Shown: piece by piece, positions 1 through 64,000 of the stretch
How positions within the stretch are numbered: the first letter of the stretch is position 1
Layout of the letters: each line of letters starts with the position of its first letter
Source: Actinomycetaceae bacterium
GTDB lineage: Bacteria; Actinomycetota; Actinomycetes; Actinomycetales; Actinomycetaceae
Length of the DNA stretch: 64,000 bases
Reading direction: 5' to 3'
NCBI GenBank assembly: GCA_030538185.1
Contig: JAUNUK010000004.1
Location: forward strand, 124,001 to 188,000
Notes under the pieces: generated by a model
Databases searched by the model: none
Told to the model about the DNA's origin: nothing
What the model saw: only the letters and a program-made list of their open reading frames with translations
Made by a program: the position numbers and the translations under genes

Positions 1-2876
1 TCTTCACCCTGAAGCAAACACAGCGTCCGACCACCACACAAGCTAACGCTTACTATGACTACGCCTGGCATGGCACCGCTGTTAGCGGCCTGTCCACAAA
101 AGCTGCTGAGGTCAACGCCTTGACCCAGGCGGCGGCAACATCGACCGAGGGCGACGCACAGCTGTTGAATGCGGCGACGCAATTGGCCATTTGGCACTAC
201 CGCGAGGGCCTAGATGTGTCTTCGGTCAGGGCTTCTGGGGTTACCACTGCTGCACGAGCTTCTCAGGTGGTGGCCAAGGCACAGTCCCTCATCGCACAGG
301 TTGACGCCCAGGCTGCTGCTGGCACCCTGCCCACTGTGACCGCGATTTCGGCAATTCCTGGCGAGATGACCGGCGATGGCCACGGTGGTTGGAAAGCCAG
401 TGTCCGGGTATCAGGAATCTCTACCAAGGGTGTTATAGATTCCGATCTCCCTGCAGGTGTCACCCTTCTTGATGACCAGGGCAGGTCCCTTACAAAAGGT
501 TCACAGATAACGATCCCCAGCACCGTCAGCATTTCGATCTCCAAAGATGCCGCCCCGGGCACGGCTCAGGTCATGATTAAGGGCAGCAACCCTAAGGCGT
601 GGTCTGTGCCGTGGCTTTCACTTTATGACATCACTAACGCTGTCTCCTGGGCAAGCGACCTCGTTGTGCCTGTCGATTTAGGGTACTCGACCTTCATGTA
701 CCACTGGTTTGGCCCTTCCATTCCGACCATTCCTCCGACTACGCCGCCTACAACTCCTCCCACGACCCCACCCACGACCCCACCAACAACTGAACCCACC
801 ACGCCCGAGCCGACGACTCCCACGCCGCCCTCGCCGCCTACAACCCAGCCCACAACACCTCCCACAACGCCCACCCCTGACCCGGAGGATCCACAGGACC
901 CCAGCAATCCCCCTGTTCCTGGGAAAAATGTCACCCTGACCTTGGTGAACACTCCGATGCGCCCGGCAAATCAGGGCGCCCAGGCCTCTGGCACCCAGAT
1001 ATTGACATACTCCTGTGAGGCCGGCAATGCGAAGGTCTCCAACTCTGTTGAGATTGCAGCAAACGCTTTTGCGACGGTGGACGTCCCTAAGAACGGCACC
1101 TGCAGCGTCAGCACCAAGGCGAAGGATTCCTCCATCCAAGACCTGCGTTGGAGGATTGGAACGACAGAGACGAATGACGACATTGCGACCTTTGTGACAG
1201 CCGCGGACACCAGGCTTGAGGTCCGCCCTGCACTAATACCAAGTGACGCACAACTGGTCATCCGTAAATCCAATGTCGGCGCCAATTCTTCCGACAAATA
1301 CGGCAACGTCTCCTTGACCTTTGAATGTAAGTCCTGGTTCTACACTTGGAAGGGTTCGGCCTCGCTAAACCCCCGATTTGACGGCGAATACGCCTTCTTC
1401 TCACAGGTCCCGCAAAACGCCCAATGCACCATCACCGAGGATTCAAGCACAGCCCTGCACAACGGCACCTTGCCCTCGGTCACCTTCGGTGGAGCCGCCA
1501 AAAAGACCGGAGCCCTATCCGGGTCTTTTGCGACCTCGTCAAGCCGGACAATAGTTCAGGTCACAAATGCTTATGGCGCGGTCACCCCAATATTTTCCGA
1601 GGGCGGTGTGGTTCCGACGACACCTCCCACGACTCCGCCGACAACGCCACCAACCACGCCCCCGACGACGCCTCCTACGACGCCGCCCACTGGGGATCCA
1701 ACTCCCGACCCAACAACTCCTCCAACAGGTGAGAAATCCTTACTGACCTTCGTTAACTCGCCCATGCGTGCCGCCAACCAAGGCGCCACGAGCTCGGGGA
1801 CACAGGACATCATCTACTCCTGTGAGCTAAATACCGAGAAAGTCACAGGCACTGTCAGGGTTGCGCCCAATGCCTCCACCTCCGTTGAGGTTCCCACGCG
1901 CTCCATTTGCACGGTGACCACCCAGCCCCTAGATGGTTCAAAACAGGACGTCAACTGGAGAATGGGGACCACCCAGATACAAAATGAGCACGCAGTATTC
2001 CTGGTTGCACGGGACTCGACGCTAGAGGCCAGGATCGCCCAGATTCCTAATAATGCACAGCTGGTGATCCGCAAGGTGAACCACGGTTCTGAGGCCGATC
2101 AAAAACTGAGCAACATCTCTTTGAATGTTGAGTGCAAGACCTGGTGGTACGGGTGGAAGGGCTCTGCATCCCTCAGCCCCCGTTTCAACGGCGAGTACGC
2201 CTACTTTACGGGCATCCCCAAGGGCTCCAACTGCACTATCACCGAGGACAAGGCCAGTGCCGAACTGGGCGGAACCTACCCACGTGTAAGCTTTATGGGC
2301 GCCAAACAAACCGGTGATTTCTCGGGTACCTTCACCCTTGGAACAGGCAGCAACACTGTCACCTTAGTCAACCTGTATGGCACTCAGGGCAGCGAGTTCA
2401 CCTTCACGGGCCCGCCGCCTACGCCTCCCACGACACCGGTCACGCCACCAACAACCCCGGTCACGCCTCCCACGACCCCGGTGACGCCACCAACAACCCC
2501 GACGACCCCACCCACGACGCCTCCGCCCTCGGGCAAGGCAACCGTGAATCTGGAAGCCCGGATACTTTCAGCCCAACCCTTGTCGTCGAAGGTCTTGAAA
2601 TTCGACCTCGTGTGCCTCAGTCCCACGGGTGAAAAATCCAAGCACAATGCCTCGCTGCGGCCAACCTATGCCGGGCAACGCGATGCCAGCTTTGAGGTTG
2701 CTGCGGGGTCCACCTGTACGCTCACTCAAGATTCTTGGGCAGCCTGGGAGATCTTCACCTCGCTCAATACGAACTACACGGGTCAAGGTGTGACCTACGT
2801 GTCGAAGTGGAAGGCCGAAGTTCAGGTCCCCACCCAGGGCAGCGTGGACATCGTATCCACGAACACGTATCGATAA
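1..2876 (+). CDS. Thioester-domain (TQXA) surface adhesin with Pro/Thr linkers, 5'-partial
   Basis: The reading frame is open to the left edge, so the true start lies outside; an internal TTG at 120 is not the start. Near nt 177-194 the protein reads TQLAIWHY, matching the TQxAIW signature at the end of Gram-positive thioester domains, which can bind host surfaces covalently. Three Pro/Thr-rich linkers (about nt 720-900, 1610-1735, 2410-2530) built on PTTP units separate Cys-containing beta-rich modules. The modules starting near 925 (TLVNTPMR) and 1740 (TFVNSPMR) are near-duplicates resembling DUF5979 repeats; a shorter third module ends at VSTNTYR. No LPXTG signal, membrane segment or basic tail follows, which is odd for such an adhesin: it may be released, bound through a partner, or C-terminally truncated. 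Family call is inference from motifs; surface location is likely. Confidence 0.8.
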   Translation, partial: FTLKQTQRPTTTQANAYYDYAWHGTAVSGLSTKAAEVNALTQAAATSTEGDAQLLNAATQLAIWHYREGLDVSSVRASGVTTAARASQVVAKAQSLIAQVDAQAAAGTLPTVTAISAIPGEMTGDGHGGWKASVRVSGISTKGVIDSDLPAGVTLLDDQGRSLTKGSQITIPSTVSISISKDAAPGTAQVMIKGSNPKAWSVPWLSLYDITNAVSWASDLVVPVDLGYSTFMYHWFGPSIPTIPPTTPPTTPPTTPPTTPPTTEPTTPEPTTPTPPSPPTTQPTTPPTTPTPDPEDPQDPSNPPVPGKNVTLTLVNTPMRPANQGAQASGTQILTYSCEAGNAKVSNSVEIAANAFATVDVPKNGTCSVSTKAKDSSIQDLRWRIGTTETNDDIATFVTAADTRLEVRPALIPSDAQLVIRKSNVGANSSDKYGNVSLTFECKSWFYTWKGSASLNPRFDGEYAFFSQVPQNAQCTITEDSSTALHNGTLPSVTFGGAAKKTGALSGSFATSSSRTIVQVTNAYGAVTPIFSEGGVVPTTPPTTPPTTPPTTPPTTPPTTPPTGDPTPDPTTPPTGEKSLLTFVNSPMRAANQGATSSGTQDIIYSCELNTEKVTGTVRVAPNASTSVEVPTRSICTVTTQPLDGSKQDVNWRMGTTQIQNEHAVFLVARDSTLEARIAQIPNNAQLVIRKVNHGSEADQKLSNISLNVECKTWWYGWKGSASLSPRFNGEYAYFTGIPKGSNCTITEDKASAELGGTYPRVSFMGAKQTGDFSGTFTLGTGSNTVTLVNLYGTQGSEFTFTGPPPTPPTTPVTPPTTPVTPPTTPVTPPTTPTTPPTTPPPSGKATVNLEARILSAQPLSSKVLKFDLVCLSPTGEKSKHNASLRPTYAGQRDASFEVAAGSTCTLTQDSWAAWEIFTSLNTNYTGQGVTYVSKWKAEVQVPTQGSVDIVSTNTYR

Positions 2877-2903
2877 TCGCCTACGCCCGTTTCTTAGGAC
2901 ACA

Positions 2904-2946
2904 GTGACCCTTGCCACCACAGTTCGGCTGTAATGGCAAGGGTCAC
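2904..2946 (+). terminator. Stem-loop after the adhesin gene
   Basis: A perfect 13-bp stem, GTGACCCTTGCCA (2904-2916) with TGGCAAGGGTCAC (2934-2946), has a 17-nt loop and lies 28 nt past the adhesin stop, before purA. Only a short T-rich stretch (CAATTTAA) follows, so termination may be imperfect. Confidence 0.7.
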
Positions 2947-2963
2947 GTCAATTTAACGGCTAG

Positions 2964-4319
<1,356 letters not shown>

Positions 4320-4323
4320 AACT

Positions 4324-4410
4324 AGCTGACTGTATCGGTGGGGTGGTGAGTGTATCGCCCGGAACGCCTCCCACCAATACAGTCAAGACCCGACCGATAC
4401 AGTCAGCAAG
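4324..4410. repeat. Inverted-end repeat element, copy 1 of 3
   Basis: An ~87-bp element with ends AGCTGACTGTATCGGTGGG and CGACCGATACAGTCAGC, so the outer 13-15 bp are inverted repeats. It lies between the convergent 3' ends of purA and the next chemoreceptor gene. Its reverse complement aligns along its whole length with copies at 51362-51450 and 61314-61401, including the central word GGTGGGAGGCGTTCC. It encodes nothing obvious. It may be a small non-autonomous mobile element (MITE/REP type) that doubles as a bidirectional terminator. Confidence 0.85.
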
Positions 4411-4472
4411 GTGTAGACCCAAGCCAACACTGGGCGGGGTGGAGCGGACGCGCGTGCCGTAGCAGCGTGGGA

Positions 4473-6068
4473 TTATCGGCGGAAGGTGGCAAGTGAACCA
4501 GACAGGTGCGCGGCTTTTCCTGCCACGTCCTGTATCTCAGAGATCACCTCACCAATGATGTCTGTGGATTGTTCGACACCTGCAGCAATGCCCCGGGTGT
4601 TTTCGGCTATTGTTGAGGCCCCCAGCGCAGCCTCTTGGACCGAACGGCTCATTTCGTTAGTGGTTGCGGTCTGTTCTTCAACAGCGGAAGCAATGCTCAT
4701 CTGGAAGTCAGATATTTGTGCCACAACCGAAGAGATCTCAGCAATGGCATCCACGGCTGCTGATGTATCGGCTTGAATCTGGTCGATCCTTTGGGTGATG
4801 TCCTGAGTTGCCTTGCCGGTCTCTGCCGCGAGGTCCTTGACCTCCCCGGCCACAACCGCAAACCCCTTGCCGGCTTCACCAGCCCGAGCCGCCTCAATTG
4901 TCGCGTTCAAAGCCAAGAGGTTGGTCTGTTCAGCAATCGAATTGATGGCCTTTACAACCTCACCGATGTCATTGGAGGATTCACCCAGCTTTGCTACAAG
5001 CTCGTTTGTGTGCGCTGCGACCTCGGTTGCGCCCTGAGCGATCCTGGCAGCCTCATTTGCGTTGGTGGCGATTTCACGAATCGAAGCACCCATTTCTTCG
5101 GCACCTGCGGCCACTGTTTGAATGTTCACAGACACGTCATCTGCTGACTTTGCAACAAGACCTGCTCCCTCAGAATTTTCTGCCGCTGCCTGATTGAGCA
5201 TCCCAACTTTTATTACGACTTCTTTCACTGTTCCGGCTGTCACTTCAGAGGTTGTGGCAGCCTCTTCAATTGCTGACCGTAAGGCATGTTGAGAGGAGTT
5301 AAAGTGGGCTGCCATCGTATTCAGTTCATCGGTGCCGTTGACATCTACGTGGGCATTCAGATCGCCTGATGCCTGTTTTTCTAGGGCATCAACCATGGCT
5401 TTCGTTTTGCCCGTAACAGAACGAACAATCAGGACGCCCAGCCCAATAATCACAAGGGCACCTAGAACCATCCCTCCGCCACCGATGATCAAGCCTCCAA
5501 TGCGAATATTGGCAAGGTCTTGTGCTGCCCCAGTGATATAACTCGTCAGTTCTGCTTCAGACTTTGTCAGGTCTTCTTCATAGGCGGCAATCATCGAGAC
5601 ATTGCCTCCGGGTGAAGAATCCAAAACGTAGGATTGGAACTTGTCCACGTCTCCTCTACTTGCAGCCGGAAGCAGATTGCGGTTGCGTGACTCCTTTACC
5701 CATAGCTCACGTTTTTCCCAAAAATTTTGCAAAGAAGGGACAACCGTGAGTCCTTTACGATCAAGGATTTCTTGGTATGCGGCAGCTATCGCTTTATCAG
5801 ACTCCTCAAGGCGCTGCGCGTATGTGGCACGAGCATCCGCGAAGGAAACCATGTACAACAGGGAGATCCTATTGAATGCCTGTTCATTTTTAATAATCGA
5901 GATTTGCTTCGTGATGTGATCGGTGTCGACAACGTCCTCCATTTTCATCAGCGCCGACTTTAAGTTCAAGGCACCCAGAAGCCCAATAAGGAAGGTCAAA
6001 ACTACCGACACGACCACAAGGACAAAAATTTTTGTTTTGATGGACCAGTTTTCTTGCATTGTCTTCAC
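4473..6068 (-). CDS. Methyl-accepting chemotaxis protein
   Basis: Membrane chemoreceptor, 531 aa. Transmembrane helix 1 spans about residues 12-32, followed by an all-helical periplasmic-type four-helix-bundle sensor (to ~190), transmembrane helix 2 (~192-216), a HAMP domain, and a cytoplasmic coiled-coil signalling domain with the invariant tip [18 protein letters not shown]. It would relay ligand state to CheA/CheW, none of which are in the window. GTG at 6068, preceded by AAGGGG, is taken as start; an ATG nine bases inside is possible. The C-terminus (SGSLATFRR) has no CheR-tethering pentapeptide. The ligand cannot be told from sequence. Confidence 0.95.
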
Positions 6069-6116
6069 TAGGACCCCTTAAGGTGATCGTGCGCTATCGT
6101 TTTGAAACCGCACTAC

Positions 6117-6293
6117 CTATTTGATATCAATCGACATTTTCACGATTTCATTAGCGGTTAATGGAACAAATCCAAAAATCATCTTCCATCCATTTTGTTC
6201 GGTGCGTGGAAAAAGGTCACGAACATACATGATGTTGATTTTGTCATTGACATCTAGGGGTACCGCGGGAAACACATGAGGGCCCACCCGCAT
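6117..6293 (-). CDS. Possible 58-aa protein or gene remnant
   Basis: A small open frame (ATG at 6293, TAG at 6117-6119) ends 48 nt upstream of the adjacent chemoreceptor. Its C-terminal part (VPLDVNDKINIMYVRDLF, later FGFVPLTANEIVKMSIDIK) looks like real protein rather than a shadow frame, but I do not recognise it. The ATG lies inside the hairpin that ends the upstream gene, and I see no good ribosome site. It may therefore be the surviving 3' end of a longer decayed gene. Coding status is uncertain. Confidence 0.3.
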   Translation of the reverse strand: MRVGPHVFPAVPLDVNDKINIMYVRDLFPRTEQNGWKMIFGFVPLTANEIVKMSIDIK

Positions 6294-6313
6294 ATAGCGG
6301 GCAGACCCTCATG
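6275..6313 (-). terminator. Stem-loop ending the lppM-like gene
   Basis: CATGAGGG (6275-6282) pairs with CCCTCATG (6306-6313), continued by CCCGC/GCGGG around a 5-nt loop. In the leftward direction it is followed by GTGTTTCCC, a weak T-tract. It lies about 70 nt past the stop of the leftward lipoprotein gene. Confidence 0.6.
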
Positions 6314-6380
6314 GATAACTATCAGGGATTACTGTCCGGTGTGTACCTAGTGGTTAGCCACCCGACTGCCCTGGCTATTG

Positions 6381-7313
6381 TCAATTTTGCGGCTGTCCTG
6401 GAGCTTCGCCAGGCATTTGGCCAGGTGTCCCATAGGGCTGTTGCGGGTAGGCACCCGGCTGTCCCGGCTGCATAGGCACCCCACCCGGCATCCCGGGTTG
6501 CATCCCCGGTTGGCCGGGCATTCCTTGTGGGTAGCCACCCGGCTGACCAGGCATACCACCAGGTGCCCCATAGGGCTGCTGGGGATAGCCACCCCCGGCG
6601 CCAGCGCCAGCGCCAGCGCCCTTCTTCTTACGCATGACCAACACCAGCACAATCGCCCCCGCGGCCACAACCACAATCAGGCCGACAATCAACCAGGTCA
6701 CCCAGCCCATACCGCCAGCCGAGCCACCCGAACCCCCGCCCAAAGCGGCACCAGACCCGGCAGGCGACACAACCTCAATGTCTTGCGAAGTGACCACAGT
6801 ATCGGTCCATGTGACCGTCCTGCCTTCTACTGTCCCGCCCTCGGGAGTCGCCGAGGTAATATCTTCAGGCATGGTGATAGCCATAGAGAAGGTGATCATG
6901 TCTTCCATGCCTTGCATTTCACCCATGGATTCGCTCAGGCCTTCACCGCCAGAGTTCTTCATGGCGAAAATCAGGTTGTCGCCGTCCTTCGTGACCCCCA
7001 TGCCTTCTGCGTCGTCTTGGAAAATCGCGCCTTTGGCTGTCATGCGGCATGCGAGGTTGCCGCCCTCGGAAATGTCTTCTATCGCAACATCAACTTCCCC
7101 ACTTTCAGGGGCGGGGAAATCGGACATCATTGCATTACAGTCAGCGCCTTCATCGCCCATCATTCCAACCATGTCCGCAGGGATGATCATGTCCATCGTC
7201 ATGACGCCGTTGCTTTCGTCTTGGACATCGATGGCCATCTTTATTTCGCAGCCCGCAAGGGCTATAACGACAGGCAGCAACAGCGCCGCCAAAAACTTCT
7301 TTGTGTGTTTCAT
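6381..7313 (-). CDS. LppM-like membrane-anchored lipoprotein
   Basis: A 310-aa product. The N-terminus is a lipoprotein signal (VVIALAGC, lipidated Cys at 22) followed by a Met/Asp-rich extracytoplasmic domain (23-205) that resembles the actinobacterial LppM (DUF3153) fold. A Gly/Ser linker leads to a transmembrane helix (~218-245), a basic stop-transfer KKK, an Ala-Gly hexanucleotide tract (nt ~6598-6621) and a Pro/Gly/Gln tail of YPQQPYG- and GMPGQPG-type repeats. The lipid anchor and downstream helix would tether both ends of the ectodomain. Start ATG 7313 has GAGGAGCC upstream. It is divergent from pckG. The motif word occurs at 6836 (PEGG) and 7061 (SEGG). The exact role is unknown. Confidence 0.8.
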
Positions 7314-7379
7314 GTTGGCTCCTCAAGAGAGATTGACGGGACAAGCAGACGCGTTCGCACATCTATTTTTATTTTACAG

Positions 7380-7454
7380 ATTGCCGAGGGCGAATAGTTG
7401 GCAATTGTTGCAGCCAATATTGGACCAGGTTCCAGGCAATCCGCCCTCGGAAAT
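7380..7454. repeat. Inverted pair of the 13-base word between lppM and pckG
   Basis: ATTGCCGAGGGCG (7380-7392) and CGCCCTCGGAAAT (7442-7454) are two full copies of the dispersed word in opposite orientation, 49 nt apart, in the intergenic region between divergently transcribed genes. They could pair as a stem in RNA or single-stranded DNA. No terminator-type T-run follows. Confidence 0.85.
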
Positions 7455-7594
7455 ACCCTTAAAGAAACAGGAACTGTGTTGCCTGCCACAATGGGACGTT
7501 GGCACCGGGAAATTTGGGCTCAGATGAGGGAGGATTAGCTTGTAGCCCAAGCGCTGGACGCGAAGGAAACCTACCGCCATAGGAGGCACATAGC

Positions 7595-9421
7595 ATGACC
7601 GTTACTGAGCAAGATGTGCGCGCTGCCGCACCAACGAATGCCCCTGAAGATGTTGTGACTTGGGTGGCCAAGATCGCCGAACTGACCAAGCCGAAAGCCG
7701 TGGAATTTTCCGACGGCTCGCAGGCTGAATGGGATCGCCTCACACAGTTGATGGTGGATTCTGGCATGTTCACCAAGTTGAACCCTGCAAAACGCCCCAA
7801 CTCTTTCCTGGCGCGTTCGCTGCCTTCCGACGTGGCTCGCGTGGAATCACGCACCTACATTTGTTCCGAAAAGGAAGAAGACGCAGGCCCGACCAATAAC
7901 TGGGCCGATCCGGTAGAGATGAAGAAGACCCTTATGGGTGTCTTTGACGGGTCCATGGTGGGACGCACCATGTATGTCATTCCCTTCTCGATGGGCCCCT
8001 TGGGTGGCCCGATTTCACAGCTGGGCATCGAGATCACCGACTCGCCTTACGTTGTGTGCAATATGCGCATTATGACCCGCATGGGTTCTGCCGCCATGGA
8101 CCTTATTGGGCAGGGTAAGCCCTGGGTGCCGGCCGTTCACTCTGTGGGCATGCCTTTGACCGAAGGTGTTGAGGACACCACCTGGCCTTGCAACGATGAA
8201 AAGTACATCACCCACTTCCCCGAGACCAACGAGATCTGGTCCTTCGGCTCCGGGTATGGCGGCAACGCCCTGCTGGGCAAGAAGTGCTTCGCACTGCGTA
8301 TTGCTTCCACCATGGCCAAGCGCGATGGCTGGATGGCAGAGCACATGCTGATCCTGCGTTTGACCAACACAAATACAGGCAAGCAGTACCACGTGACCGC
8401 CGCCTTCCCGTCTGCTTGTGGCAAGACGAACCTGGCCATGTTGCAGCCCACCATCCCCGGATACAAGGTCGAAACCGTGGGTGACGATATCGCTTGGATG
8501 CGTCCTGGCCCAGATGGTCGCCTGTACGCCATCAACCCCGAGGCCGGCTTCTTCGGTGTGGCACCAGGGACCTCGTATGACACGAACCCCATGGCCATGG
8601 ACACCATGAAAGAAAACTCCATCTTCACCAACGTGGCCCTGACTGATGACGGCGACGTGTGGTGGGAGGGCATTGATGGCCCCAAGCCTGCACACCTGAT
8701 CGACTGGCACGGCAACGACTGGACGCCTGAGTCCGGCGAACTGGCAGCACACCCGAACTCGCGTTTCACGGTGCCTGCCTCACAGTGCCCGATCATCTGC
8801 GAGGACTGGGAAGCACCTGCTGGCGTGCCGATTGACGCCATCTTGTTCGGTGGACGTCGCGCCACGAACGTACCCCTGGTTGCAGAACAGTACTCTGGCA
8901 CTCACGGCGTCTTCATTGGCGCAACCGTTGCCTCCGAACAGACCGCTGCTGCCGAAGGCGCTGTGGGCTCCTTGCGCCACGACCCCTTCGCCATGCTGCC
9001 CTTCTGTGGCTACCACATGGCTGACTACTGGGGCCACTGGATTGAGATGAGCAACAAGCTGGGCGACAAGTTCCCCAAGGTCTACCAGGTCAACTGGTTC
9101 CGCAAGGACGCCGACGGCAAGTTCCTGTGGCCAGGCTTCGGTGACAACTCTCGCGTCCTGGACTGGATCGTGCGTCGCGTTGCCGGCGAGGTCGAGGCCG
9201 TTGACGGCGTGACCGGTCGCTACCCGAAGTACGAGGACTTCAACGTTGATGGCATTGAGCTGACACAGGAAGACTGGGACAAGCTCTTTGCGATCGACAC
9301 AGCCGCTTGGAGTGCTGAAACGGATGAAACCGCCAAGTACTTTGAGCAGTTCGGCGATCACCTGCCCGCAGAGATCGCTGCTGAGCTCGGTAAACTGCGT
9401 GAGCGCATCGCTAAGGCGTAG
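7595..9421 (+). CDS. pckG: Phosphoenolpyruvate carboxykinase (GTP)
   Basis: Interconverts oxaloacetate + GTP and PEP + CO2 + GDP; cytosolic, in gluconeogenesis or, in fermenters, anaplerotic CO2 fixation. The 608-aa length is typical of the GTP class. Visible motifs are the substrate/Mn region [19 protein letters not shown], the kinase loop [12 protein letters not shown] with the reactive Cys, the metal-binding DDIAW, and [12 protein letters not shown]. The strong AGGAGG at 7580-7585 sets the ATG at 7595. A perfect hairpin plus T-run follows, so it is transcribed alone. Codon use is strongly biased to preferred codons, suggesting high expression. Confidence 0.98.
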
Positions 9422-9454
9422 TGCTGCGTAGCCATTAGCTAATCCGCACATAAC

Positions 9455-9491
9455 CTGGGGCCCGGTCGATTGACCGGGCCCCAGAGTTTTT
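9455..9491 (+). terminator. Rho-independent terminator of pckG
   Basis: A perfect 13-bp GC-rich stem, CTGGGGCCCGGTC (9455-9467) with GACCGGGCCCCAG (9472-9484), has a GATT loop and is followed by AGTTTTT. It lies 34 nt past the pckG stop. Confidence 0.95.
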
Positions 9492-9524
9492 GATTGTGCA
9501 GCGATCCCTACACTCTTTGTAGAC

Positions 9525-11189
9525 TCAGACTGTGAAGCCTGAGAGGGTGCCACGCATATGGCTTGCGGTGTTAGCCAGTTGCCCGCTCTCTTGGCTCAAG
9601 TGTTCCAAGGGTTCGGTAGCACCGCTGGCTACCTCGGCATACTGTCCGATATTGGTTGCAATCTCGGCAGAACCCGTTGCGGCTTCTTGGACAGAGCGCG
9701 ACATTTCATTGGTGGTCGCAGTCTGTTCCTCCACCGCGGCAGCAATGGTGGTCTGGTAATCGTTGATTTGACCAATAATGTCAGCAATACGGTTGATGGC
9801 CTGCACAGCACCGTCCGTATCTGTTTGAATCGCAGAGATCTTGGTTGAGATCTCGTCGGTTGCCTTAGAAGTTTCAGCAGCTAGGTCCTTGACCTCGCCT
9901 GCAACGACAGCGAATCCCTTACCGGCCTCACCAGCGCGGGCCGCCTCAATAGTGGCATTCAAGGCAAGCAGGTTGGTCTGTTCGGCAATCGCGGTAATCG
10001 ACTTGATGACCTCGCCAATTTCTTTCGAAGAATCACCCAGTTTTCCAACCGTATCTTGAGTGGCTTCTGCTGCCTTCTTGGCATCTGCTGCAACGCGCGC
10101 TGCCTCATTGGCGTTGGTGGCGATCTCTCGAATGGAGGCACCCATTTGCTCAGCACCAGCAGCCACGGTTTCCACTGAACGTGAAACTTGTTCCGCAGCA
10201 GCTGCCACAACGCCCGCTTGGGCAGTGGAGTCCAGGTTCACTTGAAGTGCCTCATTTGAAGAGCCTTGGACTTGAGCTGCATGCCTTTCGAAGAATTCGG
10301 CACCGTTCTTGGCTTCTTGCAGAATATTTCCCAGCTTTTCTTGGGCTTGGGTCAGGGCCTCCACCATGTCTGAAATCTCATCATTTGATGTGACGGTTGC
10401 CCTGTATGTGAGATCCTGGTGTGACATGGCATCCAGAGCATTTTTCAGATCCTGAACGGACCTGTTCATACGACGAACCGCTCCAATCAGGTAGATGATC
10501 GCACCGGCTGCGCCCACGATGGCCATGAGCCCCACAATCCACATAATCACTTGCGCAGTTTTTGCCCCTGTCGAATAGGCATCAGTCGCCACATTGGACA
10601 TGGCCTCTTTGACTGCGTCGGCAGCTTTGATTGCCAGGTCGTACTCTTCCAGCATTTCACCGACCGACAAGTCCAGAGCTGCCTCGATGCTTTCAGGTGT
10701 GCCTTGACGAATAAGGTCACCGACCTTTGTACCCAGGGCGATGTATGTGTCAATCTCCTGGTTCATCTCTTTAACCAACTGCATATTCTCTGGTCGCAGC
10801 TGCCTGGCACCAAGCTCTGAGGTTATCGCGGATAGCTCTTCTTTTACTGCTTGGAGCTCGGCATAATCGGGGTTTTTCGCTGGGTCAACAGCATCCTTAC
10901 CCAGGAGATTCTTGGCCTGATGGGCAATCCTCAGTTCGGAAGAACCCATGCCCTTCAATCGAACCTCTAGCTGTCCTACCTGCTGGGTTACCTGGCGTGC
11001 CCGGTGTATCCCTTCCACCACATTGGCGTAACGGTTCATTCCAATAATGCCTGTTGTCAAGACAAGCAAGCCAATCAATATTCCGATAACCGATATGAGC
11101 GCAAACTTCGTCGCAATATTCATGCGCCTGCCTCTTTTACCGGAGCCCTTACTCTTATTTTGAAGGGTATTTACTGTTTCGATACTCAT
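9525..11189 (-). CDS. Methyl-accepting chemotaxis protein
   Basis: A 554-aa chemoreceptor. The N-terminal basic segment is followed by transmembrane helix 1 (~22-44), a helical sensor domain (~45-200), transmembrane helix 2 (~207-230), HAMP, and the MCP signalling domain with [18 protein letters not shown]. The ATG at 11189 (MSIETVNT) is preferred over an open extension to 11261 because GAAGGG precedes it and it starts just after the upstream gene ends. It follows another chemoreceptor by 13 nt, so the two are cotranscribed. The signalling halves of the two are nearly the same while the sensor halves differ, as expected after duplication with sensor divergence. Confidence 0.95.
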
Positions 11190-11202
11190 GTGTCTATTCC
11201 CT

Positions 11203-12849
11203 TCAGAGTGACAATTCGGAGATGTGGTTTTGCAAGGTGACGCCCGCACTTGCGGTATCACGCATATCAGACGATATATCCCCCAGCCTTACCGCATTCT
11301 TTTCGGTGTCTTGGGCAATGTTGGAGATATTGTGAGCAATCTCTGTCGCCCCTGTGGCGGCCTCTTGTACTGACCTAGACATCTCTGCTGTCGTCGCGGT
11401 CTGTTCTTCCACGGCGGCAGCAATGGTGGTCTGGTAGTCGTTAATGGAGGCAATGATGTCAGAGATTTCTTCAATGGCAGTGACAGATTCTGAGATATCC
11501 GCCTGGATTTGTTCAATCCTTTGCGCAATATCACCCGTCGCCTGTGCGGTTTCGGCAGCCAGATCCTTCACTTCGGAGGCCACAACGGCAAAGCCACGCC
11601 CGGCATCCCCTGCTCTCGCTGCCTCGATTGTCGCGTTCAATGCCAAGAGGTTTGTCTGCTCAGCCACGGCCGTAATCGTTTCAATGACCGCACCAATTTC
11701 TTGACTGGATTCTCCAAGCTTCGCAACGGTTTCATTGGTTCTTACCGCCACACGTGTTGCTTCTGCAGCCACATCTGAAGCGGCATTCGCATTCGAGGAG
11801 ATCTCTCTAATGGAGGCACCCATTTCTTCTGCCCCTGCGGCAACGGTCTGAACGTTTCTGGAAACCTGTTCTGCCGCTGCAGCGACGGCCACGGACTGTT
11901 TCCCTGCACCCACCGCTGCTTGCGCAATCATGTCGGAGTGTTCCGCTAGTGCGGTTGTCTCCTCAACTGCCTCCTGGCTAATCCCAGAGACTTCGGACAG
12001 CGTTTGCCTCAATACCTCTGCTGTCTGGTTATATTGTGGCGCCATGTGGCCAATCTCGTCGTTGGAGGTCTTTTCGACGCGATGCACTAGGTCGCCCTCG
12101 GAAAGCTTATTGAGGGTTTCACGCATAGCCAGAGCGGGCCTTTTTACAGAGCGCGCCACGAAAACGACCAGCAGAGTCATAAGGATCCCTGAAACCACAA
12201 GCGTGCTGATGATGATGATCGCAGCGGTTAAAGGCAATCTTTCACCTGAGGAGTATGTACGTTCACCCTCCTGCGTGAACTCTGCAACCAAGGCCTTCGC
12301 ATGTTGCATCAATGTTGCATCTGCGGCCTTCAGGTCCTCGTCAATTGCCTCGACCACGATTCCAGCGTTCGTGCCTGACACATTGGAGACCTTGCTTTGG
12401 AATGAACCAAGGAAGCTAACACCTGCTTCCCAAGAGGTCTTTACCTGCGCCACCATGTCCCGTTGTTTGGAATCCAGCTCAGATACCTCTAATGACTCAA
12501 GGACCTCATTACCATGCGTCACACTCATTTGAATGCGTGAAAAGTAATCCTTATCCAGCTGTGAGCTATTCGTAAATTTGTCACTGGACATAACAGCAAG
12601 GGCCTCAAGGACTGCGCCCGAGGCCTCTCTCCATTCTGCCTCAAGGGTCAGCACCTGCTCTGTCTGTGAAATATGTGCATCATATTCGCGGACTGTGGAT
12701 CTAAATGATTGCAACGAAACTAGAGATACCACCGTCACTATGGCAATAACCACGGTAGCGACCAAACCTACCGCCCACATCTTCATACTGAGCGAGGTTA
12801 CGAATCCTGTTTTCGAAGCAGTGGGTTTCTTGCCTTCAGCTTCCGTCAC
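11203..12849 (-). CDS. Methyl-accepting chemotaxis protein
   Basis: A 548-aa chemoreceptor and first gene of a two-receptor operon. A short cytoplasmic N-terminus is followed by transmembrane helix 1 (~22-44), a helical sensor region (~45-210), transmembrane helix 2 (~218-242), HAMP (~243-295) and a signalling domain with [22 protein letters not shown] choose GTG at 12849 (reads [13 protein letters not shown]), with GAAAGGAAC seven bases upstream; the frame stays open to 13032 but those residues do not look like receptor. A copy of the dispersed word at 12093 encodes SEGD in the HAMP region. Confidence 0.93.
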
Positions 12850-13094
12850 TTTTGTTCCTTTCAACGGGGCGCTCCAACGCACCCTACGAACAGATAATCG
12901 ACCAAGCACAGGATTCATTAGAGCTTTACTGTGTGCGAAATAGAGCAATTGATCCTTAAACCCAAAGGTCACACAAATATTTCCGGTTTTCCGAATGACT
13001 TTGTACTCACAAACGCACAGGTCAGAATCCAAGCACTGTATCGATTGTAGTTAAAATTCGAAATAAACACGGCCCCGGGGGCACTAACGATGCT

Positions 13095-14861
13095 TTAGCT
13101 CACATTGAGCGCAGCGTTGCCGTCCGACCACACCATAATGGTGGACCAACCCGAAAGTTCATAAAGCCTGGAACGGATAACGACGCGGATTTGCAGGCCA
13201 TTATCAGCCGCACTCACGCCATTCACCGTCAGCTGTGAAGTCTTGGTTCCCTGGAAGTGTCCGTCTTCGGGAAGTGTCTGCCACTGGTTGCCTGCCAGGA
13301 ACTGCCACTCATAATGCGTATCCCAAATTCGACCATCAAGATCGACGAGGGCTTTGGCTTCCCAGGTCACGGTCTCACCGATGGCTGCAGTCTTGGACTC
13401 AGGCATTGCCTCAATGCCTTGAACTGCGACCTTAATGGGTGGTGAGACTGTTTCACCAAGCTCGTTGGTGGCAACTACCCGGAACTCTGTGGCCTTGGCT
13501 CTACTGACATCCCATCCACCCGCGGGGATGAAATCATCTGAGTTGGCTCCTGCTATATCCGTCCACGCGCCTCCGTTGATGCGCTCTTGCCACTGGACGG
13601 TAGGCGTTGGCCAGCCTGAGATTTCCACAGGAATGGGGCTGGTCATCTTGTAGCCTGTACCCGACAAGGGTTGCTCCGGCAAGTAAATCTCCGGGGCCTC
13701 GTTGGTCAGCGGCGTGTGGGGGTCGAACAGGACAACCTGATAGGTGTATTCAGATTGCGCAGTCCCCTTCACGCCAGTGATGTGTACGGTGTACTCCTTG
13801 TTTTCCTGTCCGACGGGCAGGGCTGAATCGTTGAGCGGGGCCATCTTCATCAACAAGGTCGAGTAATCGGCGATATCGCGAGGAGTGTAGGCAATACCAG
13901 GCTGGCCTGGGCGAACAACAATGGTGTTGATAACTGCACCGTCGGGGCCCGTGATGGTCGCATTTGCCTCTGAGAGGTCACCGCCGTGAACCGAGAAAGA
14001 CCAGCGCTCCATGTCCACACCGTTTTGCAGCGAGGGCAACAAGTCCTTGGGGAAGAATCCCTGCGAAGGCCACGACATCCAGTCGGGGGTCGGTGCCGAG
14101 GCATCTTGCATCTGTGCAGCAGCAATACCTGGGTAATCCTCGCCCGTACGGACCTGGATAGCGGTGAAGCCATCCACAACACCAATTCCAGACTGCGAAA
14201 GTTGTGGATCTTGCATGAACAGTCGGTGTCCCATGGTGTCGTTCACGGGGTTATCTTGAGCAGAGAAGTCAATGTAGTACCACAGGATCTGCTGTGCGGG
14301 GCTATGTCCGGTGGACTGTGCCAGGTTGCCATGACGCGAACCGCGTTCGGCCGCCTCGGTTACGCAAGCAAATCCTGCATCTGTGGGGTAGTGCGAAAGT
14401 TTGCCGTTGCGGGCCTGAGTCATGGCTGCGGCCATAGCGTAAGAAGTAATAGGTGAGTTCGTATCAACGTAGACGGCGTTCAAACCGTTAAGGCCACGGA
14501 GGAAGTTCCAAGACTCCACCATTGGAGCAATGCCGTCAGGTATAACAGTCCCGGGCTCACAAGCAGCCAGGTCTGTGCCCTGCGCTTGCGCGACGCGCTT
14601 GTCGTTCTTATTAAAGCGCTCTAAAAATGCGCGCTGCACTTCACCTTTATTGGATGTGTTGATTTGGTTTGCATAAGGACCAGCTGGGGCTTGAATCTCG
14701 CCTGTACCCTGAGCAGAAGTCGCACTCAATCCTGCGGAAAGTGAACCCGTAGAGCCACTTGTAGTAGCTAATTCCATACCGGGGGCGAACATGGAACCAA
14801 GCAAGACGGCGGCCAGGCACCCGGCTAAAGCGCCGAATCCATATTTAACCTGTGCCCTCAT
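13095..14861 (-). CDS. Secreted CAP/SCP-domain protein with Ig-like C-terminus
   Basis: A 588-aa exported protein. The N-terminus MRAQVKYGFGALAGCLAAVLL is a signal peptide. Residues ~100-240 form a CAP (YkwD-like) domain: ESWNFLRGLNGLNAV, then MTQARNGKLSHYP, ILWYYIDF and a GHRLFMQDP segment typical of the CAP core. Residues ~390-580 contain two Ig-like beta modules with the patterns PTVQWQERINGG..W and VTWEAKALVDLDG. No sorting signal or terminal helix is visible, so it is probably secreted. Start ATG 14861 has AAGGATG upstream. Bacterial CAP proteins are often surface or host-interaction factors; the role here is inference. Confidence 0.8.
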   Translation of the reverse strand: MRAQVKYGFGALAGCLAAVLLGSMFAPGMELATTSGSTGSLSAGLSATSAQGTGEIQAPAGPYANQINTSNKGEVQRAFLERFNKNDKRVAQAQGTDLAACEPGTVIPDGIAPMVESWNFLRGLNGLNAVYVDTNSPITSYAMAAAMTQARNGKLSHYPTDAGFACVTEAAERGSRHGNLAQSTGHSPAQQILWYYIDFSAQDNPVNDTMGHRLFMQDPQLSQSGIGVVDGFTAIQVRTGEDYPGIAAAQMQDASAPTPDWMSWPSQGFFPKDLLPSLQNGVDMERWSFSVHGGDLSEANATITGPDGAVINTIVVRPGQPGIAYTPRDIADYSTLLMKMAPLNDSALPVGQENKEYTVHITGVKGTAQSEYTYQVVLFDPHTPLTNEAPEIYLPEQPLSGTGYKMTSPIPVEISGWPTPTVQWQERINGGAWTDIAGANSDDFIPAGGWDVSRAKATEFRVVATNELGETVSPPIKVAVQGIEAMPESKTAAIGETVTWEAKALVDLDGRIWDTHYEWQFLAGNQWQTLPEDGHFQGTKTSQLTVNGVSAADNGLQIRVVIRSRLYELSGWSTIMVWSDGNAALNVS

Positions 14862-15387
14862 GATGCATCCTTATCATCTATTACGTCAGCGTTCCGTCGC
14901 TGTACACCCCTATGGAATCGCCATTTCGAAACCAAATCAAGACCTTTCTGTGCACATTTGGCATCTTAAGTTTAGATCAAACGTTCAAATGTTAGGACTT
15001 ACCATATGTAAACCTATGTTGACCTGCCAAGTTTGGTATTGTTCGATATTGTTGGGTTTTTACAAGTGGTAAGGTTCTAAGATTTTTGTGACCAGCATCA
15101 CAGGTGCATTTGAACCTCGATCTGTACCATCAGAATTTTCCCAGGAACCAAACAGATTGTGCCCAGTTTTCGGTTTTTTTCCACTGAAAATTGCATGGTT
15201 TATTACGGACACACCGAAAGATATGATCAATATGCTCGCTGAATTTGTGGTGCATAATGTGCGAACCCGGAATAAAAATAACTAGCAGCTTTCCAATCCT
15301 GGGCGCTGAGGAATGTCCCCATTGGCGAAATTCCCAGTTTCTAACTAAGTTGGCTAAGGAAGATCCCACCTATTTGGAGTAATAACT
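14862..15387. other. 526-bp AT-rich divergent promoter region
   Basis: Lies between the leftward CAP gene and rightward topA. It is noticeably more AT-rich than the rest of the window. Frames inside (such as one at 15088-15285) lack ribosome sites and protein-like composition. It presumably holds both promoters; supercoiling control of topA would act here. No palindromic operator stood out. Confidence 0.6.
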
Positions 15388-18210
15388 GTGAGCGGCACAA
15401 AACTTGTCATCGTCGAGTCTCCTGCAAAGGCCCGCACCATCTCCAATTACTTGGGCGCATCCTTCCAAGTAAACGCCTCAGTAGGGCACATCCGTGACCT
15501 TGCCCAGCCCTCCCAGCTACCCGCCGACATGAAGAAAGGCCCCTACGGCCGTTTCGCCGTCAACATTGAGGACAACTTCGAGCCCTACTACTTGGTCGAT
15601 TCCGATAAGAAGAAAAAAGTCGCAGAACTCAAACGTGAATTAAAGGAAGCCGACGAGCTCTACCTGGCAACAGACGAGGACCGCGAAGGTGAGGCAATAG
15701 CCTGGCACCTCATACAGGTCCTACAACCCAAGGTCCCTGTCAAACGCATGGTCTTCCACGAAATCACCCGCGAAGCCATCGAGCGCGCCCTAGAAAACAC
15801 TCGAGACATCGACAAAGACCTCGTCGACGCCCAAGAAACCCGGCGCATCCTCGATCGCCTCTACGGCTACGAGGTCTCCCCCCTGCTATGGCGCAAAATC
15901 AAACCCGGCCTGTCTGCTGGCCGCGTCCAAAGCGTGGCCACCCGCATGTTGGTCGACCGCGAACGCGAACGTATGGCCTTCATCTCGGCAGAATATTGGG
16001 ACATCCTGGCCTATTTGGCTACTTCCGAGGGCGACACAGGTACCCAGCCTGGCTTTGAAGCCAAGGCCATAGAGGTTAATGGAGTAAAAATCGCCACAGG
16101 CCGCGACTTCGGCGACGATGGCACCTTAACGCCCTCGGCGAAAAAAAATGGGGTGGTGGCCCTGGACCAAAAGCAGGCTCTGGCCTTGGGTGAAACCCTG
16201 CGTAAACCCGAAACAACCTGGACCGTAAACTCTGTCGAAACGAAGCCCTACACGAGGCGGCCCGCCCCGCCGTTTACGACCTCGACACTGCAGCAGGAGG
16301 CCTCGCGAAAGCTGCGGGTTTCCTCACGGGAGGCCATGCGCACGGCGCAAACCCTATACGAAAACGGGTACATCACCTATATGCGTACAGATTCCGTGGC
16401 GCTTTCTGCGCAGGCCGTGAACGCTGCACGTTCCCAGGCATCCAAGCTTTATGGTGCGGATACTGTGCCAGACAAGCCGCGCGTGTACGCAACCAAAACG
16501 AAAGGCGCCCAGGAAGCCCATGAGGCAATTCGCCCCGCAGGTGACCACTTCCGCACACCTGACCAGGTAAAGGACTCTCTAAGTCCGGCTGAACTGGCGC
16601 TGTACACGCTGATTTGGAAGAGGACCCTGGCTTCGCAGATGACGGACGCCAAGGGCACAACCAATACGGTGCGTGTAGGAGCGGCGAACCCTGGCTTGGC
16701 TGGGGTTGTTGACGGCGGGGCTGGCACTTCATCTGCCGGCAATAGCCAGATGTTGTTTTCCGCCGCCGGAACCGTCATTACACACCGCGGATTCATGGCC
16801 GCCTACGAGGAAGGACGCGACGCCTCGCAATATGACGGACGCGGGGATGGGGACGCCGACGATAAGCGCCTGCCAGCCTTGGACAAGGGGCAAGAACTTC
16901 GAGCACTTGAGGTCGACACCTCCGAAGACAGGCGCCACAAGACCAGTCCGCCGCCGCGCTTCACCGAGGCATCCTTGGTCAAGGCCATGGAAGAACGCGG
17001 GATCGGCAGACCTTCGACGTATGCGTCAACGATTTCCACAATCACCGACCGCGGCTATGTGAGTCGACGCGGACAGGCACTTTCACCCACGTGGGTAGCC
17101 TTTTCGGTCACCCGATTGCTCGAAGAAAACCTGGGCGACCTGGTCGATTACGATTTTACTGCCACCATGGAAGAGGACCTTGACCGCATTGCCGAGGGCG
17201 TACAAGACCGCGTCACTTGGCTACGCGCCTTCTTCTTGGGCGACAACGATCGCGCAGGTTTGCAGGCAGAAGTCGCAGGACTAGGCGATATTGACGCACA
17301 TGCTTTGAACGCAACACCCATTGCCGAGGGCGTCACCTTGCGGGTCGGGCGCTACGGTCCATTCCTGGAGGCAGGGGATCGCAGGGCTTCTGTGCCCGAC
17401 GAATTACCACCTGATGAACTGACGGCCGAAAAGGCTCAAGAACTGTTGACGGCCGCCGCGGACGACGGGCGTGAACTGGGCGTTCATCCAGAAACAGGGC
17501 GGATGTTGGTGGCCAAGGCTGGGCGCTTTGGGCCATATATTACTGAGGTGATTCCTGAGGATCCGCCCTCGGAAGAAGAAACTGACGCTGCTGCTGGCAC
17601 TGGTGCGAAAAAACCCGCGCGTAAGAAGGCCGCGGCGAAGGTGAAGCCTCGGACTGCGTCTTTGTTTAAGTCGATGTCCCTTGCAACCGTGACACTGGAA
17701 GATGCCGTGCAGCTTTTGTCGCTACCGCGCGTCGTGGGTGTCAGTGCTGATGGAGTTGAGATTACTGCACAAAACGGACGCTATGGACCGTACTTGAAGA
17801 AGGGCACCGATTCCAGGTCGCTGACCGAAGAATCGCAGCTCTTGACCTTGACCCTGGAAGAAGCCGAGGCGATTTACGCCCAGCCCAAGACTCGGGGGCG
17901 GGCTGCGGCAAAACCCCCCTTGCTGGAATTCGGCGAAGATCCTGTATCCGGTAAGAAGGTCGTCGTCAAGGACGGGCGCTTTGGGCCCTATGTAACCGAC
18001 GGTACAACCAATGTCACGGTCCCCCGCAGCGTGGATCCCGCAACCCTGACCGAATCGCGAGCCTTTGAGCTATTGGCTGAGAAACGCGCGAAAGGGCCGG
18101 TGACCAAGAAGGCGCCCGCACGCAAGAAGCCCGCCGCCAAGAAAGCGCCTGCGAAGCGTGCGACGGCCGCGAAGAAGCCTGCTGCCAAAAAGTCTGCCTC
18201 GAAGGAGTAG
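15388..18210 (+). CDS. topA: DNA topoisomerase I
   Basis: Type IA enzyme that relaxes negative supercoils through a 5'-phosphotyrosine intermediate. It has 940 aa. The Toprim domain (1-~130) shows KLVIVESPAKA and ATDEDREGEAIAWHL. The catalytic Tyr lies in YITYMRTDS (~residue 330). From ~640 on there are four actinobacterial-type repeats with (G)R(Y/F)GP(Y/F) cores (GRYGPFLEAG, AGRFGPYITEV, GRYGPYLKKGT, DGRFGPYVTDG). The tail is Lys/Ala-rich (PAKKAPAKRATAAKK), known in actinobacteria to aid DNA binding and processivity. GTG start with GGAG upstream. Five copies of the CCGAGGGCG word fall in the gene (16025, 16130, 17192, 17324, 17564). Confidence 0.97.
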   Translation: MSGTKLVIVESPAKARTISNYLGASFQVNASVGHIRDLAQPSQLPADMKKGPYGRFAVNIEDNFEPYYLVDSDKKKKVAELKRELKEADELYLATDEDREGEAIAWHLIQVLQPKVPVKRMVFHEITREAIERALENTRDIDKDLVDAQETRRILDRLYGYEVSPLLWRKIKPGLSAGRVQSVATRMLVDRERERMAFISAEYWDILAYLATSEGDTGTQPGFEAKAIEVNGVKIATGRDFGDDGTLTPSAKKNGVVALDQKQALALGETLRKPETTWTVNSVETKPYTRRPAPPFTTSTLQQEASRKLRVSSREAMRTAQTLYENGYITYMRTDSVALSAQAVNAARSQASKLYGADTVPDKPRVYATKTKGAQEAHEAIRPAGDHFRTPDQVKDSLSPAELALYTLIWKRTLASQMTDAKGTTNTVRVGAANPGLAGVVDGGAGTSSAGNSQMLFSAAGTVITHRGFMAAYEEGRDASQYDGRGDGDADDKRLPALDKGQELRALEVDTSEDRRHKTSPPPRFTEASLVKAMEERGIGRPSTYASTISTITDRGYVSRRGQALSPTWVAFSVTRLLEENLGDLVDYDFTATMEEDLDRIAEGVQDRVTWLRAFFLGDNDRAGLQAEVAGLGDIDAHALNATPIAEGVTLRVGRYGPFLEAGDRRASVPDELPPDELTAEKAQELLTAAADDGRELGVHPETGRMLVAKAGRFGPYITEVIPEDPPSEEETDAAAGTGAKKPARKKAAAKVKPRTASLFKSMSLATVTLEDAVQLLSLPRVVGVSADGVEITAQNGRYGPYLKKGTDSRSLTEESQLLTLTLEEAEAIYAQPKTRGRAAAKPPLLEFGEDPVSGKKVVVKDGRFGPYVTDGTTNVTVPRSVDPATLTESRAFELLAEKRAKGPVTKKAPARKKPAAKKAPAKRATAAKKPAAKKSASKE

Positions 18211-18423
18211 TCCTTACTTCCGCGAAAGCGAGCTTGGTAGCGCTACAGTCATGAGCTAAGCAGCACTCTCACGGGTAATCGGCGTTAACTCATAACTTCC
18301 CAGGATATTGACAGGAAACTTTCTGCCCGTTTTCTGCTCTATAAGCTACGATGGGTGAGCTTGCACGTATCTGTGCAGGCAGGCAGCTAGGATTGCTGCT
18401 TGAAAGCCGGAGGAGGTGCTGTA

Positions 18424-18732
18424 GTGAGTTTTGCAATTACGCAAAGTAATATCGCGTCGACCACGATGCGATCCACTAAACAGGACCCCGAGCCGGTCAA
18501 CCAACGCGAAAGCACGGATGCACCCGCGAAGCGTGAAGTTGTCGACGAAGCACAGGTTAGTGCACGCATATCTGAGAAGGAAAAGGTATCTGGGGATACC
18601 GCCATTGCAGATTTTGCAACTGCCTCTACCGCCGCCGACACGCTGACCAGCCGCATCCCTGCCGAGCCTGGTTTGGCCCTTGGGGCCCAAGCCCGACTAG
18701 ATCCAGACAACTCTGTGACCTTGTTGCGCTAA
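18424..18732 (+). CDS. Small disordered protein of unknown function
   Basis: A 102-aa product starting at GTG 18424 (reads VSFAITQSNIASTTM), with a strong GGAGGAGG seven bases upstream. It is rich in Ser, Thr, Ala, Glu and Lys, with no membrane segment, Cys or recognised motif; the middle (QDPEPVNQRESTDAPAKRE) should be unstructured. A perfect terminator follows, so it is a self-contained unit. I do not recognise the family. Good ribosome site plus dedicated terminator argue that it is real. Confidence 0.6.
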   Translation: MSFAITQSNIASTTMRSTKQDPEPVNQRESTDAPAKREVVDEAQVSARISEKEKVSGDTAIADFATASTAADTLTSRIPAEPGLALGAQARLDPDNSVTLLR

Positions 18733-18766
18733 ACGCTTCGCCGTGGATGCTCCACAGCAAGCATTC

Positions 18767-18807
18767 GGAGGTCGTGACCAACAACCCGGTCACGACCTCC
18801 GCTTTTT
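18767..18807 (+). terminator. Rho-independent terminator
   Basis: A perfect 13-bp stem, GGAGGTCGTGACC (18767-18779) with GGTCACGACCTCC (18788-18800), has an 8-nt loop and is followed by GCTTTTTCT. It ends the small-protein gene. Confidence 0.95.
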
Positions 18808-18870
18808 CTCTCACCTCCCCGCACCTCCGGCATCTGACCCCTTTTCGTGCACTTTTCCTTCTTTCGGCGC

Positions 18871-18885
18871 GATAATACTTAGGTG
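18871..18885 (+). promoter_or_regulatory. -10 element for a leaderless mRNA
   Basis: GATAAT at 18871-18876 is followed after 6 nt by the GTG start codon at 18883. There is no Shine-Dalgarno sequence upstream of that codon. Transcription would begin at the first base of the coding region, a common arrangement in actinobacteria. Confidence 0.55.
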
Positions 18886-20505
18886 AACACCACTGTTGCC
18901 CCGCCCGCTGTTTCTGCTGACCTTGCCGCGCGCCTGCGTGCGGATTTTCTGGCAGCCCGCTGGACAAATGACCACATCGCTGCCCTTTTAGGTGATGTCA
19001 TTGCCGGGGCCATGGCGCGCGGCCACTTCGGCCCAGCACGCGTGCGCTGCGCCGAGGCCATTGACCGCCGCGAAAGCACACGGGCCTGCGCCGCACTGAC
19101 GGCCCTGTTTATGCTTGGCGGCTCGGTGACCAGCGAAGACGTGCAGGCAGCCCTGCCTTCTGTGACCATCGAGGAATTGACCCAAGCCAATCTGCTGAGT
19201 CCCGTCCCTTCGCCCTCGGAAATTCCCAACAGACGCTGGTGTTCGCCTATCGACTTGCGACCTCACGAAATTATTTCCGAGGGCGAAGGCGCAAGTGCTC
19301 CAGCCGACACGATCTGGTGGATTGCTTCGGACATCGGGGAAGAACGCCTGCCACCTGGCGTGCCACTGCCGCGCGAACACGTGATGGGACTGGGGCAGGC
19401 GACCTTGTCACTGCTGCGTTCCATGGTTACCACGCCCTGCGAAACTGCCTTGGACCTGGGTACGGGCTGCGGGATTGTGGCCATGCACATGACCAGGTTT
19501 GCATCCCACGTCACGGCCAGCGACCTGTCCGCGCGCGCCCTGGGTTTCGCACGTTTCAACGCGACCTTGGCAGGCCTTGGGGCAGACTGCCTGCGTTTCG
19601 TACAAGGCTCTTTCTTTGAGCCGGTCGCGGACCAATGTTTTGACCGGATTGTTAGTAACCCGCCCTTCGTCATCACCCCACAAGAACTGCGCGACCAGGG
19701 GGTTTGGCAGTACCGCGACGCCGGCCTACCTGGGGATTCACTGATTCCCGCGCTGCTGACCGAGGCTGCAGGGCACCTGAACCCTGGCGGCCTGCTAACC
19801 ATGCTGGCCAACTGGGAGGTGCATGCCCCAGATGCGGATCCGCACGGGTTAGAACGTGTCGAGACCTGGCTAAACAAGGCAGGACTGGACGCCTGGGTTG
19901 TGGCACGCGAGGTTTTGGATACAGCACAGTACGCCGAGATGTGGCTACGCGACGGCGGCCTTGAGGCACAGTCCAACACCGAAGACAGTCTTTTCGAACG
20001 CGGCCTTAACTCTTATCTGTCTGATTTCGAGGCCCGAGGGGTTAGCGGGGTTGCCCTCGGCATCATTAACGCACGTCTTTCTGAGACTCCTTCTTCAAAG
20101 ACACGCGTATTCTTACAGGCCAACCTCGGTCCCGAGGGCGCTCCGACAGGGACTCGGGCGCTTGAGGTTTACCTGGCGTTGGATTGGCTGGCAGCACACC
20201 CGAGCGAGGAAGAGCGCTTGGACGCTCGCTTACATCTGGCAGATTCTGTTCTGGAAGAGCACACCCAACGCCCTGGAACGGGCGATTTGCTGGCCATACG
20301 CCTACACAGTCCCACACTTGGGTGGTCCGCAAGCGACCTATCCCCCGAGATCGTCGGCCTATTAGGCGCCCTAGATGGCGACCTGAGCGTCTCACAAGCA
20401 GCCACAGGCGTTGCAGTCCTGACAGATCAAGACCCCATGACAGTGCGCACCCACATAGCAAGCCGCCTCCCAGACCTACTGCTGCAAGGAGTCCTCAGTG
20501 TTTAA
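18883..20505 (+). CDS. HemK-like SAM-dependent methyltransferase
   Basis: A 540-aa product. The N-terminal ~170 residues are helical. The central Rossmann methyltransferase shows the SAM loop ALDLGTGCGIVAMHMTRF, the acidic VTASDLS, and the catalytic NPPF in FDRIVSNPPFVITPQE, the (D/N)PP(Y/F) signature of N5-glutamine and N6-adenine methyltransferases. A further ~200-residue domain follows. The three-part arrangement matches an actinobacterial family often annotated only as methyltransferase. The substrate is not known; release factor, ribosomal protein and RNA are all possible. The mRNA looks leaderless. Two full copies of the dispersed word in inverted orientation (19211, 19273) encode PSEI and SEGE in a poorly conserved-looking stretch. 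Confidence 0.8.
   Translation: MNTTVAPPAVSADLAARLRADFLAARWTNDHIAALLGDVIAGAMARGHFGPARVRCAEAIDRRESTRACAALTALFMLGGSVTSEDVQAALPSVTIEELTQANLLSPVPSPSEIPNRRWCSPIDLRPHEIISEGEGASAPADTIWWIASDIGEERLPPGVPLPREHVMGLGQATLSLLRSMVTTPCETALDLGTGCGIVAMHMTRFASHVTASDLSARALGFARFNATLAGLGADCLRFVQGSFFEPVADQCFDRIVSNPPFVITPQELRDQGVWQYRDAGLPGDSLIPALLTEAAGHLNPGGLLTMLANWEVHAPDADPHGLERVETWLNKAGLDAWVVAREVLDTAQYAEMWLRDGGLEAQSNTEDSLFERGLNSYLSDFEARGVSGVALGIINARLSETPSSKTRVFLQANLGPEGAPTGTRALEVYLALDWLAAHPSEEERLDARLHLADSVLEEHTQRPGTGDLLAIRLHSPTLGWSASDLSPEIVGLLGALDGDLSVSQAATGVAVLTDQDPMTVRTHIASRLPDLLLQGVLSV
19211..19285. repeat. Inverted pair of the 13-base word inside a gene
   Basis: CGCCCTCGGAAAT at 19211-19223 and ATTTCCGAGGGCG at 19273-19285 are perfect inverted copies 49 nt apart, within the methyltransferase gene. 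The spacer equals that of the intergenic pair at 7380-7454. Confidence 0.85.
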
Positions 20506-20551
20506 TTACGCGTAGTTTAATTGCACGGCAAAATTACCCGCGCGCTAGTCC

Positions 20552-22444
20552 CTACTCAGGCGCAGGCGCACCCTCACCAGCTCGTGCACCCTCGATTGCT
20601 TGAATCGCAGCGGCCAACTCCATTTGATGCCCCTTGGCCCAAGCCTCCAGGCCCTTCACAATCGCATCGGCGTAACGCTGACGCCCATCATCAGAACGCA
20701 TAACCGAGGCATCCTCAGAGTTCTTCATTTCACCCAGTTCCAGCATGACTGCCGGTTTGGTCTGTGCGTTCAATCCCGCCAAATCCGGGCGCTTCCATAT
20801 TGCCCCAGGGTAAGCCTGTTCTTGGGGCTTAAACCCGGCTTTTTTCAGTTCCAACACCAAATCTTTTGCGAGTTCTTCAGACTTGGGTCCTTGGGAATCG
20901 TTCAAAGCAGGGTAGGCGACCATCGCAAAAAACCCTCGCAAGGACGGGTTATCGGAACCATTGGCGTGGATTGACACGTAGACCTCAGAGTTCGTGGCGG
21001 CAGCAAAAGTGCCACGAACATCCACACAGGGCCCAACCCCGTCATTGTTATCCCTGGTCACAGAGACAATCGCGCCTTGCGCTTCCAGCCCTATCTTCAC
21101 GCGTTGCATGACGTCGAAGTTGAAGGCGTGTTCCGGGTACCCATCTAAGGAGGCAGTCCCTGTGGTGTCGCAGGCCTTACGCCCACCGCGCCCGTCATTA
21201 ACCATCTGGCCGATAACCGTAGCGTTAGCACCGTTTTTCCCATTGTGTCCAGCGTCCAAAGCGATACGTAGCCCGCTCAACGCCCCAGCCGCGCCTTCAG
21301 CGTTTTCACTGGGCGAAGCCGTTGGCACAGGCGAAGGCGAGGGGCTTGAGCCGACCGAATCCTCACCCACTCCCTTTGGTTCCTCATACCCCGAGGGCGT
21401 CACGGTCACAACTGTCGCTGGCTTCATGCCCTGCCCGAGTATGACCCCCACACCGATCCCAATAAGCAGTAACAAAACCGCTGCAGCACCCAATACCAGC
21501 GGCATTATCCAGGGGTTTGAATCCTCGGTCTGTGGTGTCCCAACCCTGGTAAACCGCACACCATCCATGCCGCTGCCGCCCCCGGTTTGGCTAAGCGCTC
21601 CCGTGGGTGCCCACTGTGTTCCTCCAGCTGACCGCCTGGTTTGGCCCGCAGACATTCCGCTGCCCAAACCTGCACGGGGAATCTCGGCTGCGGCCACTGC
21701 ACCCGGTGCCCCCAAAGAACGATTCGCAGATTGTGGAGTGCCTGGGATCGCGTTGGTTCCTGCCTGTCCGACTTCCCACCCTTGCATCAGTGCGTGCCAG
21801 CCGGGCGAACGCTCAGCGCTTGCCCCTCCTGCCCCTGTTGCACTGGCTTGCGCGCTTCTGTGTGCTCGTTGCCGCGCCCGTGCCTCAGCTTGTTCGCGGG
21901 CCTTTCTTCTTGCCAGTTCACGAGCCATTGCGCCTTGGCTAGGTGTTCCAGAAATTGCGCTAACCCCCGGAGAAGCCTCTTGGGCGCTGGCCTCGACTGC
22001 TTCAATCGCGCCAATGTCGACACTTCTAGGCACAGACTTCTTCGGCACTTGCGCTGGCCGAGGGCGTTGGGAAGGGGGCCTGGCTTCAGGACTGAGGTTT
22101 GAGGCAAGCCGCTGCGTCATCTGCTGTTCAGCGGCCTCTGCAGCCGCCAATACTGCCGCTAATCCCCCTGCGGGTGCAGGTTTGGGTTCCGCAGCCGCTT
22201 TGGAGGTAGAACCCCCTCCAAAGGCAGAGAAGATTCCAGCAAAAGCATCACCGAGCCCGCCCGGGCTTCCCGCACCTGTGCCCGAGCCCTCACCCGCAGC
22301 AGGATTTTGGCCGGCAGCATTACCTGCCTTGTCGCCCTCGGCGGAAGAAGAAGAGGAACGCAAGGTGGGGGACTTATCCGGGGGCGCATCAGGGTAGGCA
22401 CGGGTCGGTTCCCACGTGTCCCAGTCCTCCCAAGGCCCAGCCAT
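20552..22444 (-). CDS. Membrane-anchored N-acetylmuramoyl-L-alanine amidase
   Basis: A 630-aa cell-wall hydrolase cutting the bond between MurNAc and the stem peptide. A long Pro/Ala/Ser-rich cytoplasmic half (1-~310) precedes one transmembrane helix (PWIMPLVLGAAAVLLLLIG, ~312-336), a Ser/Pro linker, and a C-terminal Amidase_3 domain (~390-615). The zinc and catalytic residues are visible: DAGHNG, PEHAFN, SIHANGS and MLELGEM. Start ATG 22444 has AGGAGGGAC upstream. The large N-terminal disordered region is unusual and could dock division proteins or be a phosphorylation target. It is convergent with the methyltransferase. The dispersed word occurs at 21391, 22058 and 22333. Confidence 0.9.
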   Translation of the reverse strand: MAGPWEDWDTWEPTRAYPDAPPDKSPTLRSSSSSAEGDKAGNAAGQNPAAGEGSGTGAGSPGGLGDAFAGIFSAFGGGSTSKAAAEPKPAPAGGLAAVLAAAEAAEQQMTQRLASNLSPEARPPSQRPRPAQVPKKSVPRSVDIGAIEAVEASAQEASPGVSAISGTPSQGAMARELARRKAREQAEARARQRAHRSAQASATGAGGASAERSPGWHALMQGWEVGQAGTNAIPGTPQSANRSLGAPGAVAAAEIPRAGLGSGMSAGQTRRSAGGTQWAPTGALSQTGGGSGMDGVRFTRVGTPQTEDSNPWIMPLVLGAAAVLLLLIGIGVGVILGQGMKPATVVTVTPSGYEEPKGVGEDSVGSSPSPSPVPTASPSENAEGAAGALSGLRIALDAGHNGKNGANATVIGQMVNDGRGGRKACDTTGTASLDGYPEHAFNFDVMQRVKIGLEAQGAIVSVTRDNNDGVGPCVDVRGTFAAATNSEVYVSIHANGSDNPSLRGFFAMVAYPALNDSQGPKSEELAKDLVLELKKAGFKPQEQAYPGAIWKRPDLAGLNAQTKPAVMLELGEMKNSEDASVMRSDDGRQRYADAIVKGLEAWAKGHQMELAAAIQAIEGARAGEGAPAPE

Positions 22445-22617
22445 GTCCCTCCTATTCGCCGGTTTTCACCGACGCCCACCCCGTATCCGTCCCCTGCGGC
22501 GACTTCGGGCTTAGGCCTTTAGCCTAACCGCAAGGGCGGGCACTGGGCCGCAGGAACACCACAGTCAGCCCGAAACCTCGCTACGGGCCGGCCGGTTGTG
22601 TTCCCAGGCCGTGCTCC

Positions 22618-23715
22618 TTAGCGGTTCACCCCGTATGCCCCTTGTTTGGATATGAAAAAGCCCTTTCCGGAATACGTGTCCCAGCAGGTCGTCCCTGAAT
22701 CAGCCGCCGTGCAGGCAAAGCCGTCATACTCAGAGGCTTCCCCGTATCCTAAAACGGTGTCCGTATCTGTTTCAGGTCGCCCAGCACACCCTATATATAA
22801 CTCATCCTCGCTACGGCTGTAGTACACCTGTCCTAACTCTTGTGACGGGTTACAGCTAAACGCGCCGGCGTTGAATTGCTGCACCGTACAAGACACGTAG
22901 TCATCAGCTGCGATACACGCAGTCGCACCAGATACGGTACGGAATTCGTCCAAGGAATAGGCACCAGACGGGGCTGGCGCGCGCACGACCCTGTCTGGAC
23001 CTTCGCTTTCTTCGTCCCCAGGTTCCTGGGTGCTTCGGGTTGGAGTAGGTGTCGGACTCTGGGTTTCAGATTTGGTTTCCGAGGGCGTCTCGCTTGTTTG
23101 CGTGGTCTGTGGGCCACCCTGACCGGCAGCGTCCCCATCATTTTTGTCCTTCGACGTCAGCAAAAGCAGTATGCCACCAAGCATCCCCAGCAAGATCAGG
23201 CCTAAAACGATCATCCCCACAATCAACCCGGTGTTTGACTTATTTTGTGCAGGAACACCGTAGGGCGGGTAGGCAGGCATGGCGCCCGCTGGTGGACCCC
23301 ACGCCGCAGGCGGAACTCCCGCGCCGGGGGCACCGCCGCCGGTCGCACCTACGGGCACCCCACTGGGAACGCCCTGGTAAACAGGCCCGGCAGGCACCCC
23401 GTAGCCACCGCCAGACACGGGCAATACTGTGGTCCCTTCCAAGCCCACATCCAAGACCTGCGTCTCATCCGCAGCGCCTGCCATCCCCCCTGTAGCGGCT
23501 GCCTCTTCGGCCGCACGCCGCGAAGCCAAGGCAGCATCCACATCCGCATCACCCAAGGCGCCCAACCAGTTCAACAAATCCGGGTACGCAGCAGGATTTA
23601 ACGCAATCGCTGGCCGCAACTCGGGGTGGTAGCCTGCCAATTGCTGCAGTTCAGCACCGCTTGTTGAGGGATCTGCTGCGCGCGCAGCCAGTGTCGGATC
23701 GACGTTTTCAGACAT
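22618..23715 (-). CDS. Variant leucine-rich-repeat membrane protein
   Basis: A 365-aa product starting at ATG 23715 (MSENVDPTLAARAADP) with GAAAGG upstream; the open frame reaches 23952 but that part is not protein-like. Residues 1-70 form an LRV-type helical unit (AELQQLAGYHPELRPAIALN). A Gly/Pro/Ala spacer leads to one transmembrane helix (GLIVGMIVLGLILLGMLGG, ~180-205), a Ser/Thr/Pro stalk and a C-terminal ~95-residue outer domain with paired Cys. It is a tandem paralogue of the next gene. Similar proteins are common in bifidobacteria and Actinomycetaceae, without known function. Confidence 0.75.
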   Translation of the reverse strand: MSENVDPTLAARAADPSTSGAELQQLAGYHPELRPAIALNPAAYPDLLNWLGALGDADVDAALASRRAAEEAAATGGMAGAADETQVLDVGLEGTTVLPVSGGGYGVPAGPVYQGVPSGVPVGATGGGAPGAGVPPAAWGPPAGAMPAYPPYGVPAQNKSNTGLIVGMIVLGLILLGMLGGILLLLTSKDKNDGDAAGQGGPQTTQTSETPSETKSETQSPTPTPTRSTQEPGDEESEGPDRVVRAPAPSGAYSLDEFRTVSGATACIAADDYVSCTVQQFNAGAFSCNPSQELGQVYYSRSEDELYIGCAGRPETDTDTVLGYGEASEYDGFACTAADSGTTCWDTYSGKGFFISKQGAYGVNR

Positions 23716-23866
23716 CTTGTTGCCTTTCAGGTAGTTTGCGGTGCAGCACCCACGCCCATGTCTTGAGAACAGGATACCTGGCACCTCGGACACGACCCAG
23801 AGCACCCCTTGTGACAGGTTTGTCCCAAGTGCAGGGGTTCTGAGAAATTCGCCCTCGGGAAATCCT

Positions 23867-25078
23867 TTAGTCCAGCTGCACTGTCTCGCTCGAGTAGGTG
23901 AACCATTCCGAGATGTTTTGCCCGATGATGAAGCCGTCACCCGTATTGACATCCCAGCAGGTCACCTTGGTGGCACCGGCCTGGCACACCCAGCTGCCGA
24001 CCATTGCGGCATCGCCTGGATCAAAGACGACATCAGTATCCGTCGCGACCTGGTTTTCACAGGTGTCAACGCCAAAAGTCTCTCCGGCTTCCATCATGGT
24101 CTGCATGACCTGTGTCGCTGGGTCACATTCACCCGACTCCAGCCAGTGTGCGTCCATATCGAATTGGTTGGTTGTGCAGGTCACACTCGATCCATCCAAA
24201 CGGCAACGAGTCAGTCCATCCTGGGTGACAAAGGCTTCATCCATGTAGTACCCATCGGGCGGAGGCGCAGCCAAATCACCATCAGCCCCTAGCGGTCCTG
24301 CCGGATCATCCGTCTCGGTTTTGGTTGGGGCCGGGCTGGTTTTGGTAGCGCTAGCCGAGGTCGTGGGCTTGTCAGGGGCAGCGGCTTTCTTACCGCCCCC
24401 CATGAGGGCAGACCCAATAATTACGCCGAGGACGGCAAGTAAGGCGACCACGGCTATGGCGATGACCATCAGCATGGTCTTCTTCTGGTGCTCCTTGGCC
24501 GGATCCTTGGGCGCTGCGGCTTGCATGCCTGGTTGCGGGTAGCCTTGCGGCTGGTATCCGCTAGCTGGTCCGCCGGGAGCGCCTGGCCCTGTTGCACCCA
24601 TTGGTTGCGCGTAAGCGGCCTGTGGCTGCCCATAGGGTGCCTGGCTCTCGGGCATTTGGGCAGGGTATGGGGTGGGCTCCATATTTGGAGCTGCAAAAGT
24701 CACGGTTTCCTGCTCGGGCATTTGGGGCGAGGAGTCTGCAGTACCGGCGGGCTCTTGCGGATAAGCCTGAGAGTCCTCTTGCGGCATCGCAAGTTCTTGT
24801 GCTGGGGATTGTCCTACAACTGCGTCAACTTCTTCCTCCGCCCTCGGCAATTCCTGTGCGGGGACACCGGCTTGTCGTTGGGCAATAATTGCGTTCACCT
24901 CAGGGTTTCCTTGTGCGCTCAACCACTGAAGTAGGCCGTCGTAGGCAGAGGGGTTCTGGGCGATAATGGCGTGAAGTTCTGGGTGATACCCAGCCAACTG
25001 TTGCAATTCGCTTGGGCTGGTTGCGGGGTCGGCGGCGCGTTGCGCCAAAGTGGGATCAATAGGGTTGTTATCAGTCAC
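23867..25078 (-). CDS. Variant leucine-rich-repeat membrane protein, paralogue
   Basis: A 403-aa product built like its downstream neighbour: an N-terminal LRV unit (SPSELQQLAGYHPELHAII, 1-70), a Gln/Pro/Ala-rich cytoplasmic segment, one transmembrane helix (MLMVIAIAVVALLAVLGVIIG, ~204-226), a Thr/Lys/Pro stalk, and an outer domain with about six Cys that probably forms disulfides. GTG start at 25078 with TAGGAG upstream. The outer domains of the two paralogues share the pattern of a Cys pair, a TDTDxV segment and a CWDxxxGxGF/I ending, so they are the same fold. The role is unknown; sensing or scaffolding at the envelope is a guess. Confidence 0.75.
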   Translation of the reverse strand: MTDNNPIDPTLAQRAADPATSPSELQQLAGYHPELHAIIAQNPSAYDGLLQWLSAQGNPEVNAIIAQRQAGVPAQELPRAEEEVDAVVGQSPAQELAMPQEDSQAYPQEPAGTADSSPQMPEQETVTFAAPNMEPTPYPAQMPESQAPYGQPQAAYAQPMGATGPGAPGGPASGYQPQGYPQPGMQAAAPKDPAKEHQKKTMLMVIAIAVVALLAVLGVIIGSALMGGGKKAAAPDKPTTSASATKTSPAPTKTETDDPAGPLGADGDLAAPPPDGYYMDEAFVTQDGLTRCRLDGSSVTCTTNQFDMDAHWLESGECDPATQVMQTMMEAGETFGVDTCENQVATDTDVVFDPGDAAMVGSWVCQAGATKVTCWDVNTGDGFIIGQNISEWFTYSSETVQLD

Positions 25079-25264
25079 GGTAACTCCTATGAATACAGGG
25101 GGATTGGAAAGGGATTTCTTGCCCTTAGTTTATTCTTCTCTTTACCCCAAAGTACCAATTTGGGTACAGGACGCCCGAGCACCAACAGCTAGGCCCGCCC
25201 CTGCTTGGGACGGGCCTATATCTGCTGTTGTATCTGCTGTTGCAGTGCGCCAGTTGTACTTTGT

Positions 25265-26371
25265 TTACTTTGCAGCATCCAAGGCGGCTTGCACCTTATC
25301 GAGTAGGGACACCCAAGCGACCTCGAACTTCTCTACGCCCTCGACCAAGAGTTTATGGGCGCAATCGTCGAAATCGATACCGACCTTGCCCAGGCCAGCA
25401 ATGACCTCGCGGGATTCTTCATAAGTGCCCTCAATGGCGTTCCCGTGCAGTTTCGAGCCTGCCGCCACGGCGCGCAGCGTGGCCTCGGGCATGGTGTTGA
25501 CGGTTTCGGGTGCTGCCAGCTCATCGACGTACAAGGTAGGCGAAAGGCTGGCATCTTTTACGCCGGTCGACGCCCACAGGGGGCGCTGTTTGTGTGCGCC
25601 GGCAGCTTCGAGGGCCTTCCAACGATCGCTTGCCATGACTTTCTCGTAGGCCTCAAAGGACAGGCGGGCATTGGCTACGGCTGCCTTGGAGCGCAGGGCC
25701 TTGGCTTCAGGGGTGCCAATGGCATCCAGCATCGGGTCGATCATGGTGTCGAGGCGCGAGACGAAAACCGAGGCCACCGAACGTATTTTGCCCAGGTCTA
25801 AGCCGCTTGCCTTGGCTCGTTCCAAGCCTTCCATGTAGGCATCCAAGACGTCAACGTACTGTTCAATGGTGAAAATCAGGGTGACGTTAATGGAGATACC
25901 CGCAGCGATCGCATCCGAAATGGCGGGGATGGAGCCCTTGGTAGCAGGGATTTTAATCAGCACATTGGGGCGATCCACAAGGGCGTGTAACGCCTTGGCC
26001 TGGGCGATTGTTGCCTCTCGGTCGGCAGAGATGCGCGGGTCAACCTCGATGGAGACCCTTCCGTCTTGACCGTTGGTGGCATCGAAGATGGGGCGCATAA
26101 TGTCGCAGGCTTCACGCACGTCATCGGAGGTCATAGCCGTTACGGCTTCTTCAACCGTTGCGCCCTTGGCAGCAAGTTCCTTGATTTGTTCGGCGTAGGT
26201 GGTGCCGTCTCCAATGGCGGCAGAGAAAATCGCTGGGTTCGTGGTAACCCCGACGACGTGGTCTTTTTCTGCCAGCTCTGTGAGCTGACCGGTGCGCAAA
26301 CGGGTGCGAGACAGATCGTCTAGCCACACGGATACACCGATATCGGAAAGTTCTTTAAGCAAATCAGCCAT
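25265..26371 (-). CDS. tal: Transaldolase
   Basis: Transfers a dihydroxyacetone unit between sugar phosphates in the non-oxidative pentose phosphate pathway; cytosolic. The 368 aa match the actinobacterial class. Motifs: GVSVWLDDLSR at the start, VGVTTNPAIFSAAI, the Schiff-base Lys in NVLIKIPATKGS, and SVASVFVSRLD. Start ATG 26371 with GAGAGGATAG upstream. In actinobacteria tal usually sits beside tkt, zwf and opcA; here it stands alone. Confidence 0.96.
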   Translation of the reverse strand: MADLLKELSDIGVSVWLDDLSRTRLRTGQLTELAEKDHVVGVTTNPAIFSAAIGDGTTYAEQIKELAAKGATVEEAVTAMTSDDVREACDIMRPIFDATNGQDGRVSIEVDPRISADREATIAQAKALHALVDRPNVLIKIPATKGSIPAISDAIAAGISINVTLIFTIEQYVDVLDAYMEGLERAKASGLDLGKIRSVASVFVSRLDTMIDPMLDAIGTPEAKALRSKAAVANARLSFEAYEKVMASDRWKALEAAGAHKQRPLWASTGVKDASLSPTLYVDELAAPETVNTMPEATLRAVAAGSKLHGNAIEGTYEESREVIAGLGKVGIDFDDCAHKLLVEGVEKFEVAWVSLLDKVQAALDAAK

Positions 26372-26532
26372 TTTCTATCCTCTCGTTTGCGCCCAAGGCC
26401 ACCGCCGGGCACAGGCGATATATTCAGCTATCTCATATGCACGCTATATTGAATCCTACGCAACACAAGACCCTTGCAAAGAGTTGCCAGAGGGGAGCGC
26501 GACATTCAGAGGGATTCGCACACAAGGCAATC

Positions 26533-26567
26533 TTGTCAATATCTTCACATTTTGTTAAGATATTGAC
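26533..26567 (+). promoter_or_regulatory. Palindromic operator over the leaderless promoter of the abiE operon
   Basis: A perfect 11-bp inverted repeat, GTCAATATCTT (26535-26545) and AAGATATTGAC (26557-26567), with an 11-nt spacer, directly abuts the ATG at 26568. Within it, TTGTCA (26533-26538) and TAAGAT (26556-26561) are separated by 17 bp, fitting -35 and -10 boxes; transcription would start at the ATG, and no Shine-Dalgarno is present. A dimer of the antitoxin bound here would cover the promoter. AbiEi proteins are known to autorepress through inverted repeats. Confidence 0.85.
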
Positions 26568-27134
26568 ATGCGCGAGGTTGTGACAACATTAGATGCTCTG
26601 CGAGAGCTTGCAGTGGAACAGTACGGCTATGTCACAACACAGCAAGCTATCAATATTGGAGCAAACCACCCGGCACTATCTATGTTGGTAAAACGGGGCC
26701 GTCTTGAACGTAAGGCACACGGGGTATATCGAGTTCCTCAAATTCCACACACCCCTTTTGATCGCTACATGATGGCCATTTTATGGACCGGCGCACCCGA
26801 GGCGGTTCTTAGCCACGGCACAGCATTAGATCTATATAACGTAAGCGACGTCAATCCTTCATCTATCAACGTTACGGTTAGCAAAAACCGCAGAATAAGA
26901 CGTTTGGGAGGTGATGGCTACACCCTTCACTATCATGATCTTCACGCAGACCAGAAAGACTGGATAGAGGGCATTCCTGTCACTACTTTCCCTACGACAG
27001 TCGAACAGTGTATCGATACCGTCCCCACATATCTGATAAGGCAAGCCATCGAAAATGGTTCAAAACTAGGCTTACTTATAGGCGAGGAGGCAGAAACATT
27101 GACCGCGCTACTACAGCAACAAGGGACGTCATGA
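26568..27134 (+). CDS. AbiEi-family antitoxin (type IV toxin-antitoxin)
   Basis: A 188-aa protein. The N-terminal ~60 residues are a winged helix-turn-helix of AbiEi_4 type (YGYVTTQQAINIGANHPAL, then RLERKAHGVYRVP), and the remainder is the antitoxin effector domain (GTALDLYNVSDVNP, VTTFPTTVEQCID). AbiEi antitoxins repress their own operon and counter the toxin's effect without binding it. The next gene overlaps by 4 nt (ATGA). The operon is more AT-rich than its flanks, suggesting horizontal arrival. Confidence 0.88.
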   Translation: MREVVTTLDALRELAVEQYGYVTTQQAINIGANHPALSMLVKRGRLERKAHGVYRVPQIPHTPFDRYMMAILWTGAPEAVLSHGTALDLYNVSDVNPSSINVTVSKNRRIRRLGGDGYTLHYHDLHADQKDWIEGIPVTTFPTTVEQCIDTVPTYLIRQAIENGSKLGLLIGEEAETLTALLQQQGTS

Positions 27135-28060
27135 GTGATGCGAACAATCTATTGAGGTCTTTAAAACCTAAGGACAAAGAACCAAACTCGGTCTCGACGC
27201 TCACCAAATGGATCGACTCGGCTGAACGTCAACTGGAGGTGGATATCCCTGGACGACTGGCTTGGCTGGTTTCCACCTCAGTGGCCGTTGCAAAACTCCA
27301 GCAGGTTGTTGATTCTAGTTCAGTTCCCCGTTTCGTTTTAAAAGGGGGCACTCTTTTGCAATACCGCCTTGGCCTTATTGCTCGTGCGACCAAAGACATC
27401 GACGGGATTGTGCGAGGTGACATCGATAGTTTTCTTCGCTCGCTGGACATAATGCTACGCACCCCATGGGGACCTATTAGTTTCAGGCGCTCAGAAATTG
27501 AAGAGATCAATGTGCCGAACAAGATGGTAAACCCAAGAAGGTTTCATCTGTCCTTAACACTTCGAGGAAAAACTTGGAGGAGGATTCAAATCGAAATTTC
27601 TCCAGATGAAGGCACAGCTGGACGCACGATCGAAGCGTTTGAACCACCGTCACTATCAAGTTTTGGGATTCCCACCCCAGATATGCTGATCGGCCTGCAC
27701 CTCAGCTACCAGATTGCCCAAAAAATCCACGCATCATCAGATCCTCATGCCCCGCCAGAACACGTAAACGATAGGGCGCGCGACTTAGTGGATCTAATCC
27801 TTTTACAAAAACTAGTAGCGGACACAGGTCAGCCCTCTAAGACCGAAATTCGATCCGCACTTCAAGATATCTTTGAATCTAGGGCAATAGAAATAAGAAA
27901 AACAGGGGGCGTTGAACGGAACCTTCCTGCTCAAATTGTCGCTTATCCTGACTGGTCTAGGGACTACGCTAAAGCAGCACAATCCACTGGCGTCGCGCTT
28001 CATATGGACCAGGCAGCAACACAAGTGAACACTTGGATTATTGACATCCTCTCCCCCTAA
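27131..28060 (+). CDS. AbiEii-family nucleotidyltransferase toxin
   Basis: A 309-aa product starting at ATG 27131, which overlaps the antitoxin stop as ATGA. The AbiEii/AbiGii signature is visible: FVLKGGTLLQYRLGLIARATKDID holds the KGGT..L and the T-x-DID nucleotidyltransferase core (given here in two parts: FVLKGGTLL and ARATKDIDGIV), and the later motif QKIHASSDPHAPPEHVNDR followed by ARDLVDL matches the K-x(n)-R-x-KD(L/F)xD region. Known AbiEii toxins transfer nucleotides onto tRNA acceptor ends and block growth, giving phage abortive infection. It would be silent unless control fails. Confidence 0.88.
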   Translation: MSDANNLLRSLKPKDKEPNSVSTLTKWIDSAERQLEVDIPGRLAWLVSTSVAVAKLQQVVDSSSVPRFVLKGGTLLQYRLGLIARATKDIDGIVRGDIDSFLRSLDIMLRTPWGPISFRRSEIEEINVPNKMVNPRRFHLSLTLRGKTWRRIQIEISPDEGTAGRTIEAFEPPSLSSFGIPTPDMLIGLHLSYQIAQKIHASSDPHAPPEHVNDRARDLVDLILLQKLVADTGQPSKTEIRSALQDIFESRAIEIRKTGGVERNLPAQIVAYPDWSRDYAKAAQSTGVALHMDQAATQVNTWIIDILSP

Positions 28061-28244
28061 AGGATGGAGACACCTGCTAGCCCCGCCATTGCTTCCAAGG
28101 CTTCCTCCTGACCGTAACAGGGACATTGATGATGGCCAGGACCGAACGGATAGCCGTGTGCTTCGTGTCCGGGGTTGGTTGTAGTATCGGGTCGTGTGGA
28201 TTTACCCCACATGAACAGCAGTTAGAAGCCAGTTAGGAACCCGC

Positions 28245-29738
28245 ATGTCTGAGTTGTCGCCCAGTTTGCCACAAGCGCGCGCCCTGGCGGCCAGCGCCCT
28301 CGGAAACTATGACATCATGCCTGTCAGCCTGGAACTTTACGCCGATATGTGCACCCCGGTCCAGGCCCTGCGCAAGCTGCGTGCCGTCTCTTCGCGCTGT
28401 TACATGCTCGAAAGCGTGGGCGGCCAAGAAAACTGGGGGCGCTACACCTTCCTGGGCTTCGACCCGTCCTTGGGGGTAAGCGCACACAAGGGCAACGTCA
28501 CCATCACGGACACAAACGGCCACGTCGCAAGCTACGAAAACGGCAGCCCAGCCGAACACATCCGCAGCATACTGGCGCGCTACCGCTCGATGCCCGCCCC
28601 GCACCTGCCCCCTTTCACAGGCGGTTTCGTCGGGTATTTCGGCTATGACTACATCGGCTACGTCGAAGAGACCCTCAACCTGGACGCCCCGGACACCGAG
28701 GGCTTCAAAGACGTCGACGTCATGCTATTCGACACGGTTATCGCCTTCGACAACTACCGCCAAAAGATTGTCCTCATCGCCAATATCGGCCTTGACAATA
28801 TCGAGGAAAACTACGCCAAGGCCAGCGTTCACCTACATAACCTCGCACAGATATTACAGAGCGGTCCCCAGGCCGCTATTCCACCGGCGACACTAAAATC
28901 CCCTTTCCGCGAACAGTTTTCACGTGAGGCCTTTTGCGACATGGTGACAAAAGCTCAAGGACACATTCACGAGGGCGACATCTTCCAGATAGTCCTTTCC
29001 AACAGGCTAGATGCCGACTTTGAAGGCTCCTTATTCGACGCCTACCGCGTACTTAGGACCACGAACCCTTCCCCCTACATGTTCTATTTTTCTTCCGACG
29101 ATTTAGAGATTGCCGGCGCCTCGCCAGAGACCCTGGTGAAACTCCACAACGGCACCCTGCACACTTTCCCGCTTGCAGGTTCACGTCCACGCGGAGCCAC
29201 CCCTGAAGAAGACGCAGCCTACGAGGCAGACCTTTTATCTGACGAAAAGGAACTGGCTGAACACAATATGCTGGTGGACCTGGGCCGCAATGACCTGGGA
29301 AAAATCAGCGAATTCGGCTCTGTCGAAGTCGAAAGATATATGGACGTTCTGAAGTTTTCACACATTATGCATATCGGTTCCACCGTCACGGCACACATCC
29401 GTGAAGAATACGACGCAATAGACGCAATCGAGGCTGTTTTACCTGCGGGAACACTAAGTGGCGCACCAAAGATCCGCGCGTGTGAAATCATCAATAAACT
29501 GGAAAATGCACGCCGCGGCATATACGGCGGCGCGATTGGTTACATCGATTTCTCAGGCAATATGGACACCTGTATCGCTATTAGAATTGCCTACAAACTG
29601 GGTGACAAGGTCTATATCCGCAGCGGCGCTGGCATCGTCAAAGACTCGATACCAGACAACGAATACACCGAGTGCATTAACAAAGCCAAGGCTGTGCGTT
29701 TAGCCCTCGAAACAGCGCAGGGAGGGGTAGAAAAGTGA
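28245..29738 (+). CDS. trpE: Anthranilate synthase component I
   Basis: Makes anthranilate from chorismate with ammonia supplied by TrpG; first step of tryptophan synthesis. It has 497 aa. The N-terminal MLES (in CYMLESVGG) corresponds to the LLES motif that binds feedback tryptophan. The catalytic half shows FQIVLSNRLDA, NPSPYMFYF, SPETLVKLHNG, PLAGSRPRG, LVDLGRNDLGKI and LPAGTLSGAPKIRA. ATG 28245 follows TTAGGAA. It overlaps trpG by 4 nt (GTGA). I found no leader peptide with Trp codons in the 180 nt upstream, so control is probably not by classical ribosome attenuation. A pabB role is less likely given trpB and trpA downstream. Confidence 0.95.
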   Translation: MSELSPSLPQARALAASALGNYDIMPVSLELYADMCTPVQALRKLRAVSSRCYMLESVGGQENWGRYTFLGFDPSLGVSAHKGNVTITDTNGHVASYENGSPAEHIRSILARYRSMPAPHLPPFTGGFVGYFGYDYIGYVEETLNLDAPDTEGFKDVDVMLFDTVIAFDNYRQKIVLIANIGLDNIEENYAKASVHLHNLAQILQSGPQAAIPPATLKSPFREQFSREAFCDMVTKAQGHIHEGDIFQIVLSNRLDADFEGSLFDAYRVLRTTNPSPYMFYFSSDDLEIAGASPETLVKLHNGTLHTFPLAGSRPRGATPEEDAAYEADLLSDEKELAEHNMLVDLGRNDLGKISEFGSVEVERYMDVLKFSHIMHIGSTVTAHIREEYDAIDAIEAVLPAGTLSGAPKIRACEIINKLENARRGIYGGAIGYIDFSGNMDTCIAIRIAYKLGDKVYIRSGAGIVKDSIPDNEYTECINKAKAVRLALETAQGGVEK

Positions 29739-30301
29739 TCCTAATTGTCGATAACTATGATTCCTTCACCTACAACCTGGTGCAGTACGTCGGCGCAATA
29801 AACCCGAACCTCAAAGTGGTCCGCAACGACGAGGTCACCTCTGAAAACATCGAAGAATGGGGCGTTACGCATATCATCATGTCCCCTGGCCCAGGTCGTC
29901 CTGTGGACGCCGGGGCCTGCATTGACATCATCAAAGACTGCGGTTCCACCACACCGATCCTGGGCGTGTGCCTGGGCCACCAGGCCATATGTGAGGCATA
30001 CGGCGCTACCATCACCTACGCCAAAGACCTAGTCCACGGAAAATCCGCAAAGGTTGAGGTCACCCAGGACACGACCCTATTCAAGGGCATGGACCCGGTG
30101 ATCATGGCCGCCAGGTATCACTCTTTGGCAGCAGACCCCACCACCATGCCTGAGGACCTCACAATCACAGCCCGTGCCGAGGACGGCGAAATCATGGCTG
30201 TACAGCACGCCACTCACCCGGTCTACGGGGTCCAATTCCACCCGGAATCGATTATGACGCCCCAAGGTGCGACGATTATTAAAAACTTCCTAGAGTCATA
30301 A
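29735..30301 (+). CDS. trpG: Anthranilate synthase component II (glutamine amidotransferase)
   Basis: A 188-aa class I glutaminase that feeds ammonia to TrpE. The oxyanion region is MSPGPGRPVDAG, the catalytic Cys lies in LGVCLGHQAI and the His-Glu pair in VQFHPESIMT. GTG start overlapping the trpE stop means translational coupling. It ends 55 nt before trpB; that gap carries a full copy of the dispersed 13-base word (30329-30341) and the trpB ribosome site. The same subunit may serve a para-aminobenzoate synthase. Confidence 0.95.
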   Translation: MILIVDNYDSFTYNLVQYVGAINPNLKVVRNDEVTSENIEEWGVTHIIMSPGPGRPVDAGACIDIIKDCGSTTPILGVCLGHQAICEAYGATITYAKDLVHGKSAKVEVTQDTTLFKGMDPVIMAARYHSLAADPTTMPEDLTITARAEDGEIMAVQHATHPVYGVQFHPESIMTPQGATIIKNFLES

Positions 30302-30356
30302 ACTAGCGGAGCGGCGGTTGCGGGAAACCGCCCTCGGAAATTAAAGAGGTACGGAT

Positions 30357-31541
30357 ATGCAGGGGACGCGATTTGGGCAACACGGCGGACAGTATGTACC
30401 CGAAACCTTAATGCCAGCCGTCATTGAGTTAGAGCGTGAATATGTGCGGCTCAAGGACGATCCAGAGTTCAAGGCAGAGCTCAAGGAGTTATTCGACAAC
30501 TATGCGGGCAGGCCTTCGCGCCTGTATTTTGCCCGGCGCATGAGTGAAGACCTGGGCGGGGCACGCATTTATTTGAAGCGCGAGGACCTGAACCACACGG
30601 GAGCGCACAAGATCAACAACGTCTTGGGACAGGCGTTGTTGGCGAAAAAGATGGGAAAAACCCGTGTGATTGCCGAGACCGGCGCTGGTCAGCACGGGGT
30701 GGCTTCGGCGACCGCCGCCGCCTTGCTGGACCTGGAATGTGAAGTTTTTATGGGGGCCGAAGACGTTGAGCGTCAAGCCCTGAACGTCTACAAAATGCGC
30801 CTCTTGGGCGCGCAAGTACACCCTGTGACCAGCGGGACTGCGACCTTGAAGGACGCCGTCTCCGAGACCATGCGCGAATGGTCACAACGTGTGCATGACA
30901 CGCATTACCTACTGGGTTCCGTCATGGGCCCGCACCCCTTCCCGATGATTGTGCGCGATTTCCAGGCGGTCATCTCGGCCGAGATAAAAGAGCAGTGCCT
31001 GGCAGCGGAGGGGCGCCTACCCGATTCGGTTTTGGCCTGCGTGGGGGGTGGCTCAAACGCGATCGGTGCCTTTTACCATTTCATTGAGGACCCGTCAGTT
31101 GAGCTGATCGGCATCGAAGCCGCAGGTCGCGGGGTGGACTCCGGGGATACCGCGGCCACGATCACCACGGGACGCCTGGGCATTTTTCACGGAATGAAGT
31201 CCTACTTCTGCCAAGACGAGTACGGACAGATTGCACCTGTCTATTCGATTTCCGCCGGCCTTGATTACCCGGGCATCGGGCCTGAACACGCGGCGTTATA
31301 TGACTCCGGGCGGGCTCGCTACGTGCCCGTCACCGACGAAGAAGCCGTCCAGGCCTTCGAGTACCTGTCGCGCATGGAAGGTATTATTCCGGCCATTGAA
31401 TCGGCCCACGCCTTAGCCTATGCCATGGCAACCGCGCCACACCTGGGCAAGGATCACATTATGGTCGTGAACCTATCAGGACGCGGGGACAAGGACTGTG
31501 TCTCTGTGGCCCGCTACCGAGGGGAGGACCTTCATGAGTAA
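30357..31541 (+). CDS. trpB: Tryptophan synthase beta subunit
   Basis: PLP enzyme that condenses indole with serine. It has 394 aa. [16 protein letters not shown] marks the N-terminus and [18 protein letters not shown]-type residues (written here as [17 protein letters not shown]) hold the PLP Lys; [12 protein letters not shown] and the phosphate-binding GGGSNAIG are present. The N-terminus resembles TrpB1, the form that works with TrpA. AAAGAGG precedes the ATG. It overlaps trpA by 8 nt. No trpC, trpF or trpD lies between trpG and trpB. Confidence 0.97.
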
Positions 31542-32319
31542 CACTGCCCGCGCCTTTGCCCGCGCCCAAGAGGCCGGCTCCAAGGCTTTCATCCCCTACA
31601 TCCCTTGCGGAGACCCTGACCTGGAAACGACGACAGCCATCGTCGAGGCCTGCGCGCACGCCGGGGCGGACCTGATAGAACTCGGCATTCCCTTTTCGGA
31701 CCCCATCGCCGAGGGTCCCGTCATTCAAGAGGCCTCTGCCCGTGCTTTGGCCGGCGGCGTCACAACCGACAAAATCTTCGACATGGTGCGTGACCTGCGC
31801 ACCCGCATTGACACCCCCTTGGCGTTCATGACCTACGCCAATGTTGTCTACAGCTACGGCGTTGACAGGTTTTTAACGACGGCATCGGCCGCTGGCATCG
31901 ACGCACTCATCCTGCCTGATGTGCCCTTCGAAGAAAAAAATGAGTTTGCCCCAAATTGCCGCAAGGTTGACATAGATTTCGTCTCTCTTATCGCGCCAAC
32001 CTCTCACGACAGGATCACCGCAATCGCCAAGGAAGCAGAAGGCTTCATCTACTGCGTTTCTTCTATGGGCGTTACTGGCGTGCGCAAAGAAATCACCACG
32101 GATGTCGGCGCCATGGTTGACCTGGTACGCGCCGCAACGGACACCCCCGTGGCCATCGGTTTTGGCATCTCCACCCCTGAGCAGGCCCGCGATATGGCAG
32201 CGGTTTCCGATGGGGTCATCGTGGGTTCCGCAATCGTCAGAATCATCGCTGAACATGGCCGCACCTGCGTCCCTGCAATCAAGGATTACGTGAGAGCCAT
32301 GAAGGCCGCCATCAGTTAA
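31534..32319 (+). CDS. trpA: Tryptophan synthase alpha subunit
   Basis: Splits indole-3-glycerol phosphate to indole and glyceraldehyde 3-phosphate. It has 261 aa from ATG 31534, which has GGGGAGG upstream and lies inside the trpB 3' end. The catalytic Glu and Asp are in [11 protein letters not shown], and the loop [10 protein letters not shown] and phosphate-binding AIGFGIS and GVIVGSAIV are present. Last gene of the operon; a GCGAGGGCG variant of the dispersed word sits just past the stop at 32327. Confidence 0.96.
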
Positions 32320-32406
32320 ATCATTTGCGAGGGCGTTTCGCTGCCACTGCTTTTTGTAGGGTTTGGGTGCGCCTCAGTTATTTTATGGAACAGGACAGAG
32401 GTTAAA

Positions 32407-33153
32407 GTGGTTGGTTTAGGAACAATAGCCAATGTTGTCGCTGTCCTTGCAGGCGGCATTATTGGATTGTTTCTAAAGAATGGAATGTCCAAAAGGTTTC
32501 ATTCCATGCTGATGCACGCATTAGGGATCTCTGTAATTTTTATTGGCGTTATTGGCGCAGCCAAAGAAAGTCTTTCCCTAGAGGCTCCAGGACATATACA
32601 ACTAGCTTCATCAGGCATTTTGATGCTAATCGTCTCTATGGTGCTGGGATCTCTAATAGGAGAGGCATTAAACATAGAGCGAGGTTTTGAGAAATTAGGT
32701 GCGTGGATTAAGAAGAAGATCAAGGGAAAGGACGATCCGCATTTCGTAGACGGCTTCGTCACCACTTCTCTTGTCATCTGTGTTGGCGCTATGGCCATTG
32801 TTGGATCGCTTCAGGATGGCCTTAGAGCAGATCCTTCAATGCTTTACGCGAAATCTTTACTAGACTTAAGTATTCTCATTGTCTTTGCGTCAACACTAGG
32901 AAAGGGATCGCTTTTCGCTGCACTGCCCTTAGGTATTTTTCAAGGGAGCATCACTGCTGCTTCAGCCTTCCTCGAACCATTTATGACCCCTCACGTCTTG
33001 GGCGGGATTTCACTGGTTGGCTCAGTCATGATCTGCTGTGTTGGCATCAACATTCTTTTCCCTGCAAAGCTTATTCGTCTGCGCGTGGCTAATATGCTCC
33101 CCGCACTTGTAATCGTTACCATATGGAATCTCTTTAATATTCACTGGTTTTAG
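32407..33153 (+). CDS. DUF554-family membrane protein
   Basis: A 248-aa protein with about seven hydrophobic helices. The start (VGLGTIANVVAVLAGGIIG) and the motif DGFVTTSLVICVGAMAIVGS followed by GLRADPSMLYAKSLLD are diagnostic of the DUF554 (YdfK/YqgA) family. The family's role is unknown. GTG start preceded by AGAGG. The gene is visibly AT-richer than trpA upstream, with A- or T-ending codons common, which suggests recent acquisition. Confidence 0.88.
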   Translation: MVGLGTIANVVAVLAGGIIGLFLKNGMSKRFHSMLMHALGISVIFIGVIGAAKESLSLEAPGHIQLASSGILMLIVSMVLGSLIGEALNIERGFEKLGAWIKKKIKGKDDPHFVDGFVTTSLVICVGAMAIVGSLQDGLRADPSMLYAKSLLDLSILIVFASTLGKGSLFAALPLGIFQGSITAASAFLEPFMTPHVLGGISLVGSVMICCVGINILFPAKLIRLRVANMLPALVIVTIWNLFNIHWF

Positions 33154-33287
33154 TGGAAAATATTGAAATAGTTTCATTCAAGGTTCTTTGTTCGAAATTG
33201 TATAAACATCAATTTCCTCACATTTATACGCCGTTTGTCGATGTAGAATGTTAACGGCAACCGATAGAAATCAGGAAGTGAACGCAA

Positions 33288-34937
33288 ATGAAACTCTCGA
33301 AGTTGACGAATATTGTTATGGCTGTGTGCATTATTCTCGCGATCGCTGGAGTCGCCACAATAGTTGTAGGGACGATGGCAACACAGCAGTACAAGCAATC
33401 CTACGAAAATAGGAACCTTTCCATAACAGGCGAGAGCTTGCTATCCGGGGGTTCAGCAAACCTGACAAACATGGTTCGCGGCTACGCAGCTGAAGGTGAT
33501 ACCTACTTCCTCGAAGAGTACTGGAAGGAAATTGAGGTCTCGAAGAATCGCGAAAAGGGCCTTCAAATGATGAAGGATGGCGGTGCCACAGCAGAAGAAT
33601 TAGCAGCAGCAGACAAGGGTGCCCAGATCTCCAACCAACTTGTTGACGTAGAGACACGCTCTATGCGCTTGGTTGCGGATGCGACACATCTTCCATCTGG
33701 CAGCTACCCCGCCGCCGTGGCCTCCTTTGAACTTTCTGCCGCAGACAAAGCCCTGTCAGACGAAGAAAAGATGGCTTTGGCTCGCGATCTTGTCTTTGGT
33801 TCCGAATACCGCGCAGTCACGACCGAAATCATGGCAAATACGGCACGTATGAGGGAACTGGTAATCAACCGCACAGACGGGACCCTTGCAAATTCTGATA
33901 TGTTCCGCACAATGTCGCAGATTTCTTCGAACGTTGTCTCTGCCCTGACCTTAATTACCTTGATCGCTTTGGCGTCAATCATTCGTCGCAGCGCCACAAG
34001 AGTTTTGGCCAATACCACGAAGGAACTGGAAGCACATGACAAATACAACCTGCGCTTCCGCCTGAAGGAAGAAGGATTTTTCGAGGTTCAGGAACTGTGT
34101 AGAGCTTTCAATGCTCAACTTGAGGACATGTCTCAAGCCATGGGGCTTGTAAAAAATTCTTCCGACTCCCTGGATTCAGAAGCAGAAGAACTTTCGACCA
34201 TAGCCCAACAACTTCAGTCGAACTCTGCCGCAGCGGCAACGCGTTCGAACTCGGCTTACGAAGAATCCCACGAACTCAGCTCAAATGTGTCCACTGTCGC
34301 AGCTGCAACAGAAGAGATGGGGGCTTCAATTCGTGAGATTTCCAGCGCCACACAAGGGGCCTCCGAGATTGCAAACCGAGCAGTAACCTCTGCCGCGCAG
34401 GCACAAAAAATTGTTGCCCAGTTGGGTGAATCTTCTGCCCTGATTGGCGAAGTCATTATGACTATCACCTCGATTGCTGAACAAACCAACCTCTTGGCTT
34501 TGAACGCCACCATTGAGGCCGCCAGAGCCGGGGATGCCGGCAAGGGTTTTGCCGTGGTCGCTGAAGAAGTCAAGGAGCTTGCCAGCCAAACCGCATCAGC
34601 CACTGATGATATCTCTCAGCGCGTGGCTGGTATTCAAAGTGACGCCGAGGCCACGTCCAAGGCCCTGGAGGGCATTGCAGAAATTATCGAGCAGATTAAC
34701 GAAAACCAGAGCACCATTGCCTCTGCCGTCGAAGAGCAGACAGCCACGACACAAGAGATCGGTCGCACTGTTTCACATGCCGCCGGTATCTCGACACAGA
34801 TCACCCAGTCCTTGCAAGAGGTTGCCGACGAAGTCGCACAAAGCGCTCAAGGCTCAGAAGGAACTCTGAGTTCAGCTCGCGCCTTGGCTCAAACATCAAG
34901 TGAACTGAACCGCTTGATCGAACGCTATCAAGTTTAA
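33288..34937 (+). CDS. Methyl-accepting chemotaxis protein
   Basis: A 549-aa chemoreceptor. Transmembrane helix 1 spans ~8-30, followed by a helical outer sensor (~31-215, acidic, with [18 protein letters not shown]), transmembrane helix 2 (~218-238), a HAMP-like region and a signalling domain with [27 protein letters not shown] precedes the ATG. It is more diverged than the other receptors, as its tip flanks ([20 protein letters not shown]-type) differ. It is followed by a strong terminator, so it is expressed alone. Confidence 0.94.
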
Positions 34938-34944
34938 CCCTCAC

Positions 34945-35000
34945 CTCAAAGGGGCTTGGATGCAAGGAGAACCTTGTGTCCAAGCCCCTTTGAGACTTTT
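34945..35000 (+). terminator. Rho-independent terminator after chemoreceptor
   Basis: A perfect 16-bp stem, CTCAAAGGGGCTTGGA (34945-34960) with TCCAAGCCCCTTTGAG (34979-34994), encloses an 18-nt loop that itself can fold (CAAGG/CCTTG); ACTTTT follows. Confidence 0.9.
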
Positions 35001-35192
35001 GAGGTACAAAAGTAACTTCTGATCCCTGAATATCTGCCCTTTCCCACAAATTACAGATTTATTTCTAATGTTTGGAAGTGCACACCCGATAGGCTGGGAG
35101 GTGATCGCGCACGTCACCACACGTATGGTCTGGCATTGTCGCTGACGTATTGGCCGCAGGATCATGCGCATTATTGCTACAAAGGAGTACTC

Positions 35193-36212
35193 ATGCTTTT
35201 CCGCAAAAAAGCCACAGAGGCTGCCCCTGAACCGCAGGTAGCTGCCTTAACTGCACAGCTTGAACAGTTATCAGCTGCAAAAGAGGCTAGCGAAGCAGCT
35301 TTACGAAAGCTTCAGGAAGAATATGAAGTATTCCAGACCCGCCATGAAATGCTTATCGAGGTAGCAAATATTGGCTTGTGGGACATGGTGGTGCCCGATG
35401 ACGGGCAGTTCAGCGACAACACCCCCTTCTTCTGGTCAGACTATTTCCGTCACATGCTAGGATTCAACGACACCACCGACTTCCCCAATATCTTGTCCTC
35501 CTGGGCCTCACGCCTTCACCCCGATGACTACGACCCCACAATGGCGATGTTTGCTGCCTCCTTGGCAGACAAGTCGGGACGCACCCCCTACGACCCGGTA
35601 TACCGTTTGAAGCTCAAGAACGGCGACTACCGCTGGTTCAAAGCCACCGGAACTGTCAGGCGTGACGCAAATGGGGATCCGAAACGTATCGCAGGCGCTT
35701 TGCACGACATCCATGATGAACGTGCCATGAGCGAAGATCGTGAACAAACCATTTCCTCACTGACGGACTCCTCAGCACAGCTGTCTGGAGTCTCTAGGGA
35801 TCTGGCCGAAGCCTCGAAACGATCCCTGGCAGCCGTGGTAGAAGCAGGCAAACGCATGGGTGCTTTGGACACTTCTTCTACCAAGATTGGCGAAGTCGTC
35901 AATCTGATTACCAAGATCGCCGAACAGACTAACCTCTTGGCACTCAATGCGACTATTGAGGCCGCGCGCGCCGGTGAAGCAGGCCGTGGCTTCGCTGTCG
36001 TAGCATCCGAGGTGAAGGAACTGGCTGGAGGCACTTCGAAGGCAACAGAAGATATTGTCTCGCAGGTAGAAACGATCCGCTCTGATGCCCAAGCTGCGAT
36101 TTCTTCCATTGAAGAGATCGAACAGGCCATGACCGAGATCGATCAATACCAGCAAAACATTATTGCCGTCGTAGAGGAACAACAACGAGCTGCCAACTCA
36201 GCCAAAGCCTAG
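35193..36212 (+). CDS. Soluble PAS-domain chemoreceptor
   Basis: A 339-aa cytoplasmic receptor starting at ATG 35193 (MLFRKKATE), with AAAGGAG upstream; the frame extends to 35136 without support. It has no transmembrane helix. A short coiled coil (~18-50) leads to one PAS domain (~55-190; GLWDMVV, then YRLKLKNGDYRWFKATGTVR), then a short MCP signalling segment with [21 protein letters not shown]. The second strand of the signalling hairpin stops at EEQQRAANSAKA, so the domain is shorter than in the membrane receptors. PAS domains of this kind often hold haem or FAD and sense oxygen or redox. The stop TAG shares a CTAG palindrome with the stop of convergent nrdG. Confidence 0.88.
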   Translation: MLFRKKATEAAPEPQVAALTAQLEQLSAAKEASEAALRKLQEEYEVFQTRHEMLIEVANIGLWDMVVPDDGQFSDNTPFFWSDYFRHMLGFNDTTDFPNILSSWASRLHPDDYDPTMAMFAASLADKSGRTPYDPVYRLKLKNGDYRWFKATGTVRRDANGDPKRIAGALHDIHDERAMSEDREQTISSLTDSSAQLSGVSRDLAEASKRSLAAVVEAGKRMGALDTSSTKIGEVVNLITKIAEQTNLLALNATIEAARAGEAGRGFAVVASEVKELAGGTSKATEDIVSQVETIRSDAQAAISSIEEIEQAMTEIDQYQQNIIAVVEEQQRAANSAKA

Positions 36213-36967
36213 TCGCGGTACGTGAAGGTCTCAAACCCCAGTTCGCGCGCAACCTGAGCGACACTTTCGCAGTATTCACCCCAGCCTGGACCGCTGTCGA
36301 CGAAGCCCTCACGCGCGCCTTGCGCCCGGGCGACCTGCAGGGCGAAGTTTTCTACGCCTTCCTCCTTCAAGGCGTGCGCCACCTGCACGGCATCACGCGG
36401 CCCCCCAGGGAAGATCGTTAAACGGATTTCATAATCGGCTAAGTTTCCCCGCATTTTATTGCCGAGGACGACACGCAAGGAGTCCCACGCTTTTTGGGCT
36501 GCCACACCCACACCCGCAACGGCCCCATAGTTTTCGGGCATGGCCTTGACATCCAAGCCCACCCAATCAACCAGACCCGCAGCGAGCAGTTCTTCCAGTT
36601 TTTTCGGATAGCACCCGGCCGAATGAAGCCCGACTAGGAACCCTGACTCTTTCACTTCACGAGCAGCTGCCACCAAAGCATCTTGGCGTGCCGCTTCCCC
36701 ACCAGAGAAGACGACACCGTCAAGCAAGCCACGGCGCCGCGCGAGTAACGCACGCACTTCATCCCAGTCCACCAGCCCCGGCATGCGCATATCTATCAAG
36801 GCGTGGTTGTGACAGTAGGGACAGTTCCAAGGGCATCCTTGGCAAAAAACGCTGGCCACCAGTTTTCCTGGCCAATCCACGGTAGACAGCGGGACGAGGC
36901 CAGCGATTTGCAGGTCATCGGCTGGCGGTGCCGCACTTTCGACGACACCGCCCTCGGAAATAGGCAC
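36209..36967 (-). CDS. nrdG: Anaerobic ribonucleotide reductase activating protein
   Basis: Radical SAM enzyme (252 aa) that installs the glycyl radical on NrdD in the absence of oxygen. The [4Fe-4S] motif CxxxCxxC is seen in CPWNCPYCH (~residues 45-53), and the SAM-binding FSGGEA follows. The start is placed at GTG 36967, one base after the nrdD stop. Residues 1-18 (PISEGGVVESAAPP) are an unusual N-terminal extension that contains a full copy of the dispersed word; the conserved protein begins near LQIAGLVPLSTVDWPG. Cotranscribed with nrdD. The stop overlaps the convergent chemoreceptor by 3-4 bases. Confidence 0.93.
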   Translation of the reverse strand: MPISEGGVVESAAPPADDLQIAGLVPLSTVDWPGKLVASVFCQGCPWNCPYCHNHALIDMRMPGLVDWDEVRALLARRRGLLDGVVFSGGEAARQDALVAAAREVKESGFLVGLHSAGCYPKKLEELLAAGLVDWVGLDVKAMPENYGAVAGVGVAAQKAWDSLRVVLGNKMRGNLADYEIRLTIFPGGPRDAVQVAHALKEEGVENFALQVARAQGAREGFVDSGPGWGEYCESVAQVARELGFETFTYRD

Positions 36968-38875
36968 CTAGACCGCGGCGGGTGTCAGGGTTGATATTAG
37001 CTCGCCGTGCTCGGCTGCCGCGTCCTCGGTGAAGGACACGCGTTCCTTGTACTCACCCTTTTTGCCGATATTGAAGGACTGAACGGGACGGAAGTAGCCC
37101 ATGACGCGGGTCCACACTTCACACATGACCGGTTCAGCCGATGCGCCGCGCTGCTCGGCGCAGTGTGGACAGGTGAAGTGTTCGCCTGCCAAGTAGCCGT
37201 GGTTGGGGCAGATGCTGAAGGTCGGTGTGATTGTGATGTAGGGCAGGCGGAAGGCGTTTAGTGACCTGCGCACCAGTTCCTTACAGGCTTGACCTGTGGA
37301 AACACGTTCACCCATGTACAGGTGCAGCACGGTGCCGCCGGTGTACTTCGCCTGCAGTTCTTCTTGGCGTTCCAGTGCCTCAAAGGGGTCATCAGTAAAT
37401 GCGACAGGCAGCTGCGAAGAGTTCGTGTAATACGGGTTGTCGGGCGTACCAGCCTGCAGGATATCTGGGTAACGCGCCAGGTCCTCGCGGGCAAATCTGT
37501 AGGTCGTGCCCTCGGCGGGTGTGGCCTCCAGGTTGTACAGGTGCCCCGTGGCTTCTTGCAGTTCAACCATCTTGTCGCGCACGTGATCCAAGACGCGCAC
37601 AGTCAAAGCGTGTCCGCGCGGGTCCGTGATGTCGTAGGCATCGTCACTGAAGTTGCGAACCATTTCGTTGGCGCCGTTGACCCCAATGGTTGAGAAGTGG
37701 TTGTCCAGGGTTCCCAGGTAGCGCTTCGTATAGGGGAAAAGCCCCTTGTCAATGTGTTCTTGGATGACGCGGCGCTTGGCTTCCAGAGTCCCGGATCCCA
37801 GGTCAATAAGTTCATCCAGGCGAGCCATGAGCCCGGCCTCATCGCCCTTGTACAGGTACCCAAGGCGAGCGAGGTTCACGGTCACAACACCCACAGAGCC
37901 CGTCTGTTCGGCGGAGCCAAACAGTCCATTGCCGCGTTTCAGCAGTTCGCGCAGGTCCAACTGTAGACGGCAGCACATGGAACGGATCTGTCCTGGGTCC
38001 AGTTCAGAGTTAATGAAGTTTTGGAAATAGGGCAACCCGTACTTCGCAGTCATTTCAAACAGCAGGTCGGCGTTGGGTGAGTCCCAATCGAAGTCCTTGG
38101 TCATGTTGTACGTCGGAATCGGGAATGTGAAGACTCGCCCGTCGGCATCCCCCTGGGACATGACATCCATGTAGGCGCGGTTAATCAGATCCATCTCGAC
38201 CTGCAGGTCACCGTAGGTGAAATCGCAGGGCTCCCCGCCAATCAAAGGATATTCGTCGCGCAAGTCCTCTGGGCAGGTCCAATCGAAGGTCAGGTTCGTA
38301 AACGGGCACTGCGAGCCCCAACGACTCGGCACGTTGAGGTTGTAGATGAGTTCTTGCATGTTTTGGACGATGTCTTCGTAGGTCATCGAGTCCAGGCGCA
38401 CAAAGGGCGCCATATAGGTGTCAAAGGATGAAAACGCTTGCGCGCCCGCCCACTCGTTTTGCAGGGTGCCCAGGAAGTTGACGATCTGGCCACATGCGGA
38501 AGAAAAATGCTTCGGGGGATTGGAGGCAATCGCGCCAACCACGCCGTTAAAACCCTGTTGGATAAGAGTTTTTAGCGACCATCCGGCGCAGTATCCGGCG
38601 AACATGTCCAGGTCGTGAATGTGGACGTCACCCTCCCGGTGCGCCTGGCCTGCCTCGGGGGCATACACATTGGACAGCCAGTAGTTAGCAATCATTTTCC
38701 CCGCAGAGTTGAGCACCAAACCACCCACTGAATACCCCTGGTTCGCATTCGCGTTCACCCGCCAATCCGAGCGGTCCAGGTATTCGTCCACTGTTGAAAT
38801 CGCATCCACGTAGACGGGTGCAGGCGCCGAAGTCTTCTTGGTCTGGGTTTCGCTCGCAGCGTTGGCGGGTGTCAT
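36968..38875 (-). CDS. nrdD: Anaerobic (class III) ribonucleoside-triphosphate reductase
   Basis: Glycyl-radical enzyme reducing NTPs to dNTPs under anoxia; 635 aa. Conserved pieces are HREGDVHIHDLDMFAGYCAG, SSACGQIVNFLG and NVPSRWGSQCPFTNLTFDW. The C-terminal region has Cys pairs for a metal site (ICPNHG, TCPHC) and RVMGYF with the radical Gly, followed by NIGKKGEYKERV. A normal N-terminal ATP-cone is absent or very short: the protein starts almost directly in the catalytic fold, so the usual dATP switch may be missing. ATG has GGGAGG upstream. NrdR boxes lie ~160-205 bp upstream. Confidence 0.96.
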   Translation of the reverse strand: MTPANAASETQTKKTSAPAPVYVDAISTVDEYLDRSDWRVNANANQGYSVGGLVLNSAGKMIANYWLSNVYAPEAGQAHREGDVHIHDLDMFAGYCAGWSLKTLIQQGFNGVVGAIASNPPKHFSSACGQIVNFLGTLQNEWAGAQAFSSFDTYMAPFVRLDSMTYEDIVQNMQELIYNLNVPSRWGSQCPFTNLTFDWTCPEDLRDEYPLIGGEPCDFTYGDLQVEMDLINRAYMDVMSQGDADGRVFTFPIPTYNMTKDFDWDSPNADLLFEMTAKYGLPYFQNFINSELDPGQIRSMCCRLQLDLRELLKRGNGLFGSAEQTGSVGVVTVNLARLGYLYKGDEAGLMARLDELIDLGSGTLEAKRRVIQEHIDKGLFPYTKRYLGTLDNHFSTIGVNGANEMVRNFSDDAYDITDPRGHALTVRVLDHVRDKMVELQEATGHLYNLEATPAEGTTYRFAREDLARYPDILQAGTPDNPYYTNSSQLPVAFTDDPFEALERQEELQAKYTGGTVLHLYMGERVSTGQACKELVRRSLNAFRLPYITITPTFSICPNHGYLAGEHFTCPHCAEQRGASAEPVMCEVWTRVMGYFRPVQSFNIGKKGEYKERVSFTEDAAAEHGELISTLTPAAV

Positions 38876-39036
38876 ATTATGCCTCCCTAGGGCGTTTCCT
38901 TGCGCACTTCCCCACCGGTTTCTTTCCCGAGGGCGGATAGCTGCAAATCTGGTCGTTCAGTCTTTGCCTTGCTTAATGTGCGCTCTTTGTTTGACGCGCA
39001 CGATATGTAACGCTACGACGGTCCAGGACGTATTTC

Positions 39037-39082
39037 AACTATATATTGTGGGCGTGTCGGAAAACCACCACTAGATGTTGTG
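39037..39082 (-). promoter_or_regulatory. Tandem NrdR boxes upstream of nrdDG
   Basis: AACTATATATTGTG (39037-39050) and CACTAGATGTTGTG (39069-39082) both match the palindromic NrdR consensus (CAC-A/T-ATAT-A/T-GTG type). Their start-to-start spacing is 32 bp, three helical turns, the usual arrangement for NrdR-repressed promoters. They lie upstream of nrdD and would couple its expression to dATP/ATP levels. The rest of the 390-bp gap holds two copies of the dispersed word (38927, 39142) and no gene. Confidence 0.85.
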
Positions 39083-39267
39083 GTCACACCATTGGACTTG
39101 CTGGGACCATGGTCCCTGATTGTGTCAGGTTTACGACGTTTCGCCCTCGGCAATAAAGTGACACCCGGCGTGGCGGAACAACAATTTCGCGAGCGTGATG
39201 GCAAGGCGCGAGCACTCGCACAAATGTGAGCTACCATTTATGGGCAGACTACTTAGGAGTACCTAAA

Positions 39268-40419
39268 TTGGGAACGCCACAGGAACACCCAAGCGCCGCG
39301 CATGGGCATGGGCACGACCACACTGCAGGCGCGCCCATAAACGCCCTGCGCATTGCCCTGGCCTTGACTGCCACCGTCTTCTTGGCTGAACTCATTGGGG
39401 CCTGGTGGACACATTCTTTGGCTCTGGCAACAGACGCTGGTCACATGTTTGTCGACTCGGTCGGCTTGGTTATCGCGTTGATAACTGCGTACCTCATGAG
39501 GCGCCCGCGCACGGATCGCTACACCTGGGGTTTGGCGCGCGCCGAGATCGTGTCTGCAGCTTTGCAGGCAGGGATCCTCACAACCGTGTGCGTTATTGTC
39601 ACGATCGAATCCATTGCGCGCCTCATTAACCCCCCGACAGTACTGGCCCCTCAAATGGCGGTTATCGCCGCCGTCGGCCTGTTGGCTAATATTGCAAGCC
39701 TTGCGGTCTTACATCGTCAACGCGAACACAACCTCAATATGCGCGCCGCCTTTCTGGAGGTTCTAAATGACGCCTTGGGTTCGGTGGCTGTCCTTATCGC
39801 TGCTGGCGTTATCGCACTGACCAACTGGCAGTATGCTGACCCGATTGCCTCTTTGGCAATCGCAGCCCTCATGGCTCCGCGTGCCGTGCGGATGCTTGCA
39901 ACCTCTGTGGGAATCCTTCTGGATCGCACACCAAGCGGCTTGGACTTAAACGATGTCCGCGCCCATATTTTGGCCCATGAACACGTCATTGACGTCCACG
40001 ACCTGCATATCACCACAATCGCAACCGGGACAGTCGCACTTTCCGCACACGTCACCCTGCCCGAAGACTGTTTCACAAATGGCTGTTCAATCACGGTTTT
40101 ACACGAACTTCAAGACTGTTTGGCCAAACACTTCCCAATCTCTGTCCGACACTGCACCTTCCAGTTAGACGTACCGGAACACCGCGACCACGAAGACCTC
40201 CACCACTCACCCACTAACCCACTAACCCGCCGAGGGTATGTCGATGAGGCTGTAGTCGATCCCCAACTGCGTGAAGAACCCGAGCAGCGCCTCGAAGCCG
40301 ACGAAAAGGGTCGCCCGATTGTCACCTGGATGGAAGGTGATGGTCTGTTGCTCCAACATTTCCTTGTCAAAGAGCAGCCGGACCTCACGCTTCGCAGGGT
40401 CCAACATGCCAAAAGGTGA
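39268..40419 (+). CDS. Cation diffusion facilitator (zinc/divalent metal exporter)
   Basis: Inner-membrane proton antiporter exporting Zn or similar metal. A His-rich N-terminus (AAHGHGHDHTAG) is followed by six transmembrane helices; helix II has the metal site HSLALATDAGHMFVD and helix V LEVLNDALGS. The cytoplasmic C-terminal domain runs to about DVPEHRDHEDLHH. I choose TTG at 39268 because AGGAG lies seven bases before it; GTG at 39226 has none. The last ~65 residues (from ~TRRGYVDEAVVD) are encoded antisense to the neighbouring ybaK-like gene, overlapping it by 198 nt, and do not look like CDF protein: the original stop has probably been lost. Confidence 0.9.
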   Translation: MGTPQEHPSAAHGHGHDHTAGAPINALRIALALTATVFLAELIGAWWTHSLALATDAGHMFVDSVGLVIALITAYLMRRPRTDRYTWGLARAEIVSAALQAGILTTVCVIVTIESIARLINPPTVLAPQMAVIAAVGLLANIASLAVLHRQREHNLNMRAAFLEVLNDALGSVAVLIAAGVIALTNWQYADPIASLAIAALMAPRAVRMLATSVGILLDRTPSGLDLNDVRAHILAHEHVIDVHDLHITTIATGTVALSAHVTLPEDCFTNGCSITVLHELQDCLAKHFPISVRHCTFQLDVPEHRDHEDLHHSPTNPLTRRGYVDEAVVDPQLREEPEQRLEADEKGRPIVTWMEGDGLLLQHFLVKEQPDLTLRRVQHAKR

Positions 40420-40722
40420 AACCACCCCCGGTTCCAGCCCCAGGGCGGTCCCCAGACGTTCGGCCGAGCCGAAAGACAGTCGTGACTCGCCCAGGAACTT
40501 GGCCAACCACGCAAGATCCAGCTCTTTCGCACCATCCATAATCAACAGGTAACTGCGCGTTCTTTTACGGTTGACCAGGAAAAGGCTTTTGGTGCGGATG
40601 CCCTCATGGCCTTCTATGAAGGCGTCAGCCTCTTCGGTTGTTTCGGCGGCAGGGTGTTCAACTAGGTAGTAATCAATTCCCGCCGCATCCAAAGCACCTG
40701 TGACCTGCGAACGCGTAATCAT
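40222..40722 (-). CDS. YbaK/ProX-type aminoacyl-tRNA deacylase
   Basis: A 166-aa freestanding editing-domain protein that likely hydrolyses mischarged Ala-tRNA(Pro) or Cys-tRNA(Pro). The family pattern is clear: KSLFLVNRKRTRSYLLIMDG, FGSAERLGTALGLEPG-type residues (AERLGTALGLEPGVVSPFG) and the final GFEALLGFF. The closest type is PrdX/ProX rather than YbaK by the LxLxPGxVSPFG motif. ATG 40722 with AGAGG upstream. Its 3' 198 nt are overlapped by the convergent metal exporter frame. Confidence 0.88.
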   Translation of the reverse strand: MITRSQVTGALDAAGIDYYLVEHPAAETTEEADAFIEGHEGIRTKSLFLVNRKRTRSYLLIMDGAKELDLAWLAKFLGESRLSFGSAERLGTALGLEPGVVSPFGMLDPAKREVRLLFDKEMLEQQTITFHPGDNRATLFVGFEALLGFFTQLGIDYSLIDIPSAG

Positions 40723-40857
40723 CTGGAGCCTCTCTGCGTGGGTGGACGTGAATCATTGTACTAACCCCTGTAAGTCAGACAATGCAAGACAGACAACGCA
40801 AAACAAAGGGGTGCAAGACAAATATGTCTTGCACCCCTGAGAAGTCCCTGCGGTCCA

Positions 40858-42489
40858 TCAGTAATGGAATACCGAGATTCTTTCTCTCAAATCATCAGAC
40901 AGCTGAGACATGTGGCTGGTCTGATCGCGCATCTCTTCAACCGACTGCGCAGCAGAGTTGCTAACCTCAGCCACCACCGCGATACGAGTCGCAATGTCTT
41001 GGGCACCTGTGGCAGCCTCGGATACGGAACGCGACATTTCATTGGTTGTTGCTGTCTGTTCTTCAACAGCCGCAGCAATCGTTGTCTGATAGTCATTGAT
41101 AGACGCAACAATTCCTGAAATCTTTTCAATGGCACTGACAGCAGCCATCACGTCGTCTTGGATCTGCTCGATACGGGTACCGATTTCTTCTGTGGCCTTC
41201 CCTGTCTCTGCAGCCAGATCCTTGACCTCACCGGCAACAACAGCAAAGCCCTTGCCTGCATCTCCAGCTCGCGCTGCTTCAATGGTGGCGTTCAAAGCCA
41301 AGAGGTTCGTCTGTTCGGCGATCGCAGTAATTGATTTGATGACCTCACCGATCTCTTGCGAAGACTGACCCAGCTTGCCCACAACCTCGTTCGTGTGTGC
41401 TGCAACCTCGGTGGCTTCTTGCGAAACCCTGGCAGCCTCATTGGCGTTGGAGGCAATCTCGCGGATGGAGGCACCCATTTCCTCTGCCCCGGCAGCCACG
41501 CTATCAATGCTGTGAGAGACCTGTTCGGCTGCACTTGCCACGCCTGAGGCCTCCTGCGAAGACTTATTGGAGTCTTCAACAATGCTGCCTGCAGCATTGT
41601 TCAAAACGTTGACCCTGTCTGTCACTTCTGCTGCGGTCATGGCGGTTGCACCAATCAACTCACGTAGGTGCTCCTGCATGCGCATCAATACTTCGCTGGC
41701 TTCTCCTAATTCGTCGCGAGACATCACCTTGATCTCTTCGCGCAACTCTCCGTCAGCAATCGCAACCATGGAGTTTTCCATGGCACGCGCCGAAGCGGAT
41801 ACCTTGCTACCCGTACGCCACGCCAAGGTCATCCCCAGCACAGCAACGCCCAAAGTAATGATTACCATCACGATGATTGAGGTGGTGCCTTGCTGGGCGG
41901 CATTATTCGCCAAAACTGTCGTGTATTCGTTGAACTCGGTGCGCAAGGCTGTCATTTTTTCAACAAAATTCGCAATCAAAGTGCGAGAACCCTGTGCGCT
42001 CGTGTCATTTAGGGCCTCAAAATAGGCGTCTTTATCACCAGATTCCATGGCAGGGATCATGGTGCCCTGCAGGTGCTTCATCCACAGGTCGTAGCTCTCA
42101 AGATACGCATTCCAAGACGGCAGGTGCTCGGTAACCCCTGAACTTTCCAGCTCTTTCACAAGCTCAACACGTGTCGCATTACTTTCTTCTAAGAACTTGT
42201 AGTACGGCGCAGCCTGCGCTGGTTCTTGAACAGTGCCGATCATGGACATGAGGATCCTGGCGTAATCTTGATTCTCTTGAATCTTGGACACCGTCTCCAA
42301 AGACGTAGCGTTGAGGTGATCAATGTGCTGCGTTGTGGTCCGATATCCCGAAATACTAATAATTCCAGCAATACCTACAATAATTGCGCCAACAACAGAG
42401 ACCATCACCAGTCCCATCATCTTTGCGCGCAACGTCACCATCCGACCGGATAACTTTGGCGACGTGGTTTCCTTCTGTACTTCAGGCAT
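40858..42489 (-). CDS. Methyl-accepting chemotaxis protein
   Basis: A 543-aa chemoreceptor. ATG 42489 ([11 protein letters not shown]) is preferred over an open extension to 42543 because AAGGAGGAAA precedes it. Transmembrane helix 1 spans ~25-48, followed by a 4HB-type outer sensor (~50-200), transmembrane helix 2 (~208-230), HAMP, and a signalling domain with [21 protein letters not shown]. The C-terminus is [10 protein letters not shown], again without a CheR pentapeptide. The signalling half is almost identical to those of the receptors at 4473 and 9525, pointing to duplication or gene conversion. Confidence 0.95.
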
Positions 42490-42595
42490 TGTGCCGTTTC
42501 CTCCTTTTTCGACCTGCCATGTGGAAGTCACCCGTTTGTCCATATCGACTTCTCAAGCAGCGCCTCTGCTTCGCAAGGGCCTGTCAGTAATTCGG

Positions 42596-43270
42596 TCAAT
42601 AAGTCAGATCTTTAGGAGAGATGAGACAGGTCACATAGCTTAACGCCCCGAAATAAAAGAAGAACCATATCGGTGCCGCATACACGGCAACCATGGGATT
42701 CCACAGGACGACCACCCCCGGCAAAGCATATGTGGCCAGCACAAACACACCCAAGGGAAGGTGTTTTACGGCAAGGACTAGGGCTAGTTTCAGGGCAGGG
42801 ACCGTGCCGCCCTCGGAAATTATTTCCGAGGACGAATTTGGCCCAACTGTCCCACCAAGGCCTAGCCTGTGTTGCTCCAAACCCAGCAAGAATGTGAACC
42901 AGAAGAAGGCAAGTGCGCTAATAAATAAGACCGCCAAGGCCAGGGCAGACATGAGGATTCCCAAGACTTTTGCGCGCAACAGACCGGAAATGTGCACCTC
43001 CCAGACAACCAAGGTGCCCAGCCCGAGCAGTCCAATCCACACAGGTGTGACCCGCACAAAACTGGCGCGCAGGGTCCGAAGAAAGGTCCGCGCCAGTTTT
43101 GTGTCTGCGTTAAGGCGCATGTCGAAGCAGCTTCGCCAGGTAGCCGCCCAGGCTGCGCCTGCCGTCACCACGGGCATCGAGCACACCAGAATCAGCAGGT
43201 TCAACACCACGATGTCACCCATGCGGGCAAGTGCTTGATAGAACCGCGAGTTTGGATTCAAGAAACCCAA
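42596..43270 (-). CDS. YesL-like (DUF624) membrane protein
   Basis: A 224-aa protein with about five to six hydrophobic helices, starting MGFLNPNSRFYQALARMGD and carrying LNLLILVCSMPVVTAGAAWAA, typical of DUF624/YesL proteins that travel with sugar ABC importers. TTG start at 43270 with AAAGGGG upstream overlapping the permease stop. In the loop after the fourth helix, residues SSSEIISEGG are encoded by a 27-bp palindrome made of two copies of the dispersed word (42808-42834). The role is unknown; probably accessory to the importer. Confidence 0.82.
   Translation of the reverse strand: MGFLNPNSRFYQALARMGDIVVLNLLILVCSMPVVTAGAAWAATWRSCFDMRLNADTKLARTFLRTLRASFVRVTPVWIGLLGLGTLVVWEVHISGLLRAKVLGILMSALALAVLFISALAFFWFTFLLGLEQHRLGLGGTVGPNSSSEIISEGGTVPALKLALVLAVKHLPLGVFVLATYALPGVVVLWNPMVAVYAAPIWFFFYFGALSYVTCLISPKDLTY
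42808..42834. repeat. Palindromic double copy of the 13-base word inside yesL-like gene
   Basis: CGCCCTCGGAAAT (42808-42820), one T, then ATTTCCGAGGACG (42822-42834). It is a head-to-head pair with a single mismatch (GGA for GGG). The encoded residues sit in a predicted loop, consistent with insertion or expansion tolerated by the protein. Confidence 0.9.
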
Positions 43271-43273
43271 AGG

Positions 43274-44119
43274 CTACCCCTTTACGGCACCTGCGACGAC
43301 GCCCTCGATAATGTACTTCTGTGCAAAGAGGTAGAAGACGATGATTGGCACGATAGCCAAGACCAACATGGCCATCATGGCGCCCATGTCGCGGTTGCCA
43401 TTCGAACCCACCAACATCTGAATAACGACAGGGATGGTCTTGTACTTCGTTGACAAGCCGATAACCAGGTAAGGCAAGAGGTAGTCGTTCCACACCCACA
43501 TGGTGTTAAGGATCGCCACTGTAATGGCTGTGGGTTTCAGTATTGGCATGACGACGTGGAAATAGTTTTGCAGGGGATTGCAGCCGTCAATGTAGGCGGC
43601 TTCCTCGATTTCTAGGGGAATGGCTTTCACAAAGCCTGCGAACAAGAACACCGAGAGCCCCGACCCAAAGCCCAGGTACAACAAGACCATGCCCAAGGGA
43701 TTGGATAGGTGCAGGATGTCTGCTATTTTCACGGTCGGGAACATGACCATCTGGAAGGGCACGATCATCGAGAAGACGAACATGTAGTACAGGGCAGAAG
43801 TCCAACGGGACTTTACGCGCGTAATGAAGTAGGCGGTCATGGCCGAGAAAAACACGATGACGATAACCGAGGCAATGGTGATGAAGAATGACCAGCCCAC
43901 CGCAGAGGCAAAACCCGTTAACCCTAAACCTGTCACGTAGTTTGTTACCCCTGAAAATGTTTCACTCGTAGGCAAGGCAAAGGGGTTGTCCGAGATGAAA
44001 AACTTGCCTTTAAAAGAGTTCAGCGCGATGAAGAAAATTGGAAACAGGAAGACAATAACCAGCAGCGATAAAAACACCGTAATAATGATGCGTCCAGCTT
44101 TGGAACCTTTCGTATTCAC
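43274..44119 (-). CDS. Sugar ABC transporter permease (MalG/MsmG type)
   Basis: A 281-aa inner-membrane subunit with six helices. The EAA loop that docks the ATPase reads EEAAYIDGCNPLQNYFHVV. It resembles CUT1-family permeases for oligosaccharides. It overlaps the upstream permease by 4 nt (ATGA), and the yesL-like gene starts within its ribosome-site region. The ATPase subunit is not in the cluster; actinobacteria commonly use a shared MsiK-type ATPase encoded elsewhere. Confidence 0.93.
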   Translation of the reverse strand: MNTKGSKAGRIIITVFLSLLVIVFLFPIFFIALNSFKGKFFISDNPFALPTSETFSGVTNYVTGLGLTGFASAVGWSFFITIASVIVIVFFSAMTAYFITRVKSRWTSALYYMFVFSMIVPFQMVMFPTVKIADILHLSNPLGMVLLYLGFGSGLSVFLFAGFVKAIPLEIEEAAYIDGCNPLQNYFHVVMPILKPTAITVAILNTMWVWNDYLLPYLVIGLSTKYKTIPVVIQMLVGSNGNRDMGAMMAMLVLAIVPIIVFYLFAQKYIIEGVVAGAVKG

Positions 44120-44961
44120 TGTTCAACCTCCTTTCTGCGAGTCACATACAGTTGCCCAAGGGCGATCACCGCAACAATCAAGAAAAAGATAACAGCCTTG
44201 GCCTGGCCCACACCTTCTTGTCCCATACGCCCGTAGAAGGTGTCGACAATGTTCAAGGCCAACATCTCTGTTTGGTGCCTGGGGGCGCCTGCCGTCAAGG
44301 CCAGGTTCGCGTCATAGGTTTTGAAGCTATTTGCCAGCGTCAAGAACAGACAGATCGTTATCGAGGGCATGATCATCGGCAAGGTCACATGCCTAAGTAC
44401 CTGCCCTCTGCCTGCCCCGTCCAGGGTGGCTGCCTCGACCAGTTCGGGAGGCACGTTTTGCAGGCCAGCAATGTAGATGATCATCATGTAGCCGATCATC
44501 TGCCAGTTCATCAGCAAGATAAGCCCTACAAAACCGTAGCGGTAATCGGCTATTAGGGTCGTGCCGTACTTGGCCAAGATGGCGTTGATCATGACTTGCC
44601 AGGTGTAACCCAGCACAATCCCGCCAATCAAATTGGGCATAAAGAACACGGTGCGGAAGAAGTTTGTGCCCTTGAGCTTGCGAGTCAGTAAATAAGCCAA
44701 ACCAAAGGCACATAAATTGACGGTAATAATCGCGACCACCGTCACCAAAACGGTGAAGAACAAGGCTTGGCCGAAACGTTGGCGTTCAGTCATGGCCTTG
44801 ATGTAGTTATCGACGCCTTCAAAACTGGCATCTGTTACGGTAGTAAACTTCGAAAACGACAGGTAGACGCCGATAACAAAGGGCGCCAAGAACGCTATAA
44901 AGAACGCAATAAGCGTGGGCCCGGCAAAGACGGGGAAATACTTTTTGAGGACTTTCTGCAT
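44116..44961 (-). CDS. Sugar ABC transporter permease (MalF/MsmF type)
   Basis: A 281-aa permease starting at ATG 44961 (MQKVLKKYFPVFAG), with GGAGGAGGA upstream; the open frame to 45021 is not needed. It has six helices. The EAA loop reads LVEAATLDGAGRGQVLRHV. It is coupled to the second permease by an ATGA overlap. A full copy of the dispersed word (44974-44986) lies just upstream of its ribosome site. Substrate unknown, most likely a di- or oligosaccharide. Confidence 0.93.
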   Translation of the reverse strand: MQKVLKKYFPVFAGPTLIAFFIAFLAPFVIGVYLSFSKFTTVTDASFEGVDNYIKAMTERQRFGQALFFTVLVTVVAIITVNLCAFGLAYLLTRKLKGTNFFRTVFFMPNLIGGIVLGYTWQVMINAILAKYGTTLIADYRYGFVGLILLMNWQMIGYMMIIYIAGLQNVPPELVEAATLDGAGRGQVLRHVTLPMIMPSITICLFLTLANSFKTYDANLALTAGAPRHQTEMLALNIVDTFYGRMGQEGVGQAKAVIFFLIVAVIALGQLYVTRRKEVEQ

Positions 44962-45025
44962 TCCTCCTCCTCCATTTCCGAGGGCGACTAGCAGGTGGCG
45001 TGGTCCCACATTGGGCCACATGGAA

Positions 45026-45054
45026 CGGTGTGGGCGGCAATGCCGCCCACACCG
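45026..45054 (-). terminator. Intercistronic hairpin after the sugar-binding protein gene
   Basis: A perfect 13-bp stem (CGGTGTGGGCGGC with GCCGCCCACACCG) has a 3-nt loop and lies 12 nt past the binding-protein stop, with no T-run on the leftward strand. Such hairpins protect the binding-protein mRNA and lower permease expression; partial termination is the alternative. Confidence 0.7.
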
Positions 45055-45066
45055 CGTTTACCGTGG

Positions 45067-46413
45067 TTAGCCAGCCTTTTCGGCTGCCCATTCATCAACG
45101 AATAGGGTCTTGACTGCATCCCACTGCATAGCACCCGTGGCGTATTGGGCCAGAGCCTGGTTGAACTCTTCCTTGAATGTCTGCGAGGGGAAGGTCGTGA
45201 AGTTCCACGTCACGTTGTACAGGTCTTTGTTGCCCATGTACCGCAGGACCTCTTGTGCCAAGGGATCCTTGGGGGTTTCGCCCTCGGCAAAGGTGTCGAA
45301 GGGGGCGATGAAGCCTAACTCGTTTGTGACGTAGCCCTTGCCCTTATCCGAGGTGTAGAGCCAGTTGATGAAGTCGATGGAGGCTTTCTGATCGGCTTCG
45401 GAGGCCTTGGCGTTTATGGCGAAGAAGTTTTCGGTACCGGAGGCGATGCCTTGTTTTTCTTCACCATCTACCCCTGTATAAATAGGCAGGAACTTGACGT
45501 TTTCCGGGGTGACAGTATTGCCCTCAACGTCCGCGATCTGGCCCCAACCCCAGTTGCCGTTTTGCACCATAGCTGCCTTACCCAAGGCAAACTCAGCCAT
45601 GGAATCAGTGACAGTCTTTGCACCGCTCAAAGCTGGCTCGACAGTCGAATTCTTCAGGTACAGATCAAAGATGTTCTTGAAGTTATCCGAGTACTTGAAG
45701 GTGAGTTTGTCCATATCGGTGACCTTATTGTCACGGTACTCGTAGAAGACCGGCAGATTCGCCAGGTGAGTGCCCCAGCGCCATTCTTCACCAGGGGCCA
45801 GGGATGTGGAGGCGAAAACACCATCAATGCCCAGGTCAGCTTTCTTTGCCTGCATGTCTTCTACAACGGCTTTGAGCTTGTCGAAGCTGTTGACCTCGTC
45901 CATGGTGGCTGCCTTTGCGCCGTCAAGAGCAAAGTACTTATCCATAATCGCCTGGTTGTAGATGATGCCGTAGCCCTCTACCACGTAGGGGATGCCGTAA
46001 ACACCGTCACCATCAGTAATGGCCATGGTCTTATCCAGCAAGTGACCATACAGCTCCGTGTCTTTCAGATCCGCGGTGTATTCCTTCCACGCCTGATAAC
46101 CCACAGGACCATTGATCTGGAAAAGCGTGGGGGCATCTGATTTTGCTACCTCCGACTTCAGGGTCTGCTCGTAGGTACCGGAAGCTGCGGTAACCACCTT
46201 GACCTCGGTGCCGGTTTCTTCTTTGTAGTCCTTGGCGACCTGTTGCCAAATGGCATCGGATTCAGGCTTAAAGCTGAGGTAATAGACCGAACCCTTCCCG
46301 TCGTCTTTCCCTCCATCTCCAGCCCCGGTATCGGAACCCGAACATCCCGCCAACGCGCCCAAAGACAGTGCTATCACTGCAGAGAGGCCTATTGCACGTA
46401 TTGAACCTTGCAT
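45067..46413 (-). CDS. Sugar ABC transporter substrate-binding lipoprotein
   Basis: A 448-aa extracytoplasmic family-1 solute-binding protein. The lipoprotein signal ends LGALAGC (Cys 24) and a Gly/Asp linker follows. The mature fold has SVYYLSFKPESDAIWQQVAK, PTLFQINGP, YGIPYVVEGYGIIYN and MVQNGNWGWGQIAD, all typical of oligosaccharide binders with aromatic sugar-stacking residues. First gene of the importer operon (binding protein, two permeases, yesL-like). GAAGGGC lies upstream of ATG 46413. The sugar cannot be named. Confidence 0.93.
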   Translation of the reverse strand: MQGSIRAIGLSAVIALSLGALAGCSGSDTGAGDGGKDDGKGSVYYLSFKPESDAIWQQVAKDYKEETGTEVKVVTAASGTYEQTLKSEVAKSDAPTLFQINGPVGYQAWKEYTADLKDTELYGHLLDKTMAITDGDGVYGIPYVVEGYGIIYNQAIMDKYFALDGAKAATMDEVNSFDKLKAVVEDMQAKKADLGIDGVFASTSLAPGEEWRWGTHLANLPVFYEYRDNKVTDMDKLTFKYSDNFKNIFDLYLKNSTVEPALSGAKTVTDSMAEFALGKAAMVQNGNWGWGQIADVEGNTVTPENVKFLPIYTGVDGEEKQGIASGTENFFAINAKASEADQKASIDFINWLYTSDKGKGYVTNELGFIAPFDTFAEGETPKDPLAQEVLRYMGNKDLYNVTWNFTTFPSQTFKEEFNQALAQYATGAMQWDAVKTLFVDEWAAEKAG

Positions 46414-46679
46414 CTAATTTGCCCTTCTTTCTATGAGTCAGTGCCCCATCATTGGTTCAGCTGACAACCCGCAAAAGCGTGCTTCTCTTAGCATACCCGT
46501 CACTCTAGACACGACCATTTAACCTGTGTTGCAGTTAGGTAACCTCTGCGAATTGATAGCACCATTGAGAATACCGCGATTCAGTTAGGTCATTAGTCCC
46601 AAAGTCTTCATCTTTCGTCCTAGACTCGCCATAGGGCCATGCTCGGGCCCACAATCATCCCAAACAAAGGAGTTTTCGC

Positions 46680-47441
46680 ATGGGACGTTTAGAGAATAAG
46701 GTAGCCGTCATTACAGGTGCTGCTTCAGGCATGGGCAAGGCAATGGCCGTTCTTTTCGCACGTGAGGGAGCAAAGGTTGTCGCCGCAGACTTAAACCTGG
46801 ACGGCGCGAAGACAACTGCTCAAGAAATTACGCAAGCAGGTGGAACGTGCGTAGCCCTGGCTTGCAACGTCGCCGAACAAACTCAGACCAACGCCCTCAT
46901 CGACCAGACCGTAGAGGTCTACGGAACCGTCGATATCCTCGTCAATAATGCCGGCATTATGGACAGCTTCGAACCCGTCCACGAGGTTACCGACGAAAAA
47001 TGGGACCGGGTTTTCGCGGTCAACACAACGGGAACCATGCACCTGTGCCGCAAGGTCATCCCCATTTTCCGCGAAAAGAAGAGCGGGGCAATCATCAACA
47101 TCGCCTCTGTTGGCGGGCTGTTTGGTTCACGCGCGGGTGCCGCATACACCGCCTCTAAGCACGCGGTTGTGGGACTGACAAAGTCCATCGGCTACATGTA
47201 TGCCCCCGAGGGAATCCGCTGTAACGCCATTGCCCCCGGTTCGATTGCCACCAACATCGGCACAAGCATCACAGGTCCTTCTGAATACGGTTCTGCGCGC
47301 ATGATGCCCGGAGTGACCCTGTCTCCTCCTCCAGGAAAATCCGAAGAGGTTGCCGAGGCTGCTCTGTTCTTGGCATCCGATGAAGCCAGTTTCGTCAACG
47401 GCACCGTCTTGACAGTCGACGGTGGCTGGACGGCCTACTAG
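46680..47441 (+). CDS. Short-chain dehydrogenase/reductase
   Basis: A 253-aa classical SDR using NAD(P). The cofactor loop is TGAASGMGKAMA, followed by DILVNNAG, the catalytic Ser in NIASVGG, YTASK with the catalytic Tyr and Lys, and the C-terminal VDGGWTAY. Asp in VVAADLN suggests NAD preference. AAAGGAG precedes the ATG. It stands alone and divergent from the sugar importer. The substrate is unknown; FabG-like or secondary-alcohol dehydrogenase roles are equally possible. Confidence 0.9.
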   Translation: MGRLENKVAVITGAASGMGKAMAVLFAREGAKVVAADLNLDGAKTTAQEITQAGGTCVALACNVAEQTQTNALIDQTVEVYGTVDILVNNAGIMDSFEPVHEVTDEKWDRVFAVNTTGTMHLCRKVIPIFREKKSGAIINIASVGGLFGSRAGAAYTASKHAVVGLTKSIGYMYAPEGIRCNAIAPGSIATNIGTSITGPSEYGSARMMPGVTLSPPPGKSEEVAEAALFLASDEASFVNGTVLTVDGGWTAY

Positions 47442-47446
47442 AGCAG

Positions 47447-47561
47447 AAAAAGGTTCGGACTACATTCGAGTCTCCACTTAGCTGGCTTCCTGGTCCTTTG
47501 CCCTAGGTTGCCACTGTCCCTACGGACCTTGTGGGTCATGTCTCGATGTAGTCCGAACCAC
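47447..47561 (-). ncRNA. Candidate structured small RNA, about 110 nt
   Basis: On the minus strand, a stem of 14 bp (GGTTCGGACTACAT with ATGTAGTCCGAACC) plus CGAG/CTCG across one bulge closes a ~70-nt interior, and UUUUU follows directly (47451-47447). TATAAG (47573-47568) lies about 7 nt before the 5' arm, so a promoter, a folded body and a terminator are all present in the right order. Inside, CCAC/GTGG and GGTCC/GGACC can extend a rod with asymmetric purine-rich bulges, and a TGGC loop could pair with GCCA in a bulge. It has no open frame. It does not match SRP RNA, 6S, tmRNA or a riboswitch that I know. It runs convergent to the SDR gene. Confidence 0.65.
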
Positions 47562-47567
47562 TTGACA

Positions 47568-47573
47568 CTTATA
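47568..47573 (-). promoter_or_regulatory. -10 box of the candidate small RNA
   Basis: TATAAG on the minus strand, 7-8 nt upstream of the start of the closing stem. No clear -35 hexamer at 17 bp. Confidence 0.5.
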
Positions 47574-47824
47574 GAGTAACCCCGGTCACACATTTTGTTC
47601 AACATTTCAGACACGAATTGCCCGAATCGTTACTTTTCTTGTCCAAATTACGAGGTTAGGGCCTTTTACAAGGGACAAGAGGCCCATTTTTTGCCTCCCA
47701 CAACCTGTCCTCCCCAGACCTGTCCTCCCCCAGCAACATCGTCACCAGGTGACAATGTTGCCTCGGGGTGACCACACACCGTCACCCTCAACCAACAACG
47801 ACACATTATCCTCGAAAACCCGAT

Positions 47825-49153
47825 TCACCGGGGGCGGGGCACGACTTTCACTGTTGCGTCGCTGGGCGCAGGCGGTGCCATGATCTCTTCGGCTTCCGGG
47901 CCGACGATCCCCCGCATGGTTGCACGGTATCTATCCACGGTTGCCTTTGAGATGGTGGCTCCTGGCGGTGCGCCCTGGGCGAAAGCTGCGAAAGGCCACA
48001 CCTTTTGTGCTCCCCTGTCCAAAGCCAAGCCTGTCCACTGTGCCTTGGTAACGGCTGCCCTCGCACCGGGGGTGCCAGGAACCGTGATCTCAAAATACCC
48101 AAGTGTCCCGTATTGGGTGCCCGGCGCCAAGTCGGGTCCCATAGAAGAAAACAGGTTGCCCAGGCCGTAGTAGGTCCACATGCCGCCGCCTCCAACGCCG
48201 CCGGGGGCAACGCCGATCTTTTGCGGAACGTGGACGTGGTGTCCGACGAAGACATCAATGACCCCACTGGCCCCCAGGTCACGCACACGCTTGGCCTGCA
48301 TGGCAGAGATCGGTACCTTGTATTCCATGCCGTCATGCACGGAAGCAATGACGACATCCGCACCCTGCACACGGGCCTGATAGGCGATTTCTACTACGCG
48401 TTGAGTGTCGTTGACATGCACTAGCCAGGGTTCGTTTCGCAGCTCCCTGATGCGCCCTTGGTTGAGGCCGTATGTCATCGAAATGTGCGCAACCTTGATG
48501 GTTCGCCCGTGCTGGGTCACCTCATAAATCTGCGCCACATCTTCTGCTGCGCTGCGTGCCGTACCAACCACACCCATCCCGGCCAGGTCAAAGAGCTCCA
48601 TAGTGTGAACCAGGCCAGCGCGCCCCTTGTCCCACGAGTGGTTCGACGCAGTCGAACACCCGTCATAGCCGACGTGTTGCAGGGCGTGAACAAAATTGTC
48701 TGGCATCCCAAAAGCAGGGAATGTCGAGATCTGGGCAGGCGTCGGGGCAAACATGGCCTCCTGGTGACACAAACCAATCGTGGCAGGCTCAATCCAAGGC
48801 TTTATCGCCTCAATCGTGGACGTGAAATCATATCCGCCAGGTGTGCCCGCGCCCTTGCGTTTCGCGTAGTTCAAGATCGGCGTATGCGGAAGATAATCCC
48901 CAGTCACGGCCACAGAGAAGGTCACATCAGGTAGGGTCGTTGGGCTTTGGGTAGGGCTTTGGGTCGGGCTTGGCTTGTTTTGTGAAGGTATTGCCGAGGG
49001 CGCTGCGTTGACACTGCCTGCAGGAACGATACTCACCGTTTCCTCAGGCTGCGCATCCTTGCTCGGAGCCGTGCTAGAACAACCAGTCAGGCTCAGTGAG
49101 AGAAGCAGTGCCCCAGCGGCGAGCACTGCAAGAGTTTTTTGGGCAGTGGGCAT
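47825..49153 (-). CDS. CapA-family lipoprotein (poly-glutamate-type metallophosphatase fold)
   Basis: A 442-aa secreted lipoprotein (signal ending SLSLTGC, Cys 25) with a Pro/Ser/Thr linker to ~75. The CapA/PgsA-like domain follows: VAVTGDYLPH, then NHSWDKGRAG, VVIASVHDGMEYK and VGHHVHVPQKIG, the spaced Asp/His ligands of the calcineurin-like fold. Family members take part in poly-gamma-glutamate capsule or related wall polymer chemistry. No capB/capC genes are nearby, so a capsule role is uncertain. A -10-like TATAGT lies at 49197-49192 (minus strand). Confidence 0.85.
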   Translation of the reverse strand: MPTAQKTLAVLAAGALLLSLSLTGCSSTAPSKDAQPEETVSIVPAGSVNAAPSAIPSQNKPSPTQSPTQSPTTLPDVTFSVAVTGDYLPHTPILNYAKRKGAGTPGGYDFTSTIEAIKPWIEPATIGLCHQEAMFAPTPAQISTFPAFGMPDNFVHALQHVGYDGCSTASNHSWDKGRAGLVHTMELFDLAGMGVVGTARSAAEDVAQIYEVTQHGRTIKVAHISMTYGLNQGRIRELRNEPWLVHVNDTQRVVEIAYQARVQGADVVIASVHDGMEYKVPISAMQAKRVRDLGASGVIDVFVGHHVHVPQKIGVAPGGVGGGGMWTYYGLGNLFSSMGPDLAPGTQYGTLGYFEITVPGTPGARAAVTKAQWTGLALDRGAQKVWPFAAFAQGAPPGATISKATVDRYRATMRGIVGPEAEEIMAPPAPSDATVKVVPRPR

Positions 49154-49294
49154 GCGCCAATCGTAGCAAGAACTAGATTTTTGAGGTAGGCACTATACAA
49201 GAGGGCTACCCTTTCGGGATTGATGAGGGAGTACTTATTGCTATACACGACAGCATCCCCATGCCTGCATGCATCCTGCAGGCCCTAATGCCAG

Positions 49295-50356
49295 CTACTT
49301 TGTGTGATGCGCAACCGCCGCAGCCATGTGTGCCACGTGTTCTGCCTTACCGCTGAGCACTATGTACTCGGTGTTCTTGGTGTGCGATATTTTTCCGACT
49401 TTCTCGCCCGCAGGATCATAGATCCCGATAATCGCACCGACGTATCTTTTGTGGTCGAAGGCCAAAACCTCGACGGTGTCCCCGCGTGCCTTGCACATCT
49501 CTACCAGTTCCTCAATCGACACATAACCCTCGTTTGAGAAACTGATGACCAGGGTCTGCGCCTTCACTGCTGCGATTGTGCGCGCAAAGGCAGTGGGCAT
49601 CTGGCGTTTCTTATTGAATACGCTTTTGGTTTCCTCGTCGCGGGCGTCCAGACGTTTACACGCAATCCCATAATGCTCGGGGTGATCCCAACGAATCAGG
49701 GTCTCCCAAATGTGGTAGTTCGTGAAGTATCGGTGCTGGTTATAGGGTGGATCTAGGTAGGCCAAGTCAACTGGCGGCAAATCCCCCACGAGCTCCAAGG
49801 CGTCGCCTCGGATAGCCCGCCCCGTGCCGGGCGTCAAAACAGGAACCCGAAGCTCCAGGTCTTTCAACGCCCTGGGTGCCCACTCTTTCAGGTACGCCAT
49901 TTGTAGGCCAACCGTTGAATCCACAGCGTCGGCCGCCTCCATCAACGAGGTCAACAGGATTGGGCGAAGATAAGAATCTGCGTACAGGTCATCTATCCCC
50001 TGGCGAATCGCATCGATACGCTGGCCGTTTTTCGGATGAAAATAGCGCGCGTCCTCACAAAAGGTTTTTGTCACGTACCCGCGTACGTCGGGCAGCGCGT
50101 TCAGAGACTCAATCGCCTCTTCAATCTCAACCACATCCACCTGCGTACTGTCCGCCTCCACGTAACACTGCGCCAAGACCTCGGAATACGAGGCAATATC
50201 CACTGCGTAAACAAAGGCACCTCGCCTGCAAAACTCTTGAGCCACCCGAGTTGTGCCCGTAAACAAATCCAAGGCCGTGCGCGCTCCGCTGGCAGACAAG
50301 AGCTCCCCCAAAACCGGCACTAACACCCTTTTTGAGCCCAGGTATTTAATGGCCAC
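49295..50356 (-). CDS. Orphan DNA adenine methyltransferase (D12/Dam class)
   Basis: A 353-aa N6-adenine methylase. IKYLGSKR at the N-terminus and DLFTGTTRVAQEF (SAM loop, FxGxG-like) are followed by a helical target-recognition stretch, then YLDPPYNQHRY with the catalytic DPPY and VISFSNEGY. This order fits the D12 class. GTG 50356 is chosen because the homologous protein starts VAIKYLGSK; GTG 50392 would add 12 residues. No restriction endonuclease is adjacent, so it may be an orphan methylase with a regulatory or phage-defence role. A dispersed-word copy lies just upstream (50400). Confidence 0.88.
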   Translation of the reverse strand: MAIKYLGSKRVLVPVLGELLSASGARTALDLFTGTTRVAQEFCRRGAFVYAVDIASYSEVLAQCYVEADSTQVDVVEIEEAIESLNALPDVRGYVTKTFCEDARYFHPKNGQRIDAIRQGIDDLYADSYLRPILLTSLMEAADAVDSTVGLQMAYLKEWAPRALKDLELRVPVLTPGTGRAIRGDALELVGDLPPVDLAYLDPPYNQHRYFTNYHIWETLIRWDHPEHYGIACKRLDARDEETKSVFNKKRQMPTAFARTIAAVKAQTLVISFSNEGYVSIEELVEMCKARGDTVEVLAFDHKRYVGAIIGIYDPAGEKVGKISHTKNTEYIVLSGKAEHVAHMAAAVAHHTK

Positions 50357-50422
50357 ATCGACCACCCCACCCAAAGCCAGCGCCGCGCCCACATCGAGCC
50401 GCCCTCGGAAATAATAAAACTG

Positions 50423-51349
50423 TCATGAGGCCAACCCGTCTAGCATCCGCATGATCAGTGCTGTCAGGCCGAAGGTCAGCAGCCAGGTTCCCCAGGCCAG
50501 CCCAATGCCCGTGCCGTCCAAAATCCAGGCGTCCAGATCGGCAGGTGTCATGGGGATCGCCCATGAAGTCAGGTTCCGCACCTCCAAAATTACCGAGCCC
50601 AGAGCCAACGCGCCCGCAGCGAGGCTGACCAGCCCTAGCGCAGCAAGCACGGTTTGCGCCCCGTTTGCACCCGCGCGGCCTGCAGAATGTGTGGATGAAT
50701 CCTTGGGTGCCGTGGCCCGTTTCGCGCGTCGCCTTCGCTTCTCATATGGGGCGAGCGCAAGGGTCCAGGTAGCGACCACGAGGATTGCGACGAGAACATC
50801 GGACAGGCGATGCCAACCGTTAGCCAAGACAGATGCGCCCATGAGGGTCGTCAATATGGTCCCTAGCCAGGTGGCAGCGGTGCGCCAAGAATGCGGAACG
50901 ACCATTATGAGGGCCGCCGCGGCAGCTGCGGCAGCGGTCGTGTGCCCAGAAGGCAAGGAATTCACAGTTGCGATATCCACGCCGAGGTCGGGGCGTTGCA
51001 GGATGTAGTGCTTGAGGGCTTGCGTGGTGACATTGGCCCCCACGACCAGCAGGATTGCGCGCGCGGCAAGGGCCCAACGTTTGCGAATCAGCGCAACGGC
51101 TGCGGCTATGGCCATCACCCCGGCGACGATGGGGATGGAAACCAGGTCAAGGAGGTAGGTATCGATCCGCAACAGCGCGCCCTTTGCTGCTTTCGAAGCA
51201 GTGTGCGCCAGGGCATCAAGGTTTTGGCCCGGGACAGTGTAAACACAGACCCAAGTAATAGCTGCGGCAATGGCGGCGTAGAAAGTGGAAAGCCCAACGC
51301 GCTTAATGCGCTTGAAGGCCATGCTGTTTTTTATCTCACGCCAAGACAC
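50423..51349 (-). CDS. PAP2-superfamily membrane phosphatase
   Basis: A 308-aa protein with about six to eight helices. The PAP2 signature is in order: KHYILQRP (KxxxxxxRP), SLPSGHTT (PSGH) and NGWHRLSDVL (R/HxxxD-type). It would dephosphorylate a lipid phosphate such as undecaprenyl diphosphate or phosphatidylglycerol phosphate on the outer face. GTG start 51349 with GGGGGAC close upstream. It runs in the same direction as the methylase that follows and may be cotranscribed. Confidence 0.88.
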   Translation of the reverse strand: MSWREIKNSMAFKRIKRVGLSTFYAAIAAAITWVCVYTVPGQNLDALAHTASKAAKGALLRIDTYLLDLVSIPIVAGVMAIAAAVALIRKRWALAARAILLVVGANVTTQALKHYILQRPDLGVDIATVNSLPSGHTTAAAAAAAALIMVVPHSWRTAATWLGTILTTLMGASVLANGWHRLSDVLVAILVVATWTLALAPYEKRRRRAKRATAPKDSSTHSAGRAGANGAQTVLAALGLVSLAAGALALGSVILEVRNLTSWAIPMTPADLDAWILDGTGIGLAWGTWLLTFGLTALIMRMLDGLAS

Positions 51350-51361
51350 GTCCCCCAGCCT

Positions 51362-51450
51362 AGCTGAGTGTATCGGTCGTGTTGTGACTGTATCGGTGGG
51401 AGGCGTTCCAGGCGATATGCTCAGGACCCCACCGATACAGTCAGCACAAG
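51362..51450. repeat. Inverted-end repeat element, copy 2 of 3
   Basis: An 89-bp element with AGCTGAGTGTATCGGT at one end and ACCGATACAGTCAGC at the other; TGACTGTATCGGTGGGAGG is repeated internally. It shares ~85% of positions by eye with copy 3 and with the reverse complement of copy 1. It lies between the monooxygenase 3' end and the PAP2 start. Confidence 0.88.
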
Positions 51451-51470
51451 AGGGAGCTAGTTATAGGGAG

Positions 51471-53342
51471 TTAGTTTTGGGGAAGGAAGATTCCTTCGAA
51501 GAACTTGGACAATTCCTCGGTGGCATCCAGGGGCAGGACGTGGGCCACGTACTGATCAGGACGCACCACGACGACAACGCCGTCGCGGCTCACACCACGA
51601 CCCTCAAAGATATCGTCAGCCGTATCTACAGCAAAGACGTTCTCCCAGTTGTTCAAGGCGAAGGGCCCGTTGGCAGGTTTGAAGACCTCGGGCACATCGG
51701 TGATCTCGAAGTCGTGAACGCCTTGTTGGTAAATAACCTTGACGTCGAACAAGGAGTTCACATCGGCCCCGGCCGCGGTGTATCGCTTCAAGGGGCCGGC
51801 CTCGGAGCCCAACCACTGTCCCCACTGGGCCAGCTTGGAACCTGCGTCCCCTGCGGGGGCCTTGTCGGCGAAAGCGTACAAACGCCAGCGTCCGTCGGCC
51901 TCGGCCAGGTGTCCCAGGTGTTTGGGTACCGCGTCACTGCGACGCACCACGCCGTAGGACTTAAAGCGCCTGCCAACAGGGAATCCTGTTGCTAAGTCTT
52001 GGTGTGTACCCGCACCTGTCAACACAGAAGGCTTGTAGTGCGTACCGAACCCAGCGGGGAACTCCCACGTGGACACGTAGAAGTCCTCAATCGATTCGGC
52101 CGAGCCGCGCGTGGACCCGGCATCGGCCATGCGATAAGACCACTCGCGGTCGAAGTCAATCAGATCCTGGGCTATGGCCTGGCGTTCCGCCGTGTAGGTC
52201 TCAAGTAAGGACTCTGGGCTTTGGCTGCGCAGTACTTGCGCCAGTTTCCAGGCCAGGTTGAAGCCGTCTTGCATGGACACATTCATGCCCTGCCCGGCCT
52301 TAGCCGAGTGCGTATGGCAGGCATCCCCGGCAATAAACACCCTGGGGGTCCGCGTGCCGACCTCGGCGGTGGGCACGTCGTCGAAGCGGTCGGTCACCCT
52401 GTGTCCCACCTCGTAAACAGACCACCACGCCACGTTTTTAACGTCTATCGAGTAAGGCGCCATAATCGCGTTGCACTTGCGCAAGATTTCTTCCAGGGGA
52501 GTCTTACGCACCTGACCGTCGTCGCCCTCGGGAACCTCGCCCAGGTCAACATAGGTCCTAAAGAGGTAGCCGCCCTCGCGCGGGATGTGCAAGATCGAGC
52601 CCTTGGACGAGTGAATAATGCACTTGGTGCGGATATCCGGGAAATCGGTTGTGGCTAGGACATCGGCAACGCCCCAAGCATGGTTTGAAATCCCACCCAG
52701 GTGCTGAGCACCGATGGCCTTGCGCACCAGCGAGTGCGCCCCGTCAGCACCCAAGGCGTACTTGGCGCGAATCACGCGTTCAACGCCCTCCGCATTTTTG
52801 ACCGTAGCAACCACTGGGTAGTCGCCCTCGGCAATCTCGAGGGAGGTGGTCTCCCAGCCGTAATGCGGTTCTAGACGGGCGGGTGCACGCTGTGCGAACT
52901 CGGCGAAGTAATCCAGGACTCGGGCCTGGTTGACAATCAGGTGCGGGAATTCTGAAATCCCCGTCGGATCGTCAGCCGTGACTTTGGCCCGCACGATGTT
53001 TTCGGGTTTATTCGGGTCGGCCTTCCAGAAGGCTGTTTCGGTAATCTGATAGGCCTCTTGGATGATTTGCGGCGCAAAGCCAAATGCCTGAAAGGTCTCA
53101 ACTGAACGTGCCGCGATGCCGTCAGCATGTCCAAGGATGAGGCGGTGAGGGCGGCGTTCGACCAAAACAGTGCGGATGTCCGGGAACATCGCTAGCTGGG
53201 CTGCGGTTATCATGCCCGCTGGTCCTGCCCCGATGATCAGGACATCAGCGGTTTCCGGCACGCTGGCAGAGTCGACGGTTTGCCCAGGAGAGGGTAATAC
53301 GCGTGGGTTTTCGGATACGTATCCGTGGTGGTGGAATTGCAT
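51471..53342 (-). CDS. FAD-dependent aromatic hydroxylase (phenol 2-monooxygenase / 3-hydroxybenzoate 4-monooxygenase family)
   Basis: A 623-aa single-component flavin hydroxylase. The FAD loop is LIIGAGPAGMITAAQL, the NADPH/FAD DG motif is ALGADGAHSLVR and the second FAD motif is RVFIAGDACHTHSAKAGQGM; the C-terminal ~170 residues are the thioredoxin-like dimerisation domain of this family. It is divergent from the transporter and pathway genes. Given the homoprotocatechuate dioxygenase downstream, it most likely hydroxylates 3- or 4-hydroxyphenylacetate to 3,4-dihydroxyphenylacetate. That would replace the usual two-component HpaBC, which is absent. Start ATG with AAGGAAGAG upstream. Substrate is inference. 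Confidence 0.85.
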   Translation of the reverse strand: MQFHHHGYVSENPRVLPSPGQTVDSASVPETADVLIIGAGPAGMITAAQLAMFPDIRTVLVERRPHRLILGHADGIAARSVETFQAFGFAPQIIQEAYQITETAFWKADPNKPENIVRAKVTADDPTGISEFPHLIVNQARVLDYFAEFAQRAPARLEPHYGWETTSLEIAEGDYPVVATVKNAEGVERVIRAKYALGADGAHSLVRKAIGAQHLGGISNHAWGVADVLATTDFPDIRTKCIIHSSKGSILHIPREGGYLFRTYVDLGEVPEGDDGQVRKTPLEEILRKCNAIMAPYSIDVKNVAWWSVYEVGHRVTDRFDDVPTAEVGTRTPRVFIAGDACHTHSAKAGQGMNVSMQDGFNLAWKLAQVLRSQSPESLLETYTAERQAIAQDLIDFDREWSYRMADAGSTRGSAESIEDFYVSTWEFPAGFGTHYKPSVLTGAGTHQDLATGFPVGRRFKSYGVVRRSDAVPKHLGHLAEADGRWRLYAFADKAPAGDAGSKLAQWGQWLGSEAGPLKRYTAAGADVNSLFDVKVIYQQGVHDFEITDVPEVFKPANGPFALNNWENVFAVDTADDIFEGRGVSRDGVVVVVRPDQYVAHVLPLDATEELSKFFEGIFLPQN

Positions 53343-53402
53343 TTTCTCTTCCTTAGCTCAGTGGTGGGCAACGCTGCCGCCACACCAAACGGAATATCTG
53401 AA

Positions 53403-53414
53403 ATAATATACGAT
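53403..53414. promoter_or_regulatory. Putative GntR operator, monooxygenase side
   Basis: ATAATATACGAT (reverse complement ATCGTATATTAT) lies ~60 bp upstream of the monooxygenase start and matches half-sites of the larger palindrome at 53655-53682. In the shared intergenic region it would let one regulator control both directions. Confidence 0.55.
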
Positions 53415-53617
53415 TCTTTTCGGGTGTCAAGGGGAAGTTTGCCTCTACTTTGGTTTCCCTATAGGTGCGCAGGTGGGCTCAGCTTTTGCGGCTATATTTT
53501 GCCGAGGGCGAGGACGCATCCCAGGAAATGCGGCGATTATCGGGGATTCTGTTTCCCACTAAACGCCATGGTCCAGGGCATTCCCGTGGGCAAATTTTGC
53601 GAATTTTCTAAAATCGC

Positions 53618-53682
53618 TTGACATGCTTCAGAGATTCCGTAAGACTGTACTTCAAAATCGTATATGATCTCGTACACGATTT
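53618..53682 (+). promoter_or_regulatory. Promoter and operator of the homoprotocatechuate operon
   Basis: TTGACA (53618-53623) and TAAGAC (53640-53645) are 16 bp apart. Just downstream is a 28-bp imperfect palindrome (53655-53682), AAATCGT at one end and ACGATTT at the other; each half is a near-palindrome (ATCGTATATGAT and CTCGTACACGAT). A FadR-type GntR dimer pair bound there would block transcription. The rest of the 400-bp divergent region holds one word copy (53502) and no gene. Confidence 0.65.
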
Positions 53683-53742
53683 GGACATTGCCGTGATTCC
53701 AAAGAAGGAATCCGTGCCCTATATGACTTCAAAGGAGGGCCC

Positions 53743-55179
53743 ATGGCCACCCAGACCCCCACAGAAAACCGTCTGGTCCTAGACCAAACGAAAAAAGAAG
53801 ACCGCCGCGTTGCACTGGCCACTCTGGTTGGAACCGCTATCGAGTGGTACGACTACTTCATTTACGCCTCAGCCGCGGCCCTGGTACTTGTCCCCCTGTT
53901 CTTTGAGCCCTTCAAAGAAACCTACGGTGCTGTCGCCGGACAAATCCTGGCCTTCGCAACCGTGGGCGTATCCTTCTTCTTCCGCCCCTTGGGCGCCATG
54001 GTCGCAGGACACCTGGGCGACAAGCTGGGTCGCAAAATCATGTTGGTTGTCACCCTGATCTTGATGGGAGCAGCCACCACGCTTATTGGCCTACTTCCAA
54101 CATACGCAAGCGCAGGGATGCTTGCCCCGGTCCTCCTCGTGGCATTGCGCATCCTGCAAGGCTTTAGCGCCGGTGGCGAATGGGGTGGAGCTGCCCTGAT
54201 GGCCGTGGAACACGCACCGACTGAAAAACGAGGCCTCTTCGGCGGATTCCCCCAAATCGGTGTACCCGTAGGGATGCTCATGGCCACCGCTGTTTTGGGC
54301 ATCATGTCAGCAGTCACCACCGAAGAACAGTTCTTGGCATGGGGGTGGCGAGTGCCTTTCATCTTGTCCCTGGGCCTGGTTGTTGTGGGCATTTGGATCC
54401 GCAAAGGCGTCCAAGAATCCCCTGTCTTCCAAGAGATCAAGAAGAGCGAAGAAAAAGTCCACCTGCCTTTGGTCCAAATGTTCAAATACTCCGGCAAGCA
54501 GGTTGCCTTGGGTGCCCTGACCTTCGCGGGCAATAGCGCCATGGGCTACATGATCACCGGCGGCTACATCCTGGCCTACACCACCCAGCACCTAGAAGTG
54601 CCCCGAACGACCATGTTGAACCTGGTCACCTTAGCTGCAGCCGCCTGGGTCGTCACCACCCTGTTTGCCGCCAAGCTATCCGACAAGATCACACGCCAAC
54701 GCACCTTCCAAATCGGTTTCGTGCTGCAACTGATCTGGCTGCTGCCCATGTTTTTATTGATCGACACAGCCCGCCCCTGGATTATCGCATTGTCTATGGT
54801 TACAGCCACCCTTGGCCTGGGCATGACCTACGGGCCGACCTCGGCAATGTTTGCTGAAATGTTCCCCGCAAAGGTTCGCTATTCGGGGGCAGGAATTACC
54901 TATGCCTTTGGCTCCATCATTGGCGGCGCCTTCGCTCCTATGATTGCTGCGGCCCTGTTTGCCAAGTTCGGCACCAATGTCGCCGTTGTGGGATACCTGA
55001 TGACCTTCAGCCTTATCGGCCTCATAGCCGTGTCGGTGTTGAAGGACCGCACAGGGGGCGCACTTGATGCCTCGGCCACCGACATTGAAGGCCAAGCCCA
55101 GCTGGAAGCGGCCTTAGCCAAGGGCGCAGAAGACATGGGCGCTCGCAGCGTTACCTTCGACCAAGACTCCGGCTACTGA
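53743..55179 (+). CDS. MFS transporter, metabolite:H+ symporter family
   Basis: A 478-aa, 12-helix importer. The start (RRVALATLVGTAIEWYDYFIY) and GDKLGRK loop, with FSAGGEWGGAALMAVEHAP, are signatures of the MHS subfamily (ShiA, ProP, PcaT-like). AAAGGAGGGCCC precedes the ATG. First gene of the pathway operon, so it probably imports the hydroxyphenylacetate substrate. The C-terminal ~35 residues are hydrophilic. Confidence 0.9.
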   Translation: MATQTPTENRLVLDQTKKEDRRVALATLVGTAIEWYDYFIYASAAALVLVPLFFEPFKETYGAVAGQILAFATVGVSFFFRPLGAMVAGHLGDKLGRKIMLVVTLILMGAATTLIGLLPTYASAGMLAPVLLVALRILQGFSAGGEWGGAALMAVEHAPTEKRGLFGGFPQIGVPVGMLMATAVLGIMSAVTTEEQFLAWGWRVPFILSLGLVVVGIWIRKGVQESPVFQEIKKSEEKVHLPLVQMFKYSGKQVALGALTFAGNSAMGYMITGGYILAYTTQHLEVPRTTMLNLVTLAAAAWVVTTLFAAKLSDKITRQRTFQIGFVLQLIWLLPMFLLIDTARPWIIALSMVTATLGLGMTYGPTSAMFAEMFPAKVRYSGAGITYAFGSIIGGAFAPMIAAALFAKFGTNVAVVGYLMTFSLIGLIAVSVLKDRTGGALDASATDIEGQAQLEAALAKGAEDMGARSVTFDQDSGY

Positions 55180-55184
55180 CAGAC

Positions 55185-55232
55185 TCTCCGGGTGTTTCGT
55201 AGGCGTCCGTCTGCCTGCGGGACACCCGGAGA
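55185..55232 (+). other. Intercistronic stem-loop after the transporter gene
   Basis: TCTCCGGGTGT (55185-55195) pairs with ACACCCGGAGA (55222-55232) around a 26-nt loop; no T-run follows. Likely an mRNA processing or stabilising hairpin that sets transporter and enzyme levels apart. Confidence 0.6.
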
Positions 55233-55296
55233 CCGGGACCCTCGGACAACCGAGCCAAGAACCTAGCCAAGAAAACTCGCAGAAAGGCGATCACAG

Positions 55297-56793
55297 ATGG
55301 ACAACCTCACAGAAGCTCTAGGCACACGCCCAGGCAAGATCATCGCCGTGCATCTGTCGTACCGATCGCGTGCCCTTCAACGCGGCCGCACCCCGGCACA
55401 TGCCTCGTACTTTATGAAGGCATCGTCTTCCTTGGCTGGTTCGGGTGAGGTCACGCAACCGGCAGGCACTGAACTGTTGGGTTTTGAAGGCGAAGTCGCA
55501 GCCATCATCGGCACGCCCGCCCGCAATATCAGCCCCGAAGACGGCTGGGCGCACGTCGGCTGGGTCACCGCATCCAATGACCTGGGCTTACACGATCTGC
55601 GCGCGGCGGATAAAGGCTCCAATGTGCGCTCCAAATCAGGTGACGGTTACACCGCACTGGGCCCTGCCTTGATCGACGCCCGCTCAGTCCAAGAAGACGG
55701 GCTGCGTGTGCGCACCTGGCTGGACGGCGAAGTGGTCCAAGACGACACCACGGCAGGAATGCTCTTTACGATTGGCGCAATCGTTGCAGATTTATCGCGC
55801 GTTATGACATTGGAGGTCGGCGACGTCATCTTGACCGGCACACCCGCCGGGGCGTCCGTGGCAGGGGTGGGACAGGTCATCGAGGTCGAGGTCTCGTCCA
55901 CAGAGGATCCCTCGCTGACCTCGGGGCGCTTGCGCACCACCGTCGTTTCGGGACCCGCCTTAGCACCCTGGGGTAGCCCCCCTGAGGTTGACGACAAACA
56001 GAGGATTGACGCCTGGGGCAGCATCGAAGCGGCCAGACTTTCCGGGAATATTGCCGAGGGCGACACGCAAGCAGCCTTCGAGTTGACCGATGACTTGCGA
56101 CGCAGGCTACTGAACGTAGGTGTTGCAACGCTGTCAGCCCAACTGCGTGCGCGGGGTTTCAACGAGGTGTCTATAGACGGTGTTGGAACTCTTGCCCCTG
56201 GCAAGAAGATGGTGGGACGGGCACGCACCTTGCGCTACCTGCCCTACCGCAAGGACCTTTTCGAGGCGCGCGGTGGAGGATACAACGCGCAAAAACGCGC
56301 CATTAACACCGTAGAGCCTGGCGAGGTCCTGGTCATGTCGGCCCGAGGCGTGGACAACGCAGGGACCATCGGCGACATTTTGGCACTGCGCGCCCAGGTC
56401 AGAGGGGCAGCCGGGATCATTACGGATGGTTGTGCTAGGGATTACTCCCTGGTGGGCGCCCTGGACATTCCAGTGTGGGCAGCGGGTCCTCACCCTGCCG
56501 TCCTGGGGCGCCACCACATTCCCTGGGAAACCGACGTAGACATCGACTGCGGCGGTGCTCTTGTCCGGGTGGGCGATGTGATCGTCGCCGACGATGACGG
56601 CCCAATCGTCATCCCACCGCACCTGGTCATTGAGGTCCTTGAAGCGGCAGAAAAACAGGAAGCCGAGGAGGAATTCATCGTCGAGATGGTGCGCAAGGGC
56701 GAATCCGTCGACGGCCTGTACCCCCTTGGACCTCAATGGCGCTTGCGTTACGAGGAGTGGCGATCATCCAAGAACAAAGGCCAGGCTACGTGA
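55297..56793 (+). CDS. Fused HpaG-like FAH decarboxylase/isomerase and RraA-like domain protein
   Basis: A 498-aa two-domain enzyme. Residues 1-~225 are fumarylacetoacetate hydrolase fold: FEGEVAAIIGTPARNI with metal-binding Glu residues, ASNDLGLHDLR and DVILTGTPAGAS, as in HpaG, which decarboxylates and isomerises 5-oxopent-3-ene-1,2,5-tricarboxylate. Residues ~258-490 are RraA fold (GVATLSAQLRARGFN, then GIITDGCARD with the RraA Arg-Asp), a family that includes 4-hydroxy-4-methyl-2-oxoglutarate aldolases and oxaloacetate decarboxylases. The dispersed word (56054) lies in the linker. AAAGGCG is upstream of the ATG. RraA could add a second decarboxylase or retro-aldol activity. Confidence 0.88.
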   Translation: MDNLTEALGTRPGKIIAVHLSYRSRALQRGRTPAHASYFMKASSSLAGSGEVTQPAGTELLGFEGEVAAIIGTPARNISPEDGWAHVGWVTASNDLGLHDLRAADKGSNVRSKSGDGYTALGPALIDARSVQEDGLRVRTWLDGEVVQDDTTAGMLFTIGAIVADLSRVMTLEVGDVILTGTPAGASVAGVGQVIEVEVSSTEDPSLTSGRLRTTVVSGPALAPWGSPPEVDDKQRIDAWGSIEAARLSGNIAEGDTQAAFELTDDLRRRLLNVGVATLSAQLRARGFNEVSIDGVGTLAPGKKMVGRARTLRYLPYRKDLFEARGGGYNAQKRAINTVEPGEVLVMSARGVDNAGTIGDILALRAQVRGAAGIITDGCARDYSLVGALDIPVWAAGPHPAVLGRHHIPWETDVDIDCGGALVRVGDVIVADDDGPIVIPPHLVIEVLEAAEKQEAEEEFIVEMVRKGESVDGLYPLGPQWRLRYEEWRSSKNKGQAT

Positions 56794-56852
56794 GAAACCG
56801 CCCTCGGCAATAGAAAAACCAAACGAAACCCAGACAATAAAGGACAAGAAAA

Positions 56853-57770
56853 ATGAACCTTCGCGAAAAACTATCCGGCGCAATCGCCCCCGTGTTTACC
56901 CCGTTTACCGCTTCGGGCGAGGTCGACCACGAATCGCTGACGCGCATGGTGACCTGGCAGTTGGCCAACGGGTCGATTGGAATCTCGATCGGCGGGTCGA
57001 CGGGTGAGCCCTCGGCGCAGACCATTGAGGAACGCGCAAAAGCGATAGACACCGTCAAGGCAGCCCTGGCCGGGACGAACGCGGCCTTTGTGCCCGGGAC
57101 CGGCTCGGCGAAACTGGATGAAACCCTGGAGTTGACCGCACATGCGAAGAAGGTCGGCGTGGATGCGGCCTTGATCATTACGCCGTATTACGCCAGGCCA
57201 ACCCAGGAAGCGCTGTACCAGTGGTACGCCACGATTGCCCGCGAATTCCCTGACCTGCCGCTGATTGCCTACAACGTGCCCTCGCGTACCGCGGTTGAAA
57301 TGGCGCCGGAAACCTTCGCCAGGCTGTACAAGGATTTCGACAATATTGTGGGCATCAAGGAAACCACCAAGGACTTTGAGCACTTCTCGCGCACCATGCA
57401 CCTGTGTGGCCAAGACTTGCTGATGTGGTCGGGCATTGAGCTGCTGTGCATGCCCCTGATTCCGCTGGGCGGGATTGGGTTCATCTCTGCCCTATCCAAC
57501 ATCGCCCCGAGGGCGGTTGCTGACACCTATGCGGCGGCCGTTGCGGGCGACTGGGATAAGGCCCGTGAACTGCACTATGGCGTACATCCCTTGGTGGACC
57601 TGCTGTTTGTGGAAACCAACCCGGCACCCGCCAAGTGGCTCATGGAACAGCGCGGGCTGATTACTTCAGGTGCTGTGCGTTCGCCCTTGATCGGGTTGAC
57701 CGAGGCCGGGCAGGCGCGTGTGCGTGACCTGGCAGCGCAGGCCGCAGACTACCTGACACCCGTCAACTGA
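56853..57770 (+). CDS. DapA-family aldolase/lyase
   Basis: A 305-aa (beta/alpha)8 enzyme of the dihydrodipicolinate synthase/N-acetylneuraminate lyase family. Pyruvate-binding GGSTGEPS, the Tyr of YNVPSRT and the Schiff-base Lys of VGIKETTK are present. Its place in the operon, where HpaI would be expected, suggests retro-aldol cleavage of 4-hydroxy-2-oxo-heptane-1,7-dioate to pyruvate and succinate semialdehyde; a true lysine-pathway role is less likely. ACAAGAAAA precedes the ATG without a strong ribosome site; a word copy lies in the 59-nt gap (56799). Confidence 0.85.
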   Translation: MNLREKLSGAIAPVFTPFTASGEVDHESLTRMVTWQLANGSIGISIGGSTGEPSAQTIEERAKAIDTVKAALAGTNAAFVPGTGSAKLDETLELTAHAKKVGVDAALIITPYYARPTQEALYQWYATIAREFPDLPLIAYNVPSRTAVEMAPETFARLYKDFDNIVGIKETTKDFEHFSRTMHLCGQDLLMWSGIELLCMPLIPLGGIGFISALSNIAPRAVADTYAAAVAGDWDKARELHYGVHPLVDLLFVETNPAPAKWLMEQRGLITSGAVRSPLIGLTEAGQARVRDLAAQAADYLTPVN

Positions 57771-57816
57771 GCGTTGCTCGATAGCCGATAGAAGCCGAAA
57801 GTAAAAGGAGAAAGAC

Positions 57817-59352
57817 ATGACTGAGCGTCCCCAAGGCATCCCAGAACGCATCCGCCACTACATTGGTGGGCGCCTGGCCGATTCCGTGTCGGGTGAGACC
57901 TTCGATGTGCTGACACCCGAGACCAACGAGGTTTATGTGCAGGCCGCTTCGGGCGATAAGGCTGATATTGACCTGGCGGTGGCAGCCGCCCGCAAGGCCT
58001 TTGACGAAGGCCCGTGGCCTGCCATGAAACCCCGTGAACGCTGGCGCATCCTCAACCGCATCGCCGATGAAATCGAGTCACGCGACGCCGAGCTGGCCGC
58101 TATGGAGTCCTTTGACACGGGCCTGCCCATCACGCAGGCACGTGGCCAGGCCAGAAGAGCCGCCGAAAACTTCCGCTTCTTCGCAGATTTGATCGTCGCC
58201 CAAAGAGACGAGGCATACAAGGTCCCGGGCATGCAGATCAACTACGTCAACCGCAAACCCGTGGGAGTGGCCGGCCTGATCACCCCGTGGAACACGCCCT
58301 TCATGCTGGAATCCTGGAAACTGGCTCCCGCCTTGGCCTCCGGCTGCACGGTCGTCTTAAAACCTGCAGAGTTCACGCCACTATCGGCCTCCCTTTGGGT
58401 AGAGATTTTCGAGGCAGCAGGCCTTCCCGAGGGCGTCTTCAACATGGTGCACGGCTACGGAGAGACTGCTGGCGACTCCCTGGTCAAACACGTGGATGTC
58501 AACCTGATTTCCTTCACTGGTGAGACCACGACGGGTCAGCTGATCTTCTCGAACTGTTCAGCGACCCTGAAGGGCATGTCGATGGAGCTGGGAGGCAAAT
58601 CGCCTGCCGTCATCTTTGACGACGCCGATTTCGAGGCTGCCCTTGATTCCACGCTGTTCGGCGTGTTTTCTTTGAACGGCGAACGTTGCACTGCTTCGTC
58701 TAGGATTTTGGTGCAGCGCGGGATCTATGACCGCTTCGTCGAGGCCTACGCCGCGCGCGCTGCAAAGGTCAAGGTAGGAAAGCCCTCGGACCCGACAACC
58801 GAACTGGGCGCCTTGGTCCACCCCGAACATTACGACCGCGTCATGGGCTATGTCGCCCTCGGCAAATCTGAAGGTCGCTTGGTCGCCGGAGGTTCACGCC
58901 CAGCCGAATTCCCGGAAGGAAACTACCTGGAACCAACCGTCTTTGCCGACGTGCCGCGCACCGCGCGCATTTTCCAGGAGGAAATCTTTGGTCCCGTCGT
59001 GGCGATTACGCCTTTCGACACGGAGGAAGAGGCCGTCGAACTGGCCAATGACGTGAAATATGGGCTGGCGGCCTACGTGTGGACCTCTGATTTGCGTCGC
59101 GCGCATTCGGTGGCGCATCGCATAGAGGCCGGGATGGTCTGGCTGAACTCGCATAATGTGCGCGACCTGCGTTCACCTTTTGGTGGCGTGAAGGCCTCTG
59201 GCCTGGGCAATGAGGGCGGGTACCGCTCCATCGATTTCTACACCGAATCGCAGGCCGTGCACGTCACCTTGGGTGATGTTCACACGACGCGTTTCGGGGC
59301 AACTGGGTATTCCGAGGCCGACCCGGCGCTCGGTCACCTGGGCGGCAAATAA
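57817..59352 (+). CDS. hpaE: 5-carboxymethyl-2-hydroxymuconate semialdehyde dehydrogenase
   Basis: A 511-aa NAD-dependent aldehyde dehydrogenase. PWNTPFMLESWKLAPAL, the NAD loop FTGETTTGQLI, the catalytic Glu in MELGGKSPAV and the Cys in NGERCTASS are present. In the pathway it oxidises the ring-cleavage product. AAAGGAGAAAG precedes the ATG. The gene lies directly before hpaD and after the aldolase; spacing 46 and 98 nt. Other aldehyde substrates cannot be excluded, but context makes HpaE the best call. Confidence 0.9.
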   Translation: MTERPQGIPERIRHYIGGRLADSVSGETFDVLTPETNEVYVQAASGDKADIDLAVAAARKAFDEGPWPAMKPRERWRILNRIADEIESRDAELAAMESFDTGLPITQARGQARRAAENFRFFADLIVAQRDEAYKVPGMQINYVNRKPVGVAGLITPWNTPFMLESWKLAPALASGCTVVLKPAEFTPLSASLWVEIFEAAGLPEGVFNMVHGYGETAGDSLVKHVDVNLISFTGETTTGQLIFSNCSATLKGMSMELGGKSPAVIFDDADFEAALDSTLFGVFSLNGERCTASSRILVQRGIYDRFVEAYAARAAKVKVGKPSDPTTELGALVHPEHYDRVMGYVALGKSEGRLVAGGSRPAEFPEGNYLEPTVFADVPRTARIFQEEIFGPVVAITPFDTEEEAVELANDVKYGLAAYVWTSDLRRAHSVAHRIEAGMVWLNSHNVRDLRSPFGGVKASGLGNEGGYRSIDFYTESQAVHVTLGDVHTTRFGATGYSEADPALGHLGGK

Positions 59353-59450
59353 GGGCTTGTCTTCTTGAGCAAGTGAGCAAGTAGAGCCACACAACTGAAT
59401 AACCGAACAACTGGATAACTGGAGAACACAACAATACAAAGGAGTACAAC

Positions 59451-60521
59451 ATGTCTGTCATCCCCAAGCCTTCTGTTCCGGCACCCAATATCATCCGATG
59501 TGCGTCGATGGAACTGGTCGTTACCGACCTGGCCAAGTCGCGCGAGTTTTACGTCGACGTGTTGGGTCTGGTTGTGACCGAGGAAGATGAAAACGCTATC
59601 TACCTGCGGTCTTTGGAAGAGTTCATCCACCACAACCTGATCTTGCGCAAGGGCCCCGTGGCGGCTGTTGCGGCGTTTTCTTACCGCGTGGCTTCGCCAG
59701 AGGACGTGGACTTGGCCGAGGCCTACTACAAGGAACTGGGTTGCCGCGTGGAGCGCAAGAAGGACGGCTTCGTCAAGGGCGTGGGAGACTCTGTGCGCGT
59801 GGAAGACCCTCTGGGCTTCCCCTTCGAGTTCTTCTACGAGGTCGACCACGTCGAGCGTCTGGTGTGGAACTACGAGCGTCACAGCGCGGGCGCCCTGGTG
59901 CGTCTGGACCACTTCAACCAGGTCACCCCGGATGTGCCACGCGGACGCAAGTACTTTGTGGACCTGGGCTTCAGGGTTACCGAGGACATTAAAGACGACG
60001 CGGGCGTGACCTATGCCGCCTGGGTGGCGCGCAAGGCCACCGTGCACGATACGGCCTTGACGGGTGGCGATGGGCCTCGCATGCACCACGTGGCTTTCTC
60101 AACCCATGAAAAGCACAACATCTTGTACATCTGCGACAAGCTGGGGGCCCTGCGCATTTCGGATCGCATTGAGCGCGGACCTGGGCGTCATGGCGTGTCC
60201 AACGCCTTCTACCTGTACCTGCGCGACCCAGATGGTCACCGCGTAGAGATCTACACGCAGGACTACTACACGGGCGACCCCGACAACCCGACCGTGACCT
60301 GGGACGTCCACGATAACCAGCGCCGTGACTGGTGGGGCAACCCCGTTGTGCCTTCGTGGTACACGGATGCCTCGCGGGTCTTGGACCTGGACGGGAATCT
60401 GAAAGAGATCGTCAAGCGTGAAGAACCTTCGGAACTTGAGGCAACCATCGGAGCTGATGGGTTCTCTTACACCCGCAAGGGCGATAAGGAACAGGGCTTC
60501 AAGCTGGGTAACACGCTGTGA
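59451..60521 (+). CDS. hpaD: 3,4-dihydroxyphenylacetate 2,3-dioxygenase (homoprotocatechuate 2,3-dioxygenase)
   Basis: A 356-aa type I extradiol dioxygenase, two vicinal-oxygen-chelate modules. It closely follows the Brevibacterium fuscum Fe enzyme and the Arthrobacter Mn enzyme: MELVVTDLAKSREFYVDVLG, metal ligands in LVRLDHFNQVTPD (His), RMHHVAFSTHEKHN (His) and HRVEIYTQDYY (Glu), and the hallmark TWDVHDNQRRDWWGNPVVP. It opens the ring of homoprotocatechuate between C2 and C3. AAAGGAG precedes the ATG. Last enzyme gene before a terminator. Fe versus Mn use cannot be read from sequence. Confidence 0.96.
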   Translation: MSVIPKPSVPAPNIIRCASMELVVTDLAKSREFYVDVLGLVVTEEDENAIYLRSLEEFIHHNLILRKGPVAAVAAFSYRVASPEDVDLAEAYYKELGCRVERKKDGFVKGVGDSVRVEDPLGFPFEFFYEVDHVERLVWNYERHSAGALVRLDHFNQVTPDVPRGRKYFVDLGFRVTEDIKDDAGVTYAAWVARKATVHDTALTGGDGPRMHHVAFSTHEKHNILYICDKLGALRISDRIERGPGRHGVSNAFYLYLRDPDGHRVEIYTQDYYTGDPDNPTVTWDVHDNQRRDWWGNPVVPSWYTDASRVLDLDGNLKEIVKREEPSELEATIGADGFSYTRKGDKEQGFKLGNTL

Positions 60522-60581
60522 GTCAGGCTTAGACGCTTGAGGGCGACCCTATAGTTGACCCTTACAGGTCTAAGGAAACCC

Positions 60582-60617
60582 AATGTGGGGTGGGCTAATG
60601 TCAGTCCACCCCACATT
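60582..60617 (+). terminator. Terminator between hpaD and the GntR gene
   Basis: A perfect 12-bp stem, AATGTGGGGTGG (60582-60593) with CCACCCCACATT (60606-60617), with a 12-nt loop; TTGTATAT follows. The T-run is short but the stem is strong. Confidence 0.8.
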
Positions 60618-60661
60618 TGTATATAGAATCAATACGGTTTTTCATATGTCAGGAGACGCGC

Positions 60662-61318
60662 ATGACCCCTTCCAAATCCGAGATGGTTTATCAGGAGTTG
60701 CGTTCACGCGTAATGGACGGGCGTTATGTGCCAGGTTTTCGAATCGTCCTGGGTGATGTCGCAAAAGAATTGAGCGTGTCCGTCGTACCTGTTCGCGAGG
60801 CCTTACGCCGACTTGAAGCAGAACGAATGATCACCTTCACCACCAATGTGGGAGCACAGGTGGCCTCCATCGATGTCAATGACTATTCAGAATCCATGCA
60901 GGTGCTGGCGATGATGGAGGGGGTCGCCACGGCGATTGCGGCTGAACACATCAGCGACGAACAGCTGGGCAGGGCGGCTGAAGTCAACGACCAGCTTCGC
61001 GCCTTGGCCCTGAGTGACTCTTTCGACCCGCACTTGTTTACGCAGCTCAATAATCGTTTTCATGAGATCATCTGTGGGCCTTGCGACAACGCACACCTCA
61101 TGGAGCTTCTGCGTGACGAGTGGGGTCGCGTGGCCGTCATCCGCCGCAATGTTTTCGCCTTCGAGCCTGTGCGCTCGGAAAAGTCCGTAGCAGAACACGA
61201 CCACATTTTGGGACTGATCCGCGCACGTGCGCCCTTCGCCGAAATCGAGGAAGCGGCGCGCAGACACAAGCTACGAACCCGCCGCGAGTTCGTAGAATCT
61301 CCCCCACCCCCGCGCTGA
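60662..61318 (+). CDS. GntR-family (FadR/FCD type) transcriptional regulator
   Basis: A 218-aa protein starting at ATG 60662 (MTPSKSEMVYQELR), with AGGAG upstream; a TTG 45 bases earlier is not needed. Residues 1-70 are the GntR winged helix (LGDVAKELSVSVVPVREALRRLE). Residues ~80-205 are the FCD effector domain, with metal/ligand residues in QLNNRFHEIICG and AEHDHILGLI. It most likely senses a pathway acid and represses the cluster via the palindromes at 53403 and 53655. A related TTTGTATATAGAA lies just upstream. Its stop lies inside repeat copy 3. Confidence 0.88.
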   Translation: MTPSKSEMVYQELRSRVMDGRYVPGFRIVLGDVAKELSVSVVPVREALRRLEAERMITFTTNVGAQVASIDVNDYSESMQVLAMMEGVATAIAAEHISDEQLGRAAEVNDQLRALALSDSFDPHLFTQLNNRFHEIICGPCDNAHLMELLRDEWGRVAVIRRNVFAFEPVRSEKSVAEHDHILGLIRARAPFAEIEEAARRHKLRTRREFVESPPPPR

Positions 61319-61401
61319 GCGTATCGGTCGTGTCGTGACTGTGTCGGTGGGAGGCGTTCCGGGCAATACAGTCAGGACCTCACCGATACAGTCGGCACAA
61401 G
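61314..61401. repeat. Inverted-end repeat element, copy 3 of 3
   Basis: An 88-bp element with GCTGAGCGTATCGGTCGTG at one end and CACCGATACAGTCGGC at the other. It lies between convergent genes and supplies the stop codon of both: TGA of the GntR gene (61316-61318) and the last ~9 residues (VPTVSVRS) and stop of the helicase. Confidence 0.88.
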
Positions 61402-63897
61402 GGTTGACAGGATGTGCTTGGCGCCTAGTTTGTGTAGGGGCTCGTTGGCGTTTCCGCACTTGGGGGACTGGATGCAGCTGGGACAACCTTCGGCGCAGGG
61501 GCACTGGGTTACAACCTGGCGTGTCGCCTCCACCCAGGTTTCCACCTCGCGATACGCCCTCGCACAATAGCCAGCCCCTCCCTGGGGACCGTCGTAAATA
61601 AAGATTGTCGCCTGCCCCGTACCGGGATGCCAGGCGGCCGACAGGCCCCCAATGTCCCATCTGTCGCAGGTCGCAATCAAAGGCAGCATCCCGATCATGG
61701 CGTGTTCGGCCGCATGCAGGGCACCTGCAACAGTGTCTGGCCCATCCAGGTTTGCGTCCTTCCTGACCTGCGCAATCACGGCGTCCGGGTATGTGAACCA
61801 CACGGCCTGAGTGTTCAGGGTCCTGGGCGGCTGATCAACGGGGTAACTTCCGACTATCTCCATGCCGGGCGCGCGCAGCAGCTGATAACTCTCTAACTGG
61901 GTGACGACCTGCACGTTTCCAAAGTGGATGCGCACGCCGCCGGGTAGGTCACGCGCGTGTTGCACACCCTGAATCGTGACGTCCTTGAAATCCTTAGGCC
62001 TCGTTCGCCACTTCGGCTTGCACGGCGCGACCGTAATAACGGGGCCTTCGCGGTGCTTTACGGTAAAGGTCTGGCCCTGGTGCACGTAAATTGCCCCTGT
62101 GAACAGCGCAAAGAACGCGCCTTCTTCGTCAACATCACCCAAGATCCGCCCGGTGCCTTCTTCGACCAACTGGATGCTTCCGCCGCTGCCACGCAGGTCC
62201 ACCAGTTGATGCGGGTTCTCAGGGCGGGTCGCATTCCAAAACCACCCCTGTGGCCTGGGAGTTAGCAGCCCCCGTTGTTCCAACACACGCACCAGCTGCG
62301 GGATATTGTCCGCATCATTTTCTATTTCCGAGGACGGAAAGAATAAAGCCAGGTCCTTGGAGGTTAGTGGGGACTCTTTAGCTGCCGCGCACAGTTGAGG
62401 GGCCAAAACGTAGGGGTTGCTCGGGTCAAAAATAGTCTCTTCAACCCCCTTGAGTAGCTCTTTCGGGTGGTGTGCGAGGTACTGATCCAAGGGGTTCTCA
62501 CTGGCCACGAAGACGGCAATCCCGGATGCTCCTGCCCTGCCTGCGCGCCCGGCCTGTTGTCTCAGGGAGGCTCGCGTACCAGGGAAGCCGCAGGAGACGA
62601 CTGCATCCAGGCCGCCGATGTCCACCCCGAGTTCAAGGGCGGAAGTCGAGGCCAGGGCACGAATCGCACCGTCATTGATTGCCGCTTCGAGTTCGCGGCG
62701 TTCTTCTGGCAGGTAGCCGCCGCGGTAGGCGGCAACTGGCAGCTGGGAAGCCTGGCGCTGCCCATAACGTCGCTCGATTTCCAACTCGGTTGCCTGCGCC
62801 AGAGCCTCGGCACCTGCGCGCGCACCAATAAAGGACAACACCCTGGCCCCAAGACCTACGAACAAGGCCGTCACCAGGGCGGATTCTCGGATGGAGGAAA
62901 TGCGCTTGGGTTTCAGTTCCACGGCTTCAAGGTCCGCGACCTTATCAAGGGTTGTAGGCGTGGGTGTTGGTGTCTCGGATCCAGTTTGTCCCTCTAACCA
63001 GGGGTCATCGGCTGGCCTGTCCCACATGGACTCGGCTTCTTCTCCGTCTGCACCCTCACCCGTCGGGATGAATCCGGGCTGCCAGCGCACGAAAAACTGT
63101 TGCCCCCTGGCCGAACCGTCCTCGGAAATGACTGTGATGGAATCGGGCGGGACACCTAGCAGCCTGCCCGCGAAATCCTCAGGATTGGCCATAGTGGCGG
63201 AGAGCATGGCGATGGTGGGGCGCGAACCGTAGAGGGCGGCCAGGCGTAGGAGTCTGCGCAGGACCAGGGCCACGCCCGCGCCAAACGTTCCTTTGTAGGT
63301 GTGGACCTCGTCCAAGATGATGTAGCGCAGGCCGCGCAAGAAGCGTCCCCAACGTTCATGACCTGGAAGGATGCCGTAGTGCAGCATGTCCGGGTTGGTG
63401 ACGATAACATCGGCATGAGCGCGCGCCCAGGCCTTCGCGCCCGATTCGGTGTCGCCGTCCACCTGGCCGACTCGCACGCCAGATTCGGCTGCCGCCAGCA
63501 GCGTTTCCAGGGCCTTCACCTGGTCGGTTGCCAGGGCTTTCGTCGGTGCCATGTAGAGGACCGCCGACCTGGCCTCATGCCAGGGCTCGCGTCCTTCTTG
63601 GGGACACAAAGAGTTCAAGGCTGGCGCCCATGCGGCGAGGGACTTGCCGGAGCCTGTGCCGGTGCAGATCAGGGTGTGGTGCCCGGCATGCAAGGCCTCG
63701 GCTGCTTGAACCTGGTGCGACCAGGGGGTTTCTACGCCCAAGGTCTGCCACGCGTGGATCAGGCCGGGGTCCAACCAGGCGGGCCACGGTGCTCGTTCAC
63801 CTGGGGTTTCGGGAATGTGGGTGACGCCAATCAGGCGTTCTTGGGCTGTGGCGTGATCGATTTCTTCCAGGGCATGTAATAGCTGTTCAGCAAGCAC
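61372..63897 (-). CDS. Hrq1/MrfA-type DEAD/DEAH helicase with DUF1998 domain
   Basis: An 841-aa superfamily 2 helicase. Walker A is ICTGTGSGKSLAAW (~76-88), followed by the Ia motif MAPTKALA, DEVH in IILDEVHTYKG, SAT in MLSATMANPEDF, and motifs in TSALELGVDIGGLD and RQQAGRAGRAG. The C-terminal DUF1998/MZB region has four clustered Cys (CPCAEGCPSCIQSPKCGN) for zinc, as in Bacillus MrfA and yeast Hrq1, which act in DNA crosslink repair. GTG start at 63897, preceded by GAGGGCGG, which is itself part of a dispersed-word copy (63905), so here the word may serve as ribosome site. The C-terminal tip is repeat-encoded. Confidence 0.93.
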   Translation of the reverse strand: MLAEQLLHALEEIDHATAQERLIGVTHIPETPGERAPWPAWLDPGLIHAWQTLGVETPWSHQVQAAEALHAGHHTLICTGTGSGKSLAAWAPALNSLCPQEGREPWHEARSAVLYMAPTKALATDQVKALETLLAAAESGVRVGQVDGDTESGAKAWARAHADVIVTNPDMLHYGILPGHERWGRFLRGLRYIILDEVHTYKGTFGAGVALVLRRLLRLAALYGSRPTIAMLSATMANPEDFAGRLLGVPPDSITVISEDGSARGQQFFVRWQPGFIPTGEGADGEEAESMWDRPADDPWLEGQTGSETPTPTPTTLDKVADLEAVELKPKRISSIRESALVTALFVGLGARVLSFIGARAGAEALAQATELEIERRYGQRQASQLPVAAYRGGYLPEERRELEAAINDGAIRALASTSALELGVDIGGLDAVVSCGFPGTRASLRQQAGRAGRAGASGIAVFVASENPLDQYLAHHPKELLKGVEETIFDPSNPYVLAPQLCAAAKESPLTSKDLALFFPSSEIENDADNIPQLVRVLEQRGLLTPRPQGWFWNATRPENPHQLVDLRGSGGSIQLVEEGTGRILGDVDEEGAFFALFTGAIYVHQGQTFTVKHREGPVITVAPCKPKWRTRPKDFKDVTIQGVQHARDLPGGVRIHFGNVQVVTQLESYQLLRAPGMEIVGSYPVDQPPRTLNTQAVWFTYPDAVIAQVRKDANLDGPDTVAGALHAAEHAMIGMLPLIATCDRWDIGGLSAAWHPGTGQATIFIYDGPQGGAGYCARAYREVETWVEATRQVVTQCPCAEGCPSCIQSPKCGNANEPLHKLGAKHILSTLVPTVSVRS

Positions 63898-63934
63898 AAC
63901 GCACCGCCCTCGGAAATGAAAAAGGAAACGTGAG

Positions 63935-64000
63935 CTATTGGGCCGATCCGGAGTTGGCGTAATCCTCGAGAGCTTTCCAATCCATATCTGAAAGCTGAGT
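63935..64000 (-). CDS. 3' end of an unidentified gene
   Basis: An open minus-strand frame enters from the right edge and stops at TAG 63935-63937, leaving 21 visible residues ending DYANSGSAQ. The composition is protein-like and it lies 37 nt upstream of the helicase start in the same direction, so an operon is likely. It is too short to identify. Confidence 0.45.
   Translation of the reverse strand, partial: TQLSDMDWKALEDYANSGSAQ

Follow-up and report, generated by a model that had tools for sequence, protein, structure and literature searches.

A single-copy stem-loop with a five-U tail between two convergent genes: a possible long-loop terminator

In a 64,000-nucleotide stretch of DNA from an Actinomycetaceae bacterium, here called the window, the spacer between two convergent genes contains a large inverted repeat which is directly followed by a U tract on the minus strand. 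A preliminary description took this element for a new small RNA with its own promoter and terminator. Does it constitute an RNA gene, does it end the transcripts of a neighbouring gene, or is it a palindrome without a selected function? We conclude that the element is of an already known, ordinary kind. Tentatively, with a rough probability of 0.45, we read it as a single-copy element which would act as a long-loop terminator or as a 3'-end stem of RNAs made from the minus strand, i.e. those coming from the side of the capA-like gene.

Architecture and surroundings of the stem-loop

The features of the locus are collected in Table 1. The stop codon of the short-chain dehydrogenase/reductase (SDR) gene occupies 47439-47441, and the end of the gene and the U5 tract are 5 nt apart. 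The capA-like gene ends at 47825, 265 nt upstream of the stem. The DNA in between had been considered empty. Actually, a plus-strand terminator is located there, as is one member of a dispersed repeat family; 1.26 Mb of this genome contained at least 15 partial copies of the family, with 80-92% identity. When the spacer was scanned for hairpins with T4 tails, a single terminator-like hairpin emerged per strand, the one at 47659-47692 on the plus strand and the element itself on the minus strand. The plus-strand hairpin is likely the end of the SDR mRNA. Therefore, this mRNA probably crosses the element and carries its antisense.

Table 1. Positions of the stem-loop, its parts and the neighbouring features in the window.
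Feature	Position	Strand	Details
SDR gene	46680-47441	+	convergent with the element; PF13561, E 1.6e-65
U5 tract	47447-47451	-	directly 3' of the stem, which by sequence it makes a long-loop terminator-like site
Left arm	47452-47470		plus-strand GGTTCGGACTACAT, bulged T, CGAG; minus-strand 3' arm of the stem
Inner region	47471-47541	-	predicted small helices; MFE -22.4 kcal/mol (z = -1.9; matched by 9 of 200 shuffles)
Right arm	47542-47559		minus-strand GGUUCGGACUACAUCGAG; minus-strand 5' arm of the stem
TATAAG, -10 box of the preliminary description	47568-47573	-	no -35 box at 16-18 nt
Best upstream promoter-like pair	47573-47602	-	TTGAAC (47602-47597), 18 nt, TACTCT (47578-47573); weak, 6.6 bits
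Intrinsic-terminator-like hairpin	47659-47692	+	GGGCCTTTT-9-AAGAGGCCC, then ATTTTTT; ordinary type
Dispersed palindromic repeat copy	47733-47811		in the spacer; core CCTCGGGGTGAC / GTCACC
PGA_cap (CapA-like) gene	47825-49153	-	same strand as the proposed RNA; PF09587, E 9e-44

The two arms of the inverted repeat pair perfectly over 14 bp and over 4 bp more past a 1-nt bulge. The perfect portions, GGTTCGGACTACAT and ATGTAGTCCGAACC (47452-47465 and 47546-47559), are 100% complementary over 14 nt and are separated by 80 nt; in the minimum-energy fold CGAG pairs with CTCG across the bulge, giving 18 pairs in total. On the minus strand the order is TATAAG, GTGTCAAGT, GGTTCGGACTACATCGAG ... CTCGAATGTAGTCCGAACC, TTTTT. 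Thus, the 18-bp interrupted stem, the U5 tract and the convergent SDR gene of the preliminary description agree with the sequence, the pairing of the arms and the position of the SDR stop codon. Because 14-bp arms within 160 nt arose in only 2 of 5,000 simulated Markov sequences of spacer composition, chance does not account for the repeat in this spacer.

The 116-nt element folded with a minimum free energy of -50.6 kcal/mol compared to -30.1 ± 3.9 for shuffled sequences (z = -5.2); none of 200 shuffles was as good. The plus strand folded equally well. As both strands fold alike, the fold cannot choose the strand; the U5 tract alone does. The inner 71 nt, taken by themselves, were barely better than chance, with z-values of -1.9 on the minus and -1.3 on the plus strand. 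Accordingly, nearly all of the folding signal comes from the outer stem. The functional inner fold that had been proposed is not supported by these values. The suggested TGGC/GCCA pseudoknot also fails, since in the minimum-energy fold TGGC pairs with GCCA as a nested helix.

A possible stem at the end of minus-strand transcripts

In the preferred reading, transcripts would arrive from the capA side, having either continued beyond the end of capA or begun at a weak start within the spacer. They would form the 18-bp stem right before U5 and stop 5 nt before reaching the SDR stop codon, so that no antisense transcription would enter the SDR gene. A plus-strand transcript would carry the repeat as a stem near the beginning of the SDR 3' UTR, upstream of the terminator at 47659-47692, where it may be of importance for the SDR mRNA. 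Among the readings considered, the terminator is the simplest mechanism which uses every observed part, i.e. the repeat, its U5 tract, the arrangement of the strands, the terminator on the plus strand and the fact that the minus strand of the spacer has no other T-tailed hairpin. The passive palindrome comes next and a separate small RNA third.

A directional bias in the genome argues for termination. In 1.26 Mb, T-tailed long-loop stems of at least 11 pairs were located in 11 of 498 cases on the strand of the gene which had just ended versus 3 of 546 on the opposite strand (p = 0.018), and at 9 pairs the numbers were 17 versus 4 (p = 0.002); this enrichment is modest, was obtained with rough greedy ORF calls and includes the element itself, members of repeat families and a poly-G tract. 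Against termination speaks the distance: the element follows the end of capA by 265 nt, and for several comparable stems the distance from the preceding stop codon is about 5-80 nt.

How does the element compare with an intrinsic (Rho-independent) terminator? Both have a stable stem with five U following at once, here a perfect 14-pair outer stem and TTTTT, and the element is positioned between convergent genes. The stability of the stem (z = -5.2) is a further point in favor of termination. As a rule, intrinsic terminators have much shorter loops (3-8 nt apical). In contrast, about 71-80 nt which contain further helices lie within the stem of the element (the perfect arms are 80 nt apart), and the standard scan does not list it. 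Because of the long loop we do not count it among the canonical intrinsic terminators; it would only work like one. A second difference is its position so far behind the gene which it would serve. If the terminator reading is true, this is routine gene-end biology; the small twist would be that the terminator tolerates an insert with several helices, about 80 nt in size.

A possible alternative: a palindrome without a selected function

The next candidate, possible yet rather doubtful, is a palindrome that is not itself under selection for any function. It could be the relict of a MITE- or REP-like repeat, or else a quasi-palindrome made perfect when replication switched templates. A sample of 1.26 Mb of the genome contained 26 inverted repeats with arms of at least 14 bp and loops of 21-160 nt, one of them within a poly-G tract, versus 1 in a Markov simulation. 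This is some 20-fold over expectation. The majority are members of multi-copy families; the sample also has several intergenic repeats which occur only once and have perfect arms like those of the element. In a genome so crowded with long-loop inverted repeats, a striking intergenic stem-loop is weak evidence for an RNA gene. Furthermore, the dispersed repeat copy in the spacer is only 174 nt away, and an origin of the element from a palindromic repeat is possible.

There are small repeats of 100-200 bp whose RNAs form long stem-loops and influence the stability of mRNA (PMC2229807). Like the MITE-like repeats ERIC/IRU (127 bp), Correia/NEMIS and RUP described there, the element is intergenic, about 108 bp long and close to a stop codon; it has terminal inverted repeats and would form a long RNA stem-loop. 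Unlike them, it is single-copy and has neither a target-site duplication nor TA termini. A search of its own genome gave no second copy; the remaining matches, of about 20 nt at most, were no more than chance would give. No shared k-mer abuts both arms; the only candidate for a duplication, TAGAG with distances of 8 and 12 nt to the arms, is not convincing. Finally, a passive palindrome leaves the directional U5 tract unexplained.

Other repeats were noted along the way. Within the window, 4325-4407 and 51385-51443 are two members of another inverted-repeat family with arms GCTGACTGTATCGGT / TGACTGTATCGGTGGG, of which about 7-10 more copies with variable loops occur in the sampled half of the genome. 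The inverted repeat CCTTCGCCCTCGGAAAT at 19207-19289 belongs to the CCGAGGGCG family, whose copies elsewhere can bear terminator-like T-tails (e.g. L194:10099-10159 and L214:5877-5955). Apparently single-copy intergenic repeats with perfect arms of 13-17 bp and loops of 31-56 nt are located at L189:7194-7258, L214:2494-2579, L214:12738-12808 and L220:14036-14098. Further palindrome families are represented at L167:6368-6430, L206:96-129 and L213:14698-14729 (AGCTATGTGGGTGCGTC; GAATCGGAAG with GCGAGTGACG flanks). A Y1_Tnp (RAYT-type) transposase was not found in the genome. The data suggest that the genome has at least six families of interspersed palindromes.

A small RNA and other less likely identities

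It is unlikely that the minus strand encodes a separate small RNA with a length of about 115-120 nt, a 5' end near 47560-47567 and a 3' end at U5, possibly antisense to the SDR 3' UTR. With the general kind of trans-acting or antisense small RNA which has a terminal stem, the element shares its length, the closing stem and the U-tract; it differs by the lack of a clearly supported promoter, of conservation in the genomes searched and of an Rfam family. Stem and U5 thus have the right shape, and the fold is far better than that of shuffled sequences; against this stand the weak inner fold and the equal folding of the plus strand. A -10-like box is indeed present just before the stem, as the preliminary description had it, yet the promoter claimed with it is not clearly supported. 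In TATAAG a G replaces the conserved T at position 6 of a -10 box, and a scan for sigma-70 sites was negative. The score of the best pair, TTGAAC-18-TACTCT, was equalled in 5% of random and in 16% of AT-matched 60-nt windows, using an E. coli-like weight matrix taken from general knowledge.

The Rfam search proposed in the preliminary description upheld its statement that the element matches no common bacterial RNA. There was no match at the gathering threshold, and at a relaxed threshold the best overlapping match was an unrelated animal lncRNA (E 0.86; 14.5 bits versus 50). This lack of a match would fit a new RNA. Individual candidates were also rejected. SRP RNA is located elsewhere in the genome; 6S RNA had no match anywhere in the genome with a model which also misses several controls; tRNA and tmRNA were tried and discarded. 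An integron attC site was considered and dropped because the outer ends are GGTT..AACC.

Homologues did not appear in the family, order, phage and plasmid sets, which counts against a small RNA. A DNA search of 213 genomes of the family returned two weak matches of 22 nt outside the stem and no relative. A covariance model built from the single sequence, weak by construction, had no match in those genomes; it was also run on half of the element's own genome. Likewise, relatives were absent from 396 genomes of the order, phages and plasmids; in viral contigs two 18-mers matched at chance level, both lacking the second arm. Spacers behind capA relatives (29 loci, about 33-43% identical, with ORF ends set mechanically and some not in the capA frame) had no comparable long-loop 14-bp arms, the nearest case being one 15-bp arm with a 20-nt loop at L160. 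The best relatives of the neighbours within the family are 52% (SDR) and 43% (CapA) identical. Because these relatives are distant and the genomes searched included no second species of the genus, the absence of homologues says little on function. A literature search on small RNAs of the presumed family contributed nothing useful. Less likely still is a genus-specific small RNA with a multi-helix fold outside the described families, whose targets for pairing would be the SDR 3' UTR or other sequences. If a small RNA is correct, it would be one more lineage-specific example with no known targets.

By far the least probable is that the element is part of a short protein-coding gene. On the minus strand, a frame of 58 codons, open from GTG to TAG (47614-47438), spans it entirely, but this frame was rejected because it has neither a Pfam match nor a relative in the 213 family genomes or plasmids, and an ORF of this length occurs by chance in about half of simulated 400-nt spacers.
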